Of a stretch of 44,913 nt of DNA, positions 1-44,913 are shown in pieces. The translations under genes were made by a program, and so were the position numbers. Origin of the DNA: an uncultured Bacteroidota bacterium (GTDB lineage: Bacteria > Bacteroidota > Bacteroidia > Chitinophagales > Chitinophagaceae); assembly GCA_903851465.1 (NCBI GenBank), contig CAINOI010000072.1:1-44913 (forward strand), given 5' to 3'. Within the stretch, counting starts at the first letter, position 1. Each line of letters starts with the position of its first letter. Below the pieces are notes generated by a model. The model did not search any database, was not told where the DNA came from, and saw nothing but the letters and a program-made list of their open reading frames with translations.

Positions 1-850
1 CCCTTTTGAAACGCTGATCATTATTATCCCGAATGTCAATGCTTATTTGTTTAAAACTTTACAGTGGGTTGTATTTGGGGCATTCTTATTCATCATCATT
101 GTATTAGCCGCCTTTTTAATTACAATTAGGTCATTGATCAAACAAAGGAAGCTGAGTGAAATTAAAAGTGATTTCATTAATAATATGACCCATGAGCTCA
201 AGACGCCATTAGCAACGATTTCGCTTGCGGTGGATGCACTTAAATCAGCTAAAGTGCAAGCCGATGCTGCATCTGTAGATTATTTTAGCTCCATCATTAA
301 GGAGGAAAATGTTCGTATGAATAAGCATGTAGAAACTATTTTACAGGCTGCTCAGTTAGAGAAAAAAGAAAATGAGATTCATAGGCAATTAGTCAATATG
401 GATGACCTTATTCAAGGTATTATTGAAAGTTTTAAATTGCAGTTAGAAGGAAAGCCTTCTGCTGTGCATACACATTTTGAAGCAGTTCCTTCTGAAATCT
501 GGATTGATGAAGAATATTTTTTACATGTTTTATCCAATTTAATCGACAATGCCATTAAGTATGCTAAGTCTGAAATTGATATAACAATCAAAACAAAAAC
601 AGTTTCCAATAAAATGGTCATTACGATTGAGGATAAAGGGATTGGGATGAGTCCAGATACGGTGAAACATATTTTTGAAAAGTTCTACCGTGCTCATGCA
701 GGGAATATCCACAATGTCAAAGGATTTGGATTGGGTATGAGCTATGTAAAATGGGTTATTGACATGCACAAAGGCACTATACAAGTCACCAGTGAGCTAG
801 ACCGAGGCACTAAGGTTGAAATTAGTCTACCGATGATTCAACCAAAATAA
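1..850 (+). CDS. Sensor histidine kinase, C-terminal part (5' end outside window)
   Basis: The reading frame is open from the left edge, with codons in phase from base 2, so this is the last ~282 residues of a longer protein and no start lies in the window. It shows one membrane helix (about bases 55-130), then a HisKA dimerisation domain with the H-box NNMTHELKTPLATI (phospho-acceptor His at 191-193). A HATPase_c domain follows, with N-box NLIDNAIKYA, G1 box DKGIGM, F-box FEKFYRAH and G2 box GFGLGMSY. The kinase should autophosphorylate on His and pass phosphate to a response regulator, which is not visible and may be encoded upstream. The sensor domain lies outside the window, so the signal is unknown. 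The last 24 bp overlap the end of convergent queA. Confidence 0.93.
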   Translation, partial: PFETLIIIIPNVNAYLFKTLQWVVFGAFLFIIIVLAAFLITIRSLIKQRKLSEIKSDFINNMTHELKTPLATISLAVDALKSAKVQADAASVDYFSSIIKEENVRMNKHVETILQAAQLEKKENEIHRQLVNMDDLIQGIIESFKLQLEGKPSAVHTHFEAVPSEIWIDEEYFLHVLSNLIDNAIKYAKSEIDITIKTKTVSNKMVITIEDKGIGMSPDTVKHIFEKFYRAHAGNIHNVKGFGLGMSYVKWVIDMHKGTIQVTSELDRGTKVEISLPMIQPK

Positions 851-2092
851 ACAGCCGTCTCCATAACTAAGAAATCGGTATTCATTTGCTAGCGCATGCG
901 CGTAGACGGATTTCCATTGGTCTCCAGCAATGGCAGCAATGATTAACAAGAGGGTAGACTTAGGCTGATGAAAATTCGTAATCAATCCTTTACAAATTTT
1001 AAATTGATATCCAGGCTTGACCATCAATTGTGTGGTTGCAATGAGCGTATTTAATTTTTTCTGAAGCATCCATTCTTTTAAAAATTGCATCGCTTGCTGT
1101 ACAGTTGTATTATGTGCCTCCAAAGTATAGGCTTCCCATTGCAATAAATTGATTTCATTGATATCAGTTCCTGGGGCATGCATTATTTTAATTGCTAACC
1201 AATATAGAGACTCTAAAGTCCTTAGTGAAGTTGTTCCAACTGCTATAATCTTGTTGGAAGTGTTGGCTAAGTAATTGATAGTTTGCAGGTCTACATCAAT
1301 AAATTCTGCATGCATTAAATGGTCATGATAGTCCTCTACTTTGACTGGCATAAATGTTCCTGCGCCAACATGTAGTGTAATAAATTTATGATCAATCCCT
1401 TTTACTTTTAATGTGTTAAATACATTTTCATCAAAGTGTAATCCAGCTGTTGGGGCTGCCACAGATCCCTCTGCAGTTGCATAGGTTGTTTGGTAACGAT
1501 CCTTATCGGTTTCAGTAGTGGCCCTTTGTATATAAGGAGGCAAAGGGATCTGACCAACGAGTGCAATGATTTCAGAGAACACAATTGTAGGATGATCCCA
1601 AGAAAATTCAATGATAAAATGCCCTTCTTCTTGCGCTATTTTTTTTGCAGATAAAAGAAGGCTTATGCCATCATAAAACAATTCCTTCTGTAAAAATTCC
1701 GTCTTCCATTTTTTCGCACCGCCTACCAAACATTTCCATGAAACTTGATTGGTGGCTTGCATTGCTAATTGCACTGGTGTGAATTCGGCAGTTGGTTCAA
1801 GACAAAAAATTTCTATTTTATTTTTCCTACTATTTGTTGCCTCTAAAGTGGGTAAAGTTTCTAAATCATTTAGGCCATTTGATTTATCAAATAAAATCCT
1901 AGCTGCAATCACCTTACTATTGTTAAAAAAAAGACTATGTCCTTTTGGAATGTAATCTGCGATATCCTTGTATTGTCCTTCGGCTATAATTGTTTGGTCC
2001 CAAACTAAAATTTTGCTATCCGATCTGTTCGCTGCTGGAGTATAGGCAATGCGCTCATCAGGTAAATCGTAATCAAAATCGGCCATTTTCAT
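827..2092 (-). CDS. queA: S-adenosylmethionine:tRNA ribosyltransferase-isomerase, long divergent form
   Basis: QueA transfers and isomerises the ribosyl group of SAM onto 7-aminomethyl-7-deazaguanine in tRNA to make epoxyqueuosine. Family motifs are clear: N-terminal MADFDYDLPDERIAY, PLPPYIQR, YATAEGSVAAPTAGLHF, TLHVGAGTFMPV and the C-terminal NFHQPKSTLLL. I chose the ATG at 2092 because the QueA N-terminal motif starts there; an in-frame ATG at 2143 would add 17 residues of no QueA character, and another ATG lies at 2086. At 421 residues it is longer than the usual ~340-350, with additional sequence between about residues 60 and 170 and in the region following LRTLESLYW. As far as I recall, such long forms occur in Bacteroidota beside a normal-length copy. 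The 3' end overlaps the histidine kinase gene by 24 bp. Confidence 0.9.
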   Translation of the reverse strand: MKMADFDYDLPDERIAYTPAANRSDSKILVWDQTIIAEGQYKDIADYIPKGHSLFFNNSKVIAARILFDKSNGLNDLETLPTLEATNSRKNKIEIFCLEPTAEFTPVQLAMQATNQVSWKCLVGGAKKWKTEFLQKELFYDGISLLLSAKKIAQEEGHFIIEFSWDHPTIVFSEIIALVGQIPLPPYIQRATTETDKDRYQTTYATAEGSVAAPTAGLHFDENVFNTLKVKGIDHKFITLHVGAGTFMPVKVEDYHDHLMHAEFIDVDLQTINYLANTSNKIIAVGTTSLRTLESLYWLAIKIMHAPGTDINEINLLQWEAYTLEAHNTTVQQAMQFLKEWMLQKKLNTLIATTQLMVKPGYQFKICKGLITNFHQPKSTLLLIIAAIAGDQWKSVYAHALANEYRFLSYGDGCLFWLNHR

Positions 2093-2167
2093 GCCGTAAA
2101 AATAACAAAACCCTTTGATATGCCATGATTTAGGCGAATCCACAGCTTATAAACCCTCAAAAATGGG

Positions 2168-2176
2168 TTATCCACA
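2168..2176 (+). promoter_or_regulatory. Perfect DnaA box (TTATCCACA)
   Basis: TTATCCACA at 2168-2176 equals the classical DnaA-box consensus. A shared ten-mer ATCCACAGCT occurs here (2170-2179) and at 2138-2147, 32 bp apart. A one-mismatch inverted box TGTGGAAAA lies at 2261-2269. The sites sit between queA and mraZ. Whether DnaA binds them is inference; no origin-like gene context (dnaA, dnaN) is in the window. Confidence 0.45.
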
Positions 2177-2283
2177 GCTCTTAACACTCCTAATTTTAGA
2201 AAATAGGCTAAAATCACCTGAAATTCAATCCTAGTAAGCCTATTAGCTCGGTTCATTTCTTGTGGAAAACTAGAAGGGCCTGT

Positions 2284-2317
2284 TTGGCCTAGAAAAGTGG
2301 TAAAAAGTGTTATTTTG
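2284..2317 (+). promoter_or_regulatory. Possible mraZ/dcw promoter
   Basis: TTG at 2284-2286 and TTATTTTG at 2310-2317 (7 of 8 to the Bacteroidota -7 element TAnnTTTG), spaced 23 bp, fit the TTG-N17-23-TAnnTTTG pattern. The element overlaps the GTG(G/T) repeat array, as expected for an autoregulated mraZ promoter. The -7 match is imperfect. Confidence 0.35.
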
Positions 2318-2330
2318 TGTGAACAAGTGG
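2294..2330 (+). promoter_or_regulatory. Predicted MraZ operator: four direct repeats with 10-bp period
   Basis: GTGG at 2297, GTGT at 2307, GTGT at 2317 and GTGG at 2327 recur at exactly 10-bp steps. The first two are full AAAGTG(G/T) heptamers (2294-2300, 2304-2310) separated by TAA; the other two are TTTGTGT (2314-2320) and CAAGTGG (2324-2330). MraZ in E. coli and Mycoplasma binds short G/T-rich direct repeats with the same 10-bp register in front of its own gene. The array ends 26 bp before the mraZ ATG. Binding is inferred from pattern and position. Confidence 0.65.
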
Positions 2331-2356
2331 TAAAATAAAGACCAAATTATTAACAA

Positions 2357-2815
2357 ATGACAGGATTTCACGGAGAATATCAATCAACTATAGACGCTAA
2401 AGGCCGTTTCCTAGTTCCAGGTAGCTTGAAAAAGCAGCTGGCAGAAGGAGAGACGCGCTTTATCGTAAGTAGAGGATTTGAAAAGTGCTTGACACTTTAC
2501 CCGTTGAAAAGCTGGCAGGCGATTTTGGACAGAATTAGCCAATTGAATGACTTTGATCCCAAAGTGAGACAATTCCGTCGTCAGTTCTTGGGTGGTGCAA
2601 CTGAAGTTGAGTTGGATGGTGCAGGCCGTTTATTACTGCCTCCAACTTTAAGAGAGTTTGCATTACCTGGTAAAGAAATAGTATTAGCGGCTGCATTGGA
2701 TCGTTTTGAAATTTGGGATGCGAGTACTTATAAACAGCTCTTTGAGGATTTCTCTGCAGATGCATTTAGCAATCTAGCGCAGGAAGTAATGGCAGGTATT
2801 AAAAATCAAGATTAA
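2357..2815 (+). CDS. mraZ: Transcriptional regulator MraZ
   Basis: 152 residues, the normal size. It has two AbrB/SpoVT-like swapped-hairpin domains, each marked by a D-x-x-G-R-x-x-x-P motif: DAKGRFLVP from residue 13 and DGAGRLLLP from residue 87. MraZ forms a ring-shaped oligomer that binds direct repeats upstream of its own gene and controls the dcw operon. It is the first gene of the dcw cluster here, 5 bp before rsmH, with the predicted operator at 2294-2330. The start MTGFHGEYQSTID is typical of the family. Confidence 0.97.
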   Translation: MTGFHGEYQSTIDAKGRFLVPGSLKKQLAEGETRFIVSRGFEKCLTLYPLKSWQAILDRISQLNDFDPKVRQFRRQFLGGATEVELDGAGRLLLPPTLREFALPGKEIVLAAALDRFEIWDASTYKQLFEDFSADAFSNLAQEVMAGIKNQD

Positions 2816-2820
2816 GGAAG

Positions 2821-3747
2821 ATGACTTACCCTACATCCAACTTAAACACAGATTACCATATACCTGTTTTATTTCAAGAAACCATTGCGCATCTAAATAT
2901 TATACCGGATGGTATTTATGTTGATGCCACTTTTGGTGGAGGAGGACATAGCAGAGGCATTTTATCAAAGTTGGGCCCGAAAGGAAAACTCATTGCTTTT
3001 GATCAAGATGCAGATGCTAAGAAGAACTTACCGGATGATGATCGAATTGTTTTTATACCTGAAAATTTTAGGTACATACAACGATTCCTTCGCTTGAACA
3101 AAATTGATAAAGTGGATGGTGTATTAGCCGATTTAGGCGTAAGTAGCCATCAATTTGATGAAGGTTCAAGAGGTTTTTCTATTCGTTTTGACGGTCCCTT
3201 TGATATGAGAATGGATCAACGTCAAACAAGAACAGCAGCGCAAATTATAGATAGTTATACAGAAGCAGCACTACATAAAATGTTTGAGCAATATGGTGAA
3301 GTCACCAACGCTAAGACCCTAGCGAAGCATATTGTCACACAAAGACGTTTATTAAACTTATCTACCGTACAAGATTTTAAAACTTTAATTGCGCCAGTAG
3401 TAAAAGGAAATCCAAATAAATATTGGGCACAAGTGTTCCAGGCTATCCGAATGGAAGTGAACGAGGAGATGATTGTGTTGAATGAATTTTTAGCACAATT
3501 ACCAGATGTCATTAAAGAAGGTGGAAGAGCAGTGATTATTACATTCCACTCTATCGAAGATCGTATGGTGAAAAATGCATTCAAAGTAGGACCTGATGAA
3601 GACGATGTGACCAACCCATTTCTTTCGATTAAGAAAGAAGTGCTTTGGAAGATCATAACAAAAAAACCTGTTGTGGCTTCTGAAAAAGAGATGAAAGAAA
3701 ACAATCGAAGCAGAAGCGCAAAATTGCGCGCTGCTGAAAGAGTATAA
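2821..3747 (+). CDS. rsmH: 16S rRNA (cytosine(1402)-N(4))-methyltransferase
   Basis: 308 residues, typical length. RsmH (MraW) uses SAM to methylate N4 of C1402 in 16S rRNA at the ribosomal P site. Visible motifs are HIPVLFQET at the N-terminus, the SAM-binding DATFGGGGHS, LADLGVSSHQ, RGFSIRFDGPFDMRM, and the C-terminal VIITFHSIEDR and NNRSRSAKLRAAER. It lies between mraZ and the FtsL-like gene (5-bp gaps on both sides), the standard dcw order, and is translated with them. Confidence 0.97.
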   Translation: MTYPTSNLNTDYHIPVLFQETIAHLNIIPDGIYVDATFGGGGHSRGILSKLGPKGKLIAFDQDADAKKNLPDDDRIVFIPENFRYIQRFLRLNKIDKVDGVLADLGVSSHQFDEGSRGFSIRFDGPFDMRMDQRQTRTAAQIIDSYTEAALHKMFEQYGEVTNAKTLAKHIVTQRRLLNLSTVQDFKTLIAPVVKGNPNKYWAQVFQAIRMEVNEEMIVLNEFLAQLPDVIKEGGRAVIITFHSIEDRMVKNAFKVGPDEDDVTNPFLSIKKEVLWKIITKKPVVASEKEMKENNRSRSAKLRAAERV

Positions 3748-3752
3748 ACCGT

Positions 3753-4109
3753 ATGTCCGTACCTGTAAAAAACAACCCTAAGTCTGCTATCATTAGCATA
3801 CTTAACTACGAATGGATTGTCATGAACATTAGTTACTTTTTGTTCTTGGCAGTACTAGCGATACTTTATATCGCTAATGGACACTTGACGGACAAGACAA
3901 TCCGTAAAATCAACACCACTAAGAAAGAAATTAAGCAATTACAATTTGAGTATAAAACGCTCAAAGCAGATTTAATGCTTAAGAGTGAAGCAATCAATAT
4001 TGAAAAAGCAATGGCGCCTTATGGCTTGCAAATTGCTAAGGAGATGTCTATCCGCATCCCATTAGAAAAGCGATTTGAATTAAATAACGAAATAAATAAA
4101 GCTAAATAA
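3753..4109 (+). CDS. FtsL-like cell division protein
   Basis: 118 residues with a cytoplasmic N-terminus of about 28 residues, one membrane helix (ISYFLFLAVLAILYIANG) and a periplasmic coiled coil (KEIKQLQFEYKTLKADLMLKSEA). That is the topology of FtsL, which forms a complex with FtsB and FtsQ and activates FtsW/FtsI. FtsL is poorly conserved in sequence. The call rests on topology, length and the invariant position between rsmH and ftsI; Bacteroidota databases often name it 'FtsL-like cell division protein'. Its stop shares one base with the ftsI start, suggesting coupled translation. Confidence 0.85.
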   Translation: MSVPVKNNPKSAIISILNYEWIVMNISYFLFLAVLAILYIANGHLTDKTIRKINTTKKEIKQLQFEYKTLKADLMLKSEAINIEKAMAPYGLQIAKEMSIRIPLEKRFELNNEINKAK

Positions 4110-6229
4110 TGGATGTAAAACGCGACATACTTTGGAGAGTTTACTTAAGCTATATTTTAGTTGTACTTGTTTGTATTTGTATTTTAGGCAAGGCATTTTA
4201 TATTCAACAAGTACAAGGTGCTTATTGGAGAGGTTTAAGTGACAGTTTACACCAACGTATTGTCGAAATTCCTGCAGATAGAGGTACAATTTATAGTGAA
4301 GATGGACAGATGTTAAGTACCAATGTGCCTCAGTTCGATATTTATATTGATTTTAGAGTAGATCCTTTGCACGAAAAAGGGGGCAAAGCTTTTAGAGAAA
4401 ATATAGATTCATTAAGTCTTGCTTTAGCTGATTTATTCCAGGATCAATCTTCTAGTACCTATAAAGATGCGCTCACGAAGGCTTTTGAGGCAAAGGAGCC
4501 AAATTATGAATTAAGAAAAAAAGTAGGGTATAAGCAGTATTTACAAATGGCTAAGTTCCCATTGTTTCGTTTAGGAAGATACAAGAGTGGATTTATTGCT
4601 CAAGAAAGAAATATTCGTTTGAATCCTTATCAAAATATGGGATATAGAACCATAGGGTTAGCGAGAGATCAAAATAAAGTGGGCTTAGAATTATCCTACG
4701 ATACCGTATTGAACGGCCGTAATGGGAAGCAATTAGTTCGCGCTATTGCAGGTGGCGTAACCGTTCCAGTGCAAGAGGGAGAATTTGAAATTGAACCGGA
4801 AACTGGAAAAGATATTGTGAGTACACTAGATGTTTATATACAAGAAGTCACGACCAATGCATTGATGAAAATGATGATAAGTAACGAAGCGCAACACGGC
4901 GTAGCGATGGTGATGGAAGTGAAAACTGGAAAGATCAAAGCGATTGCAAATTTAGGAAAGATAAGAGACGGCTATTATGCAGAAGATTTAAATTATGCCA
5001 TCACACCAACCGAGCCAGGATCTACTTTTAAATTGGTGACTTTAATGCAAGCAATAGAAGATGGCAAAGTGACTTTAAATACTTCTATCAATTTAGAAGG
5101 GGGTGTTTGGAAGGTCGCAGGCAGAACGGTATATGATTCAGAAAAGCATGGCAAATTTCAAGCGACAGTGCTAGAGGCATTTGAAGAAAGTTCAAATGTG
5201 GGCATGGCAAAAATTGCAGTGAATAATTATACGAATAATACATCCGCTTATTTCAAGCACCTTACAAGATTAAGATTGGATTCTTTATCAGGAATTGATT
5301 TAGTAGGGGAGCGTCGTCCTCAAATTACAAGACCTGGCGATAAATTATGGGGCCCTACAACTTTACCTTGGATGGCCTTTGGTTACAATATTGCGATTGC
5401 GCCAATACAAACATTAACAGTGTATAATATGGTAGCGAATAACGGGATGATGATGCGACCATATTTAGTCAATAGTATACAAGAAGAAGGCAAAATTATT
5501 AAAACAATTTCTCCAAAAGTATACAATGCTCAAGTATACAGCCCAGCTACAATTAAGGCTGCTCAAATAGCATTAGAAGGCGTTTGTATCAATGGCACAG
5601 GTAAAACCTTATTTAAAAATAGTCCTTATAAAGTTGCAGGAAAGACCGGGACGGCCTTAGTTGCAAATGGCAATAAAGGTTATGATGATAAAATTTATCA
5701 ATCTTCATTTGCAGGCTATTTTCCAGCAGACAATCCTCAATATACCATTGTGGTCATCATTAAAAACAAACCACATGCTTATCCGTTTTATGGCGCTGCA
5801 GTGGCTGGACCTGTATTCAAAGAGATTGCTGATAGGTTATATGTGACCTATATCCAGAATAAAATTGACAAAGCGCCTAGTTTCAATTTAAAAGATTCTC
5901 AATTATTCAACTATACCGTTGCAAAAACTTCATTGAAAGCAATTTCAAAACAGTTGTCTATGCCCTATCAGGATTCAACTCCAAATAATGCAGACTGGGC
6001 AAATATACAAGGCGCTGGAAGGAGTTTAAAAGCAGGTCAACAATTACAAATGGCTTCGGATAGCACCATGCCAGATATCAGTGGTATGAAACTAAAAGAT
6101 GCTTTATGGTTATGCGAGAAAAAAGGATTGATTGTTAAATGCAATGGTAAAGGAAAAGTGATTCGCCAAAGTATTATACAAGGACAATATATTCAAAGAG
6201 GTCAACAAATAACGATAGAACTGAATTAA
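4109..6229 (+). CDS. ftsI: Penicillin-binding protein FtsI (PBP3) with PASTA domain
   Basis: 706 residues. This is the septal peptidoglycan transpeptidase that crosslinks stem peptides. It has one N-terminal membrane helix (residues ~9-31), a PBP dimerisation domain from ~50 beginning IPADRGTIYSEDG, and a transpeptidase domain. The catalytic motifs are SxxK in PGSTFKLV (Ser305), the SxN motif in SSNVGM (residues 361-363) and KTGT (from Lys512). A C-terminal PASTA domain (~655-706, PDISGMKLKDALWLCEKKG) is present; it is absent from E. coli FtsI but common in Bacteroidota and Gram-positives. It overlaps the ftsL-like stop by 1 bp and precedes murE by 4 bp. Confidence 0.96.
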   Translation: MDVKRDILWRVYLSYILVVLVCICILGKAFYIQQVQGAYWRGLSDSLHQRIVEIPADRGTIYSEDGQMLSTNVPQFDIYIDFRVDPLHEKGGKAFRENIDSLSLALADLFQDQSSSTYKDALTKAFEAKEPNYELRKKVGYKQYLQMAKFPLFRLGRYKSGFIAQERNIRLNPYQNMGYRTIGLARDQNKVGLELSYDTVLNGRNGKQLVRAIAGGVTVPVQEGEFEIEPETGKDIVSTLDVYIQEVTTNALMKMMISNEAQHGVAMVMEVKTGKIKAIANLGKIRDGYYAEDLNYAITPTEPGSTFKLVTLMQAIEDGKVTLNTSINLEGGVWKVAGRTVYDSEKHGKFQATVLEAFEESSNVGMAKIAVNNYTNNTSAYFKHLTRLRLDSLSGIDLVGERRPQITRPGDKLWGPTTLPWMAFGYNIAIAPIQTLTVYNMVANNGMMMRPYLVNSIQEEGKIIKTISPKVYNAQVYSPATIKAAQIALEGVCINGTGKTLFKNSPYKVAGKTGTALVANGNKGYDDKIYQSSFAGYFPADNPQYTIVVIIKNKPHAYPFYGAAVAGPVFKEIADRLYVTYIQNKIDKAPSFNLKDSQLFNYTVAKTSLKAISKQLSMPYQDSTPNNADWANIQGAGRSLKAGQQLQMASDSTMPDISGMKLKDALWLCEKKGLIVKCNGKGKVIRQSIIQGQYIQRGQQITIELN

Positions 6230-6233
6230 TTAT

Positions 6234-7700
6234 ATGACAACATCATTACAACATATTTTATTTGGCGTTGCTTTGAGAGAAGTCATAGGTTCAACGAATC
6301 AAGAGATTCTTGACTTACAAATTGATTCTAGATTGGTTCAGCAAGGAACAGCATTCATTGCTATCAAAGGTGTTCAAGTAGATGGCCATCAATTTATCGA
6401 AACCGCAATCGAAAAAGGTGCAACAGTAATTGTTTGCGAACAATTACTGTTGCAACAAATAGAGGGCATTACTTATATCGTTGTAGCCAATACACACGAG
6501 GCAGTTGCCTTAATGGCGCATCAATTTTATGGTCAGCCGTCTACTAAAATTAAATTAGTGGGTGTGACAGGCACCAATGGTAAAACGACTGTAGCTACTT
6601 TATTGTTTAAGTTGTTTTCTGAGATGGGGTATACTTGCGGCCTAGTGAGTACAGTTCAAAATCAAATTGGAGATCGTATTATTCCAGCAACACATACAAC
6701 ACCAGACGCCATTCGTTTAAATGCTTTGTTAGCAGAAATGGAAGAGGCTGGTTGTTCACATGTATTTATGGAGTGCAGCAGTCATGCAATACACCAACAT
6801 CGTATTACAGGTTTGCAATTTACTGGTGCTGCATTTACGAATATCACACATGATCATTTGGACTACCACGAAACATTCGAAGAATATGTTCGTGTTAAAA
6901 AAGCTTTTTTTGATCACTTAGGTACAAACGCTTTTGCAATTACCAATTTAGATGATTCAAATGGTGCAGTCATGCTAGCAAACACAAAAGCAAAACAGTT
7001 CAGTTATGCATTACATGCACCAGCTACCTATAAAGGGAAAATTTTAGAAAATCAGTTAACTGGATTGGTATTGAATGTCAACGAAGTGGAAGTGCATTGC
7101 AGATTGATAGGCACATTTAATGCTTATAATTTTTTAGCTGTATATGGCATTGCAATTCAACTAGGGGAGCAATCAGAAACAGTGTTGACTGTTCTAAGTG
7201 CTTTAACTGGTGCAGAAGGCAGATTTGATTATATCATTAGCGATGAAGGCTCAATTGGTATTGTGGACTATGCCCATACCCCAGATGCTTTACAAAATGT
7301 ATTGGAGACTATTGCGAAATTAAAGAAAGGGGGAGAGACCGTGATTACAGTGGTGGGTTGTGGTGGAGATAGAGATAAAACTAAAAGACCAGTCATGGGG
7401 CAGGTAGCTTGTGACTTAAGTGATAAAGTCATTTTCACGAGTGACAATCCTCGTTCCGAAGATCCAAATCAGATCATCAAAGACATGGAGATGGGATTAA
7501 GTAGTGCAGCAAAAAGAAAATATGTCAACATTGTAGATCGATATGAAGCCATCAAGGCTGCTGTCAATTTTTCAAAACCAGGTGATATTATTTTGATTGC
7601 AGGGAAGGGACATGAGAAATACCAAGATATTAAAGGGGTTAAATCTGATTTTGACGATAAACAAATTTTACAAAACATTTTCAACTCATTCGCTAAATAA
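6234..7700 (+). CDS. murE: UDP-N-acetylmuramoyl-L-alanyl-D-glutamate--2,6-diaminopimelate ligase
   Basis: 488 residues. MurE adds the third stem amino acid to UDP-MurNAc-L-Ala-D-Glu using ATP in the cytoplasm. The Mur ligase P-loop GTNGKTT begins at residue 113. DNPRSEDP at 404-411 is the DNPR motif that marks meso-diaminopimelate rather than lysine as substrate. HAIHQHR and the C-terminal IAGKGHEKYQ are also typical. It sits between ftsI and mraY. murF, which adds D-Ala-D-Ala, is not in this cluster. Confidence 0.96.
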   Translation: MTTSLQHILFGVALREVIGSTNQEILDLQIDSRLVQQGTAFIAIKGVQVDGHQFIETAIEKGATVIVCEQLLLQQIEGITYIVVANTHEAVALMAHQFYGQPSTKIKLVGVTGTNGKTTVATLLFKLFSEMGYTCGLVSTVQNQIGDRIIPATHTTPDAIRLNALLAEMEEAGCSHVFMECSSHAIHQHRITGLQFTGAAFTNITHDHLDYHETFEEYVRVKKAFFDHLGTNAFAITNLDDSNGAVMLANTKAKQFSYALHAPATYKGKILENQLTGLVLNVNEVEVHCRLIGTFNAYNFLAVYGIAIQLGEQSETVLTVLSALTGAEGRFDYIISDEGSIGIVDYAHTPDALQNVLETIAKLKKGGETVITVVGCGGDRDKTKRPVMGQVACDLSDKVIFTSDNPRSEDPNQIIKDMEMGLSSAAKRKYVNIVDRYEAIKAAVNFSKPGDIILIAGKGHEKYQDIKGVKSDFDDKQILQNIFNSFAK

Positions 7701-7706
7701 TTTGCT

Positions 7707-9020
7707 ATGCTGTATCAATTATTTTCATGGTTAGACAAGTCATTTGATATACCTGGTACTGGTATGTTTCAGTTTTTGACTTTTAGAATTGCTATGGCGA
7801 TTTTATTGTCTTTGTTTATAGCGACTGTATATGGTAAAAAAATGATTTTGTTTTTACAGAAAAAACAAATTGGCGAAAGTGTAAGAGAATTAGGATTAGC
7901 GGGAGAGCAACAAAAAAAGGGAACACCAACAATGGGCGGCATCATTATCTTAATGAGTGTCTTGATACCTACTTTATTATTTGCCAACTTAGACAAAGTG
8001 TATATCCGATTGATGATTCTTTGTACAGTATGGCTTGGTATCATTGGATTTTTAGATGATTATTTTAAAATTCGTGCAAGAAAAGATGCGCAAGAAAAGG
8101 GAGAATCTTATAAAAAGAAGAATAGCGATGGATTGGCAGGCATTTCTAAAGTCATAGGTCAAGTTGGATTAGGCATTATCATTGGTGTGACATTGTATTT
8201 TAGCAATGCTGTTACCGTTGAGCGTGAAATTATTTCGACCAATGTGGCTGCTAGTTTAGCAAAGGGTGAAAAAATTGCAAAGGGTGCCGATGTGGTTATT
8301 AGAACCATCAACGGTGAAGAACGCCGATTTGTAAAAGTAAAAACGCCTATCACAACCATTCCATTTGTTAAGAATCATGAGTTTAATTATAGTAAACTTA
8401 TAAGTTGGATGGGTCCTGGTGCAGAAAAATACACTTGGATTGTTTACATTTTAGTGGTCACATTTATTATCACTGCCGTATCCAATGGTGCGAATATCAC
8501 AGACGGTCTAGATGGTTTGGCAGCAGGAGTTAGCGCGATCATAGGAGCAGCATTGGGTGTTTTTGTATATGTAAGTGGTAACTATGTTTTTGCAGACTAT
8601 CTAAATGTAATGTACATTCCTAATTTAGGGGAGTTGTCCATTTTTGTTGGAGCATTTGTGGGGGCATGTATTGGATTTTTATGGTACAACGCTTATCCAG
8701 CACAGGTATTTATGGGAGATACAGGCAGCTTGGCTTTAGGTGGTATCATTGCATCCTTGGCCATTATTGTGCGTAAGGAATTATTAATTCCGATTTTCTG
8801 TGGCGTGTTTTTAATTGAAAATTTAAGTGTGATTATTCAGGTAGGCTACTTTAAGTACACCAAGAAAAAATATGGAGAAGGCCGTCGTGTGTTTTTGATG
8901 AGTCCTCTGCATCATCACTATCAAAAGAAAGGTTTTCACGAAAGTAAAATTGCTGTTCGCTTTTGGATCATTACAATACTATTAGTTATCACTTCTATTC
9001 TAACCTTAAAAACACGATAA
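7707..9020 (+). CDS. mraY: Phospho-N-acetylmuramoyl-pentapeptide transferase MraY
   Basis: 437 residues. MraY is a polytopic inner-membrane enzyme that transfers phospho-MurNAc-pentapeptide to undecaprenyl phosphate, giving lipid I. Catalytic and signature motifs are present: [15 protein letters not shown], the [12 protein letters not shown] loop, [12 protein letters not shown] and [10 protein letters not shown]. It is about 70 residues longer than the common ~360; the extra part is a charged loop near residues 166-235 between two membrane helices. Long MraY proteins of this kind are usual in Bacteroidota. The murD start follows 1 bp after its stop. Confidence 0.96.
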
Positions 9021-9021
9021 A

Positions 9022-10362
9022 TTGGCTACAAAGATTGTCATATTAGGGGCAGGAGAAAGCGGTGTTGGTACTGCCTTATTAGCTAAGCAACAAGGATATA
9101 ATGTATTTGTGTCCGATGCAAGTGCTATCAAACCAATCTATCAAGCAGAACTAGAAGCTAATGCTATTCCATTTGAATCTGGTTCGCATGATGTTGAAAG
9201 AATTTTGGCTGCAGACGAAGTGATGAAAAGTCCAGGCATCCCAGAGAAGAATGAATTGGTAAAAGCAATACGTGCAAAGGGGATTCCTGTTATTAGTGAA
9301 ATTGAATTTGGCTATAGGTATAAAGGCAATAGTAAAATTGTTGCAATTACAGGAAGTAATGGTAAAACAACAACAACCTCTTTATTATACCATATCTGCA
9401 AAGTGGCAGATCAAGATGTAGCCATTGTGGGTAATATTGGTTTCTCTTTTGCAAGACAAATTGCAGTTGACCCAAAAAAGTTGTATGTCATTGAAGTAAG
9501 TTCTTTCCAGTTAGATGACATCAAAAACTTTAGACCTGATATTGCGATTCTATTAAATATCACCGAAGATCATTTAGACAGATACAATTACCAATTTGAA
9601 TATTATATCAAAAGCAAGTTTAGAATTATTGAGAATCAGACAGAAAAAGACTGCTTTATTTATTGCATTGACGACGAGGTCATCTTAAAACAATTAGAAC
9701 TACTAACTACATATACTAACCTACTACCATTTTCTATGAAACAAGAATTAAAAAAAGGCGGCTACATCAAGAATGATCAAATGATGTTAAAAATCCAAGA
9801 AGAAAGAGTGACTATGAGTATTTATGATTTTGCTTTAAAAGGTAAACATAATGCTTACAACACCATGGCTGCTAGCATTGCTGCAAGCACTTTAGGAATC
9901 CGAAAAGAAAAAATTCGAGAAGCAGTAAGCAATTTCCACAGCTTAGAACATAGAATGGAATTTGTTGCTACTGTAAAAGGGGTAGATTTCATCAATGACA
10001 GTAAGGCAACCAATGTCAATAGTACTTGGTATGCTTTAGAAAGTATGCAAAAGCCTACTATTTTGATTCTAGGAGGTGTAGACAAAGGGAATGATTATGC
10101 TTTAGTAGCAGACTTGGTAAAAGAAAAAGTAAAAGCCATTGTTTGTATGGGTACAGATAATGCAAAATTAATTGAATTCTTTAAAGGCAAAGTAGATCAT
10201 ATTATTGAAGTTGATTCTGCAAAAAAAGCAGTAAATGCTTCTTTTAAATTAGCTGAAAAAGGAGATGTAGTGTTATTGAGTCCTGCTTGTGCAAGTTTTG
10301 ATTTATTTAAAAATTATGAAGACAGAGGACAACAATTTAAAGAAAGCGTAAAAGAATTATAA
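9022..10362 (+). CDS. murD: UDP-N-acetylmuramoyl-L-alanine--D-glutamate ligase
   Basis: 446 residues. MurD adds D-glutamate to UDP-MurNAc-L-Ala. The N-terminal Rossmann part begins with KIVILGAGESGVGTA, followed by the Mur ligase P-loop ITGSNGKTTTTSLL, the central NITEDHLDRY and EHRMEFV, and the C-terminal INDSKATN and LSPACASFD. The start is TTG at 9022, one base after the mraY stop. No ATG lies nearby upstream, and the TTG gives the expected N-terminus. It is followed after 2 bp by ftsW. Confidence 0.96.
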   Translation: MATKIVILGAGESGVGTALLAKQQGYNVFVSDASAIKPIYQAELEANAIPFESGSHDVERILAADEVMKSPGIPEKNELVKAIRAKGIPVISEIEFGYRYKGNSKIVAITGSNGKTTTTSLLYHICKVADQDVAIVGNIGFSFARQIAVDPKKLYVIEVSSFQLDDIKNFRPDIAILLNITEDHLDRYNYQFEYYIKSKFRIIENQTEKDCFIYCIDDEVILKQLELLTTYTNLLPFSMKQELKKGGYIKNDQMMLKIQEERVTMSIYDFALKGKHNAYNTMAASIAASTLGIRKEKIREAVSNFHSLEHRMEFVATVKGVDFINDSKATNVNSTWYALESMQKPTILILGGVDKGNDYALVADLVKEKVKAIVCMGTDNAKLIEFFKGKVDHIIEVDSAKKAVNASFKLAEKGDVVLLSPACASFDLFKNYEDRGQQFKESVKEL

Positions 10363-10364
10363 TC

Positions 10365-11675
10365 ATGTTCAAAGAAACCACAGATAAGTTATTTTCTCAA
10401 ATGCCTTCTATTGGAGGGATGAGGGAACATCTAGACCAACGAACTAGAGGGGATAAATATATCTGGGGGTTAGTCATATTATTATCATTGATCTCTATAT
10501 TGGTCGTATATAGTGCAACAGGCTCATTGGCCTATAAAATGTATCGAGGTAACACAAGTTTTTATTTGTTTAAACAAATCGTATTTACTTTAATTGGTTT
10601 ATTAGTGGTATTTGGTTTACATAGAGTTAATTATACAGTTTTCTCACGGGTGGCAACTATTTTATTTATGCTTTCCGTGCCTTTATTGGTATATACATTA
10701 TTTTTTGGTGCTAAAATTAATGAAGGTAGCAGGTGGATAAAATTGCCCATTATTAATTTAACCATTCAAAGTAGTGATGTGGCTAAACTGGCTTTATTCA
10801 TGTATTTATCTAAAGTATTAAGCAAGAAGCAAGAAGTGATCAAGGATTTTAAGAAAGGGTTTTTGCCAGTAATTATTCCAGTATTCATTATCTGTGGTTT
10901 AATCATGCCTGCCAATTTATCAAACGCATTATTAACTGGTGCAACCTCTTTGCTTTTATTATTTATCGGAAGAGTTAGTTTTAAACATATTTTATTGACT
11001 ATTGGAGTAGCCATGATTCCTATAGTGATCATTATTAGTGTAGCAATTGCTACACACAAATCCAATCAAGGTACGATTGATGCAAGTAAACCAGTTGTTG
11101 CAGAGTCCTTAAAAAACTGGGGACGATTTGGAACTTGGGTGAATCGTGTTCAGGATTTCATGTATGCGAAAGACAATGAAGTACCGTATCAAGTGCAACA
11201 AGCAAAAATTGCTATTGCCAATGGTGGTATTTTTGTTGGACTAGGTCCGGGGAATAGTCAACAAAGGAATTTTTTACCACAGGCATATAATGATTTTATT
11301 TATGCAGTGATTATCGAAGAGTATGGATTAATGGGAGGCGCATTCATTATTTTTATTTATCTCGTATTTTTATTTAGATGTATCCGAATATTTAGAAAGT
11401 GTCCTTATGCATTTGGTGCTTTTTTAGCACTGGGGTTAAGCTTTACACTAATCATTCAAGCAGTGGCAAATATGGCAGTGAATGTGGCCATTGTGCCTGT
11501 GACTGGAGTGACTTTGCCGTTGTTAAGCATGGGCGGAAGCTCTTTTATTTTTACCTGTTGCTCAATTGGTTTGATATTAAGTGTTGCAAGAAATGTGGAG
11601 CAAATGGAAGGTAAGGCACCGGTTGAAACAGAAATTGAAATTCCTAACGAAAATATTGAGCCAGTTAATGCCTAA
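10365..11675 (+). CDS. ftsW: Septal peptidoglycan polymerase FtsW (SEDS family)
   Basis: 436 residues with about ten predicted membrane helices. The SEDS glycosyltransferase polymerises lipid II at the septum together with FtsI. Recognisable segments are VVYSATGS, GSRWIKLPIINLTIQSSDVAKLAL, the conserved LGPGNSQQRNFLPQAYNDFIYAVIIEE region, and TGVTLPLLSMGGSS near the C-terminus. RodA cannot be excluded by sequence alone, but the place between murD and murG identifies FtsW. The C-terminal tail (GKAPVETEIEIPNENIEPVNA) is acidic and cytoplasmic. Its last 8 bp overlap the murG start. Confidence 0.94.
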   Translation: MFKETTDKLFSQMPSIGGMREHLDQRTRGDKYIWGLVILLSLISILVVYSATGSLAYKMYRGNTSFYLFKQIVFTLIGLLVVFGLHRVNYTVFSRVATILFMLSVPLLVYTLFFGAKINEGSRWIKLPIINLTIQSSDVAKLALFMYLSKVLSKKQEVIKDFKKGFLPVIIPVFIICGLIMPANLSNALLTGATSLLLLFIGRVSFKHILLTIGVAMIPIVIIISVAIATHKSNQGTIDASKPVVAESLKNWGRFGTWVNRVQDFMYAKDNEVPYQVQQAKIAIANGGIFVGLGPGNSQQRNFLPQAYNDFIYAVIIEEYGLMGGAFIIFIYLVFLFRCIRIFRKCPYAFGAFLALGLSFTLIIQAVANMAVNVAIVPVTGVTLPLLSMGGSSFIFTCCSIGLILSVARNVEQMEGKAPVETEIEIPNENIEPVNA

Positions 11676-12783
11676 TCAAGCACCTACTCCTTTGCGCATC
11701 ATCATTGCTGGTGGTGGAACTGGCGGACATATTTTCCCAGCAATTGCTGTTGCACAAGCAATTCAAAAATTGCAACCAGATGCGACCATCTTATTTGTAG
11801 GTGCTCAAGGGAAAATGGAAATGGAGAAAGTGCCTCAGGCAGGGTATGAAATAGTTGGGTTAACAATTGCAGGGTTGAATAGACAAAATATCTTTAAAAA
11901 TTTGACTTTACCATTCAAGTTGATTAAAAGTTTTATTCAAGTTAAAACAATCTTCAACCAATTTAAACCTAATGCTGTATTTGGAGTAGGGGGCTATTCA
12001 AGTTTCCCTGTTTTAAAATACGCACAAGCAAAGGGGATACCAACTTTCATTCATGAAGCGAATGCATTTGCAGGGAAAGCCAATCAGTGGTTAGGTAAAC
12101 AAGCTACTAAGATATTTACTGGTACAAAAGGCATGGAAGCTTTTTTTCCATTTAAGAAGATACAGATTACAGGCAATCCAGTAAGACAAAATATTGCAGA
12201 GGGCGGCATAGCTAAAGAAGCTGCATTGTTACAATTTGGATTGTTGCCCAATCATACAACATTATTAATTATTGGAGGCAGCTTGGGAGCGGCTTCTATC
12301 AATCAAGCGATTCAACAAAATTTACAAGCATTTGAGAAGATGGGTCTTCAATTAATTTGGCAGACTGGAAAGCCGAATGCAGCAACATATAATACGGCAG
12401 CAAAAGAATTTGGAAATGTGTATGTAGATAGTTTTATCAATGACATGAGTGCTGCTTATGCCGCCGCCGACTTGGTTGTAAGTCGTTCAGGTGCGATGGC
12501 AGTGGCAGAAATAGCCATGTCTGGTAAAGGATGCATTTTTGTACCCTATCCTCATGCAGCAGAAGACCATCAGACTTTTAATGCAGAAGTGTTGGTAAAA
12601 GAAAATGCAGCACAAATGATTGCAGATAAAAATGTTATAATCGAATTGCTTCCTATGATTGAAAAATTAATGGCGAACAAAAATTTGGTGAACGAGATGG
12701 AAACAAAGATTAAAACATTTGCTTGGAAGCATGCAGATCAGGTGATAGCAGCAGAAATTATTCATGAAATAGCATCTAAATAG
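11668..12783 (+). CDS. murG: UDP-GlcNAc:lipid I GlcNAc transferase MurG
   Basis: 371 residues from the ATG at 11668, which overlaps the end of ftsW by 8 bp. The frame is open further upstream to 11581, but that part lies inside ftsW and has no family similarity. MurG is a membrane-associated GT28 enzyme that converts lipid I into lipid II. The N-terminal phosphate-binding loop IIIAGGGTGGHIFPA, GVGGYSSFP, HEANAFAGKAN, TGNPVR, the second glycine loop IIGGSLGAASIN, SRSGAMAVAE and VPYPHAAEDHQ are all conserved. Confidence 0.96.
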   Translation: MPNQAPTPLRIIIAGGGTGGHIFPAIAVAQAIQKLQPDATILFVGAQGKMEMEKVPQAGYEIVGLTIAGLNRQNIFKNLTLPFKLIKSFIQVKTIFNQFKPNAVFGVGGYSSFPVLKYAQAKGIPTFIHEANAFAGKANQWLGKQATKIFTGTKGMEAFFPFKKIQITGNPVRQNIAEGGIAKEAALLQFGLLPNHTTLLIIGGSLGAASINQAIQQNLQAFEKMGLQLIWQTGKPNAATYNTAAKEFGNVYVDSFINDMSAAYAAADLVVSRSGAMAVAEIAMSGKGCIFVPYPHAAEDHQTFNAEVLVKENAAQMIADKNVIIELLPMIEKLMANKNLVNEMETKIKTFAWKHADQVIAAEIIHEIASK

Positions 12784-12793
12784 AACAACTGAT

Positions 12794-14152
12794 ATGAATC
12801 CACTAACCAACTTGAAACGTATTTATTTTATTGGCATCGGCGGTATTGGGATGAGCGCCTTGGCTAGGTATTTTAATACACAAGGGGTAGTCGTATCTGG
12901 TTATGACAAAACACCCACTGCATTGACGGACAGTTTAAGCTTAGAGGGTATCTCAATTCATTTTGAAGATGATTTAAGTCAAATGGATAAGGAGGCTACA
13001 GTCATTGTTTATACTCCAGCTATACCTGCAGAACACAAAGAGTTGAATTTCTTTAAAGACAACGGTTATTTAGTGGTAAAGCGAAGTGATGTCTTACAAT
13101 GGGTAACAGAAAATGCATTTACAATTGGCATAGCTGGCACGCATGGTAAAACGACTACTACTTCAATGACTGCACATATTTTAAGACATACTGGTTATGG
13201 TTGTAATGCATTTTTAGGCGGCATCGCTTCTAATTACGATACGAATTTTTGGAGTCACGAAAAAAATGTAGTCGTCGTGGAAGCAGATGAATATGATAGA
13301 AGCTTTCTAAAGTTATCTCCTAATATTGCTGTCATCACAGCTGTTGATCCAGATCATTTAGACATCTATGGCACAGCAGAAGAAGTATTAAAAGCCTTTG
13401 GACAATATGCAGATAAGATTAAACCTGGAGGGATCTTGATTCAGAAATTAGGTACGACAGTCCATACAAGTGTAACGAATAAAATAATTGCAACTTACGG
13501 GTACAATCAAGAAAAAGCCTCCTATCATACAAGCGCATTAAAAGTGGTGGACGGTGCGTATATTTTTGATTTAGTGCATCCAAATGGGGTACTTAAAGAT
13601 GTGGTATTGAATATGGGCGGATTGCACAATGTAGAAAATGCCACAGCTGCAATTGCTATAGCGCTGAGTCTTGGTATTGAGGATGAAAAAATTATCGCAG
13701 CAGTGGCAGACTTTAAAGGAGTGAAACGTCGATTTGAGTATAAAGTTAAAACGGCCAGTAAGGTATTGATAGATGATTATGCGCATCATCCCGAAGAACT
13801 AAGTGCATTGATTAGTGGTGTAAAAAGTATTTTCCCTAATCAAAAAATGGTTTTAGTATTCCAGCCACATTTATACAGTAGAACACAAGATCAAGCTGCT
13901 GGTTTTTCAGCTACATTGGATCAAGCAGATGAAGTTATTTTATTACCTATCTATCCAGCCAGAGAATTGCCGATACCAGGAGTGACAAGTGAAATGCTAT
14001 TGTCTGCAATGACAATTGAGAAGAAACAAGTGATGTCAAAAGAACAACTCATGGCATGGGCAGCATCTACAGAAGACAAGTTAATCGTGATGGCTGGGGC
14101 AGGGGACATTGATGTATGTATCAATCAAATTAAAGACATCCTTACAAAATAG
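12794..14152 (+). CDS. murC: UDP-N-acetylmuramate--L-alanine ligase
   Basis: 452 residues. MurC is the first Mur ligase and attaches L-alanine to UDP-MurNAc. It has the N-terminal IYFIGIGGIGMSALA, the P-loop IAGTHGKTTTTSM, VVEADEYDRSF, DPDHLDIY, VKRRFEYK, DDYAHHPEELSA and VFQPHLYSRT. The AGTHGKT variant of the P-loop is characteristic of MurC. Ten bp separate it from murG. Fusion with ddl, as seen in some lineages, is not present. Confidence 0.96.
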   Translation: MNPLTNLKRIYFIGIGGIGMSALARYFNTQGVVVSGYDKTPTALTDSLSLEGISIHFEDDLSQMDKEATVIVYTPAIPAEHKELNFFKDNGYLVVKRSDVLQWVTENAFTIGIAGTHGKTTTTSMTAHILRHTGYGCNAFLGGIASNYDTNFWSHEKNVVVVEADEYDRSFLKLSPNIAVITAVDPDHLDIYGTAEEVLKAFGQYADKIKPGGILIQKLGTTVHTSVTNKIIATYGYNQEKASYHTSALKVVDGAYIFDLVHPNGVLKDVVLNMGGLHNVENATAAIAIALSLGIEDEKIIAAVADFKGVKRRFEYKVKTASKVLIDDYAHHPEELSALISGVKSIFPNQKMVLVFQPHLYSRTQDQAAGFSATLDQADEVILLPIYPARELPIPGVTSEMLLSAMTIEKKQVMSKEQLMAWAASTEDKLIVMAGAGDIDVCINQIKDILTK

Positions 14153-14155
14153 TAC

Positions 14156-15262
14156 ATGAAACAATGGCAAAAAATAGTAATTAGAATTATTTGGAGCATT
14201 GCTGCTGCAGGGCTTATTGTGCTTTTTGTGGTTTCTTGGAAAGCTAAAAGTGCAAAGCAATTAAAGGATATACAAGTTGAATTAGTAGGAGAAAGCGCAC
14301 AGGCTTTATTTATGGATGAAATTGCTATAAGATCTATTTTGAATGACCAAGGCGTACAAGTAGGCATACCAATTGAAAAAATTAATTTAACGGAGTTAGA
14401 GCAATTTATTGAAAAAACTGAATGGGTCAAAAATGCAGAATTTTTTATCAATAATAAATTGACTTTAGAAGTAAAAATTGAACAAAGAATTCCAATTGCC
14501 AGGGTATTTACTGCAAGTGGATCTTCATTTTATATTGACAATGAAGGTTGGAGACTGCCTTTAAAACAGTTGACAGTCTTAAATCTTCCAGTATTTACTG
14601 GCTTTCCTACGGATCAGCCAAAACTATCAAAGCCGGACAGTAGCTTGTTGAAAGATGTTTTATTTTTTGCAAAGACAATTCAAAAAGATAGTTTTTTTAT
14701 GGCTCAAGTGGCGCAGGTGAATGTTGAACCAAATGGGACTTTTCAAATGGTTCCAACACTCGGGGATCACGTCGTTTTATTGGGAACGATAGACCAGCTA
14801 GAGGATAAATTAAACCGTTTATTTACTTTTTATAAAAAAGTGTGGGTAGGGTCTGGTATCAATGCCTATCAATACATTGATTGCAGATTTAATCATCAAG
14901 TGGTTGCTTTAAAAAAAGGGTTACAGCCAATACAGTTTACAGGCGATTTTAAGTTGCTTACAGGAGACTCAACTTTATTGATGCAAGCCCCAGTGATCAT
15001 TACAGATAGTGTAGTGAAAGCATCCCCCGTCTTGATGGATTCAGCTAGCCCCCCAATATTGAAAGTGAATAAAGCGGTACCTGCAAAAGCGGCTAAGGCT
15101 AAATTAGTGACTGCTTCATCCAAGAAAAAAGTTCAAGTAAAAGCGGTAAAATCTAAGCCTAAAATGAACAATAAACCTAAAAATAATTCGTTAATAAAAA
15201 AGAATAAGACTGCAAAGGCCATCATGCCTAAGAAGTTGAAGTCTCCAACTACGAAAAACTAA
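14156..15262 (+). CDS. ftsQ: Cell division protein FtsQ with basic C-terminal tail
   Basis: 368 residues. One membrane helix lies near residues 9-28 and a POTRA-like region follows (about 35-110, containing IEKTEWVKNAEFFINNKLTL). A beta domain with FYIDNEGWRLPL comes next. FtsQ bridges the cytoplasmic ring and septal synthases through FtsB/FtsL. The call rests on topology, these motifs and position between murC and ftsA. The last ~65 residues are low-complexity and strongly basic (Lys/Ala/Pro rich, e.g. KAAKAKLVTASSKKK), which ordinary FtsQ lacks. It is 3 bp after murC. Confidence 0.88.
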   Translation: MKQWQKIVIRIIWSIAAAGLIVLFVVSWKAKSAKQLKDIQVELVGESAQALFMDEIAIRSILNDQGVQVGIPIEKINLTELEQFIEKTEWVKNAEFFINNKLTLEVKIEQRIPIARVFTASGSSFYIDNEGWRLPLKQLTVLNLPVFTGFPTDQPKLSKPDSSLLKDVLFFAKTIQKDSFFMAQVAQVNVEPNGTFQMVPTLGDHVVLLGTIDQLEDKLNRLFTFYKKVWVGSGINAYQYIDCRFNHQVVALKKGLQPIQFTGDFKLLTGDSTLLMQAPVIITDSVVKASPVLMDSASPPILKVNKAVPAKAAKAKLVTASSKKKVQVKAVKSKPKMNNKPKNNSLIKKNKTAKAIMPKKLKSPTTKN

Positions 15263-15280
15263 CAACTAAAACCTATAAAA

Positions 15281-16681
15281 ATGAGTCAGAACGATTCTCC
15301 CATCATTGTGGGTCTTGACATTGGTACAACAAAAATTGCAGCGATTGCCGGAAGAAAGAATGAATTTGGGAAATTAGAAATCCTAGGTTTTGGTCGTGCA
15401 AATAGTAATGGAGTGCAACATGGTCAAGTATTAAACATTGATCAAACGATTAAAGCAATTCAACAAGCTTTACAAAATTGTCATTTAAGTAATCCAGATT
15501 TAGAAATCCACGAAGTGTATGTGGGTATCGCTGGTCACCATATTAAGAGTTTACAAACAAGAGGAGATCAAGTAAGACAGGATGCTGAAAATGAGATTCA
15601 GGCTTGGGAAATTGAGCAATTGATCAACAACCAAAGAAAAACTTTTATTCCTGCAGGAGATCAAATCATTGATGTGATTCCTCAAGAATTTCATGTAGAT
15701 AATAACCAAAATATCAAAGACCCAGTTGGGGTAAATGGTGTTAAAGTTGGGGCCAATTTTCACATTATTACAGGAGACAGAAATGCCATCCGCAATATCA
15801 ATCGTTCAGTAGAAAGAAGTGGTTTGGTTACAAAAGACTTAGTACTTCAGCCTTTAGCATCTGCAAGTGCTGTCATGAGCGATATTGATATGGAAGCGGG
15901 GGTTGCTATTTTAGATATCGGTGGTGGTACAAGTGACCTTGCTGTGTTCTATGAAGGTATTTTAAAACATACTGCAGTGATTCCATTTGGAGGAGAAAAT
16001 ATCACCAATGATATCAGAATGGGATTAGGTGTATTAAAGAGTCAAGCAGAAGCGATGAAAGTGCAGTTTGGAAGTGCATTGTCTGATGAAGCAAAAGCAA
16101 ATGCTTATGTAACAATCCCTGGATTAAAAGGGATGCCTGCAAAAGAAATCAGTGTAAAGAACCTAGCGGCTATTATACAAGCTAGAATGAGTGAAATTCT
16201 TGATTTTGTTACCTACCATTTAAAACAAGTTGGATTGGATAGCCGTATGTTGAATGGCGGTGTGATCTTGACTGGTGGCGGATCTCAATTAAAGCATTTG
16301 ATTCAATTAACTGAATACATTACTGGTTTGAATGCAAGAATTGGCTTACCAAATGAACATTTAGCTCCGAATCATATTGATGAATTAAAGAAGCCAATGT
16401 ATTCAACTTGTATTGGTTTGATCTTGAAAGGCTACAATGATTATGAGCAAAATTATAAAGTGTTTACAGAAACTTATAAGAAGGTAGAAGTGCCAAAAGC
16501 ATTGACTGTAAATGCTGCAGTTTCAAATCATCAAAATACGACTCAAAGAACAAATCCACAACCAGTTGTGACAACTGTTTCAGAGGAGCAAATTGAAAAA
16601 AGAAAAAGTAAGTTCTGGGACCGTTTCAAGAACAACTTAATCGAAATTTTTAACGAAGAAGAAGACAAACCATTAGCATAA
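15281..16681 (+). CDS. ftsA: Cell division protein FtsA
   Basis: 466 residues. FtsA is an actin-fold ATPase that anchors FtsZ filaments to the membrane. Visible are the phosphate-1 loop VGLDIGTTKIAAIAG, the 1C/SHS2 region, the phosphate-2 loop ILDIGGGTSDLAVF and the adenosine motif VILTGGGSQLKH. A C-terminal amphipathic helix (KFWDRFKNNLIEIF) fits the membrane-targeting sequence and is separated from the core by a variable linker. It is 18 bp after ftsQ and 104 bp before ftsZ. Confidence 0.96.
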   Translation: MSQNDSPIIVGLDIGTTKIAAIAGRKNEFGKLEILGFGRANSNGVQHGQVLNIDQTIKAIQQALQNCHLSNPDLEIHEVYVGIAGHHIKSLQTRGDQVRQDAENEIQAWEIEQLINNQRKTFIPAGDQIIDVIPQEFHVDNNQNIKDPVGVNGVKVGANFHIITGDRNAIRNINRSVERSGLVTKDLVLQPLASASAVMSDIDMEAGVAILDIGGGTSDLAVFYEGILKHTAVIPFGGENITNDIRMGLGVLKSQAEAMKVQFGSALSDEAKANAYVTIPGLKGMPAKEISVKNLAAIIQARMSEILDFVTYHLKQVGLDSRMLNGGVILTGGGSQLKHLIQLTEYITGLNARIGLPNEHLAPNHIDELKKPMYSTCIGLILKGYNDYEQNYKVFTETYKKVEVPKALTVNAAVSNHQNTTQRTNPQPVVTTVSEEQIEKRKSKFWDRFKNNLIEIFNEEEDKPLA

Positions 16682-16785
16682 AAATTACCCACATATCGTT
16701 TATAACTTATAGAACATAATCGATTGAAATCAAGTAATTTAGATCTAATTACGACTAACTAACCTAACTATAAAAACAAATCCGA

Positions 16786-18777
16786 ATGATTCAATTTGAC
16801 TTGCCCAAGCAAAAATCATCCATCATCAAAGTTCTTGGTGTTGGAGGCGGAGGAAGCAATGCCGTTAACTTCATGTTTCAACAAGATATTGAAGGGGTAG
16901 ATTTTATCATATGCAATACAGATTCTAAGGCCATCGAACAAAGTTTAGTGCCTAATAAAATTCAATTAGGACCACATTTGACCCAAGGTTTGGGTGCGGG
17001 TGCGGATCCTTCAGTAGGCAAAATGGCGACAGAAGAGTCTTTAGAAGAGATCAAAAGAATTTTAGAAGTGAATACCAAAATGGCATTCATTACAGTTGGA
17101 ATGGGGGGTGGAACTGGAACAGGTGGTGCCCCAATCATTGCAAAAATTTGTAAAGATTTAGGCATTTTAACTGTAGGGATTGTAACGACGCCATTTGGTT
17201 TTGAAGGACCTCGTCGTCAAAAACAAGCAGAAGAAGGGATCAATGAATTGAAGCCTTATGTAGATACTTTATTGGTTATTTCTAATGACAAGTTGCGTGT
17301 ACAATATGGCAATTTGAAAATGAAAGAAGCCTTTACCAAAGCAGATAATGTTTTGGCAACGGCAGCAAAGTGTATCACAGATGTGATCAATAGCCGAGGT
17401 CATATCATTGTTGATTTTGCAGATGTTTGTACTGTAATGAAGAATGGTGGTGTAGCTATTTTAGGAAAGGCAGAAGTTGCAGGAGAAAACAGAGCAGAAA
17501 GAGCCATCGAAGAAGCGTTGAATTCGCCATTGTTGAATGACAATGATATCAAAGGAGCTAAATGGATTTTATTAAATATCAATAGTGCCGAAGGGGATTA
17601 TGAATGTAGCATGGATGAACTAGAAACCATCAATACAATTTTACGAGCTCGTACAGGTGAACACAGCGATGTGATTATGGGCATGGGCTATGATGAAACC
17701 TTAGGTGATAAATTAGGCATTACATTAATTGCAACTGGATTTGAACATAAAGATCCATTTAAAAAAGAAGCAGTTAAGGAAGTAGAAGTGCCAATGGAAG
17801 AAAAAATTGTAATGACTTTACAGTCTGAACAAGCTGCCCCAATTGAACCAACTGCCACTGCACCAGAAGTGCCTGAAGCACTTGCAACAGTGGATGCCGT
17901 TGAAATGACAACCGAAGCTGTTGAAATTATATTGGACGAATTAGCACCTACCATGCAAGCCTTTGAAATGCCTGAAATGAGCAATGTTTATGTTTCAGCA
18001 CCAGATTATGAAGAAGAGGAAGAAACAATTTTTGAAGAAGAAGTGATTGCTCAAGCTATAGAATTAGAAGCATTTGTTGAAGAAGAAGAGGAGCAGATGG
18101 TCCTTCAGGAAGAGGTGTTCGAAGCCACTAATGAATCATTTGAAGAAGAAGTATTTGAGGAAACAATTGTTGAAGAAGCAGCTGAAGTATTTGAATTAAA
18201 TATGGAAGAAGAAACACCAAATTTTACGACTGAATTTGTGTTGAATAAGCCAATGAATATTTATGCCGAAGCTGAATCAGAAGTTGAAGCAGCGTCTGAG
18301 CCAGTGGTTACAGCCATTGTTGAAGCAACTATTAATGCTGCAGTGGTAGAAGCTACTGAAACAGCAGTGCCTGATAATTCTGAAAGCATAGAGACCTCAT
18401 TTAGAAATGTAGTTGTAGAAGAAGAAGAACCAACAATGCAATTGGTGATGCGTGAAGCTTCAGTTGTAACAGAACAAAATAGACCACAACATTCAAGCTT
18501 TGATATTTCTTTGGACAATTCAGAAGAGCAAAAACGTAAAGTGGCTGAGCGTATTCAAAAATTAAGAAATTTATCTTTCAATATTAACAATGGCGCGGAT
18601 CCTGGTGTAGAGTTTGATGCAGTGCCGGCCTATGTTAGAAGAAACCTGGATTTGTTTGGTAATACCATGGCTTCTGTAGAAAACTATTACAGTAAGTATA
18701 CAGTGGAGCAAGATGAAAACAACCAAACGCAGATTTCTACCATCAATTCATTCTTAGATGGTAAAAAGCCTGATTAA
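16786..18777 (+). CDS. ftsZ: Cell division protein FtsZ, with long acidic linker
   Basis: 663 residues against ~380 in E. coli. FtsZ is the tubulin-like GTPase that forms the division ring. The GTPase core (about 1-330) has VLGVGGGGSNAVN, NTDSKAIE, the tubulin signature GGGTGTGGAP and DFADVCTVM. Residues about 335-575 form a Glu-rich, low-complexity linker. A conserved C-terminal segment VPAYVRRNLDLF starts at residue 613 and is followed by ~40 more residues ending INSFLDGKKPD. As I recall, Bacteroidota FtsZ proteins commonly have such a tail after the binding peptide. A 104-bp AT-rich gap after ftsA could hold a promoter, but I see no consensus one. A strong terminator follows. Confidence 0.96.
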   Translation: MIQFDLPKQKSSIIKVLGVGGGGSNAVNFMFQQDIEGVDFIICNTDSKAIEQSLVPNKIQLGPHLTQGLGAGADPSVGKMATEESLEEIKRILEVNTKMAFITVGMGGGTGTGGAPIIAKICKDLGILTVGIVTTPFGFEGPRRQKQAEEGINELKPYVDTLLVISNDKLRVQYGNLKMKEAFTKADNVLATAAKCITDVINSRGHIIVDFADVCTVMKNGGVAILGKAEVAGENRAERAIEEALNSPLLNDNDIKGAKWILLNINSAEGDYECSMDELETINTILRARTGEHSDVIMGMGYDETLGDKLGITLIATGFEHKDPFKKEAVKEVEVPMEEKIVMTLQSEQAAPIEPTATAPEVPEALATVDAVEMTTEAVEIILDELAPTMQAFEMPEMSNVYVSAPDYEEEEETIFEEEVIAQAIELEAFVEEEEEQMVLQEEVFEATNESFEEEVFEETIVEEAAEVFELNMEEETPNFTTEFVLNKPMNIYAEAESEVEAASEPVVTAIVEATINAAVVEATETAVPDNSESIETSFRNVVVEEEEPTMQLVMREASVVTEQNRPQHSSFDISLDNSEEQKRKVAERIQKLRNLSFNINNGADPGVEFDAVPAYVRRNLDLFGNTMASVENYYSKYTVEQDENNQTQISTINSFLDGKKPD

Positions 18778-18809
18778 AATCGTTTTTATAGAACAGTTGA
18801 TTTAGTTGG

Positions 18810-18839
18810 AACCCTGCCTGAAAAGGCGGGGTTTTTTTA
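18810..18839 (+). terminator. Rho-independent terminator of the dcw operon
   Basis: A 9-bp GC-rich stem (AACCCTGCC at 18810-18818 with GGCGGGGTT at 18825-18833, one G-U pair) with a 6-nt loop TGAAAA is followed by a run of T. It starts 32 bp after the ftsZ stop and ends just before the next gene. Confidence 0.9.
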
Positions 18840-18852
18840 TTTACCTTTAGGT

Positions 18853-19800
18853 ATGCAAACAATACTTATTACAGGTGGAACAGGGATGGTTGGTCAATCT
18901 TTAACCAACTTATTATTAAACAAAGGGTATCAAGTCATTGTTTTGACTAGACAGCAAAAACAAGCTAGTCGTTTGAATTTTTCTTTTGCACAATGGGATT
19001 TAAATAAAGGTTGGATTGATCCAGCAGCCATTGCTGCTGCTGATTATATCATTCATTTAGCAGGAGAGGGTGTAGCAGATAAAAGATGGACTAAGGCAAG
19101 AAAAAAAGCCATTTTAGATAGCCGTGTAGATTCAAGTGCATTGCTTGTAAAAACTTTAAAAGCACATCCAAATAAAGTGAAAGCCATTGTTGCTGCATCT
19201 GCTATTGGTTGGTATGGTCCGGATAATGAAAAAAGTAAACAATCAGGTTTTGTAGAAACAGATCCAGTCGATCATAGTTTCTTAGGGGACACCTGTAGAC
19301 AATGGGAGGAGAGCATGCATCCAGTTAAAGCAATGGGCATTCGGTTAATTACCATCCGAATTGGGATTGTATTCAATAAAATGGGTGGTGCATTGGCTGA
19401 ATTCATTAAGCCAGCAAAGCTAGGCGCAGCAGCTATATTAGGGGATGGTCAACAAATGGTAAGCTGGATTCATCAGCAAGACCTAAGTCGTCTAATGCTA
19501 TTTGCATTAGAACAGGAACAAGTGGAAGGGGTTTACAATGCAGTCGCTCCAGATCCTGTGAATAATGCCATATTAACAAAAGCAATTGCACGACGTTTTC
19601 ATACTTGGGCGATTCCATTCCATGTACCAAGCTTTATTCTAAAAATAATGCTAGGAGAAATGAGTGTCGAAGTGTTGAAAAGTGCCAATGTAAGTGCATC
19701 AAAAATAATTGCAGCCGGATTTAGCTTTGACTATGCAAGTATGGATGAAGCTTTAGATGACTTGTTAATTTCTAATTGGTCTTCCAGAGGTGATCACTGA
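18853..19800 (+). CDS. TIGR01777-type NAD(P)-binding epimerase/SDR protein
   Basis: 315 residues. It has an N-terminal Rossmann motif ITGGTGMVGQSL, AAADYIIHLAGEGVADKRWT, a SAIGWYG segment with the catalytic-type tyrosine, and the C-terminal DUF1731-like region (VPSFILKIMLGEMSVEVLKSAN). This is the YfcH/TIGR01777 family of extended SDRs; the substrate is unknown. It begins 13 bp after the ftsZ terminator. Its 3' end overlaps the convergent FadN-like gene by 36 bp. Confidence 0.88.
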   Translation: MQTILITGGTGMVGQSLTNLLLNKGYQVIVLTRQQKQASRLNFSFAQWDLNKGWIDPAAIAAADYIIHLAGEGVADKRWTKARKKAILDSRVDSSALLVKTLKAHPNKVKAIVAASAIGWYGPDNEKSKQSGFVETDPVDHSFLGDTCRQWEESMHPVKAMGIRLITIRIGIVFNKMGGALAEFIKPAKLGAAAILGDGQQMVSWIHQQDLSRLMLFALEQEQVEGVYNAVAPDPVNNAILTKAIARRFHTWAIPFHVPSFILKIMLGEMSVEVLKSANVSASKIIAAGFSFDYASMDEALDDLLISNWSSRGDH

Positions 19801-22137
19801 TTGAATACGCTCTAAGGTTTTCTTTTCGCCACAAAGACTTAAGAAAGCTTCACGTTCTAAGTTTAATAAATATTGTTCGTTCACCACTGTGGCTTCACTT
19901 AAGTCGCCTCCACACATCACATATGCCAATTTACGTGCAACGAGTGCATCATGGTCTGTTGCATAACCTCCACGCCACATGCCATTGATACCAGCATACA
20001 ATGCGCCAAGTCCTGCCTTACCCATCACTTTAATATCATTTCGTTGAATGGGTTGCGTATAACCACCGTTAAAAAGTTCAAGCACTTGTTCTTTTGCTTT
20101 TGCGATACGTCTAGATTGATTGAATACAATCTGATCTTGGCCTTTTCTAAAAATACCCATCTCCATGGCTTCATGTGCCGAAGTGGCCACTTTAGCAGTG
20201 GCAATTTGAAGGAATCTATTTTTTAAAGTGATTGTTTCAGGTTCTTCTGCATGCATTTCATCTGATGCACGTAATACCAATTCTTTGGTACCACCCCCAC
20301 CAGGTATCACTCCAATACCTAATTCAACCAATCCAATATAAGTCTCTGCTGCAGCGGTAATGGCGTCCGCATGTAAATTCATTTCACAACCACCACCCAA
20401 ACACAATCCGTGCGGTGCCGTAACAACTGGGATAGAAGAATAGCGAACACGCATCATGGTATTTTGAAAAGTACGAACCGCCATATCTAATTCTTCATAA
20501 TCTTGTTCAATCGCTAACATAAAAATCATGCCCACATTTGCACCAGCACTAAATAAATTCCCTTCATTGGCAATGACTAAGCCTTTACTTTGCTCTTCGG
20601 ATAGTTGAATGGCTTTATTCAATCCTTGTAATACTTCTCCACCAATGCTATTCATCTTGGTATTCCAATTAAATCCAAATACATCCTCGCCTATGTCTAC
20701 CAAGTTGCAAGCACTATTTTTCCAAATAGTTTTTTCTTTGAAATCAGATAAAATAATAAAGGACTCGGCACCTGGAATCAACACATAATCACCTGTAACA
20801 ATATCGTAATAATAACGCTTGCCATTTTTAGTGGTATAAAAGGAGAAGCCTTTTGCAACCATTGTTTCAACCCATGGTGCAACTGCATTTCCAGCTGCTT
20901 TCATTTCTTTAATAACAGTTTCAATACCAAGTTCATTCCAAGATTCAAATGCGCCAATTTCCCAGCCAAATCCAGCTTTCAATGCATCATCTACACGATA
21001 TAATTCATCACTGATTTCTGGAATACGGTGGCTGATATAAGAAAATAAAGCGTGATGAAAAGCTTGAATAAATTGTCCCGCTTTATCTTTTGATTGGTAC
21101 AAAGCTTTTAATCTTGCAGGTAAATTGTCTAACGCTTTTGCCGCATCAATAGAAGCCATTTTTGTTTTCTTACGTGGCTCGTATTCAAGTGTCGCTAAAT
21201 TTAAAGTCAATATTTCTTTGGTAGTAGCCGTCTTTACTTTTTTGAAAAACCCTTGCCCAGTTTTATCACCAAGCCAATTTTGGGCCACCATTTTCTCCAA
21301 CCAACTAGGAAGTGTAAATGTTGCTTTAGCTTCGTCATTTGGACAATTATCTGCCACACCTGTCGCCACTTTTACTAGAGTATCAATCCCCACTACGTCA
21401 GCAGTTCTGAATGTAGCAGATTTTGGACGACCTAAAATGGGGCCAGTTAAGGATTCCACTTCGTCAATGGTCAATCCCATTTTTTCCATTATGTGCAACA
21501 CGCTCATCATGCTAAAAACACCGACTCTATTGGCGATAAAAGCAGGGGTGTCTTTACACAAAACAGTTGTCTTGCCCAAGAATACATCCCCATAGTGCAT
21601 ATGAAAATCAATCACTGAATGATCTGTTTTTGGCGTAGGGATGATTTCTAATAGTCTTAAATATCTAGGGGGATTAAAAAAGTGCGTTCCACAAAAATGT
21701 TTTTGAAAATCTTCCGAACGACCTTCTGCCATTAAATGAATTGGAATACCAGAAGTATTAGAGCTCACCAATGTACCAGGTTTGCGGTATTGTTCTACTT
21801 GATCATAAATACTTTTTTTGATGTCCAATCTTTCCACCACCACTTCTAAGATCCAATCTGCATTTGCAATTTTGGCCATATCGTCTGTGAAATTTCCAGT
21901 ACGAATATTTTTTGTAAATGCACTACTATAAATAGGGGAAGGATTTGACTTGATAGAAGCCTGCAATGCATCATTTACTAGTTTGTTTCTTTCTTTACTA
22001 TTGTTGCTTTCTTCGGCACCTGGTTGTAAACGATCTAACAATAAAACTTGCACGCCAATGCCTGCAAAATGACATGCGATTCTTGAACCCATTACACCAC
22101 TTCCAAGAATCACGACCTGCTTTATAGTTGGTTGCAT
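19765..22137 (-). CDS. 3-hydroxyacyl-CoA dehydrogenase/enoyl-CoA hydratase fusion (FadN-like)
   Basis: 790 residues. The N-terminal half is an NAD-dependent 3-hydroxyacyl-CoA dehydrogenase (VVILGSGVMGSRIACHFAG, then CGTHFFNPPRYLRLLEIIPT, and a C-terminal domain with GRPKSATFRTADVVGIDTL). The C-terminal third is an enoyl-CoA hydratase/crotonase fold with oxyanion-hole segments LFSAGANVG and HGLCLGGGCEM and the IGVIPGGGGTKEL motif. The order dehydrogenase-then-hydratase is that of Bacillus FadN, the reverse of E. coli FadB. It should catalyse hydration and oxidation in fatty-acid beta-oxidation. The thiolase and acyl-CoA dehydrogenase partners are not adjacent. Confidence 0.92.
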   Translation of the reverse strand: MQPTIKQVVILGSGVMGSRIACHFAGIGVQVLLLDRLQPGAEESNNSKERNKLVNDALQASIKSNPSPIYSSAFTKNIRTGNFTDDMAKIANADWILEVVVERLDIKKSIYDQVEQYRKPGTLVSSNTSGIPIHLMAEGRSEDFQKHFCGTHFFNPPRYLRLLEIIPTPKTDHSVIDFHMHYGDVFLGKTTVLCKDTPAFIANRVGVFSMMSVLHIMEKMGLTIDEVESLTGPILGRPKSATFRTADVVGIDTLVKVATGVADNCPNDEAKATFTLPSWLEKMVAQNWLGDKTGQGFFKKVKTATTKEILTLNLATLEYEPRKKTKMASIDAAKALDNLPARLKALYQSKDKAGQFIQAFHHALFSYISHRIPEISDELYRVDDALKAGFGWEIGAFESWNELGIETVIKEMKAAGNAVAPWVETMVAKGFSFYTTKNGKRYYYDIVTGDYVLIPGAESFIILSDFKEKTIWKNSACNLVDIGEDVFGFNWNTKMNSIGGEVLQGLNKAIQLSEEQSKGLVIANEGNLFSAGANVGMIFMLAIEQDYEELDMAVRTFQNTMMRVRYSSIPVVTAPHGLCLGGGCEMNLHADAITAAAETYIGLVELGIGVIPGGGGTKELVLRASDEMHAEEPETITLKNRFLQIATAKVATSAHEAMEMGIFRKGQDQIVFNQSRRIAKAKEQVLELFNGGYTQPIQRNDIKVMGKAGLGALYAGINGMWRGGYATDHDALVARKLAYVMCGGDLSEATVVNEQYLLNLEREAFLSLCGEKKTLERIQSVITSGRPIRN

Positions 22138-22151
22138 AGTATAGCTTTTCG

Positions 22152-22183
22152 TAAAATTAGTTAGTTATGCAACTATTTTCAAA
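22152..22183 (-). promoter_or_regulatory. Possible promoter of the FadN-like gene
   Basis: On the minus strand TTTG (22183-22180) and TAATTTTA (22159-22152; 7 of 8 to TAnnTTTG) are 20 bp apart, 14 bp before the start codon. The spacing fits the Bacteroidota consensus but the -7 element has one mismatch. Confidence 0.35.
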
Positions 22184-22279
22184 AAAATTTTCATTTTTGC
22201 AAAAAAAGGCTCAAAATCACCTTTGGTTGCTTCTTTTAACCTTTTAACAAAACCAAGTGGAGGGTTGAGTGCTTTAGAG

Positions 22280-22287
22280 TACATTTG
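22280..22287 (+). promoter_or_regulatory. -7 promoter element before the ABC ATPase gene
   Basis: TACATTTG at 22280-22287 matches TAnnTTTG exactly and lies 30 bp before the ATG at 22318. I see no good -33 TTTG at the right distance. Confidence 0.4.
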
Positions 22288-22317
22288 TACGAGCAAGAAA
22301 TTCGAAAATTTATTATT

Positions 22318-23013
22318 ATGTCAGCAGTTATTGAACTTAGAGCGATTCAGAAAAGCTATTTTATGGCCAACCAAGCAATCCCTGTTTTAAAAGGGATCAA
22401 TTTGGATATCAACCGAAATGAATATGTCGCATTAATGGGTCCATCAGGTAGTGGTAAAAGTACATTGATGAATATATTGGGTTGCTTGGATTCTCCTACT
22501 GCGGGCACCTACAATTTAAATGGACATGATGTAAGTGCGATGTCAGATGATGAGCTAGCTGGAATTAGAAATATTGAAATAGGATTCGTGTTTCAACAAT
22601 TTAATTTATTGCCAAGATTAACCGCTGCAGAAAATGTGGCTTTACCATTGGTTTATGCGGGCATTTCAAAAAAGGATCGTATTGAAAGGGCTTTAGTGGC
22701 TTTAGAAAAAGTAGGACTTGCGGATAGAAGTCACCATAAGTCAAATGAGTTGAGTGGTGGACAAATTCAACGTGTGGCCATTGCACGAGCATTGGTGAAT
22801 AACCCATCTATTTTATTAGCAGATGAACCTACAGGTAATTTGGATTCAAAAACATCTGTAGAAGTCATGGAATTATTTGGGAAAATCCATGCTGCCGGCA
22901 ATACGGTGATTCTTGTGACACACGAGGAAGATATCGCTCGATATGCGCATCGTGTGGTTCGCTTAAGGGACGGAAATGTAGAGACCGACACCTTGAATCA
23001 AACACATATTTAA
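22318..23013 (+). CDS. ABC transporter ATP-binding protein, MacB/LolD family
   Basis: 231 residues from the ATG at 22318; the frame extends 33 bp upstream but [14 protein letters not shown] is the natural N-terminus. The nucleotide-binding domain is complete: Walker [10 protein letters not shown] (41-49), Q-loop [14 protein letters not shown], signature [15 protein letters not shown], Walker [13 protein letters not shown] and H-loop VTHEED. It belongs to the family that energises export or lipoprotein release with MacB- or LolCE-type permeases. No permease gene is adjacent, so the substrate cannot be inferred. Confidence 0.9.
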
Positions 23014-23048
23014 TTTGCTAGATACTGAACTAAGTGTCTTTAGTTTTG
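23014..23048 (+). promoter_or_regulatory. Promoter of the cobalamin adenosyltransferase gene
   Basis: TTTG at 23014-23017 and an exact -7 element TAGTTTTG at 23041-23048, spaced 23 bp, begin directly after the stop of the ABC ATPase gene. Only 10 bp separate the -7 element from the ATG, so the leader would be nearly absent. Confidence 0.45.
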
Positions 23049-23058
23049 TTATAAGGAT

Positions 23059-23613
23059 ATGAAAATTTACACCAAGGCAGGCGATCAGGGAAAAACATCA
23101 TTAATTGGAGGGACGAGAGTACCTAAAAGTCATATTCGTATCGAAACATATGGCACAGTAGACGAATTGAACTCATTCATTGGATTATTGAATGATTTAG
23201 TGGTGGATGCAAAAATTAACTCAGATTTAAAAGAAATACAGGACAGGTTATTTACAGTAGGTTCGAGCTTAGCTTGTGATCCAGAAAAAGAATCGGCACT
23301 AAAAATCCCAGATTTAAAAGAAGAAGACATTGCAGGACTTGAATTGGCGATGGATGCAATGAACGAAGTGCTTGCTCCAATGAAATCATTTATTATTCCA
23401 GGTGGACATCAAGCCATCTCTACTGCGCATATCGCTAGATGTGTTTGCCGAAGAGCAGAACGCTGGTGTGTGAATATGCAAGAAGAAGATTTATTTGTAG
23501 AAATTTTAGTAATCAAATATTTGAACCGTTTGAGCGATTACTTATTTACACTAGCTCGTTATATCGGGCATTTGAATGGGGTAGCGGATCTGCCTTGGAA
23601 ACCTAGGATCTAA
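23059..23613 (+). CDS. Cob(I)yrinic acid a,c-diamide adenosyltransferase, PduO type
   Basis: 184 residues, complete. The N-terminal MKIYTKAGDQGKTSLIGG is the ATP-binding signature of PduO-type ATP:corrinoid adenosyltransferases. YGTVDELNSFIGL and the C-terminal CVCRRAERW and LNRLSDYLFTLAR are also family motifs. It transfers the adenosyl group of ATP to reduced cobalamin, making the coenzyme B12 used by mutases and class II ribonucleotide reductase. No B12-dependent enzyme or B12 synthesis gene is next to it. It converges on the LolD-like gene with a 16-bp gap. Confidence 0.93.
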   Translation: MKIYTKAGDQGKTSLIGGTRVPKSHIRIETYGTVDELNSFIGLLNDLVVDAKINSDLKEIQDRLFTVGSSLACDPEKESALKIPDLKEEDIAGLELAMDAMNEVLAPMKSFIIPGGHQAISTAHIARCVCRRAERWCVNMQEEDLFVEILVIKYLNRLSDYLFTLARYIGHLNGVADLPWKPRI

Positions 23614-23629
23614 TTTAAGCTACACGACT

Positions 23630-24298
23630 TTATACAAAAAGCCCGTCTCTCATAGTAAGGGTTCTGTCGCTTAATGCAGCTAATGCTTCGTTGTGTGTTA
23701 CAATTAAAAAACTCTGGTTCAATTCCTTTTTCAAACGTAAAAATAATTCGTGCATGGCTTGGGCATTTTCGCTATCCAAGTTGCCAGTTGGCTCATCTGC
23801 AAAAATGATTGCTGGCTGATTGATGAGCGCCCTAGCAACTGCAATTCTTTGTTGCTCCCCCCCAGATAATTGGTGTGGTTTTTTATCTTGTTTGTCTGCA
23901 AGTCCTAAAAAGTCTAATAATTCAAGGGCTTTTTTTGATACGACTTTTTTATCCTGTTTCCCAATCCATCCAGGGATTGAAATATTTTCGATTGCAGTGA
24001 ATTCGGGTAATAAATGGTGAAACTGAAACACAAAACCAATTCGGGTATTTCTAAATTGTGCCAATTGTTGGTTGTTCAATTGATCAATGGCAATCCCTTC
24101 AAAAAAAATTTGCCCTTTATCCGCCTTTTCCAGACTACTTACAATGTACAAAAGCGTCGATTTGCCGGCACCAGATGGCCCGATAATAGAAACTAACTCA
24201 CCCTTGGATAACTCCAAGGAAACGGCTTTAAGGACAGGTACGGTCCCATATTGCTTCCATATATCTTTGGCTACGAGTAGTTTTGGCTCCATCTCCAT
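23630..24298 (-). CDS. ABC transporter ATP-binding protein, LolD-like
   Basis: 222 residues. It has Walker A GPSGAGKSTLL, FVFQFHHLLPEFTA, signature LSGGEQQRIAVARAL, Walker [13 protein letters not shown] and VTHNEAL. The FQFHHLLPEFTA stretch is characteristic of LolD, the ATPase that releases lipoproteins from the inner membrane with LolC/E. The membrane partners are not adjacent. It is the second stand-alone ATPase of the same superfamily branch within 2 kb. Two ATG codons (24298, 24292) are possible starts. Confidence 0.88.
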   Translation of the reverse strand: MEMEPKLLVAKDIWKQYGTVPVLKAVSLELSKGELVSIIGPSGAGKSTLLYIVSSLEKADKGQIFFEGIAIDQLNNQQLAQFRNTRIGFVFQFHHLLPEFTAIENISIPGWIGKQDKKVVSKKALELLDFLGLADKQDKKPHQLSGGEQQRIAVARALINQPAIIFADEPTGNLDSENAQAMHELFLRLKKELNQSFLIVTHNEALAALSDRTLTMRDGLFV

Positions 24299-24372
24299 GG
24301 TACAAACCTACGATTACCCATTGAATTTTGCCAAAAATTAATAAAATGTTTACATGATGTAGAAAAATCAGA

Positions 24373-24403
24373 TTTGGTTGTATCATATATACGGCTACTT
24401 TTG
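24373..24403 (+). promoter_or_regulatory. Consensus Bacteroidota promoter of the DUF2795-like gene
   Basis: TTTG at 24373-24376 and TACTTTTG at 24396-24403 are exact matches to the -33 and -7 elements, spaced 19 bp. The ATG follows 14 bp after the -7 element, implying a leader of only a few bases. Confidence 0.7.
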
Positions 24404-24417
24404 CAAAAAAGAAGCTT

Positions 24418-24639
24418 ATGTTTTGGACATTAGAATTAGCCAGCTATTTAGAAGAAGCGCCTTGGCCAGCAACTAAAGATGAATTGATTGACTACTCCAT
24501 TAGGAGCGGTGCCCCTATAGAAGTAGTTGAGAATTTACAAGAGTTGGAGGACGAGGGCGAAGTGTATGAAAGTATTGAAGACATTTGGCCGGATTACCCA
24601 AGCCAAGAAGATTTTATGTTTAATGAAGACGAGTACTAA
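24418..24639 (+). CDS. Small acidic DUF2795-like protein
   Basis: 73 residues, very acidic (DELIDYS, ELEDEGEVYESIEDIWPDYPSQEDF). It resembles the DUF2795 family of short proteins of unknown function found as single-copy genes in Bacteroidota. There is no signal peptide or membrane segment. Its own strong promoter precedes it and its stop codon lies inside a 17-bp hairpin that should act as terminator, so it is a monocistronic, probably well expressed gene. No reaction can be assigned. Confidence 0.85.
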   Translation: MFWTLELASYLEEAPWPATKDELIDYSIRSGAPIEVVENLQELEDEGEVYESIEDIWPDYPSQEDFMFNEDEY

Positions 24640-24682
24640 AATACAAGGCGCTTTCGTAGAAAGTTAGCGCCTTGTATTTTAG
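24636..24682 (+). terminator. Perfect 17-bp inverted repeat terminator containing a stop codon
   Basis: CTAAAATACAAGGCGCT (24636-24652) pairs perfectly with 24666-24682 across a 13-nt loop. The TAA stop of the DUF2795-like gene (24637-24639) is part of the stem. The stem base is A/T rich on both arms, so it can terminate in both directions. Confidence 0.75.
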
Positions 24683-24695
24683 TCTCTAATGAATT

Positions 24696-24738
24696 TAATA
24701 AAAAAGAGGTCGCAAATTTTGCGACCTCTTTTTTATTA
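24696..24738. terminator. Bidirectional palindromic terminator, copy A
   Basis: Two 21-nt arms (24696-24716 and 24718-24738) are perfectly complementary around a single central T. The GC part is GAGGTCGC/GCGACCTC, flanked by a long A tract on the left and T tract on the right. It is followed by ATTAAATCGCGAG, the same flank as copy B 110 bp further on. Confidence 0.75.
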
Positions 24739-24807
24739 AATCGCGAGTATGATATCTTAAAATTGTTAATAATCCTAATTACCAAAAAACACTAGGATAA
24801 ATGAACT

Positions 24808-24845
24808 TAAAAAAAGAGGACACGAATTCGTGTCCTCTTTTTTTA
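24808..24845. terminator. Bidirectional palindromic terminator, copy B
   Basis: Perfect 38-bp palindrome without a centre gap, with GAGGACACGAA/TTCGTGTCCTC in the middle and A and T tracts outside. It is 23 bp from the SemiSWEET stop codon and can terminate that minus-strand gene. Outer stem and the right flank ATTAAATCGCGAG are shared with copy A, but the inner stem differs. Confidence 0.75.
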
Positions 24846-24868
24846 TTAAATCGCGAGAAATAGTCTTA

Positions 24869-25141
24869 CTAAAAAGTCAACTTAAAATAAAGCAACATTA
24901 AACTTAAGGTCAATACGATGGTATTGGCTACAAGCACTGGTTTACTTTTAATTAAATAGGCATAGGTTAACCAAACGACACAACTAAAATTGACAATTAG
25001 AATCATGAGAAGGCTAAGGCTTTCTACATTTTTTGTCTGCCATGTCAAATACACCTGAGGTATAAATGTGATACAACTAAGTAAAGAACCAAAATAGCCA
25101 ATGGCTTCTACTAATTTTGGGTTGATTTGTTGGCCGCTCAT
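24869..25141 (-). CDS. SemiSWEET sugar transporter-like protein
   Basis: 90 residues with three predicted membrane helices, the size and topology of SemiSWEET half-transporters that dimerise to move sugars. The PQ-loop motif is visible in FIPQVYLTWQTKNVESLSL, and VNFSCVVWLTYAYLIKSKP matches the second and third helices. The sugar is unknown. It is a single-gene unit between palindromic terminator B and fabI, in the same direction as fabI with a 56-bp gap. Confidence 0.87.
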   Translation of the reverse strand: MSGQQINPKLVEAIGYFGSLLSCITFIPQVYLTWQTKNVESLSLLMILIVNFSCVVWLTYAYLIKSKPVLVANTIVLTLSLMLLYFKLTF

Positions 25142-25197
25142 TTAAATTATTTTTATTGTGGTCTTAATGATTGTTTTCCCTTAAAGTGCAAAAGGTT

Positions 25198-26019
25198 TTA
25201 TCCTTCTGTGATGCCAGCTTTTTGCATCACTAAATCACTTACGCCAGTAGTAGAATAACCACCATCATGGAATAAGTTTTGCATTGTGACCATCTTCGTT
25301 AAATCAGAGAATAAAGTGATACAATAGTTTGCACAATCTTCTGCTGAAGCATTTCCTAAAGGAGCAATGGCATCTGCATAATCGTAGAAGTCACCAAAAC
25401 CCTTGATACCTGTTCCTGCAGTTGTTTTAGTAGGAGACTGAGATACCGTATTTACACGAACTTTATTTCTTAAACCATAATGGTAACCAAAGCTACGTGC
25501 GATAGATTCTAATAATGCTTTAATGTCCGCCATATCTGTATAGAAAGGGTAGGTTCTTTGAGCAGCAGCATAGGTTAAAGCAACTACGCTAGCATGTTCA
25601 TTCAAGGCATCCATATTGTAAGCAACACTTAACATTTTATGTAAAGACATCGCAGATACGTCTACACCTTTTGCATAGTAATCGTAGTTCAAAGATGGGT
25701 AAGGAATATTTTTTCTGATATTAACACTCATGCCAATAGAATGTAAAACGAAATCTATTTTACCCCCTAAAATTTCTTGAGACTGCGTAAATAAATTAGT
25801 TAATTCTTCCACGTTGGTCGCATCAGCTGGAATAATTTTTGAATTGGTTTTTTCTGCAAGTGCATTGATCTCTCCCATGCGCATGGCGATAGGGGCATTG
25901 GTTAACACAAATGAGGCACCTTCAGCATGTGCTTGTTCTGCTACTTTCCATGCAATTGAATTTTGATCTAGTGCACCGGTAATAATACCTCTCTTACCTT
26001 TTAATAAATTGTATGCCAT
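25198..26019 (-). CDS. fabI: Enoyl-[acyl-carrier-protein] reductase, FabI-like
   Basis: 273 residues from the ATG at 26019; an upstream in-frame start at 26046 would add nine residues and place the -7 promoter box inside the gene. FabI catalyses the NADH-dependent last reduction of each fatty-acid elongation cycle. The glycine-rich start is GKRGIITGALDQNSIAWKVAE, where typical FabI has GIANxxSIAW. HSIGM and the catalytic spacing Tyr-x2-Met-x3-Lys in FYTDMADIKALLESIA are as in FabI. The C-terminal LFHDGGYSTTG is also typical. The cofactor-loop difference makes it a somewhat divergent member, and other SDR roles are possible but less likely. Confidence 0.82.
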   Translation of the reverse strand: MAYNLLKGKRGIITGALDQNSIAWKVAEQAHAEGASFVLTNAPIAMRMGEINALAEKTNSKIIPADATNVEELTNLFTQSQEILGGKIDFVLHSIGMSVNIRKNIPYPSLNYDYYAKGVDVSAMSLHKMLSVAYNMDALNEHASVVALTYAAAQRTYPFYTDMADIKALLESIARSFGYHYGLRNKVRVNTVSQSPTKTTAGTGIKGFGDFYDYADAIAPLGNASAEDCANYCITLFSDLTKMVTMQNLFHDGGYSTTGVSDLVMQKAGITEG

Positions 26020-26043
26020 CTTTATGGGTTTATTTAATTCTTG

Positions 26044-26051
26044 CAAAAATA
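26044..26051 (-). promoter_or_regulatory. -7 promoter element of fabI
   Basis: On the minus strand TATTTTTG (26051-26044) matches TAnnTTTG exactly, 24 bp before the ATG at 26019. No clear -33 TTTG is seen at 17-23 bp. Confidence 0.45.
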
Positions 26052-26096
26052 ATTATAATATCCTATAAAATAGCCATTCAGTGGGCTTAATATAGG

Positions 26097-27749
26097 TTAG
26101 GCAAGTAATTCATTGGCATGCTCTAAAGCTGCTTTACTTGGTGGATCACCACCAATCATTCGGGCAATATGAATCACGCGCTCATCTGCTGCTAAAGCAC
26201 GCACATGGGTATGGGTGGTTTTGCCTTCTTGTTCTTTGTATACGTATAAATGCGCTTGGCCTTTGGCAGCAATTTGAGGTTGATGTGTAATACAAAGCAC
26301 CTGGCGCGCTTGCCCCAATTCCTGTAATAATAAACCAACCTGTTTTGCAGGCTCTCCAGAAATGCCAGAGTCAATTTCATCAAAAATCATCGTTGGCAAA
26401 TCAATCGATTTTCCAACCAACGATTTTATACATAGCATCAATCGACTTAACTCACCACCACTTGCTACTTTTTTGATTGGTTCAAACTTCTGTGTATTAT
26501 TCGCATCAAATAGGAAATCAATTTTATCAATACCAAATTGATTGAAAGGAACGGTATCCAATTGCACTTTTAATTGTGCATTGGGCATGCCTACTTGATG
26601 TAACAAGTGGTTCACTTGTTTTGCAAATGGGGCTGCTTGTTTTTTACGTTGATCACTTAAGTCTGCAGCCAAAGTTGCTAAAGCCTTTTCGGCAGCTGCT
26701 ACTTTTTTGGTATAGGACTCAATGGCTTCATCAATATGTAAAACTGCTTCTAAGTCTTTTGATAAATCTTGTTGAATTTCCAATAAAGCAGCAGTCGATT
26801 GTACCTTGTGCTTTTTTTGCAAGTGGTAACCCTGAGATAATCTTTCCTGCATGGTGCTAATCTTAGACGCATCAAAATCCATTTTGTCCTGCCATGTCTG
26901 AAGTTCACTCGTGATATCGGCAAGTTCTATTTGTGCTGCTTTTAATCTTGCTAATAAGGGATCAAAATCGTTCTGAAATTTTGAAATGCTTTCTAAATTA
27001 TTTGCAATTTGTTTGATCTGTTGTACAATAGGTTGATCTGATTCATCTAATGTAAAAATGCTTTGGGTTAATTGTGCTTTGATATCAGCAGCATTTTCCA
27101 TAAATTTTAAATCAATCTCTAATTGCTCTAATTCGTTTTCATGTAATCCAAGTGCACTTAGTTCTTCTAATAAATGCGATTTATAAGCTACTGTTTGGTC
27201 AAAGTTTTCTTTTTGTTCAATCAGTTCACTTAAATGTTTGGTGGCTGCTTTCCAGTCGTGGAAAGTGCTTTGGTATTTTTCAAGTGCTTTGTGGACATTG
27301 GCCAATGCATCTAATACTGTTCTTTGAAACTCCATATCCCCCAAACTAAGGGTATCAAACTGTTGATGCAGGTCCACCAACTGAGAAGTGAGCTGTCTTA
27401 GTTCGGTTAAATTGATTGGGGTATCGTTGATGAAAGCCCTGGACTTTCCTTGCGCATTGATCTCTCTACGAATAATTAATTCGTCTGCAAGGTCCAAATC
27501 ATTCGCTTCAAAAAATGCAGTGTAATGATTTTTGTCGGCAAGTGTAAAAGTACCTTCTATGACACATTTTTTTTCTGAATTACGACAAACAGTGCTGTCT
27601 GCTCTGTCACCTAAAATCAATCCCAATGCACCCATAATAATACTCTTTCCCGCACCAGTTTCTCCTGTAATCACAGAGAGCTGGTTGGATAAATTAATCT
27701 GTAAAGTATCGATTAAAATATAATTCTGTATGTCTAAATGAGTTAGCAT
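26097..27749 (-). CDS. recN: DNA repair protein RecN
   Basis: 550 residues from the ATG at 27749 (MLTHLDIQNYILID); a TTG four codons upstream is possible but not needed. RecN is an SMC-like ATPase acting in double-strand break repair. It has an N-terminal Walker A ITGETGAGKSIIMGALGLILGDRAD, a long central coiled coil (~150-390), and a C-terminal head with VASGGELSRLMLCIK (signature), Walker B MIFDEIDSGISGEPA and LCITHQPQIAAKGQ. Length and order are standard. It lies between the TPR gene and fabI on the same strand. Confidence 0.96.
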   Translation of the reverse strand: MLTHLDIQNYILIDTLQINLSNQLSVITGETGAGKSIIMGALGLILGDRADSTVCRNSEKKCVIEGTFTLADKNHYTAFFEANDLDLADELIIRREINAQGKSRAFINDTPINLTELRQLTSQLVDLHQQFDTLSLGDMEFQRTVLDALANVHKALEKYQSTFHDWKAATKHLSELIEQKENFDQTVAYKSHLLEELSALGLHENELEQLEIDLKFMENAADIKAQLTQSIFTLDESDQPIVQQIKQIANNLESISKFQNDFDPLLARLKAAQIELADITSELQTWQDKMDFDASKISTMQERLSQGYHLQKKHKVQSTAALLEIQQDLSKDLEAVLHIDEAIESYTKKVAAAEKALATLAADLSDQRKKQAAPFAKQVNHLLHQVGMPNAQLKVQLDTVPFNQFGIDKIDFLFDANNTQKFEPIKKVASGGELSRLMLCIKSLVGKSIDLPTMIFDEIDSGISGEPAKQVGLLLQELGQARQVLCITHQPQIAAKGQAHLYVYKEQEGKTTHTHVRALAADERVIHIARMIGGDPPSKAALEHANELLA

Positions 27750-27774
27750 GATGCACTGCAATATACACCCAATT

Positions 27775-29262
27775 TTATTTCCTCAAACAACGCTGAATCC
27801 CTGTTTTTGCTTTTTGGTCTAAGGAATTTTTAAAAGCGTGGTTTTTCATTTCTAAGCAGGTGTTAAAAAAGGGGATAGCTAAATTAGGTTTGCCCTTTTG
27901 TTCATAAATCAATCCTATTTGAAGGGCGGCCCTTGCTGCAAAATATTCTGGTTGATTGGCACCTTTTTCGATTGCAGAAGTATAAAAAGGAATGGCTTGG
28001 TCTGGCTGTCCGGCTAAATCATAAATACGACCAAGGCGATAGGCAAATTCTGTTTTATCGGCCTCTTTTTCAAAATCCTTAGTTGTTTTCCCGGCCAAAA
28101 CAGACAATGCTTGTTGCTGGTAGCCACCGTCGCTCAGTAATCTTGCCCTTAGTAAAATGGGATGGGGCCATGTACCTTTTTTTGCATTTTGTAAAGCTTG
28201 TTTATCTGCATCAGTGACATCGCTTCCACTTGATAGCACATTGTTTCGGTAGACATTGGCCTTGGCTTGGTCACCTTGTATGTAGGCAATCCAACTTAAT
28301 TTCTCAAAAGCATCTTTCAAATAAAACTGCCCTTTGAAACGATTAATAAATTGTTGCAAAGCGTTTTTAGCCGCCTCTAATTTTAACTCATTCAAATAAG
28401 CATAGCCTATTTCTAGCTGCCAAAAGGGGAGGTCTAAATAAGTATTCGCTGGGTTGATGTTGGAGGCAATTTGCAATGCCTTCTGCGACTGCTGGTTGTT
28501 CAAGTAAAGATTGGTAGCCATGTAGGCATGCAAATGATTATTGGTAAAATCGTAATCAGTTTTTTCTATGAAATCAAAAGTCTTTTTCCTGTTTCCTTCA
28601 AAGTTCATGACTAGGTAAGGATAAACAAAAAGGGCTTCGTTGCGACATTGATTAGAATAGCCATCCTTGCTATTGATGTAATTTAAAACAAAGGCATTGC
28701 CATCTGCAATTTTTCCAGTCATCCCTAAAATATTCGCTATCCATTGGTAACCTTTGGGAATGGTCCCAATGACAGTGGTCATAAGACCAAGGTAGACATC
28801 GTTCGGTGAAAAATTGGGATAGGCTTTTTTATTTTCATTGAATAATAAAAAGGCCTTTCTGAAATCCAATGCGGCGTCCAAATTTTTATTAAATCTAAGG
28901 GCAATAAGCGATTTATGGAGGTGTGCTAATGCAATACTGTAAAGGTGATAGGGAGACTGTTTTGGCCCTGCTTCTAATAGTTGGATCCTTTGTTCAAATA
29001 AGGGATTTATGCGGCTATATTCGGCCTTGTTTTCATTTAAAAATAACTGATAAAAATCGGCATAGCTTTCAAGAAGGGGGTAGATCAAATTGGAAGCATT
29101 GGCTTTTTTATCTTGACTCATTAAAATTCTTGCCTCTGGGATGCGTAAGCTTGTAATGGACTCATAGATCTTTTGTGTACGAGCCGTCCAATTGTATTGG
29201 TATTGACCAATGGCTTGACTCGTAACAATCATTACCAAAGCAAGCAGAAAGCATTTTCTCAT
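27775..29262 (-). CDS. Exported tetratricopeptide-repeat protein
   Basis: 495 residues. The N-terminal MRKCFLLALVMIVTSQAIGQ is a signal peptide with likely cleavage after Gly-Gln or near it; there is no lipobox Cys at the right place. The rest is alpha-helical with TPR-like units, clearest at the C-terminus (EFAYRLGRIYDLAGQPDQAIPFYTSAIE and AALQIGLIYEQKGKPNLAIPFFNTCLE). A central segment with NDVYLGLMTTVIGTIPKGYQW is not an ordinary TPR. It is probably a periplasmic or outer-membrane-associated scaffold; no partner can be named from context. Confidence 0.8.
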   Translation of the reverse strand: MRKCFLLALVMIVTSQAIGQYQYNWTARTQKIYESITSLRIPEARILMSQDKKANASNLIYPLLESYADFYQLFLNENKAEYSRINPLFEQRIQLLEAGPKQSPYHLYSIALAHLHKSLIALRFNKNLDAALDFRKAFLLFNENKKAYPNFSPNDVYLGLMTTVIGTIPKGYQWIANILGMTGKIADGNAFVLNYINSKDGYSNQCRNEALFVYPYLVMNFEGNRKKTFDFIEKTDYDFTNNHLHAYMATNLYLNNQQSQKALQIASNINPANTYLDLPFWQLEIGYAYLNELKLEAAKNALQQFINRFKGQFYLKDAFEKLSWIAYIQGDQAKANVYRNNVLSSGSDVTDADKQALQNAKKGTWPHPILLRARLLSDGGYQQQALSVLAGKTTKDFEKEADKTEFAYRLGRIYDLAGQPDQAIPFYTSAIEKGANQPEYFAARAALQIGLIYEQKGKPNLAIPFFNTCLEMKNHAFKNSLDQKAKTGIQRCLRK

Positions 29263-29274
29263 GGTGTAAAATTA

Positions 29275-29304
29275 AGAAAGGGTAGCCGATTGGCTACCCT
29301 TTCT
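29275..29304 (-). terminator. Intrinsic terminator after the zinc-ribbon gene
   Basis: AGAAAGGGTAGCC (29275-29287) and GGCTACCCTTTCT (29292-29304) form a perfect 13-bp stem with a GATT loop, followed on the minus strand by TAATTTT. It ends the nif3/zinc-ribbon unit just before the TPR gene. Confidence 0.75.
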
Positions 29305-29329
29305 AGGAATATTTTAAAACTAAATTGTA

Positions 29330-30079
29330 TTAAGCTTCTTTTCCTGCTAATTCACCTTCTACTAAGATTCTACCACAGTTCTCACAAACAATGATTTTCT
29401 TATGTAAACGGATTTCACTTTGACGTTGAGGAGGGATAGAATTAAAACAGCCACCACAAGCATCACGCTCAACAGTCACCACAGCTAAACCATTGCGATA
29501 TGAGTTTCTAATACGATCGTAGCTATACAATAAACGCTCGTCGATATGAGCTCTCGCTTCTTCGCTCTTTTTTCTTAAGTCTTTCTCTTCGATTTCAGTA
29601 TCTGCGATGATCTTTTCTAATTCACCTTTCTTGTGCGTCAATACACCGTCTTTAACTGCGATTGTCTTTTTTGCAGCGTCTAATACCTTGATCTTTTCAG
29701 CCAATTCTTCGTTGGCGTCACGGATATGTTTTTCGGCAAGTTTGATTTCCAAACCTTGCATTTCTAATTCTTTATTGATGGCTTCGAACTCACGATTGTT
29801 CTTTACATTCTCGCTTTGCTTCTCATACTTAGCGATCAATTCTTCACTTTCCTTGATAGCAGCTTTCTTGCTTTCAATAAATTCGGTGATACCATTGATC
29901 TCTTCTTCAATTCTATTTTGTCTGTTCACCAATCCTTGAACTTCATCTTCAAGATCTTTCACTTCCATTGGTAACTCACCACGAAGAATTTCGATCTGGT
30001 CGATGCTGCTGTCCACGGTTTGAAGCTTGTGAAGATTCACTAATTTTTCTTCTACTGAAAAGTCTTTGACTGATGCCAT
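29330..30079 (-). CDS. Coiled-coil zinc-ribbon protein (DUF164/CT398-HP0958 family)
   Basis: 249 residues. About 170 residues of N-terminal coiled coil (e.g. IKESEELIAKYEKQSENVKNNR) are followed by a C4 zinc ribbon: CGGCFNSIPPQ and CENCGRIL supply two CxxC pairs. The family includes Chlamydia CT398 (CdsZ) and Helicobacter HP0958 (FlgZ), which bind sigma-54, RNA and secretion-system parts in those organisms; its role in Bacteroidota is not established. The pairing with the Nif3-like gene (9-bp gap, same strand) is common in this phylum as far as I recall. Confidence 0.87.
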   Translation of the reverse strand: MASVKDFSVEEKLVNLHKLQTVDSSIDQIEILRGELPMEVKDLEDEVQGLVNRQNRIEEEINGITEFIESKKAAIKESEELIAKYEKQSENVKNNREFEAINKELEMQGLEIKLAEKHIRDANEELAEKIKVLDAAKKTIAVKDGVLTHKKGELEKIIADTEIEEKDLRKKSEEARAHIDERLLYSYDRIRNSYRNGLAVVTVERDACGGCFNSIPPQRQSEIRLHKKIIVCENCGRILVEGELAGKEA

Positions 30080-30088
30080 ATGAATGTT

Positions 30089-30889
30089 TTATTTTAAGTA
30101 GCTTATTGGTTGCGTTTTCACCTCAGATTCGAGGACGGCAAAGGTAAGGAATTTACGCTTTAAATAGTCAACAATTAGTGCAGGAACTAAATGTTCGCTT
30201 TCTCCATGGCCTATGTCCATCAAAAGGTACTTCCCATCCGCCTCAAAGAAGTCGTGGTATTTAAGATCACTTGTGATGAAACAATCTATATTTTGGTTGC
30301 TAATTTGATCTATTAAAAAACTTCCGCTACCACCACATAAAGCTATGGTAGTCAATTTTTTATCAATTAATTTTGTATGCTTAATGACCTCTAAGTTCAA
30401 CTGTTCTTTCACCCATTGAATAAATGATGCTGGCTCGGTTTCTAGGGGTAATTCACCCACTATTCCGGCTCCAACAGCCTGTCCTCTAGTATCAAAAAGA
30501 CCAGGAATTGGGGCTAAAATTCGTCTATTCCCTAGGTGCAATCGGTCGGCAAGGGTGCTATTGACCCCATGGATCATATTGTCTAAATTGGTATGAATGG
30601 CATATAAAGCAATGTCATGTTGGATGGCTTTTAAGACCGTTCTGTTGACATAATGGTCCTTGCTAAATTGCTTAATGCCTTTAAAAATGATGGGGTGATG
30701 ACTTACAATGAGGTTGCATCCTTTTTGAATGGCTTCATCAATAACCGCTTCTGTGCAGTCCAAAGAACACAAAATACCCGTACAATTAGTTTCCGGATCG
30801 CCTACAATTAGACCTGAATTATCATAAGATTCTTGGAACTGGAGCGGTGCCCATTCCTCTAGGCTTGTAATGAAGGCTTTAATTTGCAT
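30089..30889 (-). CDS. Nif3-like dinuclear metal-centre protein
   Basis: 266 residues. Metal-ligand motifs are visible: VSHHPIIFKGIKQF (His pair), AIHTNLDN (His, Asp) and, at the C-terminus, DIGHGESEH. These belong to the NIF3/YbgI (GTP cyclohydrolase 1 type 2 homologue) family, which forms a hexameric toroid. The long insert domain of the 365-residue YqfO-type members is absent, so this is the short form. The biochemical role is unsettled; despite the name, GTP cyclohydrolase activity should not be assumed. A true folE is present at 34839. Confidence 0.9.
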   Translation of the reverse strand: MQIKAFITSLEEWAPLQFQESYDNSGLIVGDPETNCTGILCSLDCTEAVIDEAIQKGCNLIVSHHPIIFKGIKQFSKDHYVNRTVLKAIQHDIALYAIHTNLDNMIHGVNSTLADRLHLGNRRILAPIPGLFDTRGQAVGAGIVGELPLETEPASFIQWVKEQLNLEVIKHTKLIDKKLTTIALCGGSGSFLIDQISNQNIDCFITSDLKYHDFFEADGKYLLMDIGHGESEHLVPALIVDYLKRKFLTFAVLESEVKTQPISYLK

Positions 30890-30965
30890 CCACTAAATTA
30901 ATTATTAATTGATAAATTGAGCCTTCAATTCAACTATTTGTATTGTTAAATGTTATTCTCCTACT

Positions 30966-32288
30966 ATGCGCCCATCCGTTATGCTATTTTGGTTCCGAAG
31001 AGATCTTAGGTTAAAAGACAATACAGCTTTATACCATGCCCTTAAGTTGGCTCAAAAATTAGAACTGAAAGTGTTGCCTATTTTCATTTTTGATAAAATG
31101 ATATTGGATAAATTGGAGGATAAAGCAGATCGTAGAGTGGATTTTATCCATCAAACCATCACTGAATTACAATCCACTTTAACTGAAAAAGGCAAAACCC
31201 TTTGGGTGCATTATGGAACCCCTGTCGAAGCTTTTGAACTTTTAAAAAAGCAATATCAAATTCATTCGGTTTTTACCAATCAAGATTACGAGCCCTACGG
31301 TATTCAGAGAGATGCACAAATCACTGCTCAATTAACTAAGGACAAGATTGAATTCCACTCCTACAAAGATCAAGTGATTTTTGAAAAGTCCGAAGTGACA
31401 AAAGAGGATGGTAAGCCCTATACCGTCTTTACCCCTTATTCTAGAAAATGGAAAGCAGCCTGGGAAGCAAATCCGCCTAAATTATTACCATCCGAAAAAG
31501 GCTTGGACTATTTCATGGATAGCAAGCCTCTGCCAATTCCAAGTTTAAAAGCGATGGGATTTGAGCAAACAGACTTAGTGGTGCCTGCAAAAAAATGGAA
31601 GGAAGCCACCGTAAAAAACTATACCGAACAAAGAAATTTTCCTGCTAAAGAAGGGGGTACATCGCACCTTGGCATGCATTTAAGATTCGGCACTATTTCA
31701 ATTAGGCAACTGGCTTTAGAAACCGCATCCATCAATACCACTTATTTAAACGAATTAATTTGGCGCGATTTTTACCATATGATCTTATGGCATTTCCCAC
31801 ATGTGGCGGAGGGAAAATCATTTAGAGCACAATATGATTTAATTGAATGGCGCAATAATGAAAAAGAATTTGAAGCATGGTGCAATGGACAAACAGGATA
31901 CCCTATTGTAGATGCGGGTATGCGCGAACTCAATGCCACTGGATTCATGCATAACCGTGTTCGTATGGTGGTAGCAAGTTTTTTGACCAAGCATTTATTG
32001 ATTGACTGGCGTTGGGGCGAAGCGTATTTTGCACAAAAACTATTGGATTTTGATTTTGCGGCCAACAATGGTGGATGGCAGTGGGCGAGTGGGAGTGGAT
32101 GTGATGCTGCACCTTATTTTAGGGTATTCAATCCAAGACTACAAACAGAGAAGTTCGATAAGCAATTACAATATATCCGTAAATGGATCCCAGAACTAGA
32201 TAGTCTATCTTATCCAAAACCAATTGTGGTCCATGAGGAAGCAAGGGTGAGGGTATTGGCTGCTTATGCCAAAGCGTTGAAGCCTTAA
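30966..32288 (+). CDS. phrB: Deoxyribodipyrimidine photo-lyase
   Basis: 440 residues. It repairs cyclobutane pyrimidine dimers using light with FAD and an antenna chromophore. The N-terminal alpha/beta antenna domain begins with MLFWFRRDLRLKDN. The C-terminal FAD domain has WRDFYHMILWHFP, TGYPIVDAGMRELNATGFMHNR, MVVASFLTKHLLIDWRWGEAYF and NNGGWQWASGSGCDAAPYFR, very close to class I CPD photolyase. A cryptochrome role cannot be excluded from sequence alone. It is divergent from the Nif3-like gene across 76 bp. Confidence 0.93.
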   Translation: MRPSVMLFWFRRDLRLKDNTALYHALKLAQKLELKVLPIFIFDKMILDKLEDKADRRVDFIHQTITELQSTLTEKGKTLWVHYGTPVEAFELLKKQYQIHSVFTNQDYEPYGIQRDAQITAQLTKDKIEFHSYKDQVIFEKSEVTKEDGKPYTVFTPYSRKWKAAWEANPPKLLPSEKGLDYFMDSKPLPIPSLKAMGFEQTDLVVPAKKWKEATVKNYTEQRNFPAKEGGTSHLGMHLRFGTISIRQLALETASINTTYLNELIWRDFYHMILWHFPHVAEGKSFRAQYDLIEWRNNEKEFEAWCNGQTGYPIVDAGMRELNATGFMHNRVRMVVASFLTKHLLIDWRWGEAYFAQKLLDFDFAANNGGWQWASGSGCDAAPYFRVFNPRLQTEKFDKQLQYIRKWIPELDSLSYPKPIVVHEEARVRVLAAYAKALKP

Positions 32289-32343
32289 AGCATTCATTAT
32301 TGCCCTAAATATTTTATTAGGAGTCAATTTTAGCTAAACATAA

Positions 32344-32360
32344 AGTTTGATCAACAAACT
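32344..32360 (-). terminator. Weak hairpin at the end of mqnD
   Basis: AGTTTG (32344-32349) and CAAACT (32355-32360) form a 6-bp stem overlapping the mqnD stop, followed on the minus strand by TTATGTTT. It may end the mqnB-mqnD unit, but it is short. Confidence 0.3.
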
Positions 32361-33177
32361 AGGAACGGACTATTTGAGCGTAGACCTCCTCTAATTTTTT
32401 AATTGCGTTTTTTCCTACTTCGCCCATCTGAATGCTAAAATCATTCACATATAAATTGATGTGTTGACGCATCACTTGCTCAGACATTTCTTGCGAATGA
32501 ACCGTTACAAATTCAGGTAGATTTTCGTAACTATTTTTGAATGCATACTGCACACTTTCTTGGATCAATGCATCCATCATTTTAATTTCCTCCTGTGGTT
32601 GATCCTTTCTTGCAATAATGCCTCCTAATGGAATTGGTGCATTGAAACTGGTTTCAAAATAATGACCCAAATCCATCCACTTGCTTAAACCTTTTTCGGC
32701 ATAGGTAAATCTGTTTTCATGAATGATCACACCCGCATCTACCTTGCCAGAAAGTACGGCTTCTTCTATTTCATTAAAGACTAAAAAAATTTTATTGGTT
32801 ACTGCCGGGAAAGCAAGACTAAATAATAAATGTGCAGTGGTATCCATTCCAGGAATTGCTACGCGCATTGTTTTTTCATCTGGTTTGCCTGATAATTTTG
32901 TGGGGTCCTCTTTGTAAATTAATAAAGGGCCAACACCTTTTCCCAATGCACCGCCACTCTCTAATAGTTGGTATTGATTTTTTAATTTTGGCCAAACACC
33001 ATAACTAATTTTAGAATAAGGCAGCTTGCCCTGTAAAGCCCATTCATTCAAGGTTTGGACATCTTCCAAATGCAATTTAAATGCATACCCCTTGGTGTCA
33101 ATTTTATGATTGACCAATGCGTCAAAAATAAAAGTATCATTAGGACAAGGAGAAAAACCGATATCAATTGTAGGCAT
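32359..33177 (-). CDS. mqnD: 1,4-dihydroxy-6-naphthoate synthase (menaquinone via futalosine)
   Basis: 272 residues. MqnD cleaves cyclic dehypoxanthine futalosine to 1,4-dihydroxy-6-naphthoate. The N-terminal IGFSPCPNDTFIFDALV, LHLEDVQTLNEWAL, ISYGVWPKL and GKGVGPLLI are family hallmarks of this periplasmic-binding-protein-like fold. It follows mqnB by 20 bp on the same strand, so two futalosine-pathway enzymes form an operon. mqnA, mqnC and mqnE are not in the window. Confidence 0.94.
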   Translation of the reverse strand: MPTIDIGFSPCPNDTFIFDALVNHKIDTKGYAFKLHLEDVQTLNEWALQGKLPYSKISYGVWPKLKNQYQLLESGGALGKGVGPLLIYKEDPTKLSGKPDEKTMRVAIPGMDTTAHLLFSLAFPAVTNKIFLVFNEIEEAVLSGKVDAGVIIHENRFTYAEKGLSKWMDLGHYFETSFNAPIPLGGIIARKDQPQEEIKMMDALIQESVQYAFKNSYENLPEFVTVHSQEMSEQVMRQHINLYVNDFSIQMGEVGKNAIKKLEEVYAQIVRS

Positions 33178-33197
33178 ATAGATAAGCTGTGTTGAAT

Positions 33198-33869
33198 TTA
33201 AAAAGCTTGAGTAGATAATTCGTCTAAATATTTCAAGACAGTCTCGTTTAAATTATAAATAGCTTCCTGCATTTTCCATTTTGCTTTATTACGTTCGCCC
33301 ACATAATTCGACACCGCACGAATTTGTATAAAAGGGATGCTTAAATCTCTGCCAATATAATGCAGAGCAGCGCCTTCCATGGATTCAATTTGTGCTTTGT
33401 ATTTGGTCTTGTATCTTTCAATGATTTTTTTATCTGTGGTAATGGTGTTAATGGTCACGCCTTTTTTGGAAGGCAAGTTCAATAGATTGTATTGATTCAA
33501 AAAATTGTTAGGTAAGGCTTTTTTTTCAAAAGGCGCATCATTTGGACCATCTAATTTTAAATCAAATAAATCTTTCCATTGTTTATTTTCTGTCACACCA
33601 ATATCACCAACCACATCGTCCTTTATCACAAATACTTTACCTAAAGGAATCTTTGGGTCTAAACTTCCAGCTACACCCATTTGTATGATCAAGCTTGGCG
33701 TTTCTTGAACCACCATCTTCATTAGAGAAACACTGCTTGCAAGCATGCCCACACCTGATTCATGAAATCCCACTGAGAATTTTTTATTGGGTGTAACGAA
33801 TTTTGGGTTGATTTTTTGAAAAAGGGGCATCCATTCCCCATTGGTTGCTGCAGATATAATGACTCTCAT
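33198..33869 (-). CDS. mqnB: Futalosine hydrolase
   Basis: 223 residues from the ATG at 33869; the frame runs open to 34040, but that part overlaps the divergent PTPS gene and is not family-like. MqnB removes hypoxanthine from futalosine. It has the phosphorylase/nucleosidase fold: VIISAATNGEWMPL, IIQMGVAGSLDPKIPLGKVFVI, IESMEGAALHYIG (purine/ribose site) and IRAVSNYVGERNKAKW. Members of the MTA/SAH nucleosidase group look alike, but coupling to mqnD fixes the call. An exact -7 element lies 15 bp before the ATG. Confidence 0.93.
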   Translation of the reverse strand: MRVIISAATNGEWMPLFQKINPKFVTPNKKFSVGFHESGVGMLASSVSLMKMVVQETPSLIIQMGVAGSLDPKIPLGKVFVIKDDVVGDIGVTENKQWKDLFDLKLDGPNDAPFEKKALPNNFLNQYNLLNLPSKKGVTINTITTDKKIIERYKTKYKAQIESMEGAALHYIGRDLSIPFIQIRAVSNYVGERNKAKWKMQEAIYNLNETVLKYLDELSTQAF

Positions 33870-33884
33870 GGGATAAAGTTCCGT

Positions 33885-33892
33885 CAAATTTA
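33885..33892 (-). promoter_or_regulatory. -7 promoter element of mqnB-mqnD
   Basis: On the minus strand TAAATTTG (33892-33885) matches TAnnTTTG exactly and stands 15 bp before the mqnB ATG. It directly abuts the -7 element of the divergent gene. No clear -33 element is found. Confidence 0.5.
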
Positions 33893-33900
33893 TATCTTTG
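33893..33900 (+). promoter_or_regulatory. -7 promoter element of the first PTPS gene
   Basis: TATCTTTG at 33893-33900 matches TAnnTTTG exactly, 15 bp before the ATG at 33916, and touches the mqnB -7 element on the other strand. No clear -33 TTTG at 17-23 bp. Confidence 0.5.
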
Positions 33901-33915
33901 CAAAAATAAACGGTG

Positions 33916-34326
33916 ATGGTATACTTAACTCGAGTGGAACATTTTAACGCAGCCCATAAATTAGCCAACCCCAATTGGTCTAAGGAAAAAAATGAGGAAG
34001 TGTTTGGGGTTTGTGCAAATGAGAATTGGCATGGACACAACTATGAGTTATTGGTCACCATTAAAGGGACCCCCAATCCAGAAACGGGTTTCTTGTTTGA
34101 TGTTAAAAAACTAAGTATCCTTATTAAGCAACACGTCATTGATCCATTAGATCATAAGAACCTTAATTTAGACGTGCCCTTTATGGAAGGGAAATTATGT
34201 TCAACCGAGCACTTAGCCATTGCCATTTGGGAGCAATTACAACCACATATTCCATCGGAAGTACAATTACATTGCATCAAATTATACGAGACCCAGCGTA
34301 TTTATGTGGAATATTTTGGGCAATAA
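33916..34326 (+). CDS. 6-pyruvoyl-tetrahydropterin synthase/QueD family protein, copy 1
   Basis: 136 residues from the ATG at 33916 (a GTG one codon earlier is possible). Zinc ligands are in HFNAAHKL and HGHNY. The catalytic Cys is in GVCANENWHGH, LDHKNLNLDV carries the Asp-His pair and LYETQRIYVEY the catalytic Glu. The Cys-x5-HGH spacing is that of animal-type PTPS rather than the Cys-x3-HGH of E. coli QueD. The substrate should be 7,8-dihydroneopterin triphosphate, giving either 6-pyruvoyl-tetrahydropterin or carboxy-tetrahydropterin (queuosine route). It is followed by a paralogue and folE. Confidence 0.88.
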   Translation: MVYLTRVEHFNAAHKLANPNWSKEKNEEVFGVCANENWHGHNYELLVTIKGTPNPETGFLFDVKKLSILIKQHVIDPLDHKNLNLDVPFMEGKLCSTEHLAIAIWEQLQPHIPSEVQLHCIKLYETQRIYVEYFGQ

Positions 34327-34462
34327 AGCTTCAAAATAGTTAACAAATCTTCTTTTTAATCCTTTTTGCCGCTTTTTGTTTAATTTATTTAGGTGAATGT
34401 TAAACATTATTGCTGCATCCTTGTTCTATATATTGTAACTTTATCCTCTTAATTAAGGAACT

Positions 34463-34876
34463 ATGGAACATCAAGTGGCGGTATACAGAAAAGAGCATTT
34501 TAATGCCGCACACAAATTGTATTGTGCTGATTGGACAGACGAAGAGAACAAGCGTGTTTTTGGTGCATGTAGTAACCCTAATTATCATGGACATAACTAT
34601 GACTTAATTGTAAAAGTAGTAGGTGTGCCCGATCCAATCACAGGATTCGTGATTAACACTAAGGACTTAAGCAAAATTGTTGGAGAAGAAGTTATCGCCC
34701 GATTTGACCATAAAAATTTAAACCTAGACACCGAGTTGTTTAAGAATTTAAATCCATCTGCAGAAAACATTGCGATTGTGATTTACAATTTATTAAGACC
34801 TCGTATTGCTGAGCAATTAGCATTAAAAATTCGACTTTATGAAACAGAAAGAAACTTTGTTGACTACCCCGCTTAG
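34463..34876 (+). CDS. 6-pyruvoyl-tetrahydropterin synthase/QueD family protein, copy 2
   Basis: 137 residues. It is a tandem paralogue of the preceding gene with the same motifs: HFNAAHKLYCADW, GACSNPNYHGHNY, FDHKNLNLDT and LYETERNFVDYP, so all zinc and catalytic residues are kept. The two copies are clearly diverged in between, suggesting different substrates or pathways (tetrahydropterin versus 7-deazaguanine). The folE start lies 38 bp inside its 3' end, which implies coupled expression. A weak promoter-like TTG-N23-TAACTTTA precedes it. Confidence 0.88.
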   Translation: MEHQVAVYRKEHFNAAHKLYCADWTDEENKRVFGACSNPNYHGHNYDLIVKVVGVPDPITGFVINTKDLSKIVGEEVIARFDHKNLNLDTELFKNLNPSAENIAIVIYNLLRPRIAEQLALKIRLYETERNFVDYPA

Positions 34877-35552
34877 TGAACAAAAAATTGAATTAAGCCA
34901 TTTAATCATCGAAGAAATGGGCGATGAGCACAAAGCAAGCTCAGTAGATACACCAATGCGTGCAGACGCTTTTGATAAAACAGATGAAGAAAAAATAGCG
35001 TTGATAGAGCCGCATTTTAGAGCCATCATGGAAACCATAGGGATGGATTTAAGTGATGATAGTTTAAGAGGTACGCCATTGAGAGTAGCAAAAATGTATG
35101 TGAAAGAATTGTTCCAAGGATTGAATCCAGCGAACATGCCAAGCATGACCTTGTTTGAAAATAAATTTCAGTACAATGAAATGTTGGTCGAAAAAAATAT
35201 CAATTTCTACACCAATTGCGAGCACCATTTTGTACCATTTTTTGGTAAAGCGCATGTAGCATATATCAGCAGTGGTAAAGTGATTGGCTTAAGTAAATTA
35301 AATAGATTGGTAGAATATTTTTCTAAGCGCCCACAAGTGCAAGAGCGTTTGACGATGCAAATTGGAAAAGCTCTACAGACTGTTTTGCAAACACAAGATG
35401 TAGCTGTGTTTATGGATGCAAAACATTTATGTGTAGCAAGCAGAGGCGTGAAGGACGACAGTTCAAATACCATCACAGGTTTTTATGGTGGTAAATTTCA
35501 AGAAGAAAATACAAAGGCTGAATTTTTAAAATATTTAGACATCAATGGCTAA
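34839..35552 (+). CDS. folE: GTP cyclohydrolase I
   Basis: 237 residues. FolE converts GTP to 7,8-dihydroneopterin triphosphate, the first step of folate, biopterin and queuosine synthesis and the substrate of the PTPS proteins next door. The zinc ligands are in NCEHHFVPFFGKAHV and LCVASRGVKDDSS; GLSKLNRLVEYFSKRPQVQERLT is the family core. The N-terminus (~60 residues before the core) is variable; the ATG at 34839 overlaps the PTPS gene by 38 bp, and a later start such as the ATG at 34917 cannot be excluded. A terminator follows. Confidence 0.94.
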   Translation: MKQKETLLTTPLSEQKIELSHLIIEEMGDEHKASSVDTPMRADAFDKTDEEKIALIEPHFRAIMETIGMDLSDDSLRGTPLRVAKMYVKELFQGLNPANMPSMTLFENKFQYNEMLVEKNINFYTNCEHHFVPFFGKAHVAYISSGKVIGLSKLNRLVEYFSKRPQVQERLTMQIGKALQTVLQTQDVAVFMDAKHLCVASRGVKDDSSNTITGFYGGKFQEENTKAEFLKYLDING

Positions 35553-35586
35553 GCTTTTTAGTTTGGTTTTAATTTAGTTTGTAATG

Positions 35587-35618
35587 AATGGTGGAGCCTA
35601 GCTTCACCATTTTTATTT
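35587..35618 (+). terminator. Intrinsic terminator after folE
   Basis: AATGGTGGAGC (35587-35597) pairs with GCTTCACCATT (35601-35611), 11 bp with one G-U pair and a CTA loop, followed by TTTATTT. It lies 34 bp after the folE stop and its T tract overlaps the -33 element of fabD. Confidence 0.7.
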
Positions 35619-35646
35619 GTATAATGGATGCTTTGATTTATTTTTG
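35616..35646 (+). promoter_or_regulatory. Consensus Bacteroidota promoter of fabD
   Basis: TTTG at 35616-35619 and TATTTTTG at 35639-35646 are exact and 19 bp apart. The fabD ATG follows 15 bp after the -7 element. The promoter also argues against the upstream in-frame start at 35617, which it would place inside the gene. Confidence 0.7.
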
Positions 35647-35661
35647 GCCAAACGATTGAAT

Positions 35662-36555
35662 ATGTCAAAACATGCATTTGTATTCCCAGGACAAGGAAGT
35701 CAGTTTTCTGGAATGGGAAAAAATTTATACGAGTCCAATGAAGCAGCTAAAGCTTTATTCGAAAAAGCCAATGAAATAGTAGGCTTCCGCATTAGTGATA
35801 TTATGTTTGAGGGAACAGATGAGCAATTAAAACAAACCAATGTCACACAACCAGCAGTATTCATCCATTCGGTGATTGCCTATCTAACTATGGAACATGC
35901 AACACCAGATATGGTTGCAGGACATTCTCTTGGAGAATTTAGTGCACTCGTAGCCAATCAAACTTTAAGCTTTGAAGATGCATTGCGATTAGTAAGCATC
36001 CGTGCAAAAGCAATGCAAGCTGCATGTGAATTACAACCATCCACCATGGCAGCAGTATTGGCCTTAGCCGATGATAAAGTAGAGGCAATATGTACAACAG
36101 TAGCTGCTGAATCTGGTGAGGTTGTGGTGCCCGCAAATTATAATTGCCCTGGACAGTTAGTGATATCAGGATCTGTAAAAGGCATTGAAATTGCGTGCGA
36201 ACAAATGAAAGCAGCAGGTGCAAAACGTGCTTTGGTTTTACCTGTAGGAGGCGCCTTTCACTCACCACTTATGGAGCCAGCAAAAATTGAATTAGCAGCC
36301 GCAATTGAAGCAACTACATTCAACAATCCTATCTGCCCAGTATACCAAAATGTAACTGCATCAGCAGTGACTGATCCAGGACAAATCAAGCAAAACTTAA
36401 TCGCACAATTGACTGGTGCTGTAAAATGGACTCAATCAGTAGAAGCCATGGTAGCCGATGGTGCCACCAACTTTACAGAATTTGGCCCAGGTAAGGTTTT
36501 ACAAGGTTTGGTTCAAAAAGTATATAAGGAAGCCGTTGTGAATGGTATTGCGTAA
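35662..36555 (+). CDS. fabD: Malonyl-CoA-acyl carrier protein transacylase
   Basis: 297 residues from the ATG at 35662 (MSKHAFVFPGQGSQFSGMG). FabD loads malonyl groups onto acyl carrier protein for fatty-acid elongation. GQGSQ, the nucleophile elbow GHSLGEFSA (Ser), the catalytic His in GGAFHSPLM and FTEFGPGKVLQGL are all present. Length is normal. It is a single gene here, apart from other fatty-acid genes, with its own consensus promoter. Confidence 0.96.
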   Translation: MSKHAFVFPGQGSQFSGMGKNLYESNEAAKALFEKANEIVGFRISDIMFEGTDEQLKQTNVTQPAVFIHSVIAYLTMEHATPDMVAGHSLGEFSALVANQTLSFEDALRLVSIRAKAMQAACELQPSTMAAVLALADDKVEAICTTVAAESGEVVVPANYNCPGQLVISGSVKGIEIACEQMKAAGAKRALVLPVGGAFHSPLMEPAKIELAAAIEATTFNNPICPVYQNVTASAVTDPGQIKQNLIAQLTGAVKWTQSVEAMVADGATNFTEFGPGKVLQGLVQKVYKEAVVNGIA

Positions 36556-36647
36556 AATTTAGCTGCATATTAACATAGTATTATGCTTATTACAGAACGT
36601 ATTAATAGTTTTTTTACTAAGTATTTATACTAAATGTATTAATTTTA

Positions 36648-36678
36648 TAAGCCTAAAGGAATTTGCCTTAAGGGCTTT
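36648..36678 (+). other. Imperfect hairpin just upstream of the giant gene
   Basis: AAGCCTAAAGG (36649-36659) and CCTTAAGGGCTT (36666-36677) can pair imperfectly 19 bp before the GTG start. It could affect translation or be the end of an upstream transcript. The 141-bp gap after fabD is otherwise AT-rich with no consensus promoter seen. Confidence 0.25.
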
Positions 36679-36696
36679 AAAATCAATACATTCTTT

Positions 36697-39600
36697 GTGA
36701 AAATATTACTGAAAAGTATAAGCCTATTTGTTATTAGCATTTTGCTATGTAAAGTAGGATTTTCACAATCGGTCGTTTATGATATGCATACTTCGGCTCC
36801 AAATAATACGATTTGTAGAAATGAGCCTTTCATCTTGTACATGACTCCATCGCAAACAATCAGGTATGTATTTGAGTTTTCAACTGATGGGGGAGTTAGT
36901 TGGCAGCCTTACACAAATTTATCTTCTGATGTAGCTGCATTTAATGAAGTAGCTCAATCAATCACATTAGTCACCAGTACAAAATTTCGAGTATTTTATA
37001 CAACAAATACTTCTGTTGGATCTTCTCCTGATACCCGTGATCAAACAATTATAGATGTAACAGTAAATCAACTTCCAACTATTACGCCAATTATTTCTAC
37101 AACAAATATTGTTTGTCAAAATTCTAGTATTACTTATTCAGATGCAACTCCTTCAGGGGTTTGGACTAGTAGTAATAGTTCCATTGCAACAGTGGGTGCA
37201 TCAACTGGGATTGTAAGTGGTGTAAGCCAAGGAAATGCGGTGATAAAATATATAATCACCGATCCAACTACTGGATGTAAAAGTCAAGAAGCTAAACCAG
37301 TTACAGTTAATCCAACCCCAATCATTTCAAGTTATAATGATGTGGTTTGTAGTGGTGCTCCTTATTCTGTGGTGCCTTCTGGATTTGTGCCAACTGGAAC
37401 AACTTTTAATTGGGGCATGCCTACGAATAATGGAGCACAAGTAGGTGATTTAACAGGAATGGCTCCTGCGGGTACTTCGACACAACCTAATGTCAATGCT
37501 TTATTAACCAACCACACCAACGCTGTTCTTGCAGCAACCTATAGTATTACGGCAACAAAAGGGGCTTGTTCTAGTGTTCCTTTTAATTTAGTTTTATCAG
37601 TTACACCTAAGCCAATCATTAGTGACAGAACTGTGCAAGCCTGTAGTGGCGCAAATTTTACAGATGCCCCAACCAATGCAGGTGGCAATATTATTCCAAC
37701 TGGAATTACTTACTCTTGGGCTGCTCCTTCACCAATAACAAATGTAACTGGTTATGCTAGTGGCACGAATCAACTCAATTTTAACGGGAATTTAAACAAT
37801 AGCACAAATGCACCACTCACAGTGATCTATACAGTGAGCACTTCCAATGCAGGTTGCGCAGGAACAACTTACACCACCACAGTGCAAGTAAATCCTACAC
37901 CCAATATCGTTGCAAAATCTGCAATCATTTGTAGTAATGGTAGTTTTTCAATTCCTATCAATAATGGTTCAGATGTTGTACCTAGTAGCACAATTTATAC
38001 TTGGTCTGCCCCAAGTGTTGCAGGCATAAATGGATTACAATCGGGCGCCTCTCAATCAGTTGTATCTGGCACATTGTCTAATACCACAAATGCAACCATA
38101 TCAAATATTATTTACAATATCACACCCACCTCTGGAACCCCACAAACTGGATATTGTAGTGGACCTACATTTGTTGTAAATGTTACTGTACATCCTTTAC
38201 CTGTTATTGCTTCAGTTGGACCAACCCAAACAGGAAGTGGATCAAATTTTAATTTTCCAATAGGACAACCTTCTGATATAGTGCCAATAGGCACAACCTA
38301 TTTTTGGGGAAGCCCGTCTGTTCAATCTGGTATAACAGGCGGAGCTGCATCTGGTGTTGCTACTCAAACATCATTAGTAGGCACACTCACCAATTTAACA
38401 GGTACCTATTTGGATGCTATTTACACCATCATCCCTTCCTATTCCAATTGCCCAGGTAATCAATTTACTTTTACAGTAAGAGTTTATCCAAAACCAATTA
38501 TAGGTCCTAAATCAGCTACTATTTGTAGTGGACAAACTTTCAGCATTACCTTAACTGATGGAGCAAATGGGGATGTGATTCCGAATGGAACCACCTATAG
38601 TTGGAATGCGCCTATTGTTACGGGAATTGCTGGAACAATGAGTGCCACTGCTTCGGGAACAATTAGTGGCACATTAACCAATAGCACCAACAATCCAATT
38701 ACCGTTATTTATATTGTAACGCCTATTGCGAATCCACAATCTGGGGATCCATTTAATGTGTCCGTCATTGTAAATCCTTTACCAATTGCATCCATCTCCA
38801 TTAGTGAAAATTCTGGGTTAACTGCCAATGACCGAATTATTTGTAGTGATATCAATGCCATTTTTACAGCAGTTCCAGTTGTTGGTAATTTAATTGATTA
38901 TAGTTATGCATGGACTGTCCCAGCAGGCACCACCCCTCCAGGTAATGTATCTAGTTTTGGAAGCAATATTGCAGGAACTTATGGGCTTCAATTAACCAAT
39001 ATCAATACTGGTTGTACGAGTGCTGCTCAAACCACAACAAGTTTATTCGTAAACCCAATTCCAACAGTGGGTCCAATCATTGGAGTCAATGAAGTTTGCG
39101 TGAATAGTACTATATCGCTTTCATCCTCTAATGTGTCTGGCGGTTCAGGCATCTATAATTTTTATTATTGGTATGATAACAATAATTTAGTTGCAGCGCC
39201 ATTTACAGGTCCTGGGGTAAATGTGACAGGGGCTACTGCTGGAAATGCATTATTAACTTATAAAGTACGAGACGATTTGGGTTGTTTTTCGGCAATGAGT
39301 AGTCCTGTATTTGTATTGCGTATTAATGCATTACCATTAGCCCCAACTGCTGTTTCAATTAATCAAATTTATGATGGATTGTTGCACACAGGATCTGCCA
39401 TCGCGAATAATCCTGCGGCAGAACAAATCAATTGGTTTTTAAATAGTACAGGTGCTACCAGCGGCAACCCTCCAAGTGCAACCAATGTAGGACCGACTAG
39501 CACAAGTTATGCTAGCGCTCGTAATACTACAACCGGCTGTATCAGTGCCACAAGAACAGCTGTATCTGTTACGATTATTCAAAAAGGGTTAATCATAACA

Positions 39601-42015
39601 GCAAATGATTTTACAAAAACATATGATCGAATTGCTTATACAGGAGGGAATGGCGTTAGATATGATGGCTTTGTGAACAATGAGACGGCTTCTGTCCTTA
39701 ATGGAACTTTATCCTATATAGGTAGTTCACAAAATGCGATCAATGCAGGGACCTACCTTATTCAGCCGAGTGGATTAAGTGCGAATAATTACGCAGTTAG
39801 TTTGGTAGCAGGGAATTTAGTAATCAATCTTAAGGGCTTAACCATTGCAGGTGCCGCTGTGCAAGATAAAATTTATGATGCAACAGATAGAGCAAATTTA
39901 TTTGCTGGTACATTAGTCGGTGTGATTGCTGCAGATATTCCTAATATACAATTAAATAGATCCGCAAAATTTTCATCTAAAAATGTCGGTGCCAATTTAA
40001 TAATTACTTCTACTAGTACCATTACAGGAGCTGCAGCACCTAATTATGTATTGGATCCTACCATCAATGTTACAGCAACTATTACCCCAAAACGAATTGA
40101 GGCTATTGGGGTGGTCACTGCTAATAAAATTTATGATGGCACAGTAGTAGCAACTGTCACGGGAGGTGGATTCAATACGCCTATTGCACCTGGCACAGGG
40201 AATAGCAATGATAAACTACCTTATATAGCAGATCAAATTCAATTGATTCCATCTGGTAATTTTATAAATAAGGATGTAGGTAATGCTATTTCAATTATTT
40301 CTACTTCATCTATTTTAGGTTTGGATAAAAATAATTATATATTAGATCAGCCTAATTTAACTCCACGAAATATTACTGCAAAAACATTGACCATGTTTGG
40401 TTTATCGGTCACTGCTCCAAAAATTTATGACGCAACCCAAACTGCAGTTGTATCAGGAACACCTAGTCTAGGGGTAAGTGAAACACCAGGAACTGGTAAT
40501 GTATTAGATGGATTACCTTATAACAATGATATCGTATCCATTATTGGTAATGCCGTTGGAACATATAATACAAAAGATGTTCCAACCGCTAATAAAGTAA
40601 CTTTTAGTGGATTAAGTTTATCGGGGCTTAATGCAAACAATTATGTGCTTGCTATTCAACCCGCTGTGGCTTCTTCTATCTTGCCAAAAAAATTGAACAT
40701 GTTTGGATTAAACATTCCAAGCTCTAAAATTTATGATGGTAATACCAATGCAATAGTCTCAGGCGCTCCAAGTTTATTTGCTCCAGAAAATAGTGGACAA
40801 GGAAATGTCAGCGATGGTATTCCTTATATTGGAGATGATGTATCTATTACTGGATCGCCAATTGGTAATTATAATTCGAGTCAAGTATTGACTGCCACTG
40901 ATGTTAAATTTAGTGGACTATCATTGACCGGAAATCAATCAAGTAATTATAATTTAATTATTCAAGAAAATAAAGCTGCTACTATAACTCCTTTGGCGAT
41001 TCAAGTTACAGCCACAGCAAAAACAAAAACTTTTGGAGATATAGATCCAGTATTCACTTATACCAATGATCCACTCATTGGGAATGATTTATTTTCAGGT
41101 AGCTTAACCAGAACTGCAGGAGAGGAGGTAGGTTTGTATCCAATTTTAATTGGAAGTCTAACATTAGGACCTAATTATACGATTCTATATACTTCTAATA
41201 CATTAAAAATCCTAGCTTCTAATTTAATCATCAAGCCCAATCCAATTATAAGGACCTATGGCGATGCACCTTTGCCTACAACTTTAATAACTTCTAATTT
41301 TCAGGTAGTCGGACTAAGAAATAACGAAACAATTAAGACCGTAACACTCACATTGCCATCTGGTATAGAAACTGGTAATGGCTTTAAGGATCCAGTTGGA
41401 ATTTATAGGAATGTGATTGAAACGAGTAATCTAGTAACAGGTACTGCTATATTGTCTAATTATAATATTGTTTTATTACCAGCAGATATCGAAGTGATTC
41501 AATATGCTATTGTTATTAAAGCAGAGCCTAAGCAAAAAAGAAAAACCCAAATTGATCCAACATTAACTTATTTAATCTCAAGACCACTTATCCAAGGAGA
41601 CAATATAAAAGGAAGTCTAGTAAGGGTTCCAGGAGAAGAGGTTGGATTTTATGCCATCAACATTGGAACGCTTGAAATCAATGACAACTATGCAATTACT
41701 TACGAATCAGATTTCTTGGAAATATTGACAATCGAAAGAGTGATAGTGGTGCCTAATGTGTTTACGCCAAATAATGATGGATTAAATGATCAATTAAAAG
41801 TAATTCATAATTCAACTGTTGTTGGTCTGAATTATTTTAAAGTGTTTAATCGTGCTGGTAATCAAGTTTTTGAGACTAGGGATATCAATCAAGGATGGGA
41901 TGGAAGGGTTGGAGGAAATATAGGAGATGCGGATGCTTATTATTGGATTTTAGAATATATAACATGGGATAATAAATCATTTAAATTAAATGGGAGTGCA
42001 CTGTTAATTAAATAA
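36697..42015 (+). CDS. Giant secreted Ig/PKD/MBG-repeat protein with type IX C-terminal domain
   Basis: 1772 residues. GTG at 36697 is the start because it opens a clear signal peptide (KILLKSISLFVISILLCKVGFSQ). Domains in order: an N-terminal Ig-like region (~30-130); a BIG_2-like unit (~120-205, GVWTSSNSSIATVGASTGIVSG); five PKD-like repeats of ~100 residues (about 205-693), each with a Cys-Ser/Gly start and a TYxW core; further Ig units (~693-960); an MBG unit (~963); four YDG-type repeats marked KIYDAT/KIYDGT (at 1058, 1144, 1242, 1344); and three MBG_2-like units (~1435, ~1511, ~1604). A CHU_C/gliding-motility C-terminal domain (from ~1683, VPNVFTPNNDGLNDQ) is the sorting signal for type IX secretion. 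It is probably a cell-surface adhesin or matrix protein. The PorP-like gene follows directly. Confidence 0.9.
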   Translation: MKILLKSISLFVISILLCKVGFSQSVVYDMHTSAPNNTICRNEPFILYMTPSQTIRYVFEFSTDGGVSWQPYTNLSSDVAAFNEVAQSITLVTSTKFRVFYTTNTSVGSSPDTRDQTIIDVTVNQLPTITPIISTTNIVCQNSSITYSDATPSGVWTSSNSSIATVGASTGIVSGVSQGNAVIKYIITDPTTGCKSQEAKPVTVNPTPIISSYNDVVCSGAPYSVVPSGFVPTGTTFNWGMPTNNGAQVGDLTGMAPAGTSTQPNVNALLTNHTNAVLAATYSITATKGACSSVPFNLVLSVTPKPIISDRTVQACSGANFTDAPTNAGGNIIPTGITYSWAAPSPITNVTGYASGTNQLNFNGNLNNSTNAPLTVIYTVSTSNAGCAGTTYTTTVQVNPTPNIVAKSAIICSNGSFSIPINNGSDVVPSSTIYTWSAPSVAGINGLQSGASQSVVSGTLSNTTNATISNIIYNITPTSGTPQTGYCSGPTFVVNVTVHPLPVIASVGPTQTGSGSNFNFPIGQPSDIVPIGTTYFWGSPSVQSGITGGAASGVATQTSLVGTLTNLTGTYLDAIYTIIPSYSNCPGNQFTFTVRVYPKPIIGPKSATICSGQTFSITLTDGANGDVIPNGTTYSWNAPIVTGIAGTMSATASGTISGTLTNSTNNPITVIYIVTPIANPQSGDPFNVSVIVNPLPIASISISENSGLTANDRIICSDINAIFTAVPVVGNLIDYSYAWTVPAGTTPPGNVSSFGSNIAGTYGLQLTNINTGCTSAAQTTTSLFVNPIPTVGPIIGVNEVCVNSTISLSSSNVSGGSGIYNFYYWYDNNNLVAAPFTGPGVNVTGATAGNALLTYKVRDDLGCFSAMSSPVFVLRINALPLAPTAVSINQIYDGLLHTGSAIANNPAAEQINWFLNSTGATSGNPPSATNVGPTSTSYASARNTTTGCISATRTAVSVTIIQKGLIITANDFTKTYDRIAYTGGNGVRYDGFVNNETASVLNGTLSYIGSSQNAINAGTYLIQPSGLSANNYAVSLVAGNLVINLKGLTIAGAAVQDKIYDATDRANLFAGTLVGVIAADIPNIQLNRSAKFSSKNVGANLIITSTSTITGAAAPNYVLDPTINVTATITPKRIEAIGVVTANKIYDGTVVATVTGGGFNTPIAPGTGNSNDKLPYIADQIQLIPSGNFINKDVGNAISIISTSSILGLDKNNYILDQPNLTPRNITAKTLTMFGLSVTAPKIYDATQTAVVSGTPSLGVSETPGTGNVLDGLPYNNDIVSIIGNAVGTYNTKDVPTANKVTFSGLSLSGLNANNYVLAIQPAVASSILPKKLNMFGLNIPSSKIYDGNTNAIVSGAPSLFAPENSGQGNVSDGIPYIGDDVSITGSPIGNYNSSQVLTATDVKFSGLSLTGNQSSNYNLIIQENKAATITPLAIQVTATAKTKTFGDIDPVFTYTNDPLIGNDLFSGSLTRTAGEEVGLYPILIGSLTLGPNYTILYTSNTLKILASNLIIKPNPIIRTYGDAPLPTTLITSNFQVVGLRNNETIKTVTLTLPSGIETGNGFKDPVGIYRNVIETSNLVTGTAILSNYNIVLLPADIEVIQYAIVIKAEPKQKRKTQIDPTLTYLISRPLIQGDNIKGSLVRVPGEEVGFYAINIGTLEINDNYAITYESDFLEILTIERVIVVPNVFTPNNDGLNDQLKVIHNSTVVGLNYFKVFNRAGNQVFETRDINQGWDGRVGGNIGDADAYYWILEYITWDNKSFKLNGSALLIK

Positions 42016-42016
42016 T

Positions 42017-43021
42017 ATTCTGAAAAATAAATTATACATATCATGCGTATTTTTGTTGTTTACAAGTTTTGTAAATGCACAGGATATTGTATTGTCTCAG
42101 CCTTTTATGTCAGGTCAATTTTTAAGTCCTGCATCTGTCGGGAATGGCTTATACAAGCGAAGAATAAAAGGCAATTTGAAAGCACAAATGATAGATGGAA
42201 ATAATTTGTATCAAACTATGGTAGTTGGTATGGATACCCGATTTAAAAGTGCAGACGAAAATAGCAAGAATTATTTAGGCATTGGTGGTCAAATTATATC
42301 AGATCAAGTAAAGAACGGGCTGATGCAAAGTAATTATATAGGGCTTAATTTAGCCTATCATATTTTTATTGATAAAGATTTATACAAAGACATTGCTTTG
42401 GGTTTTGGGACTGTTTATGCTCAAACGACATTGGATAAGTCAAAGTTATTTTTTGGAGACCAGTATGACTATGCGGGTGGTCTTACATCCAATGCTACGA
42501 TGGAAAATTTACCTCCTTATCCATCTGAGTTTTCAGCGATTGCTGGTTTATTGTATACCCAACACAACGAAACTATTTTTATCCAAACAGGCGGAACCGC
42601 CTCCTTTTTTTCAAAGCCTAATATAACCTATTCCATCACAAATAGTGCCCCTGAATATAGCTATAGATTTTTTACAAATATGGAACTTCCTTTTTTGAAT
42701 GACTATTCAATTGCATTGCATGGCAATATGCTCTATAAGAAAGTAAAGAATCAATATTTTTTGGGAGGAACAATTGGGGCTCCAATTTCTAGTGATGAAG
42801 AAAATTTGAAGCGAATTTATGTTGGTTGTTTTTATAGGTACAAAGAAGCTGTCGTGCCAACCATTTCATTCATTTCTAATCAATATATTTTTGGAATGAG
42901 TTATGATATTTATAATCCAAAAAACAATGGAGCCAATTTAAGAATGAGCAGTATTGAATTGACCCTATCTGCCTCCTTTGGCGGGAAAAAGACCAATTTG
43001 TTTAGAACCATTTTTGATTAA
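42017..43021 (+). CDS. PorP/SprF-like type IX secretion outer-membrane protein, non-canonical start
   Basis: About 334 residues. The mature part has the PorP/SprF look: QDIVLSQPFMSGQFLSPASVGNG, repeated amphipathic beta strands, YLGIGGQIISDQVKNG, and a C-terminal FGMSYDIYNPKNN. Proteins of this family often follow giant T9SS substrates and may help retain them on the surface. The only standard-type start (TTG, 42053) would cut a signal peptide in half. In frame upstream, codons from ATT (42017) or CTG (42020) encode LKNKLYISCVFLLFTSF, a complete signal peptide, with the frame blocked by a stop at 42005. I therefore start it at 42017; this start is inferred, not certain. It is 1 bp after the stop of the giant gene. 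Confidence 0.8.
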   Translation: MLKNKLYISCVFLLFTSFVNAQDIVLSQPFMSGQFLSPASVGNGLYKRRIKGNLKAQMIDGNNLYQTMVVGMDTRFKSADENSKNYLGIGGQIISDQVKNGLMQSNYIGLNLAYHIFIDKDLYKDIALGFGTVYAQTTLDKSKLFFGDQYDYAGGLTSNATMENLPPYPSEFSAIAGLLYTQHNETIFIQTGGTASFFSKPNITYSITNSAPEYSYRFFTNMELPFLNDYSIALHGNMLYKKVKNQYFLGGTIGAPISSDEENLKRIYVGCFYRYKEAVVPTISFISNQYIFGMSYDIYNPKNNGANLRMSSIELTLSASFGGKKTNLFRTIFD

Positions 43022-43030
43022 AGTCGGTAT

Positions 43031-43480
43031 TTAAAATACAATCGAACAATTTACCCATTCAGGATCAAAATTAGCATTGTATTTTTTATAGAAGTTGATA
43101 GCGGGATCGTTCCATTCTAATACTTGCCAGTTCATACCATTGAATCCTTTTTCTTTTGCTTCTACTATCAATGCATCCATTAATTGACTTCCAATTTTTT
43201 GTCCACGCATATCCTCTGTCACTAAAATATCTTCTAGGTACATTCTTTGTCCTTTCCAAGTAGAGTAACGAATATAATACAATGCCATCCCAATCACCAC
43301 ACCTTGTGCCTCTGCTACAAAGGCCCACCATACTGGATTGGCGCCAAATCCACTTTCCTCAAAATGGGTGAGCGATACAGTCACTTCGTTTGGTGCTTTT
43401 TCGTAAGTAGCTAGTTCTTGGATTAATTCCATCATACGGGCGCAATCTTTACGAATTGCTTTTCGAATTTTTATTTCCAT
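43031..43480 (-). CDS. GNAT N-acetyltransferase, SSAT2-like
   Basis: 149 residues, a single GNAT domain. The segment YYIRYSTWKGQRMYLEDILV followed by RGQKIGSQLMDAL (acetyl-CoA pyrophosphate loop) and LEWNDPAINFYKKYNA is close to the spermidine/spermine N1-acetyltransferase-like group (SAT2/thialysine acetyltransferase). The substrate is probably a small amine or amino acid, but that is not decided by sequence. It ends 9 bp from the convergent PorP-like gene. Confidence 0.87.
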   Translation of the reverse strand: MEIKIRKAIRKDCARMMELIQELATYEKAPNEVTVSLTHFEESGFGANPVWWAFVAEAQGVVIGMALYYIRYSTWKGQRMYLEDILVTEDMRGQKIGSQLMDALIVEAKEKGFNGMNWQVLEWNDPAINFYKKYNANFDPEWVNCSIVF

Positions 43481-43562
43481 AAGAAGCGATTAAAAGCGGA
43501 ATGATTTAATGGATATACATACAAGTATAACCAATGTAAAATGAGAGATAATTGTATTTAAA

Positions 43563-44795
43563 CTATAAGGTTGCTTTAGCCAAGGCTTGTGTTAAATCTG
43601 CTTCTAGATCTTCTATGTTTTCAATTCCTACACTCATTCTAATCAAGCCGTCAGTAATACCATATTTAATTCTTTCTTCTTTTGGTATGGACATATGCGT
43701 CATGCTTGCAGGATGTGACACCAAGGTATCTACCGTACCTAATGACACTGCACGGGTACAAACTTCCACAGCATTGATGAATTTCTTACCTGCTTCAATA
43801 CCACCTTTTAACTCAAAACTTATTAAAGGGGCATGTTGCTTCATTTGTTTTTTTGCAATATCGTGTTGTGGATGTGTTGCAAGTCCAGTATAATTCACAT
43901 GTGCTATGGCAGGATGTGCTGCTAAAAAATTAGCCACTTTTGCAGCATTGCTACAATGTCTTTCCATCCTAACTTCTAAGGTCTTCATCCCTTGTATTAA
44001 TAAGTAGGCATCAAAAGCGTTGCTATTGCCACCCATTAACGCATGCCATTTCCAAGCTTTTTTGTTCATGAATTTCAAATCTTTTCCTAACATCACACCA
44101 TGCAATGCTGATCCATGTCCGTTTAAAAACTTTGTGGCAGAATGAAAAACAAAATCTGCTCCCAAAGCAAAGGGTTGTTGTAAATAAGGTGTAGCAACAG
44201 TATTATCTACAGAGACTTTGATACCATGTGCTTTTGCAATAGTGCATATCGCTTTTATATCCACACATTGTAATGTTGGATTCGCAGGGGTTTCAAGGTG
44301 AATTAATTTAGTGCTAGGATTGGCTTTGATTGTTTCTATTAAAAGATGTTCATCATGGATATCAATTAAAATAATTTTTACTCCAGCTTCTACCAATACT
44401 TTTTGCATCAGTTCTTGAGAGCCACCGTATAATGAATAATGTGAGATCAATGTATCTCCTGCGCTTAGGTTGCTAAAAAATAAAGTCGTCATAGCAGCCT
44501 GTCCACTTGAATGTAACAATGCTTTTAATTCTAATGGTGCACCTAGTTCATTGCTAAGACCATGTGCTTCTAATGCTGCAATGGTTTGCTCTGCAGCAGT
44601 GAAAGTGGGATTACCCCATCTTGTATACAATCTAGTTTTATCATCTCCTTTAAACCGTTCCATCCCTTCTTCGGCAGAATTAAAAGTAAAAGTTGAAGTG
44701 GCATAAATAGGGGTAGTATGCGAAAAATTATCATTGTCATGTCCCGCAGTATGCAGTGTTACTGTACTAATTCCTTTAAATTTCTTTTGACTCAT
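43563..44795 (-). CDS. Trans-sulfuration family PLP-dependent enzyme (cystathionine gamma-synthase/lyase-like)
   Basis: 410 residues, Cys/Met metabolism PLP family, fold type I. YTRWGNPT (PLP-phosphate Tyr/Arg), HSSGQAAMT, ETPANPTLQ, SVDNTVATPYLQQP and the PLP lysine in FHSATKFLNGHG are present, with LGTVDTLVSHPASMTH near the C-terminus. In methionine gamma-lyase the sequence after the catalytic Tyr is YGCT; here it is YGGS, so the lyase-specific Cys is absent and a cystathionine gamma-synthase or gamma-lyase, or O-acetylhomoserine sulfhydrylase, is more likely. It follows fabH on the same strand by 46 bp. Confidence 0.88.
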   Translation of the reverse strand: MSQKKFKGISTVTLHTAGHDNDNFSHTTPIYATSTFTFNSAEEGMERFKGDDKTRLYTRWGNPTFTAAEQTIAALEAHGLSNELGAPLELKALLHSSGQAAMTTLFFSNLSAGDTLISHYSLYGGSQELMQKVLVEAGVKIILIDIHDEHLLIETIKANPSTKLIHLETPANPTLQCVDIKAICTIAKAHGIKVSVDNTVATPYLQQPFALGADFVFHSATKFLNGHGSALHGVMLGKDLKFMNKKAWKWHALMGGNSNAFDAYLLIQGMKTLEVRMERHCSNAAKVANFLAAHPAIAHVNYTGLATHPQHDIAKKQMKQHAPLISFELKGGIEAGKKFINAVEVCTRAVSLGTVDTLVSHPASMTHMSIPKEERIKYGITDGLIRMSVGIENIEDLEADLTQALAKATL

Positions 44796-44841
44796 AATGC
44801 GGTTGTTTAAATAATAATTATGCTATTTTCTAAAGATACAA

Positions 44842-44913
44842 TTAATAGGCCCATTTTACCCAAGCAGCACCCCAAGTAAATCCGCCTCCAAAAGCAGCTA
44901 ATATTAAATTATC
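44842..44913 (-). CDS. fabH: 3-oxoacyl-[acyl-carrier-protein] synthase III, C-terminal 23 residues
   Basis: The minus strand from the right edge encodes a short C-terminus, LILAAFGGGFTWGAAWVKWAY, then TAA (44844-44842). The AFGGGFTWGAA segment is the conserved end of FabH, the enzyme that starts fatty-acid synthesis by condensing acetyl-CoA or a branched acyl-CoA with malonyl-ACP. The rest lies outside the window. Confidence 0.85.
   Translation of the reverse strand, partial: DNLILAAFGGGFTWGAAWVKWAY

Follow-up and report, generated by a model that had tools for sequence, protein, structure and literature searches.

That genes for PorP/SprF shuttles lie downstream of those for type B T9SS substrates is already known. 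In Flavobacterium johnsoniae SprB-SprF and in other type B CTD/PorP-SprF-like pairs, as in the locus analyzed in this work, a giant type B CTD gene is directly followed by a gene of the PorP/SprF family (PMC12618676, PMC9143113); the two proteins of our locus are likely cognate secretion or anchoring partners. PMC12618676 describes SprF-like shuttles as cognate to, and commonly encoded directly 3' of, type B substrates, and advances the hypothesis that the endogenous shuttle limits secretion. However, the locus described here differs from the F. johnsoniae pairs as they are described, in that ATG is mostly avoided in both genes and the shuttle gene begins with TTG or CTG. The main text of the same two papers does not contain the term "start codon", and the best matches in the SprF/PorP literature to a query on non-canonical starts contained no start-codon terms. 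What appears to be new is the recurrence of CTG and the persistence of non-ATG starts in a giant/PorP pair.

A weak start codon lying near an upstream stop, as in our locus, also occurs in the lysis gene of phage fr, which begins with UUG and for this reason depends on the termination of the coat gene; unlike the pair analyzed here, to which it has no homology, it is of phage origin and overlaps the coat gene. The coat-lysis coupling of phage fr is treated in PMC12548453, which also reports coupling at +3 nt for galT/galK and rplK/rplA. Termination-reinitiation systems (PMC12548453, PMC10666635) share with our locus co-directed genes (1-17 nt apart in our case) whose products are expected to act together, and their classic examples include pairs at +3 nt; the coupled layouts met most often in these systems are overlaps of -4 and -1 nt, whereas only positive gaps occur in the family studied here, whose downstream gene begins with a weak codon. 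Lastly, the rare bacterial CUG and AUU starts (PMC5622118, PMC11497404) resemble ours in the near-cognate codon and in the TTG-to-CTG switch; a survey of such starts found one switch to CUG among 2,468 ancestral UUG starts, whereas CTG arose twice within a single gene family here.

The window, i.e., the whole stretch of 44,913 nucleotides that was analyzed, harbors the features listed in Table 1. The codons following the TAA that closes the PorP/SprF-like frame, which is open from 42008, are TTA AAT AAT ATT (42017) CTG (42020) AAA AAT AAA TTA TAC ATA (42038). Neither ATG nor GTG nor TTG precedes the signal peptide, ATT, CTG and ATA being the sole candidates, and the earliest start of the usual type is TTG 42053; the reading frame is then unbroken up to the TAA at 43019-43021. 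The initial annotation was therefore right in describing a PorP-like gene devoid of a normal start codon.

Table 1. Features of the giant/PorP locus (positions are those of the window).
Feature	Positions	Strand	Basis
Conserved leader block TATACTAATTNTAGTAATTTTA, 2 mismatches in the window	36626..36647	+	pattern
Predicted leader hairpin, ending 20 nt 5' of the giant-gene GTG	36650..36676	+	folding
Gene of a giant T9SS substrate of 1772 aa, starting with GTG at 36697; type B sorting domain, PKD_5/YDG/MBG_2 repeats	36697..42015	+	domain matches
TAA, upstream closure of the PorP frame	42005..42007	+	sequence
TAA, giant-gene stop, 4 nt ahead of CTG	42013..42015	+	sequence
Gene of a putative PorP/SprF-like outer-membrane shuttle, 333 aa when translated from CTG	42020..43021	+	TIGR03519, orthologs
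CTG, inferred start codon	42020..42022	+	aligned column TTG 39/45, CTG 4/45, ATG 2/45
Probable signal peptide LKNKLYISCVFLLFTSFVNA, cleavage before Q judged by eye	42020..42079	+	translation
ATA codon, rival start; ATA in 39/45 copies at aligned column	42038..42040	+	ortholog alignment

The giant protein matched TIGR04131 with 39.9 bits (cut-off 35) and CHU_C with 50.4 (cut-off 27); the family search, carried out on the window only, thus places the PorP/SprF-like gene directly 3' of a type B CTD gene. The downstream protein seems to be a putative outer-membrane shuttle for the giant surface protein. It matched TIGR03519 with an E value of 1.3e-23 and 83.9 bits, under the 90.55 cut-off; PF11751 gave no match at E<=0.05, nor did a PDB sequence search at E<=0.1. 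When five orthologs were compared with the same models, L004 and L033, both among the four closest orthologs, were above the TIGR03519 cut-off, L007 and L010 under it, and L011 had no match, while L004, L007 and L010 passed for PF11751 and L033 and L011 gave no match.

An ortholog of the PorP/SprF-like gene (threshold E<=1e-60) was found in 44 of the 147 genomes of the genus that were searched, and the start column was read in the 45 copies, from 43 genomes, whose 5' end is present. These copies are related, some being near copies, so that they do not represent 45 independent trials. The alignment, in which seven of the 45 rows were placed by hand (five offset by one or two codons, including three CTG rows, and the two ATG rows), has TTG in 39 copies, CTG in four and ATG in two. 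Hence, the codon differs from ATG in 43 copies and in all 43 it is TTG or CTG, a conservation beyond what chance would give; since these two codons account for just 399 of the 1376 leucine codons (29%) of the same genes, in which TTA is the commonest, the aligned column acts like a start codon rather than a leucine codon. No further in-frame ATG, GTG, TTG or CTG lies upstream in any of the four CTG copies; in G025 an ATG is located two codons 5' of its TTG. On the phylogenetic tree CTG has two origins, one in the window genome and the other in a separate clade (G132, G167 and G168), both forced by well-supported branches. The conserved column, at which CTG 42020 lies, and the two origins of CTG suggest that this codon is most likely the start of the gene, and that it derives from TTG rather than from a lost ATG or from ATT. 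The idea of a former ATG altered by a single-base change is not in agreement with these data, the codon of the clade being TTG and the change TTG to CTG; among the copies read, no close relative has ATG at the position of 42017, and it is only in two distant copies, those of G165 and G139, that ATG occupies the column of the CTG. As for the proposal of initiation at ATT or CTG, only its second half found support in the ortholog column and in the tree.

Among the other explanations, the one that survives best, although we regard it as improbable, is that position 42020 was wrongly called as C in the consensus of a fragmented draft assembly, the true codon being TTG as in relatives. The five best-matching orthologs (G157, G034, G015, G025 and the first G005 copy) all have TTG, the window genome consists of 75 contigs and is 91.5% complete, and the closest copy of the protein among the 147 genomes is 65% identical, which leaves no conspecific copy for comparison. 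However, the PorP/SprF-like frame is otherwise unbroken, and CTG occupies the same column in three genomes of another clade, which indicates that it is tolerated there.

Initiation at ATT 42017 or at ATA 42038 appears quite unlikely. The codon preceding the start column is ATT in just 7 of the 45 copies. ATA is kept at its own column (Table 1) though it represents 240 of the 884 isoleucine codons of the same genes, but it is frequent early in ATG-started paralogs too (41 of 69 early isoleucine codons); moreover, a start at this codon would deprive the signal peptide of its positively charged head and would leave unexplained the presence of NTG at the upstream codon in 45 of 45 copies. Slightly less credible still is the possibility of a decaying gene whose start is being lost. 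That the pair can be lost is shown by G014, which retains only the last 45-54 PorP codons after fabD (L070; L032 is apparently the same contig), and the only one of 33 candidate loci confirmed by the scan of genome contigs is the contig with this 3' PorP remnant. In the window, however, both genes are intact, the PorP/SprF-like protein shares 64-65% identity with its four closest orthologs over 97-100% of the length, and no internal stop interrupts the copies with CTG in G132, G167 and G168.

It is very improbable that the PorP sequence is joined to the giant gene by a frameshift and thus needs no start; the PorP frame and that of the giant gene, which runs to its stop at 42013, do overlap by a few bases, but a signal peptide follows directly, and the frame relation differs among relatives because the stop-start distance lies anywhere between 1 and 17 nt. 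Equally hard to credit is TTG 42053, which, albeit of the usual type, would leave only nine residues of the signal peptide, without the positive head, and lies eleven codons downstream of an NTG kept in relatives. Gene finders limited to ATG, GTG and TTG would nevertheless set the start there, losing most of the signal peptide, or miss the gene.

Returning to CTG 42020, its vicinity to the stop of the giant gene, pointed out in the initial annotation, is borne out in the orthologs: the gap is 4 nt in the window and 1-17 nt in all 45 copies (up to 10 nt in 34 and 11-17 nt in 11), the upstream open frame of the relatives being assumed by position to be the giant gene. These short distances suggest that the PorP/SprF-like gene is translated by coupled re-initiation after the giant one. 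In PMC10666635, gene pairs from -8 to +10 nt apart are treated as predictive of coupling and the conclusion is that coupling needs short overlaps, scanning by post-termination ribosomes being rare; none of the 45 copies overlaps, and the 11 with the longest gaps fall within the uncertain zone of that work. A hairpin at the junction was also considered and is unsupported, as shuffled versions of the segment 41980-42070 fold better than the segment itself (z 1.84). According to PMC6847099, Shine-Dalgarno sequences are naturally lacking in members of the Bacteroidota.

On the whole, we consider it probable that CTG 42020 is the start codon, originated by a T-to-C change from the TTG with which this gene ordinarily begins in the clade, and that it is used by ribosomes re-initiating after the giant-gene stop. 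The CTG would be decoded by initiator fMet-tRNA, and ribosomes terminating at the TAA of the type B T9SS substrate gene would re-initiate 4 nt downstream, so that the output of the shuttle might be proportional to that of its substrate. A weak start codon would be tolerated because coupled ribosomes arrive beside it, and it might even be favored because independent initiation is blocked. In this picture the output would be low, and the two proteins would pair as substrate and shuttle. In the figures of PMC11497404, UUG and CUG reach 29.8% and 0.86% of the AUG efficiency, respectively, and CUG makes up 0.024% of bacterial starts; since CUG is thus about 35-fold weaker than UUG, the PorP/SprF-like gene of the window could be barely made. 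If it is true that a weak start enforces an obligate coupling, this would represent a simple means by which bacteria match outer-membrane shuttles to substrates of very large size.

The giant gene, too, lacks ATG in all 12 complete copies read (4 GTG and 8 TTG). In the genomes read both genes mostly avoid ATG (43 of 45 PorP copies and 12 of 12 complete giant-gene copies), which speaks indirectly for the proposal that translation of the pair may be kept low. One might go further and imagine, though we hold this to be doubtful, a pair built on deliberately weak starts, in which a conserved leader with its hairpin and GTG/TTG would meter the giant protein, whereas TTG/CTG, serving only ribosomes coming from the giant-gene stop, would tie the shuttle strictly to its substrate and keep the two in proportion; a codon such as CTG, at which free initiation hardly succeeds, would in that case mark an extreme of obligate coupling evolved at least twice. 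In the window the hairpin is weak, with -9 kcal/mol and z -0.86, and it is strong in G015 (-25.4, z -6.29), and its covariation is weak (both sides changed in 2 of 20 predicted pairs; covariation term -0.02); an Rfam search of positions 36400-36800 gave no match at E<=1. The leader block was found at the giant-gene locus in seven genomes, which are the same ones that supplied the pattern.

The start codons of other genes offer a term of comparison. All 30 copies read of the paralogous PorP gene have ATG as their first in-frame NTG. Between the window genome and G034, ATG was found on both sides in 77 of 84 scored ORF pairs, a background biased upward, as the script favored ATG columns and the ORFs were uncurated, some being antisense; the other 41 of the 125 pairs, including the giant and PorP ones, were unscored. 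The gene at 9022 of the window has TTG in both genomes, so that a conserved TTG occurs in at least one other gene.

The window's PorP/SprF-like frame encoding LKNKLYISCVFLLFTSFVNAQD... is closed upstream by a TAA at 42005 and, when read again, contains no ATG, GTG or TTG between that stop and 42053; the absence of a usual start before the TTG at this last position, pointed out in the initial annotation, is therefore real and not a reading artefact. Counted from the CTG, the protein has 333 residues and matches the PorP/SprF model TIGR03519 (E 1.3e-23, score slightly under the curated cut-off); no Pfam family matches it at E<=0.05, and PF11751 is matched by three of five scanned orthologs (those 46-64% identical to the window protein), the other two being without a match. 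The gene is directly preceded by the giant gene (1772 aa).

Features around the PorP-like gene (near-cognate codons are the sole ones in its frame before 42053)
Feature	Position	Strand	Remarks
Near-cognate ATT	42017	+	
Near-cognate CTG	42020	+	
Near-cognate ATA	42038	+	
Giant gene	36697-42015	+	product carries repeats of the PKD_5, YDG and MBG_2 families, with a type B T9SS sorting domain at its C-terminus (family search)
Conserved leader block with hairpin in the fabD-giant gene interval	36626-36676		7 relatives: window, L087, L088, L089, L090, L169, L180

Orthologs searched for genus-wide (E<=1e-60) were found as 46 copies in 44 of 147 genomes. The aligned start codon was read in 45 copies from 43 genomes, the G099 copy being cut at its 5' end by a contig end; G005 and G165 each carry two copies on separate contigs, both TTG in the former, one TTG and one ATG in the latter. 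In this column, whose rows are not independent, several being near copies of one another, TTG occurs 39 times, CTG four (window, G132, G167, G168) and ATG twice (G139 and the second G165 copy). Manual placement was used for seven rows, namely both ATG rows and five that the alignment had displaced by one or two codons, including the three non-window CTG rows. The four CTG copies have no other in-frame NTG upstream of the column; G025 has, besides its TTG, an ATG two codons further upstream. It is most likely that the window gene starts at CTG, which replaced a TTG; thus, of what had been proposed initially, near-cognate initiation is retained, while the loss of a former ATG is not supported by a column in which TTG prevails. 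When the 45 copies and six paralogs are placed on a maximum-likelihood tree, CTG must have arisen twice, both origins being forced by well-supported branches. A single-base assembly error at the window CTG is possible but unlikely, and would not touch the three other CTG genomes or the TTG start.

Leucine usage within the same genes gives TTG plus CTG in 399 of 1376 codons (29%), and TTA, the commonest leucine codon, is yet absent from the start column in all copies. A paralogous PorP-like gene (C33 type), present in 40/147 genomes at E<=1e-60, has ATG as first in-frame NTG in all 30 copies read, the best by score; 22 genomes occur in both sets of copies read. As background, 125 reciprocal-best ORF pairs (0.30 Mb of the window genome versus 1.46 Mb of G034) were compared with a script that favours ATG columns, ORFs including antisense ones: 84 shared a start column (77 ATG/ATG, 4 TTG/TTG, 3 mixed), and 41, among them the giant and PorP pairs, went unscored. 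The gene at window position 9022 is TTG in both genomes, another kept non-ATG start. In the available text of PMC5622118, 2,468 ancestral UUG starts gave 43 switches to AUG, 35 to GUG and one to CUG; the comparison with two CTG and two ATG origins in the PorP gene (Fisher p 0.005) is rough, since the PorP tree reaches back much further than the closely related genome triplets of that survey.

The ATA about seven codons into the gene is kept in 39 of the 45 copies, far above the share of this minority isoleucine codon in the same genes (240/884). Among early isoleucine codons ATA accounts for 26/103 in background genes of the window genome, 35/104 in those of G034 and 41/69 in PorP paralogs. 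The ATA more likely reflects a constraint acting early in the coding region than a start.

The stop of the preceding gene lies 1-17 nt before the PorP start in 45/45 copies (<=10 nt in 34, 4 nt in the window). The preceding bases are A-rich, with A at -6 in 35/45 and at -3 in 28/45, including the window; A at -3 is described as a positive determinant in F. johnsoniae (excerpts of PMC6847099). CUG is quoted at 0.86% and UUG at 29.8% of AUG output (PMC11497404, citing earlier work), so that a CTG start acting on its own would be expected to be very weak; its tolerance would be explained by coupling to giant-gene termination. The consulted part of PMC10666635 regards distances of -8 to +10 nt as predicting termination-reinitiation and calls those of +11 to +20 variable; its conclusion that coupling needs overlaps, scanning being rare, counts against coupling here. 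In contrast with that requirement, coupled pairs at +3 nt are listed in PMC12548453 (as far as available). According to passages of PMC12618676, SprF-like proteins act as cognate shuttles for the type B substrate whose gene immediately precedes theirs, and the endogenous shuttle is hypothesised to limit secretion; SprB was found with SprF bound (PMC9143113, in part). Coupled synthesis of shuttle and giant substrate would therefore make sense.

The giant gene was read in 12 complete copies (window, G015, G025, G034, G157, G167, G150, G159, G110, G083, G139, G161), identified outside the window by position and similar C-terminal ends, the family search covering the window only; copies truncated by contig ends or broken lie outside this set. 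None of the 12 has an in-frame ATG up to and including the positively charged head of the signal peptide; as assigned by eye, the apparent start is GTG in four and TTG in eight. In five (G025, G167, G110, G083, G139) an ATG occurs further on, within the hydrophobic part, and a start there would leave the protein only a signal-peptide stub. In G076 (L038/L173), the frame beside PorP is open just 226 codons upstream of its stop, and another same-strand frame is open for 1169 codons before that stretch; this is a frame break or an assembly error. The type B substrate with its PorP/SprF shuttle, the close spacing and the near-cognate start are of known kind; what is new is the twofold evolution of CTG and a non-ATG giant/PorP pair across the carrying genomes.

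Upstream of the giant gene, the seven relatives have in common the block TATACTAATTNTAGTAATTTTA and, after it, an inverted repeat ending roughly 14-20 nt before the giant-gene start. Allowing up to 3 mismatches, the block was found at the locus in all seven source genomes (0-2 mismatches), plus three hits at 3 mismatches, versus 12 hits, not split by mismatch number, for the reversed pattern. G015 has a strong version of the repeat (z -6.29), the window a weak one (z -0.86), and covariation is slight; G110 and G161 have instead, as read by eye, a terminator-like repeat followed by T's. The repeat may belong to a structured leader, or it may mark where the upstream transcript ends.

Matches to the last 45-54 PorP codons only were found directly after fabD at L032 (6557-6691; also L070), where the rest of the giant-PorP pair has been deleted, and at a contig end in G018:C140, which may be simply a cut copy.
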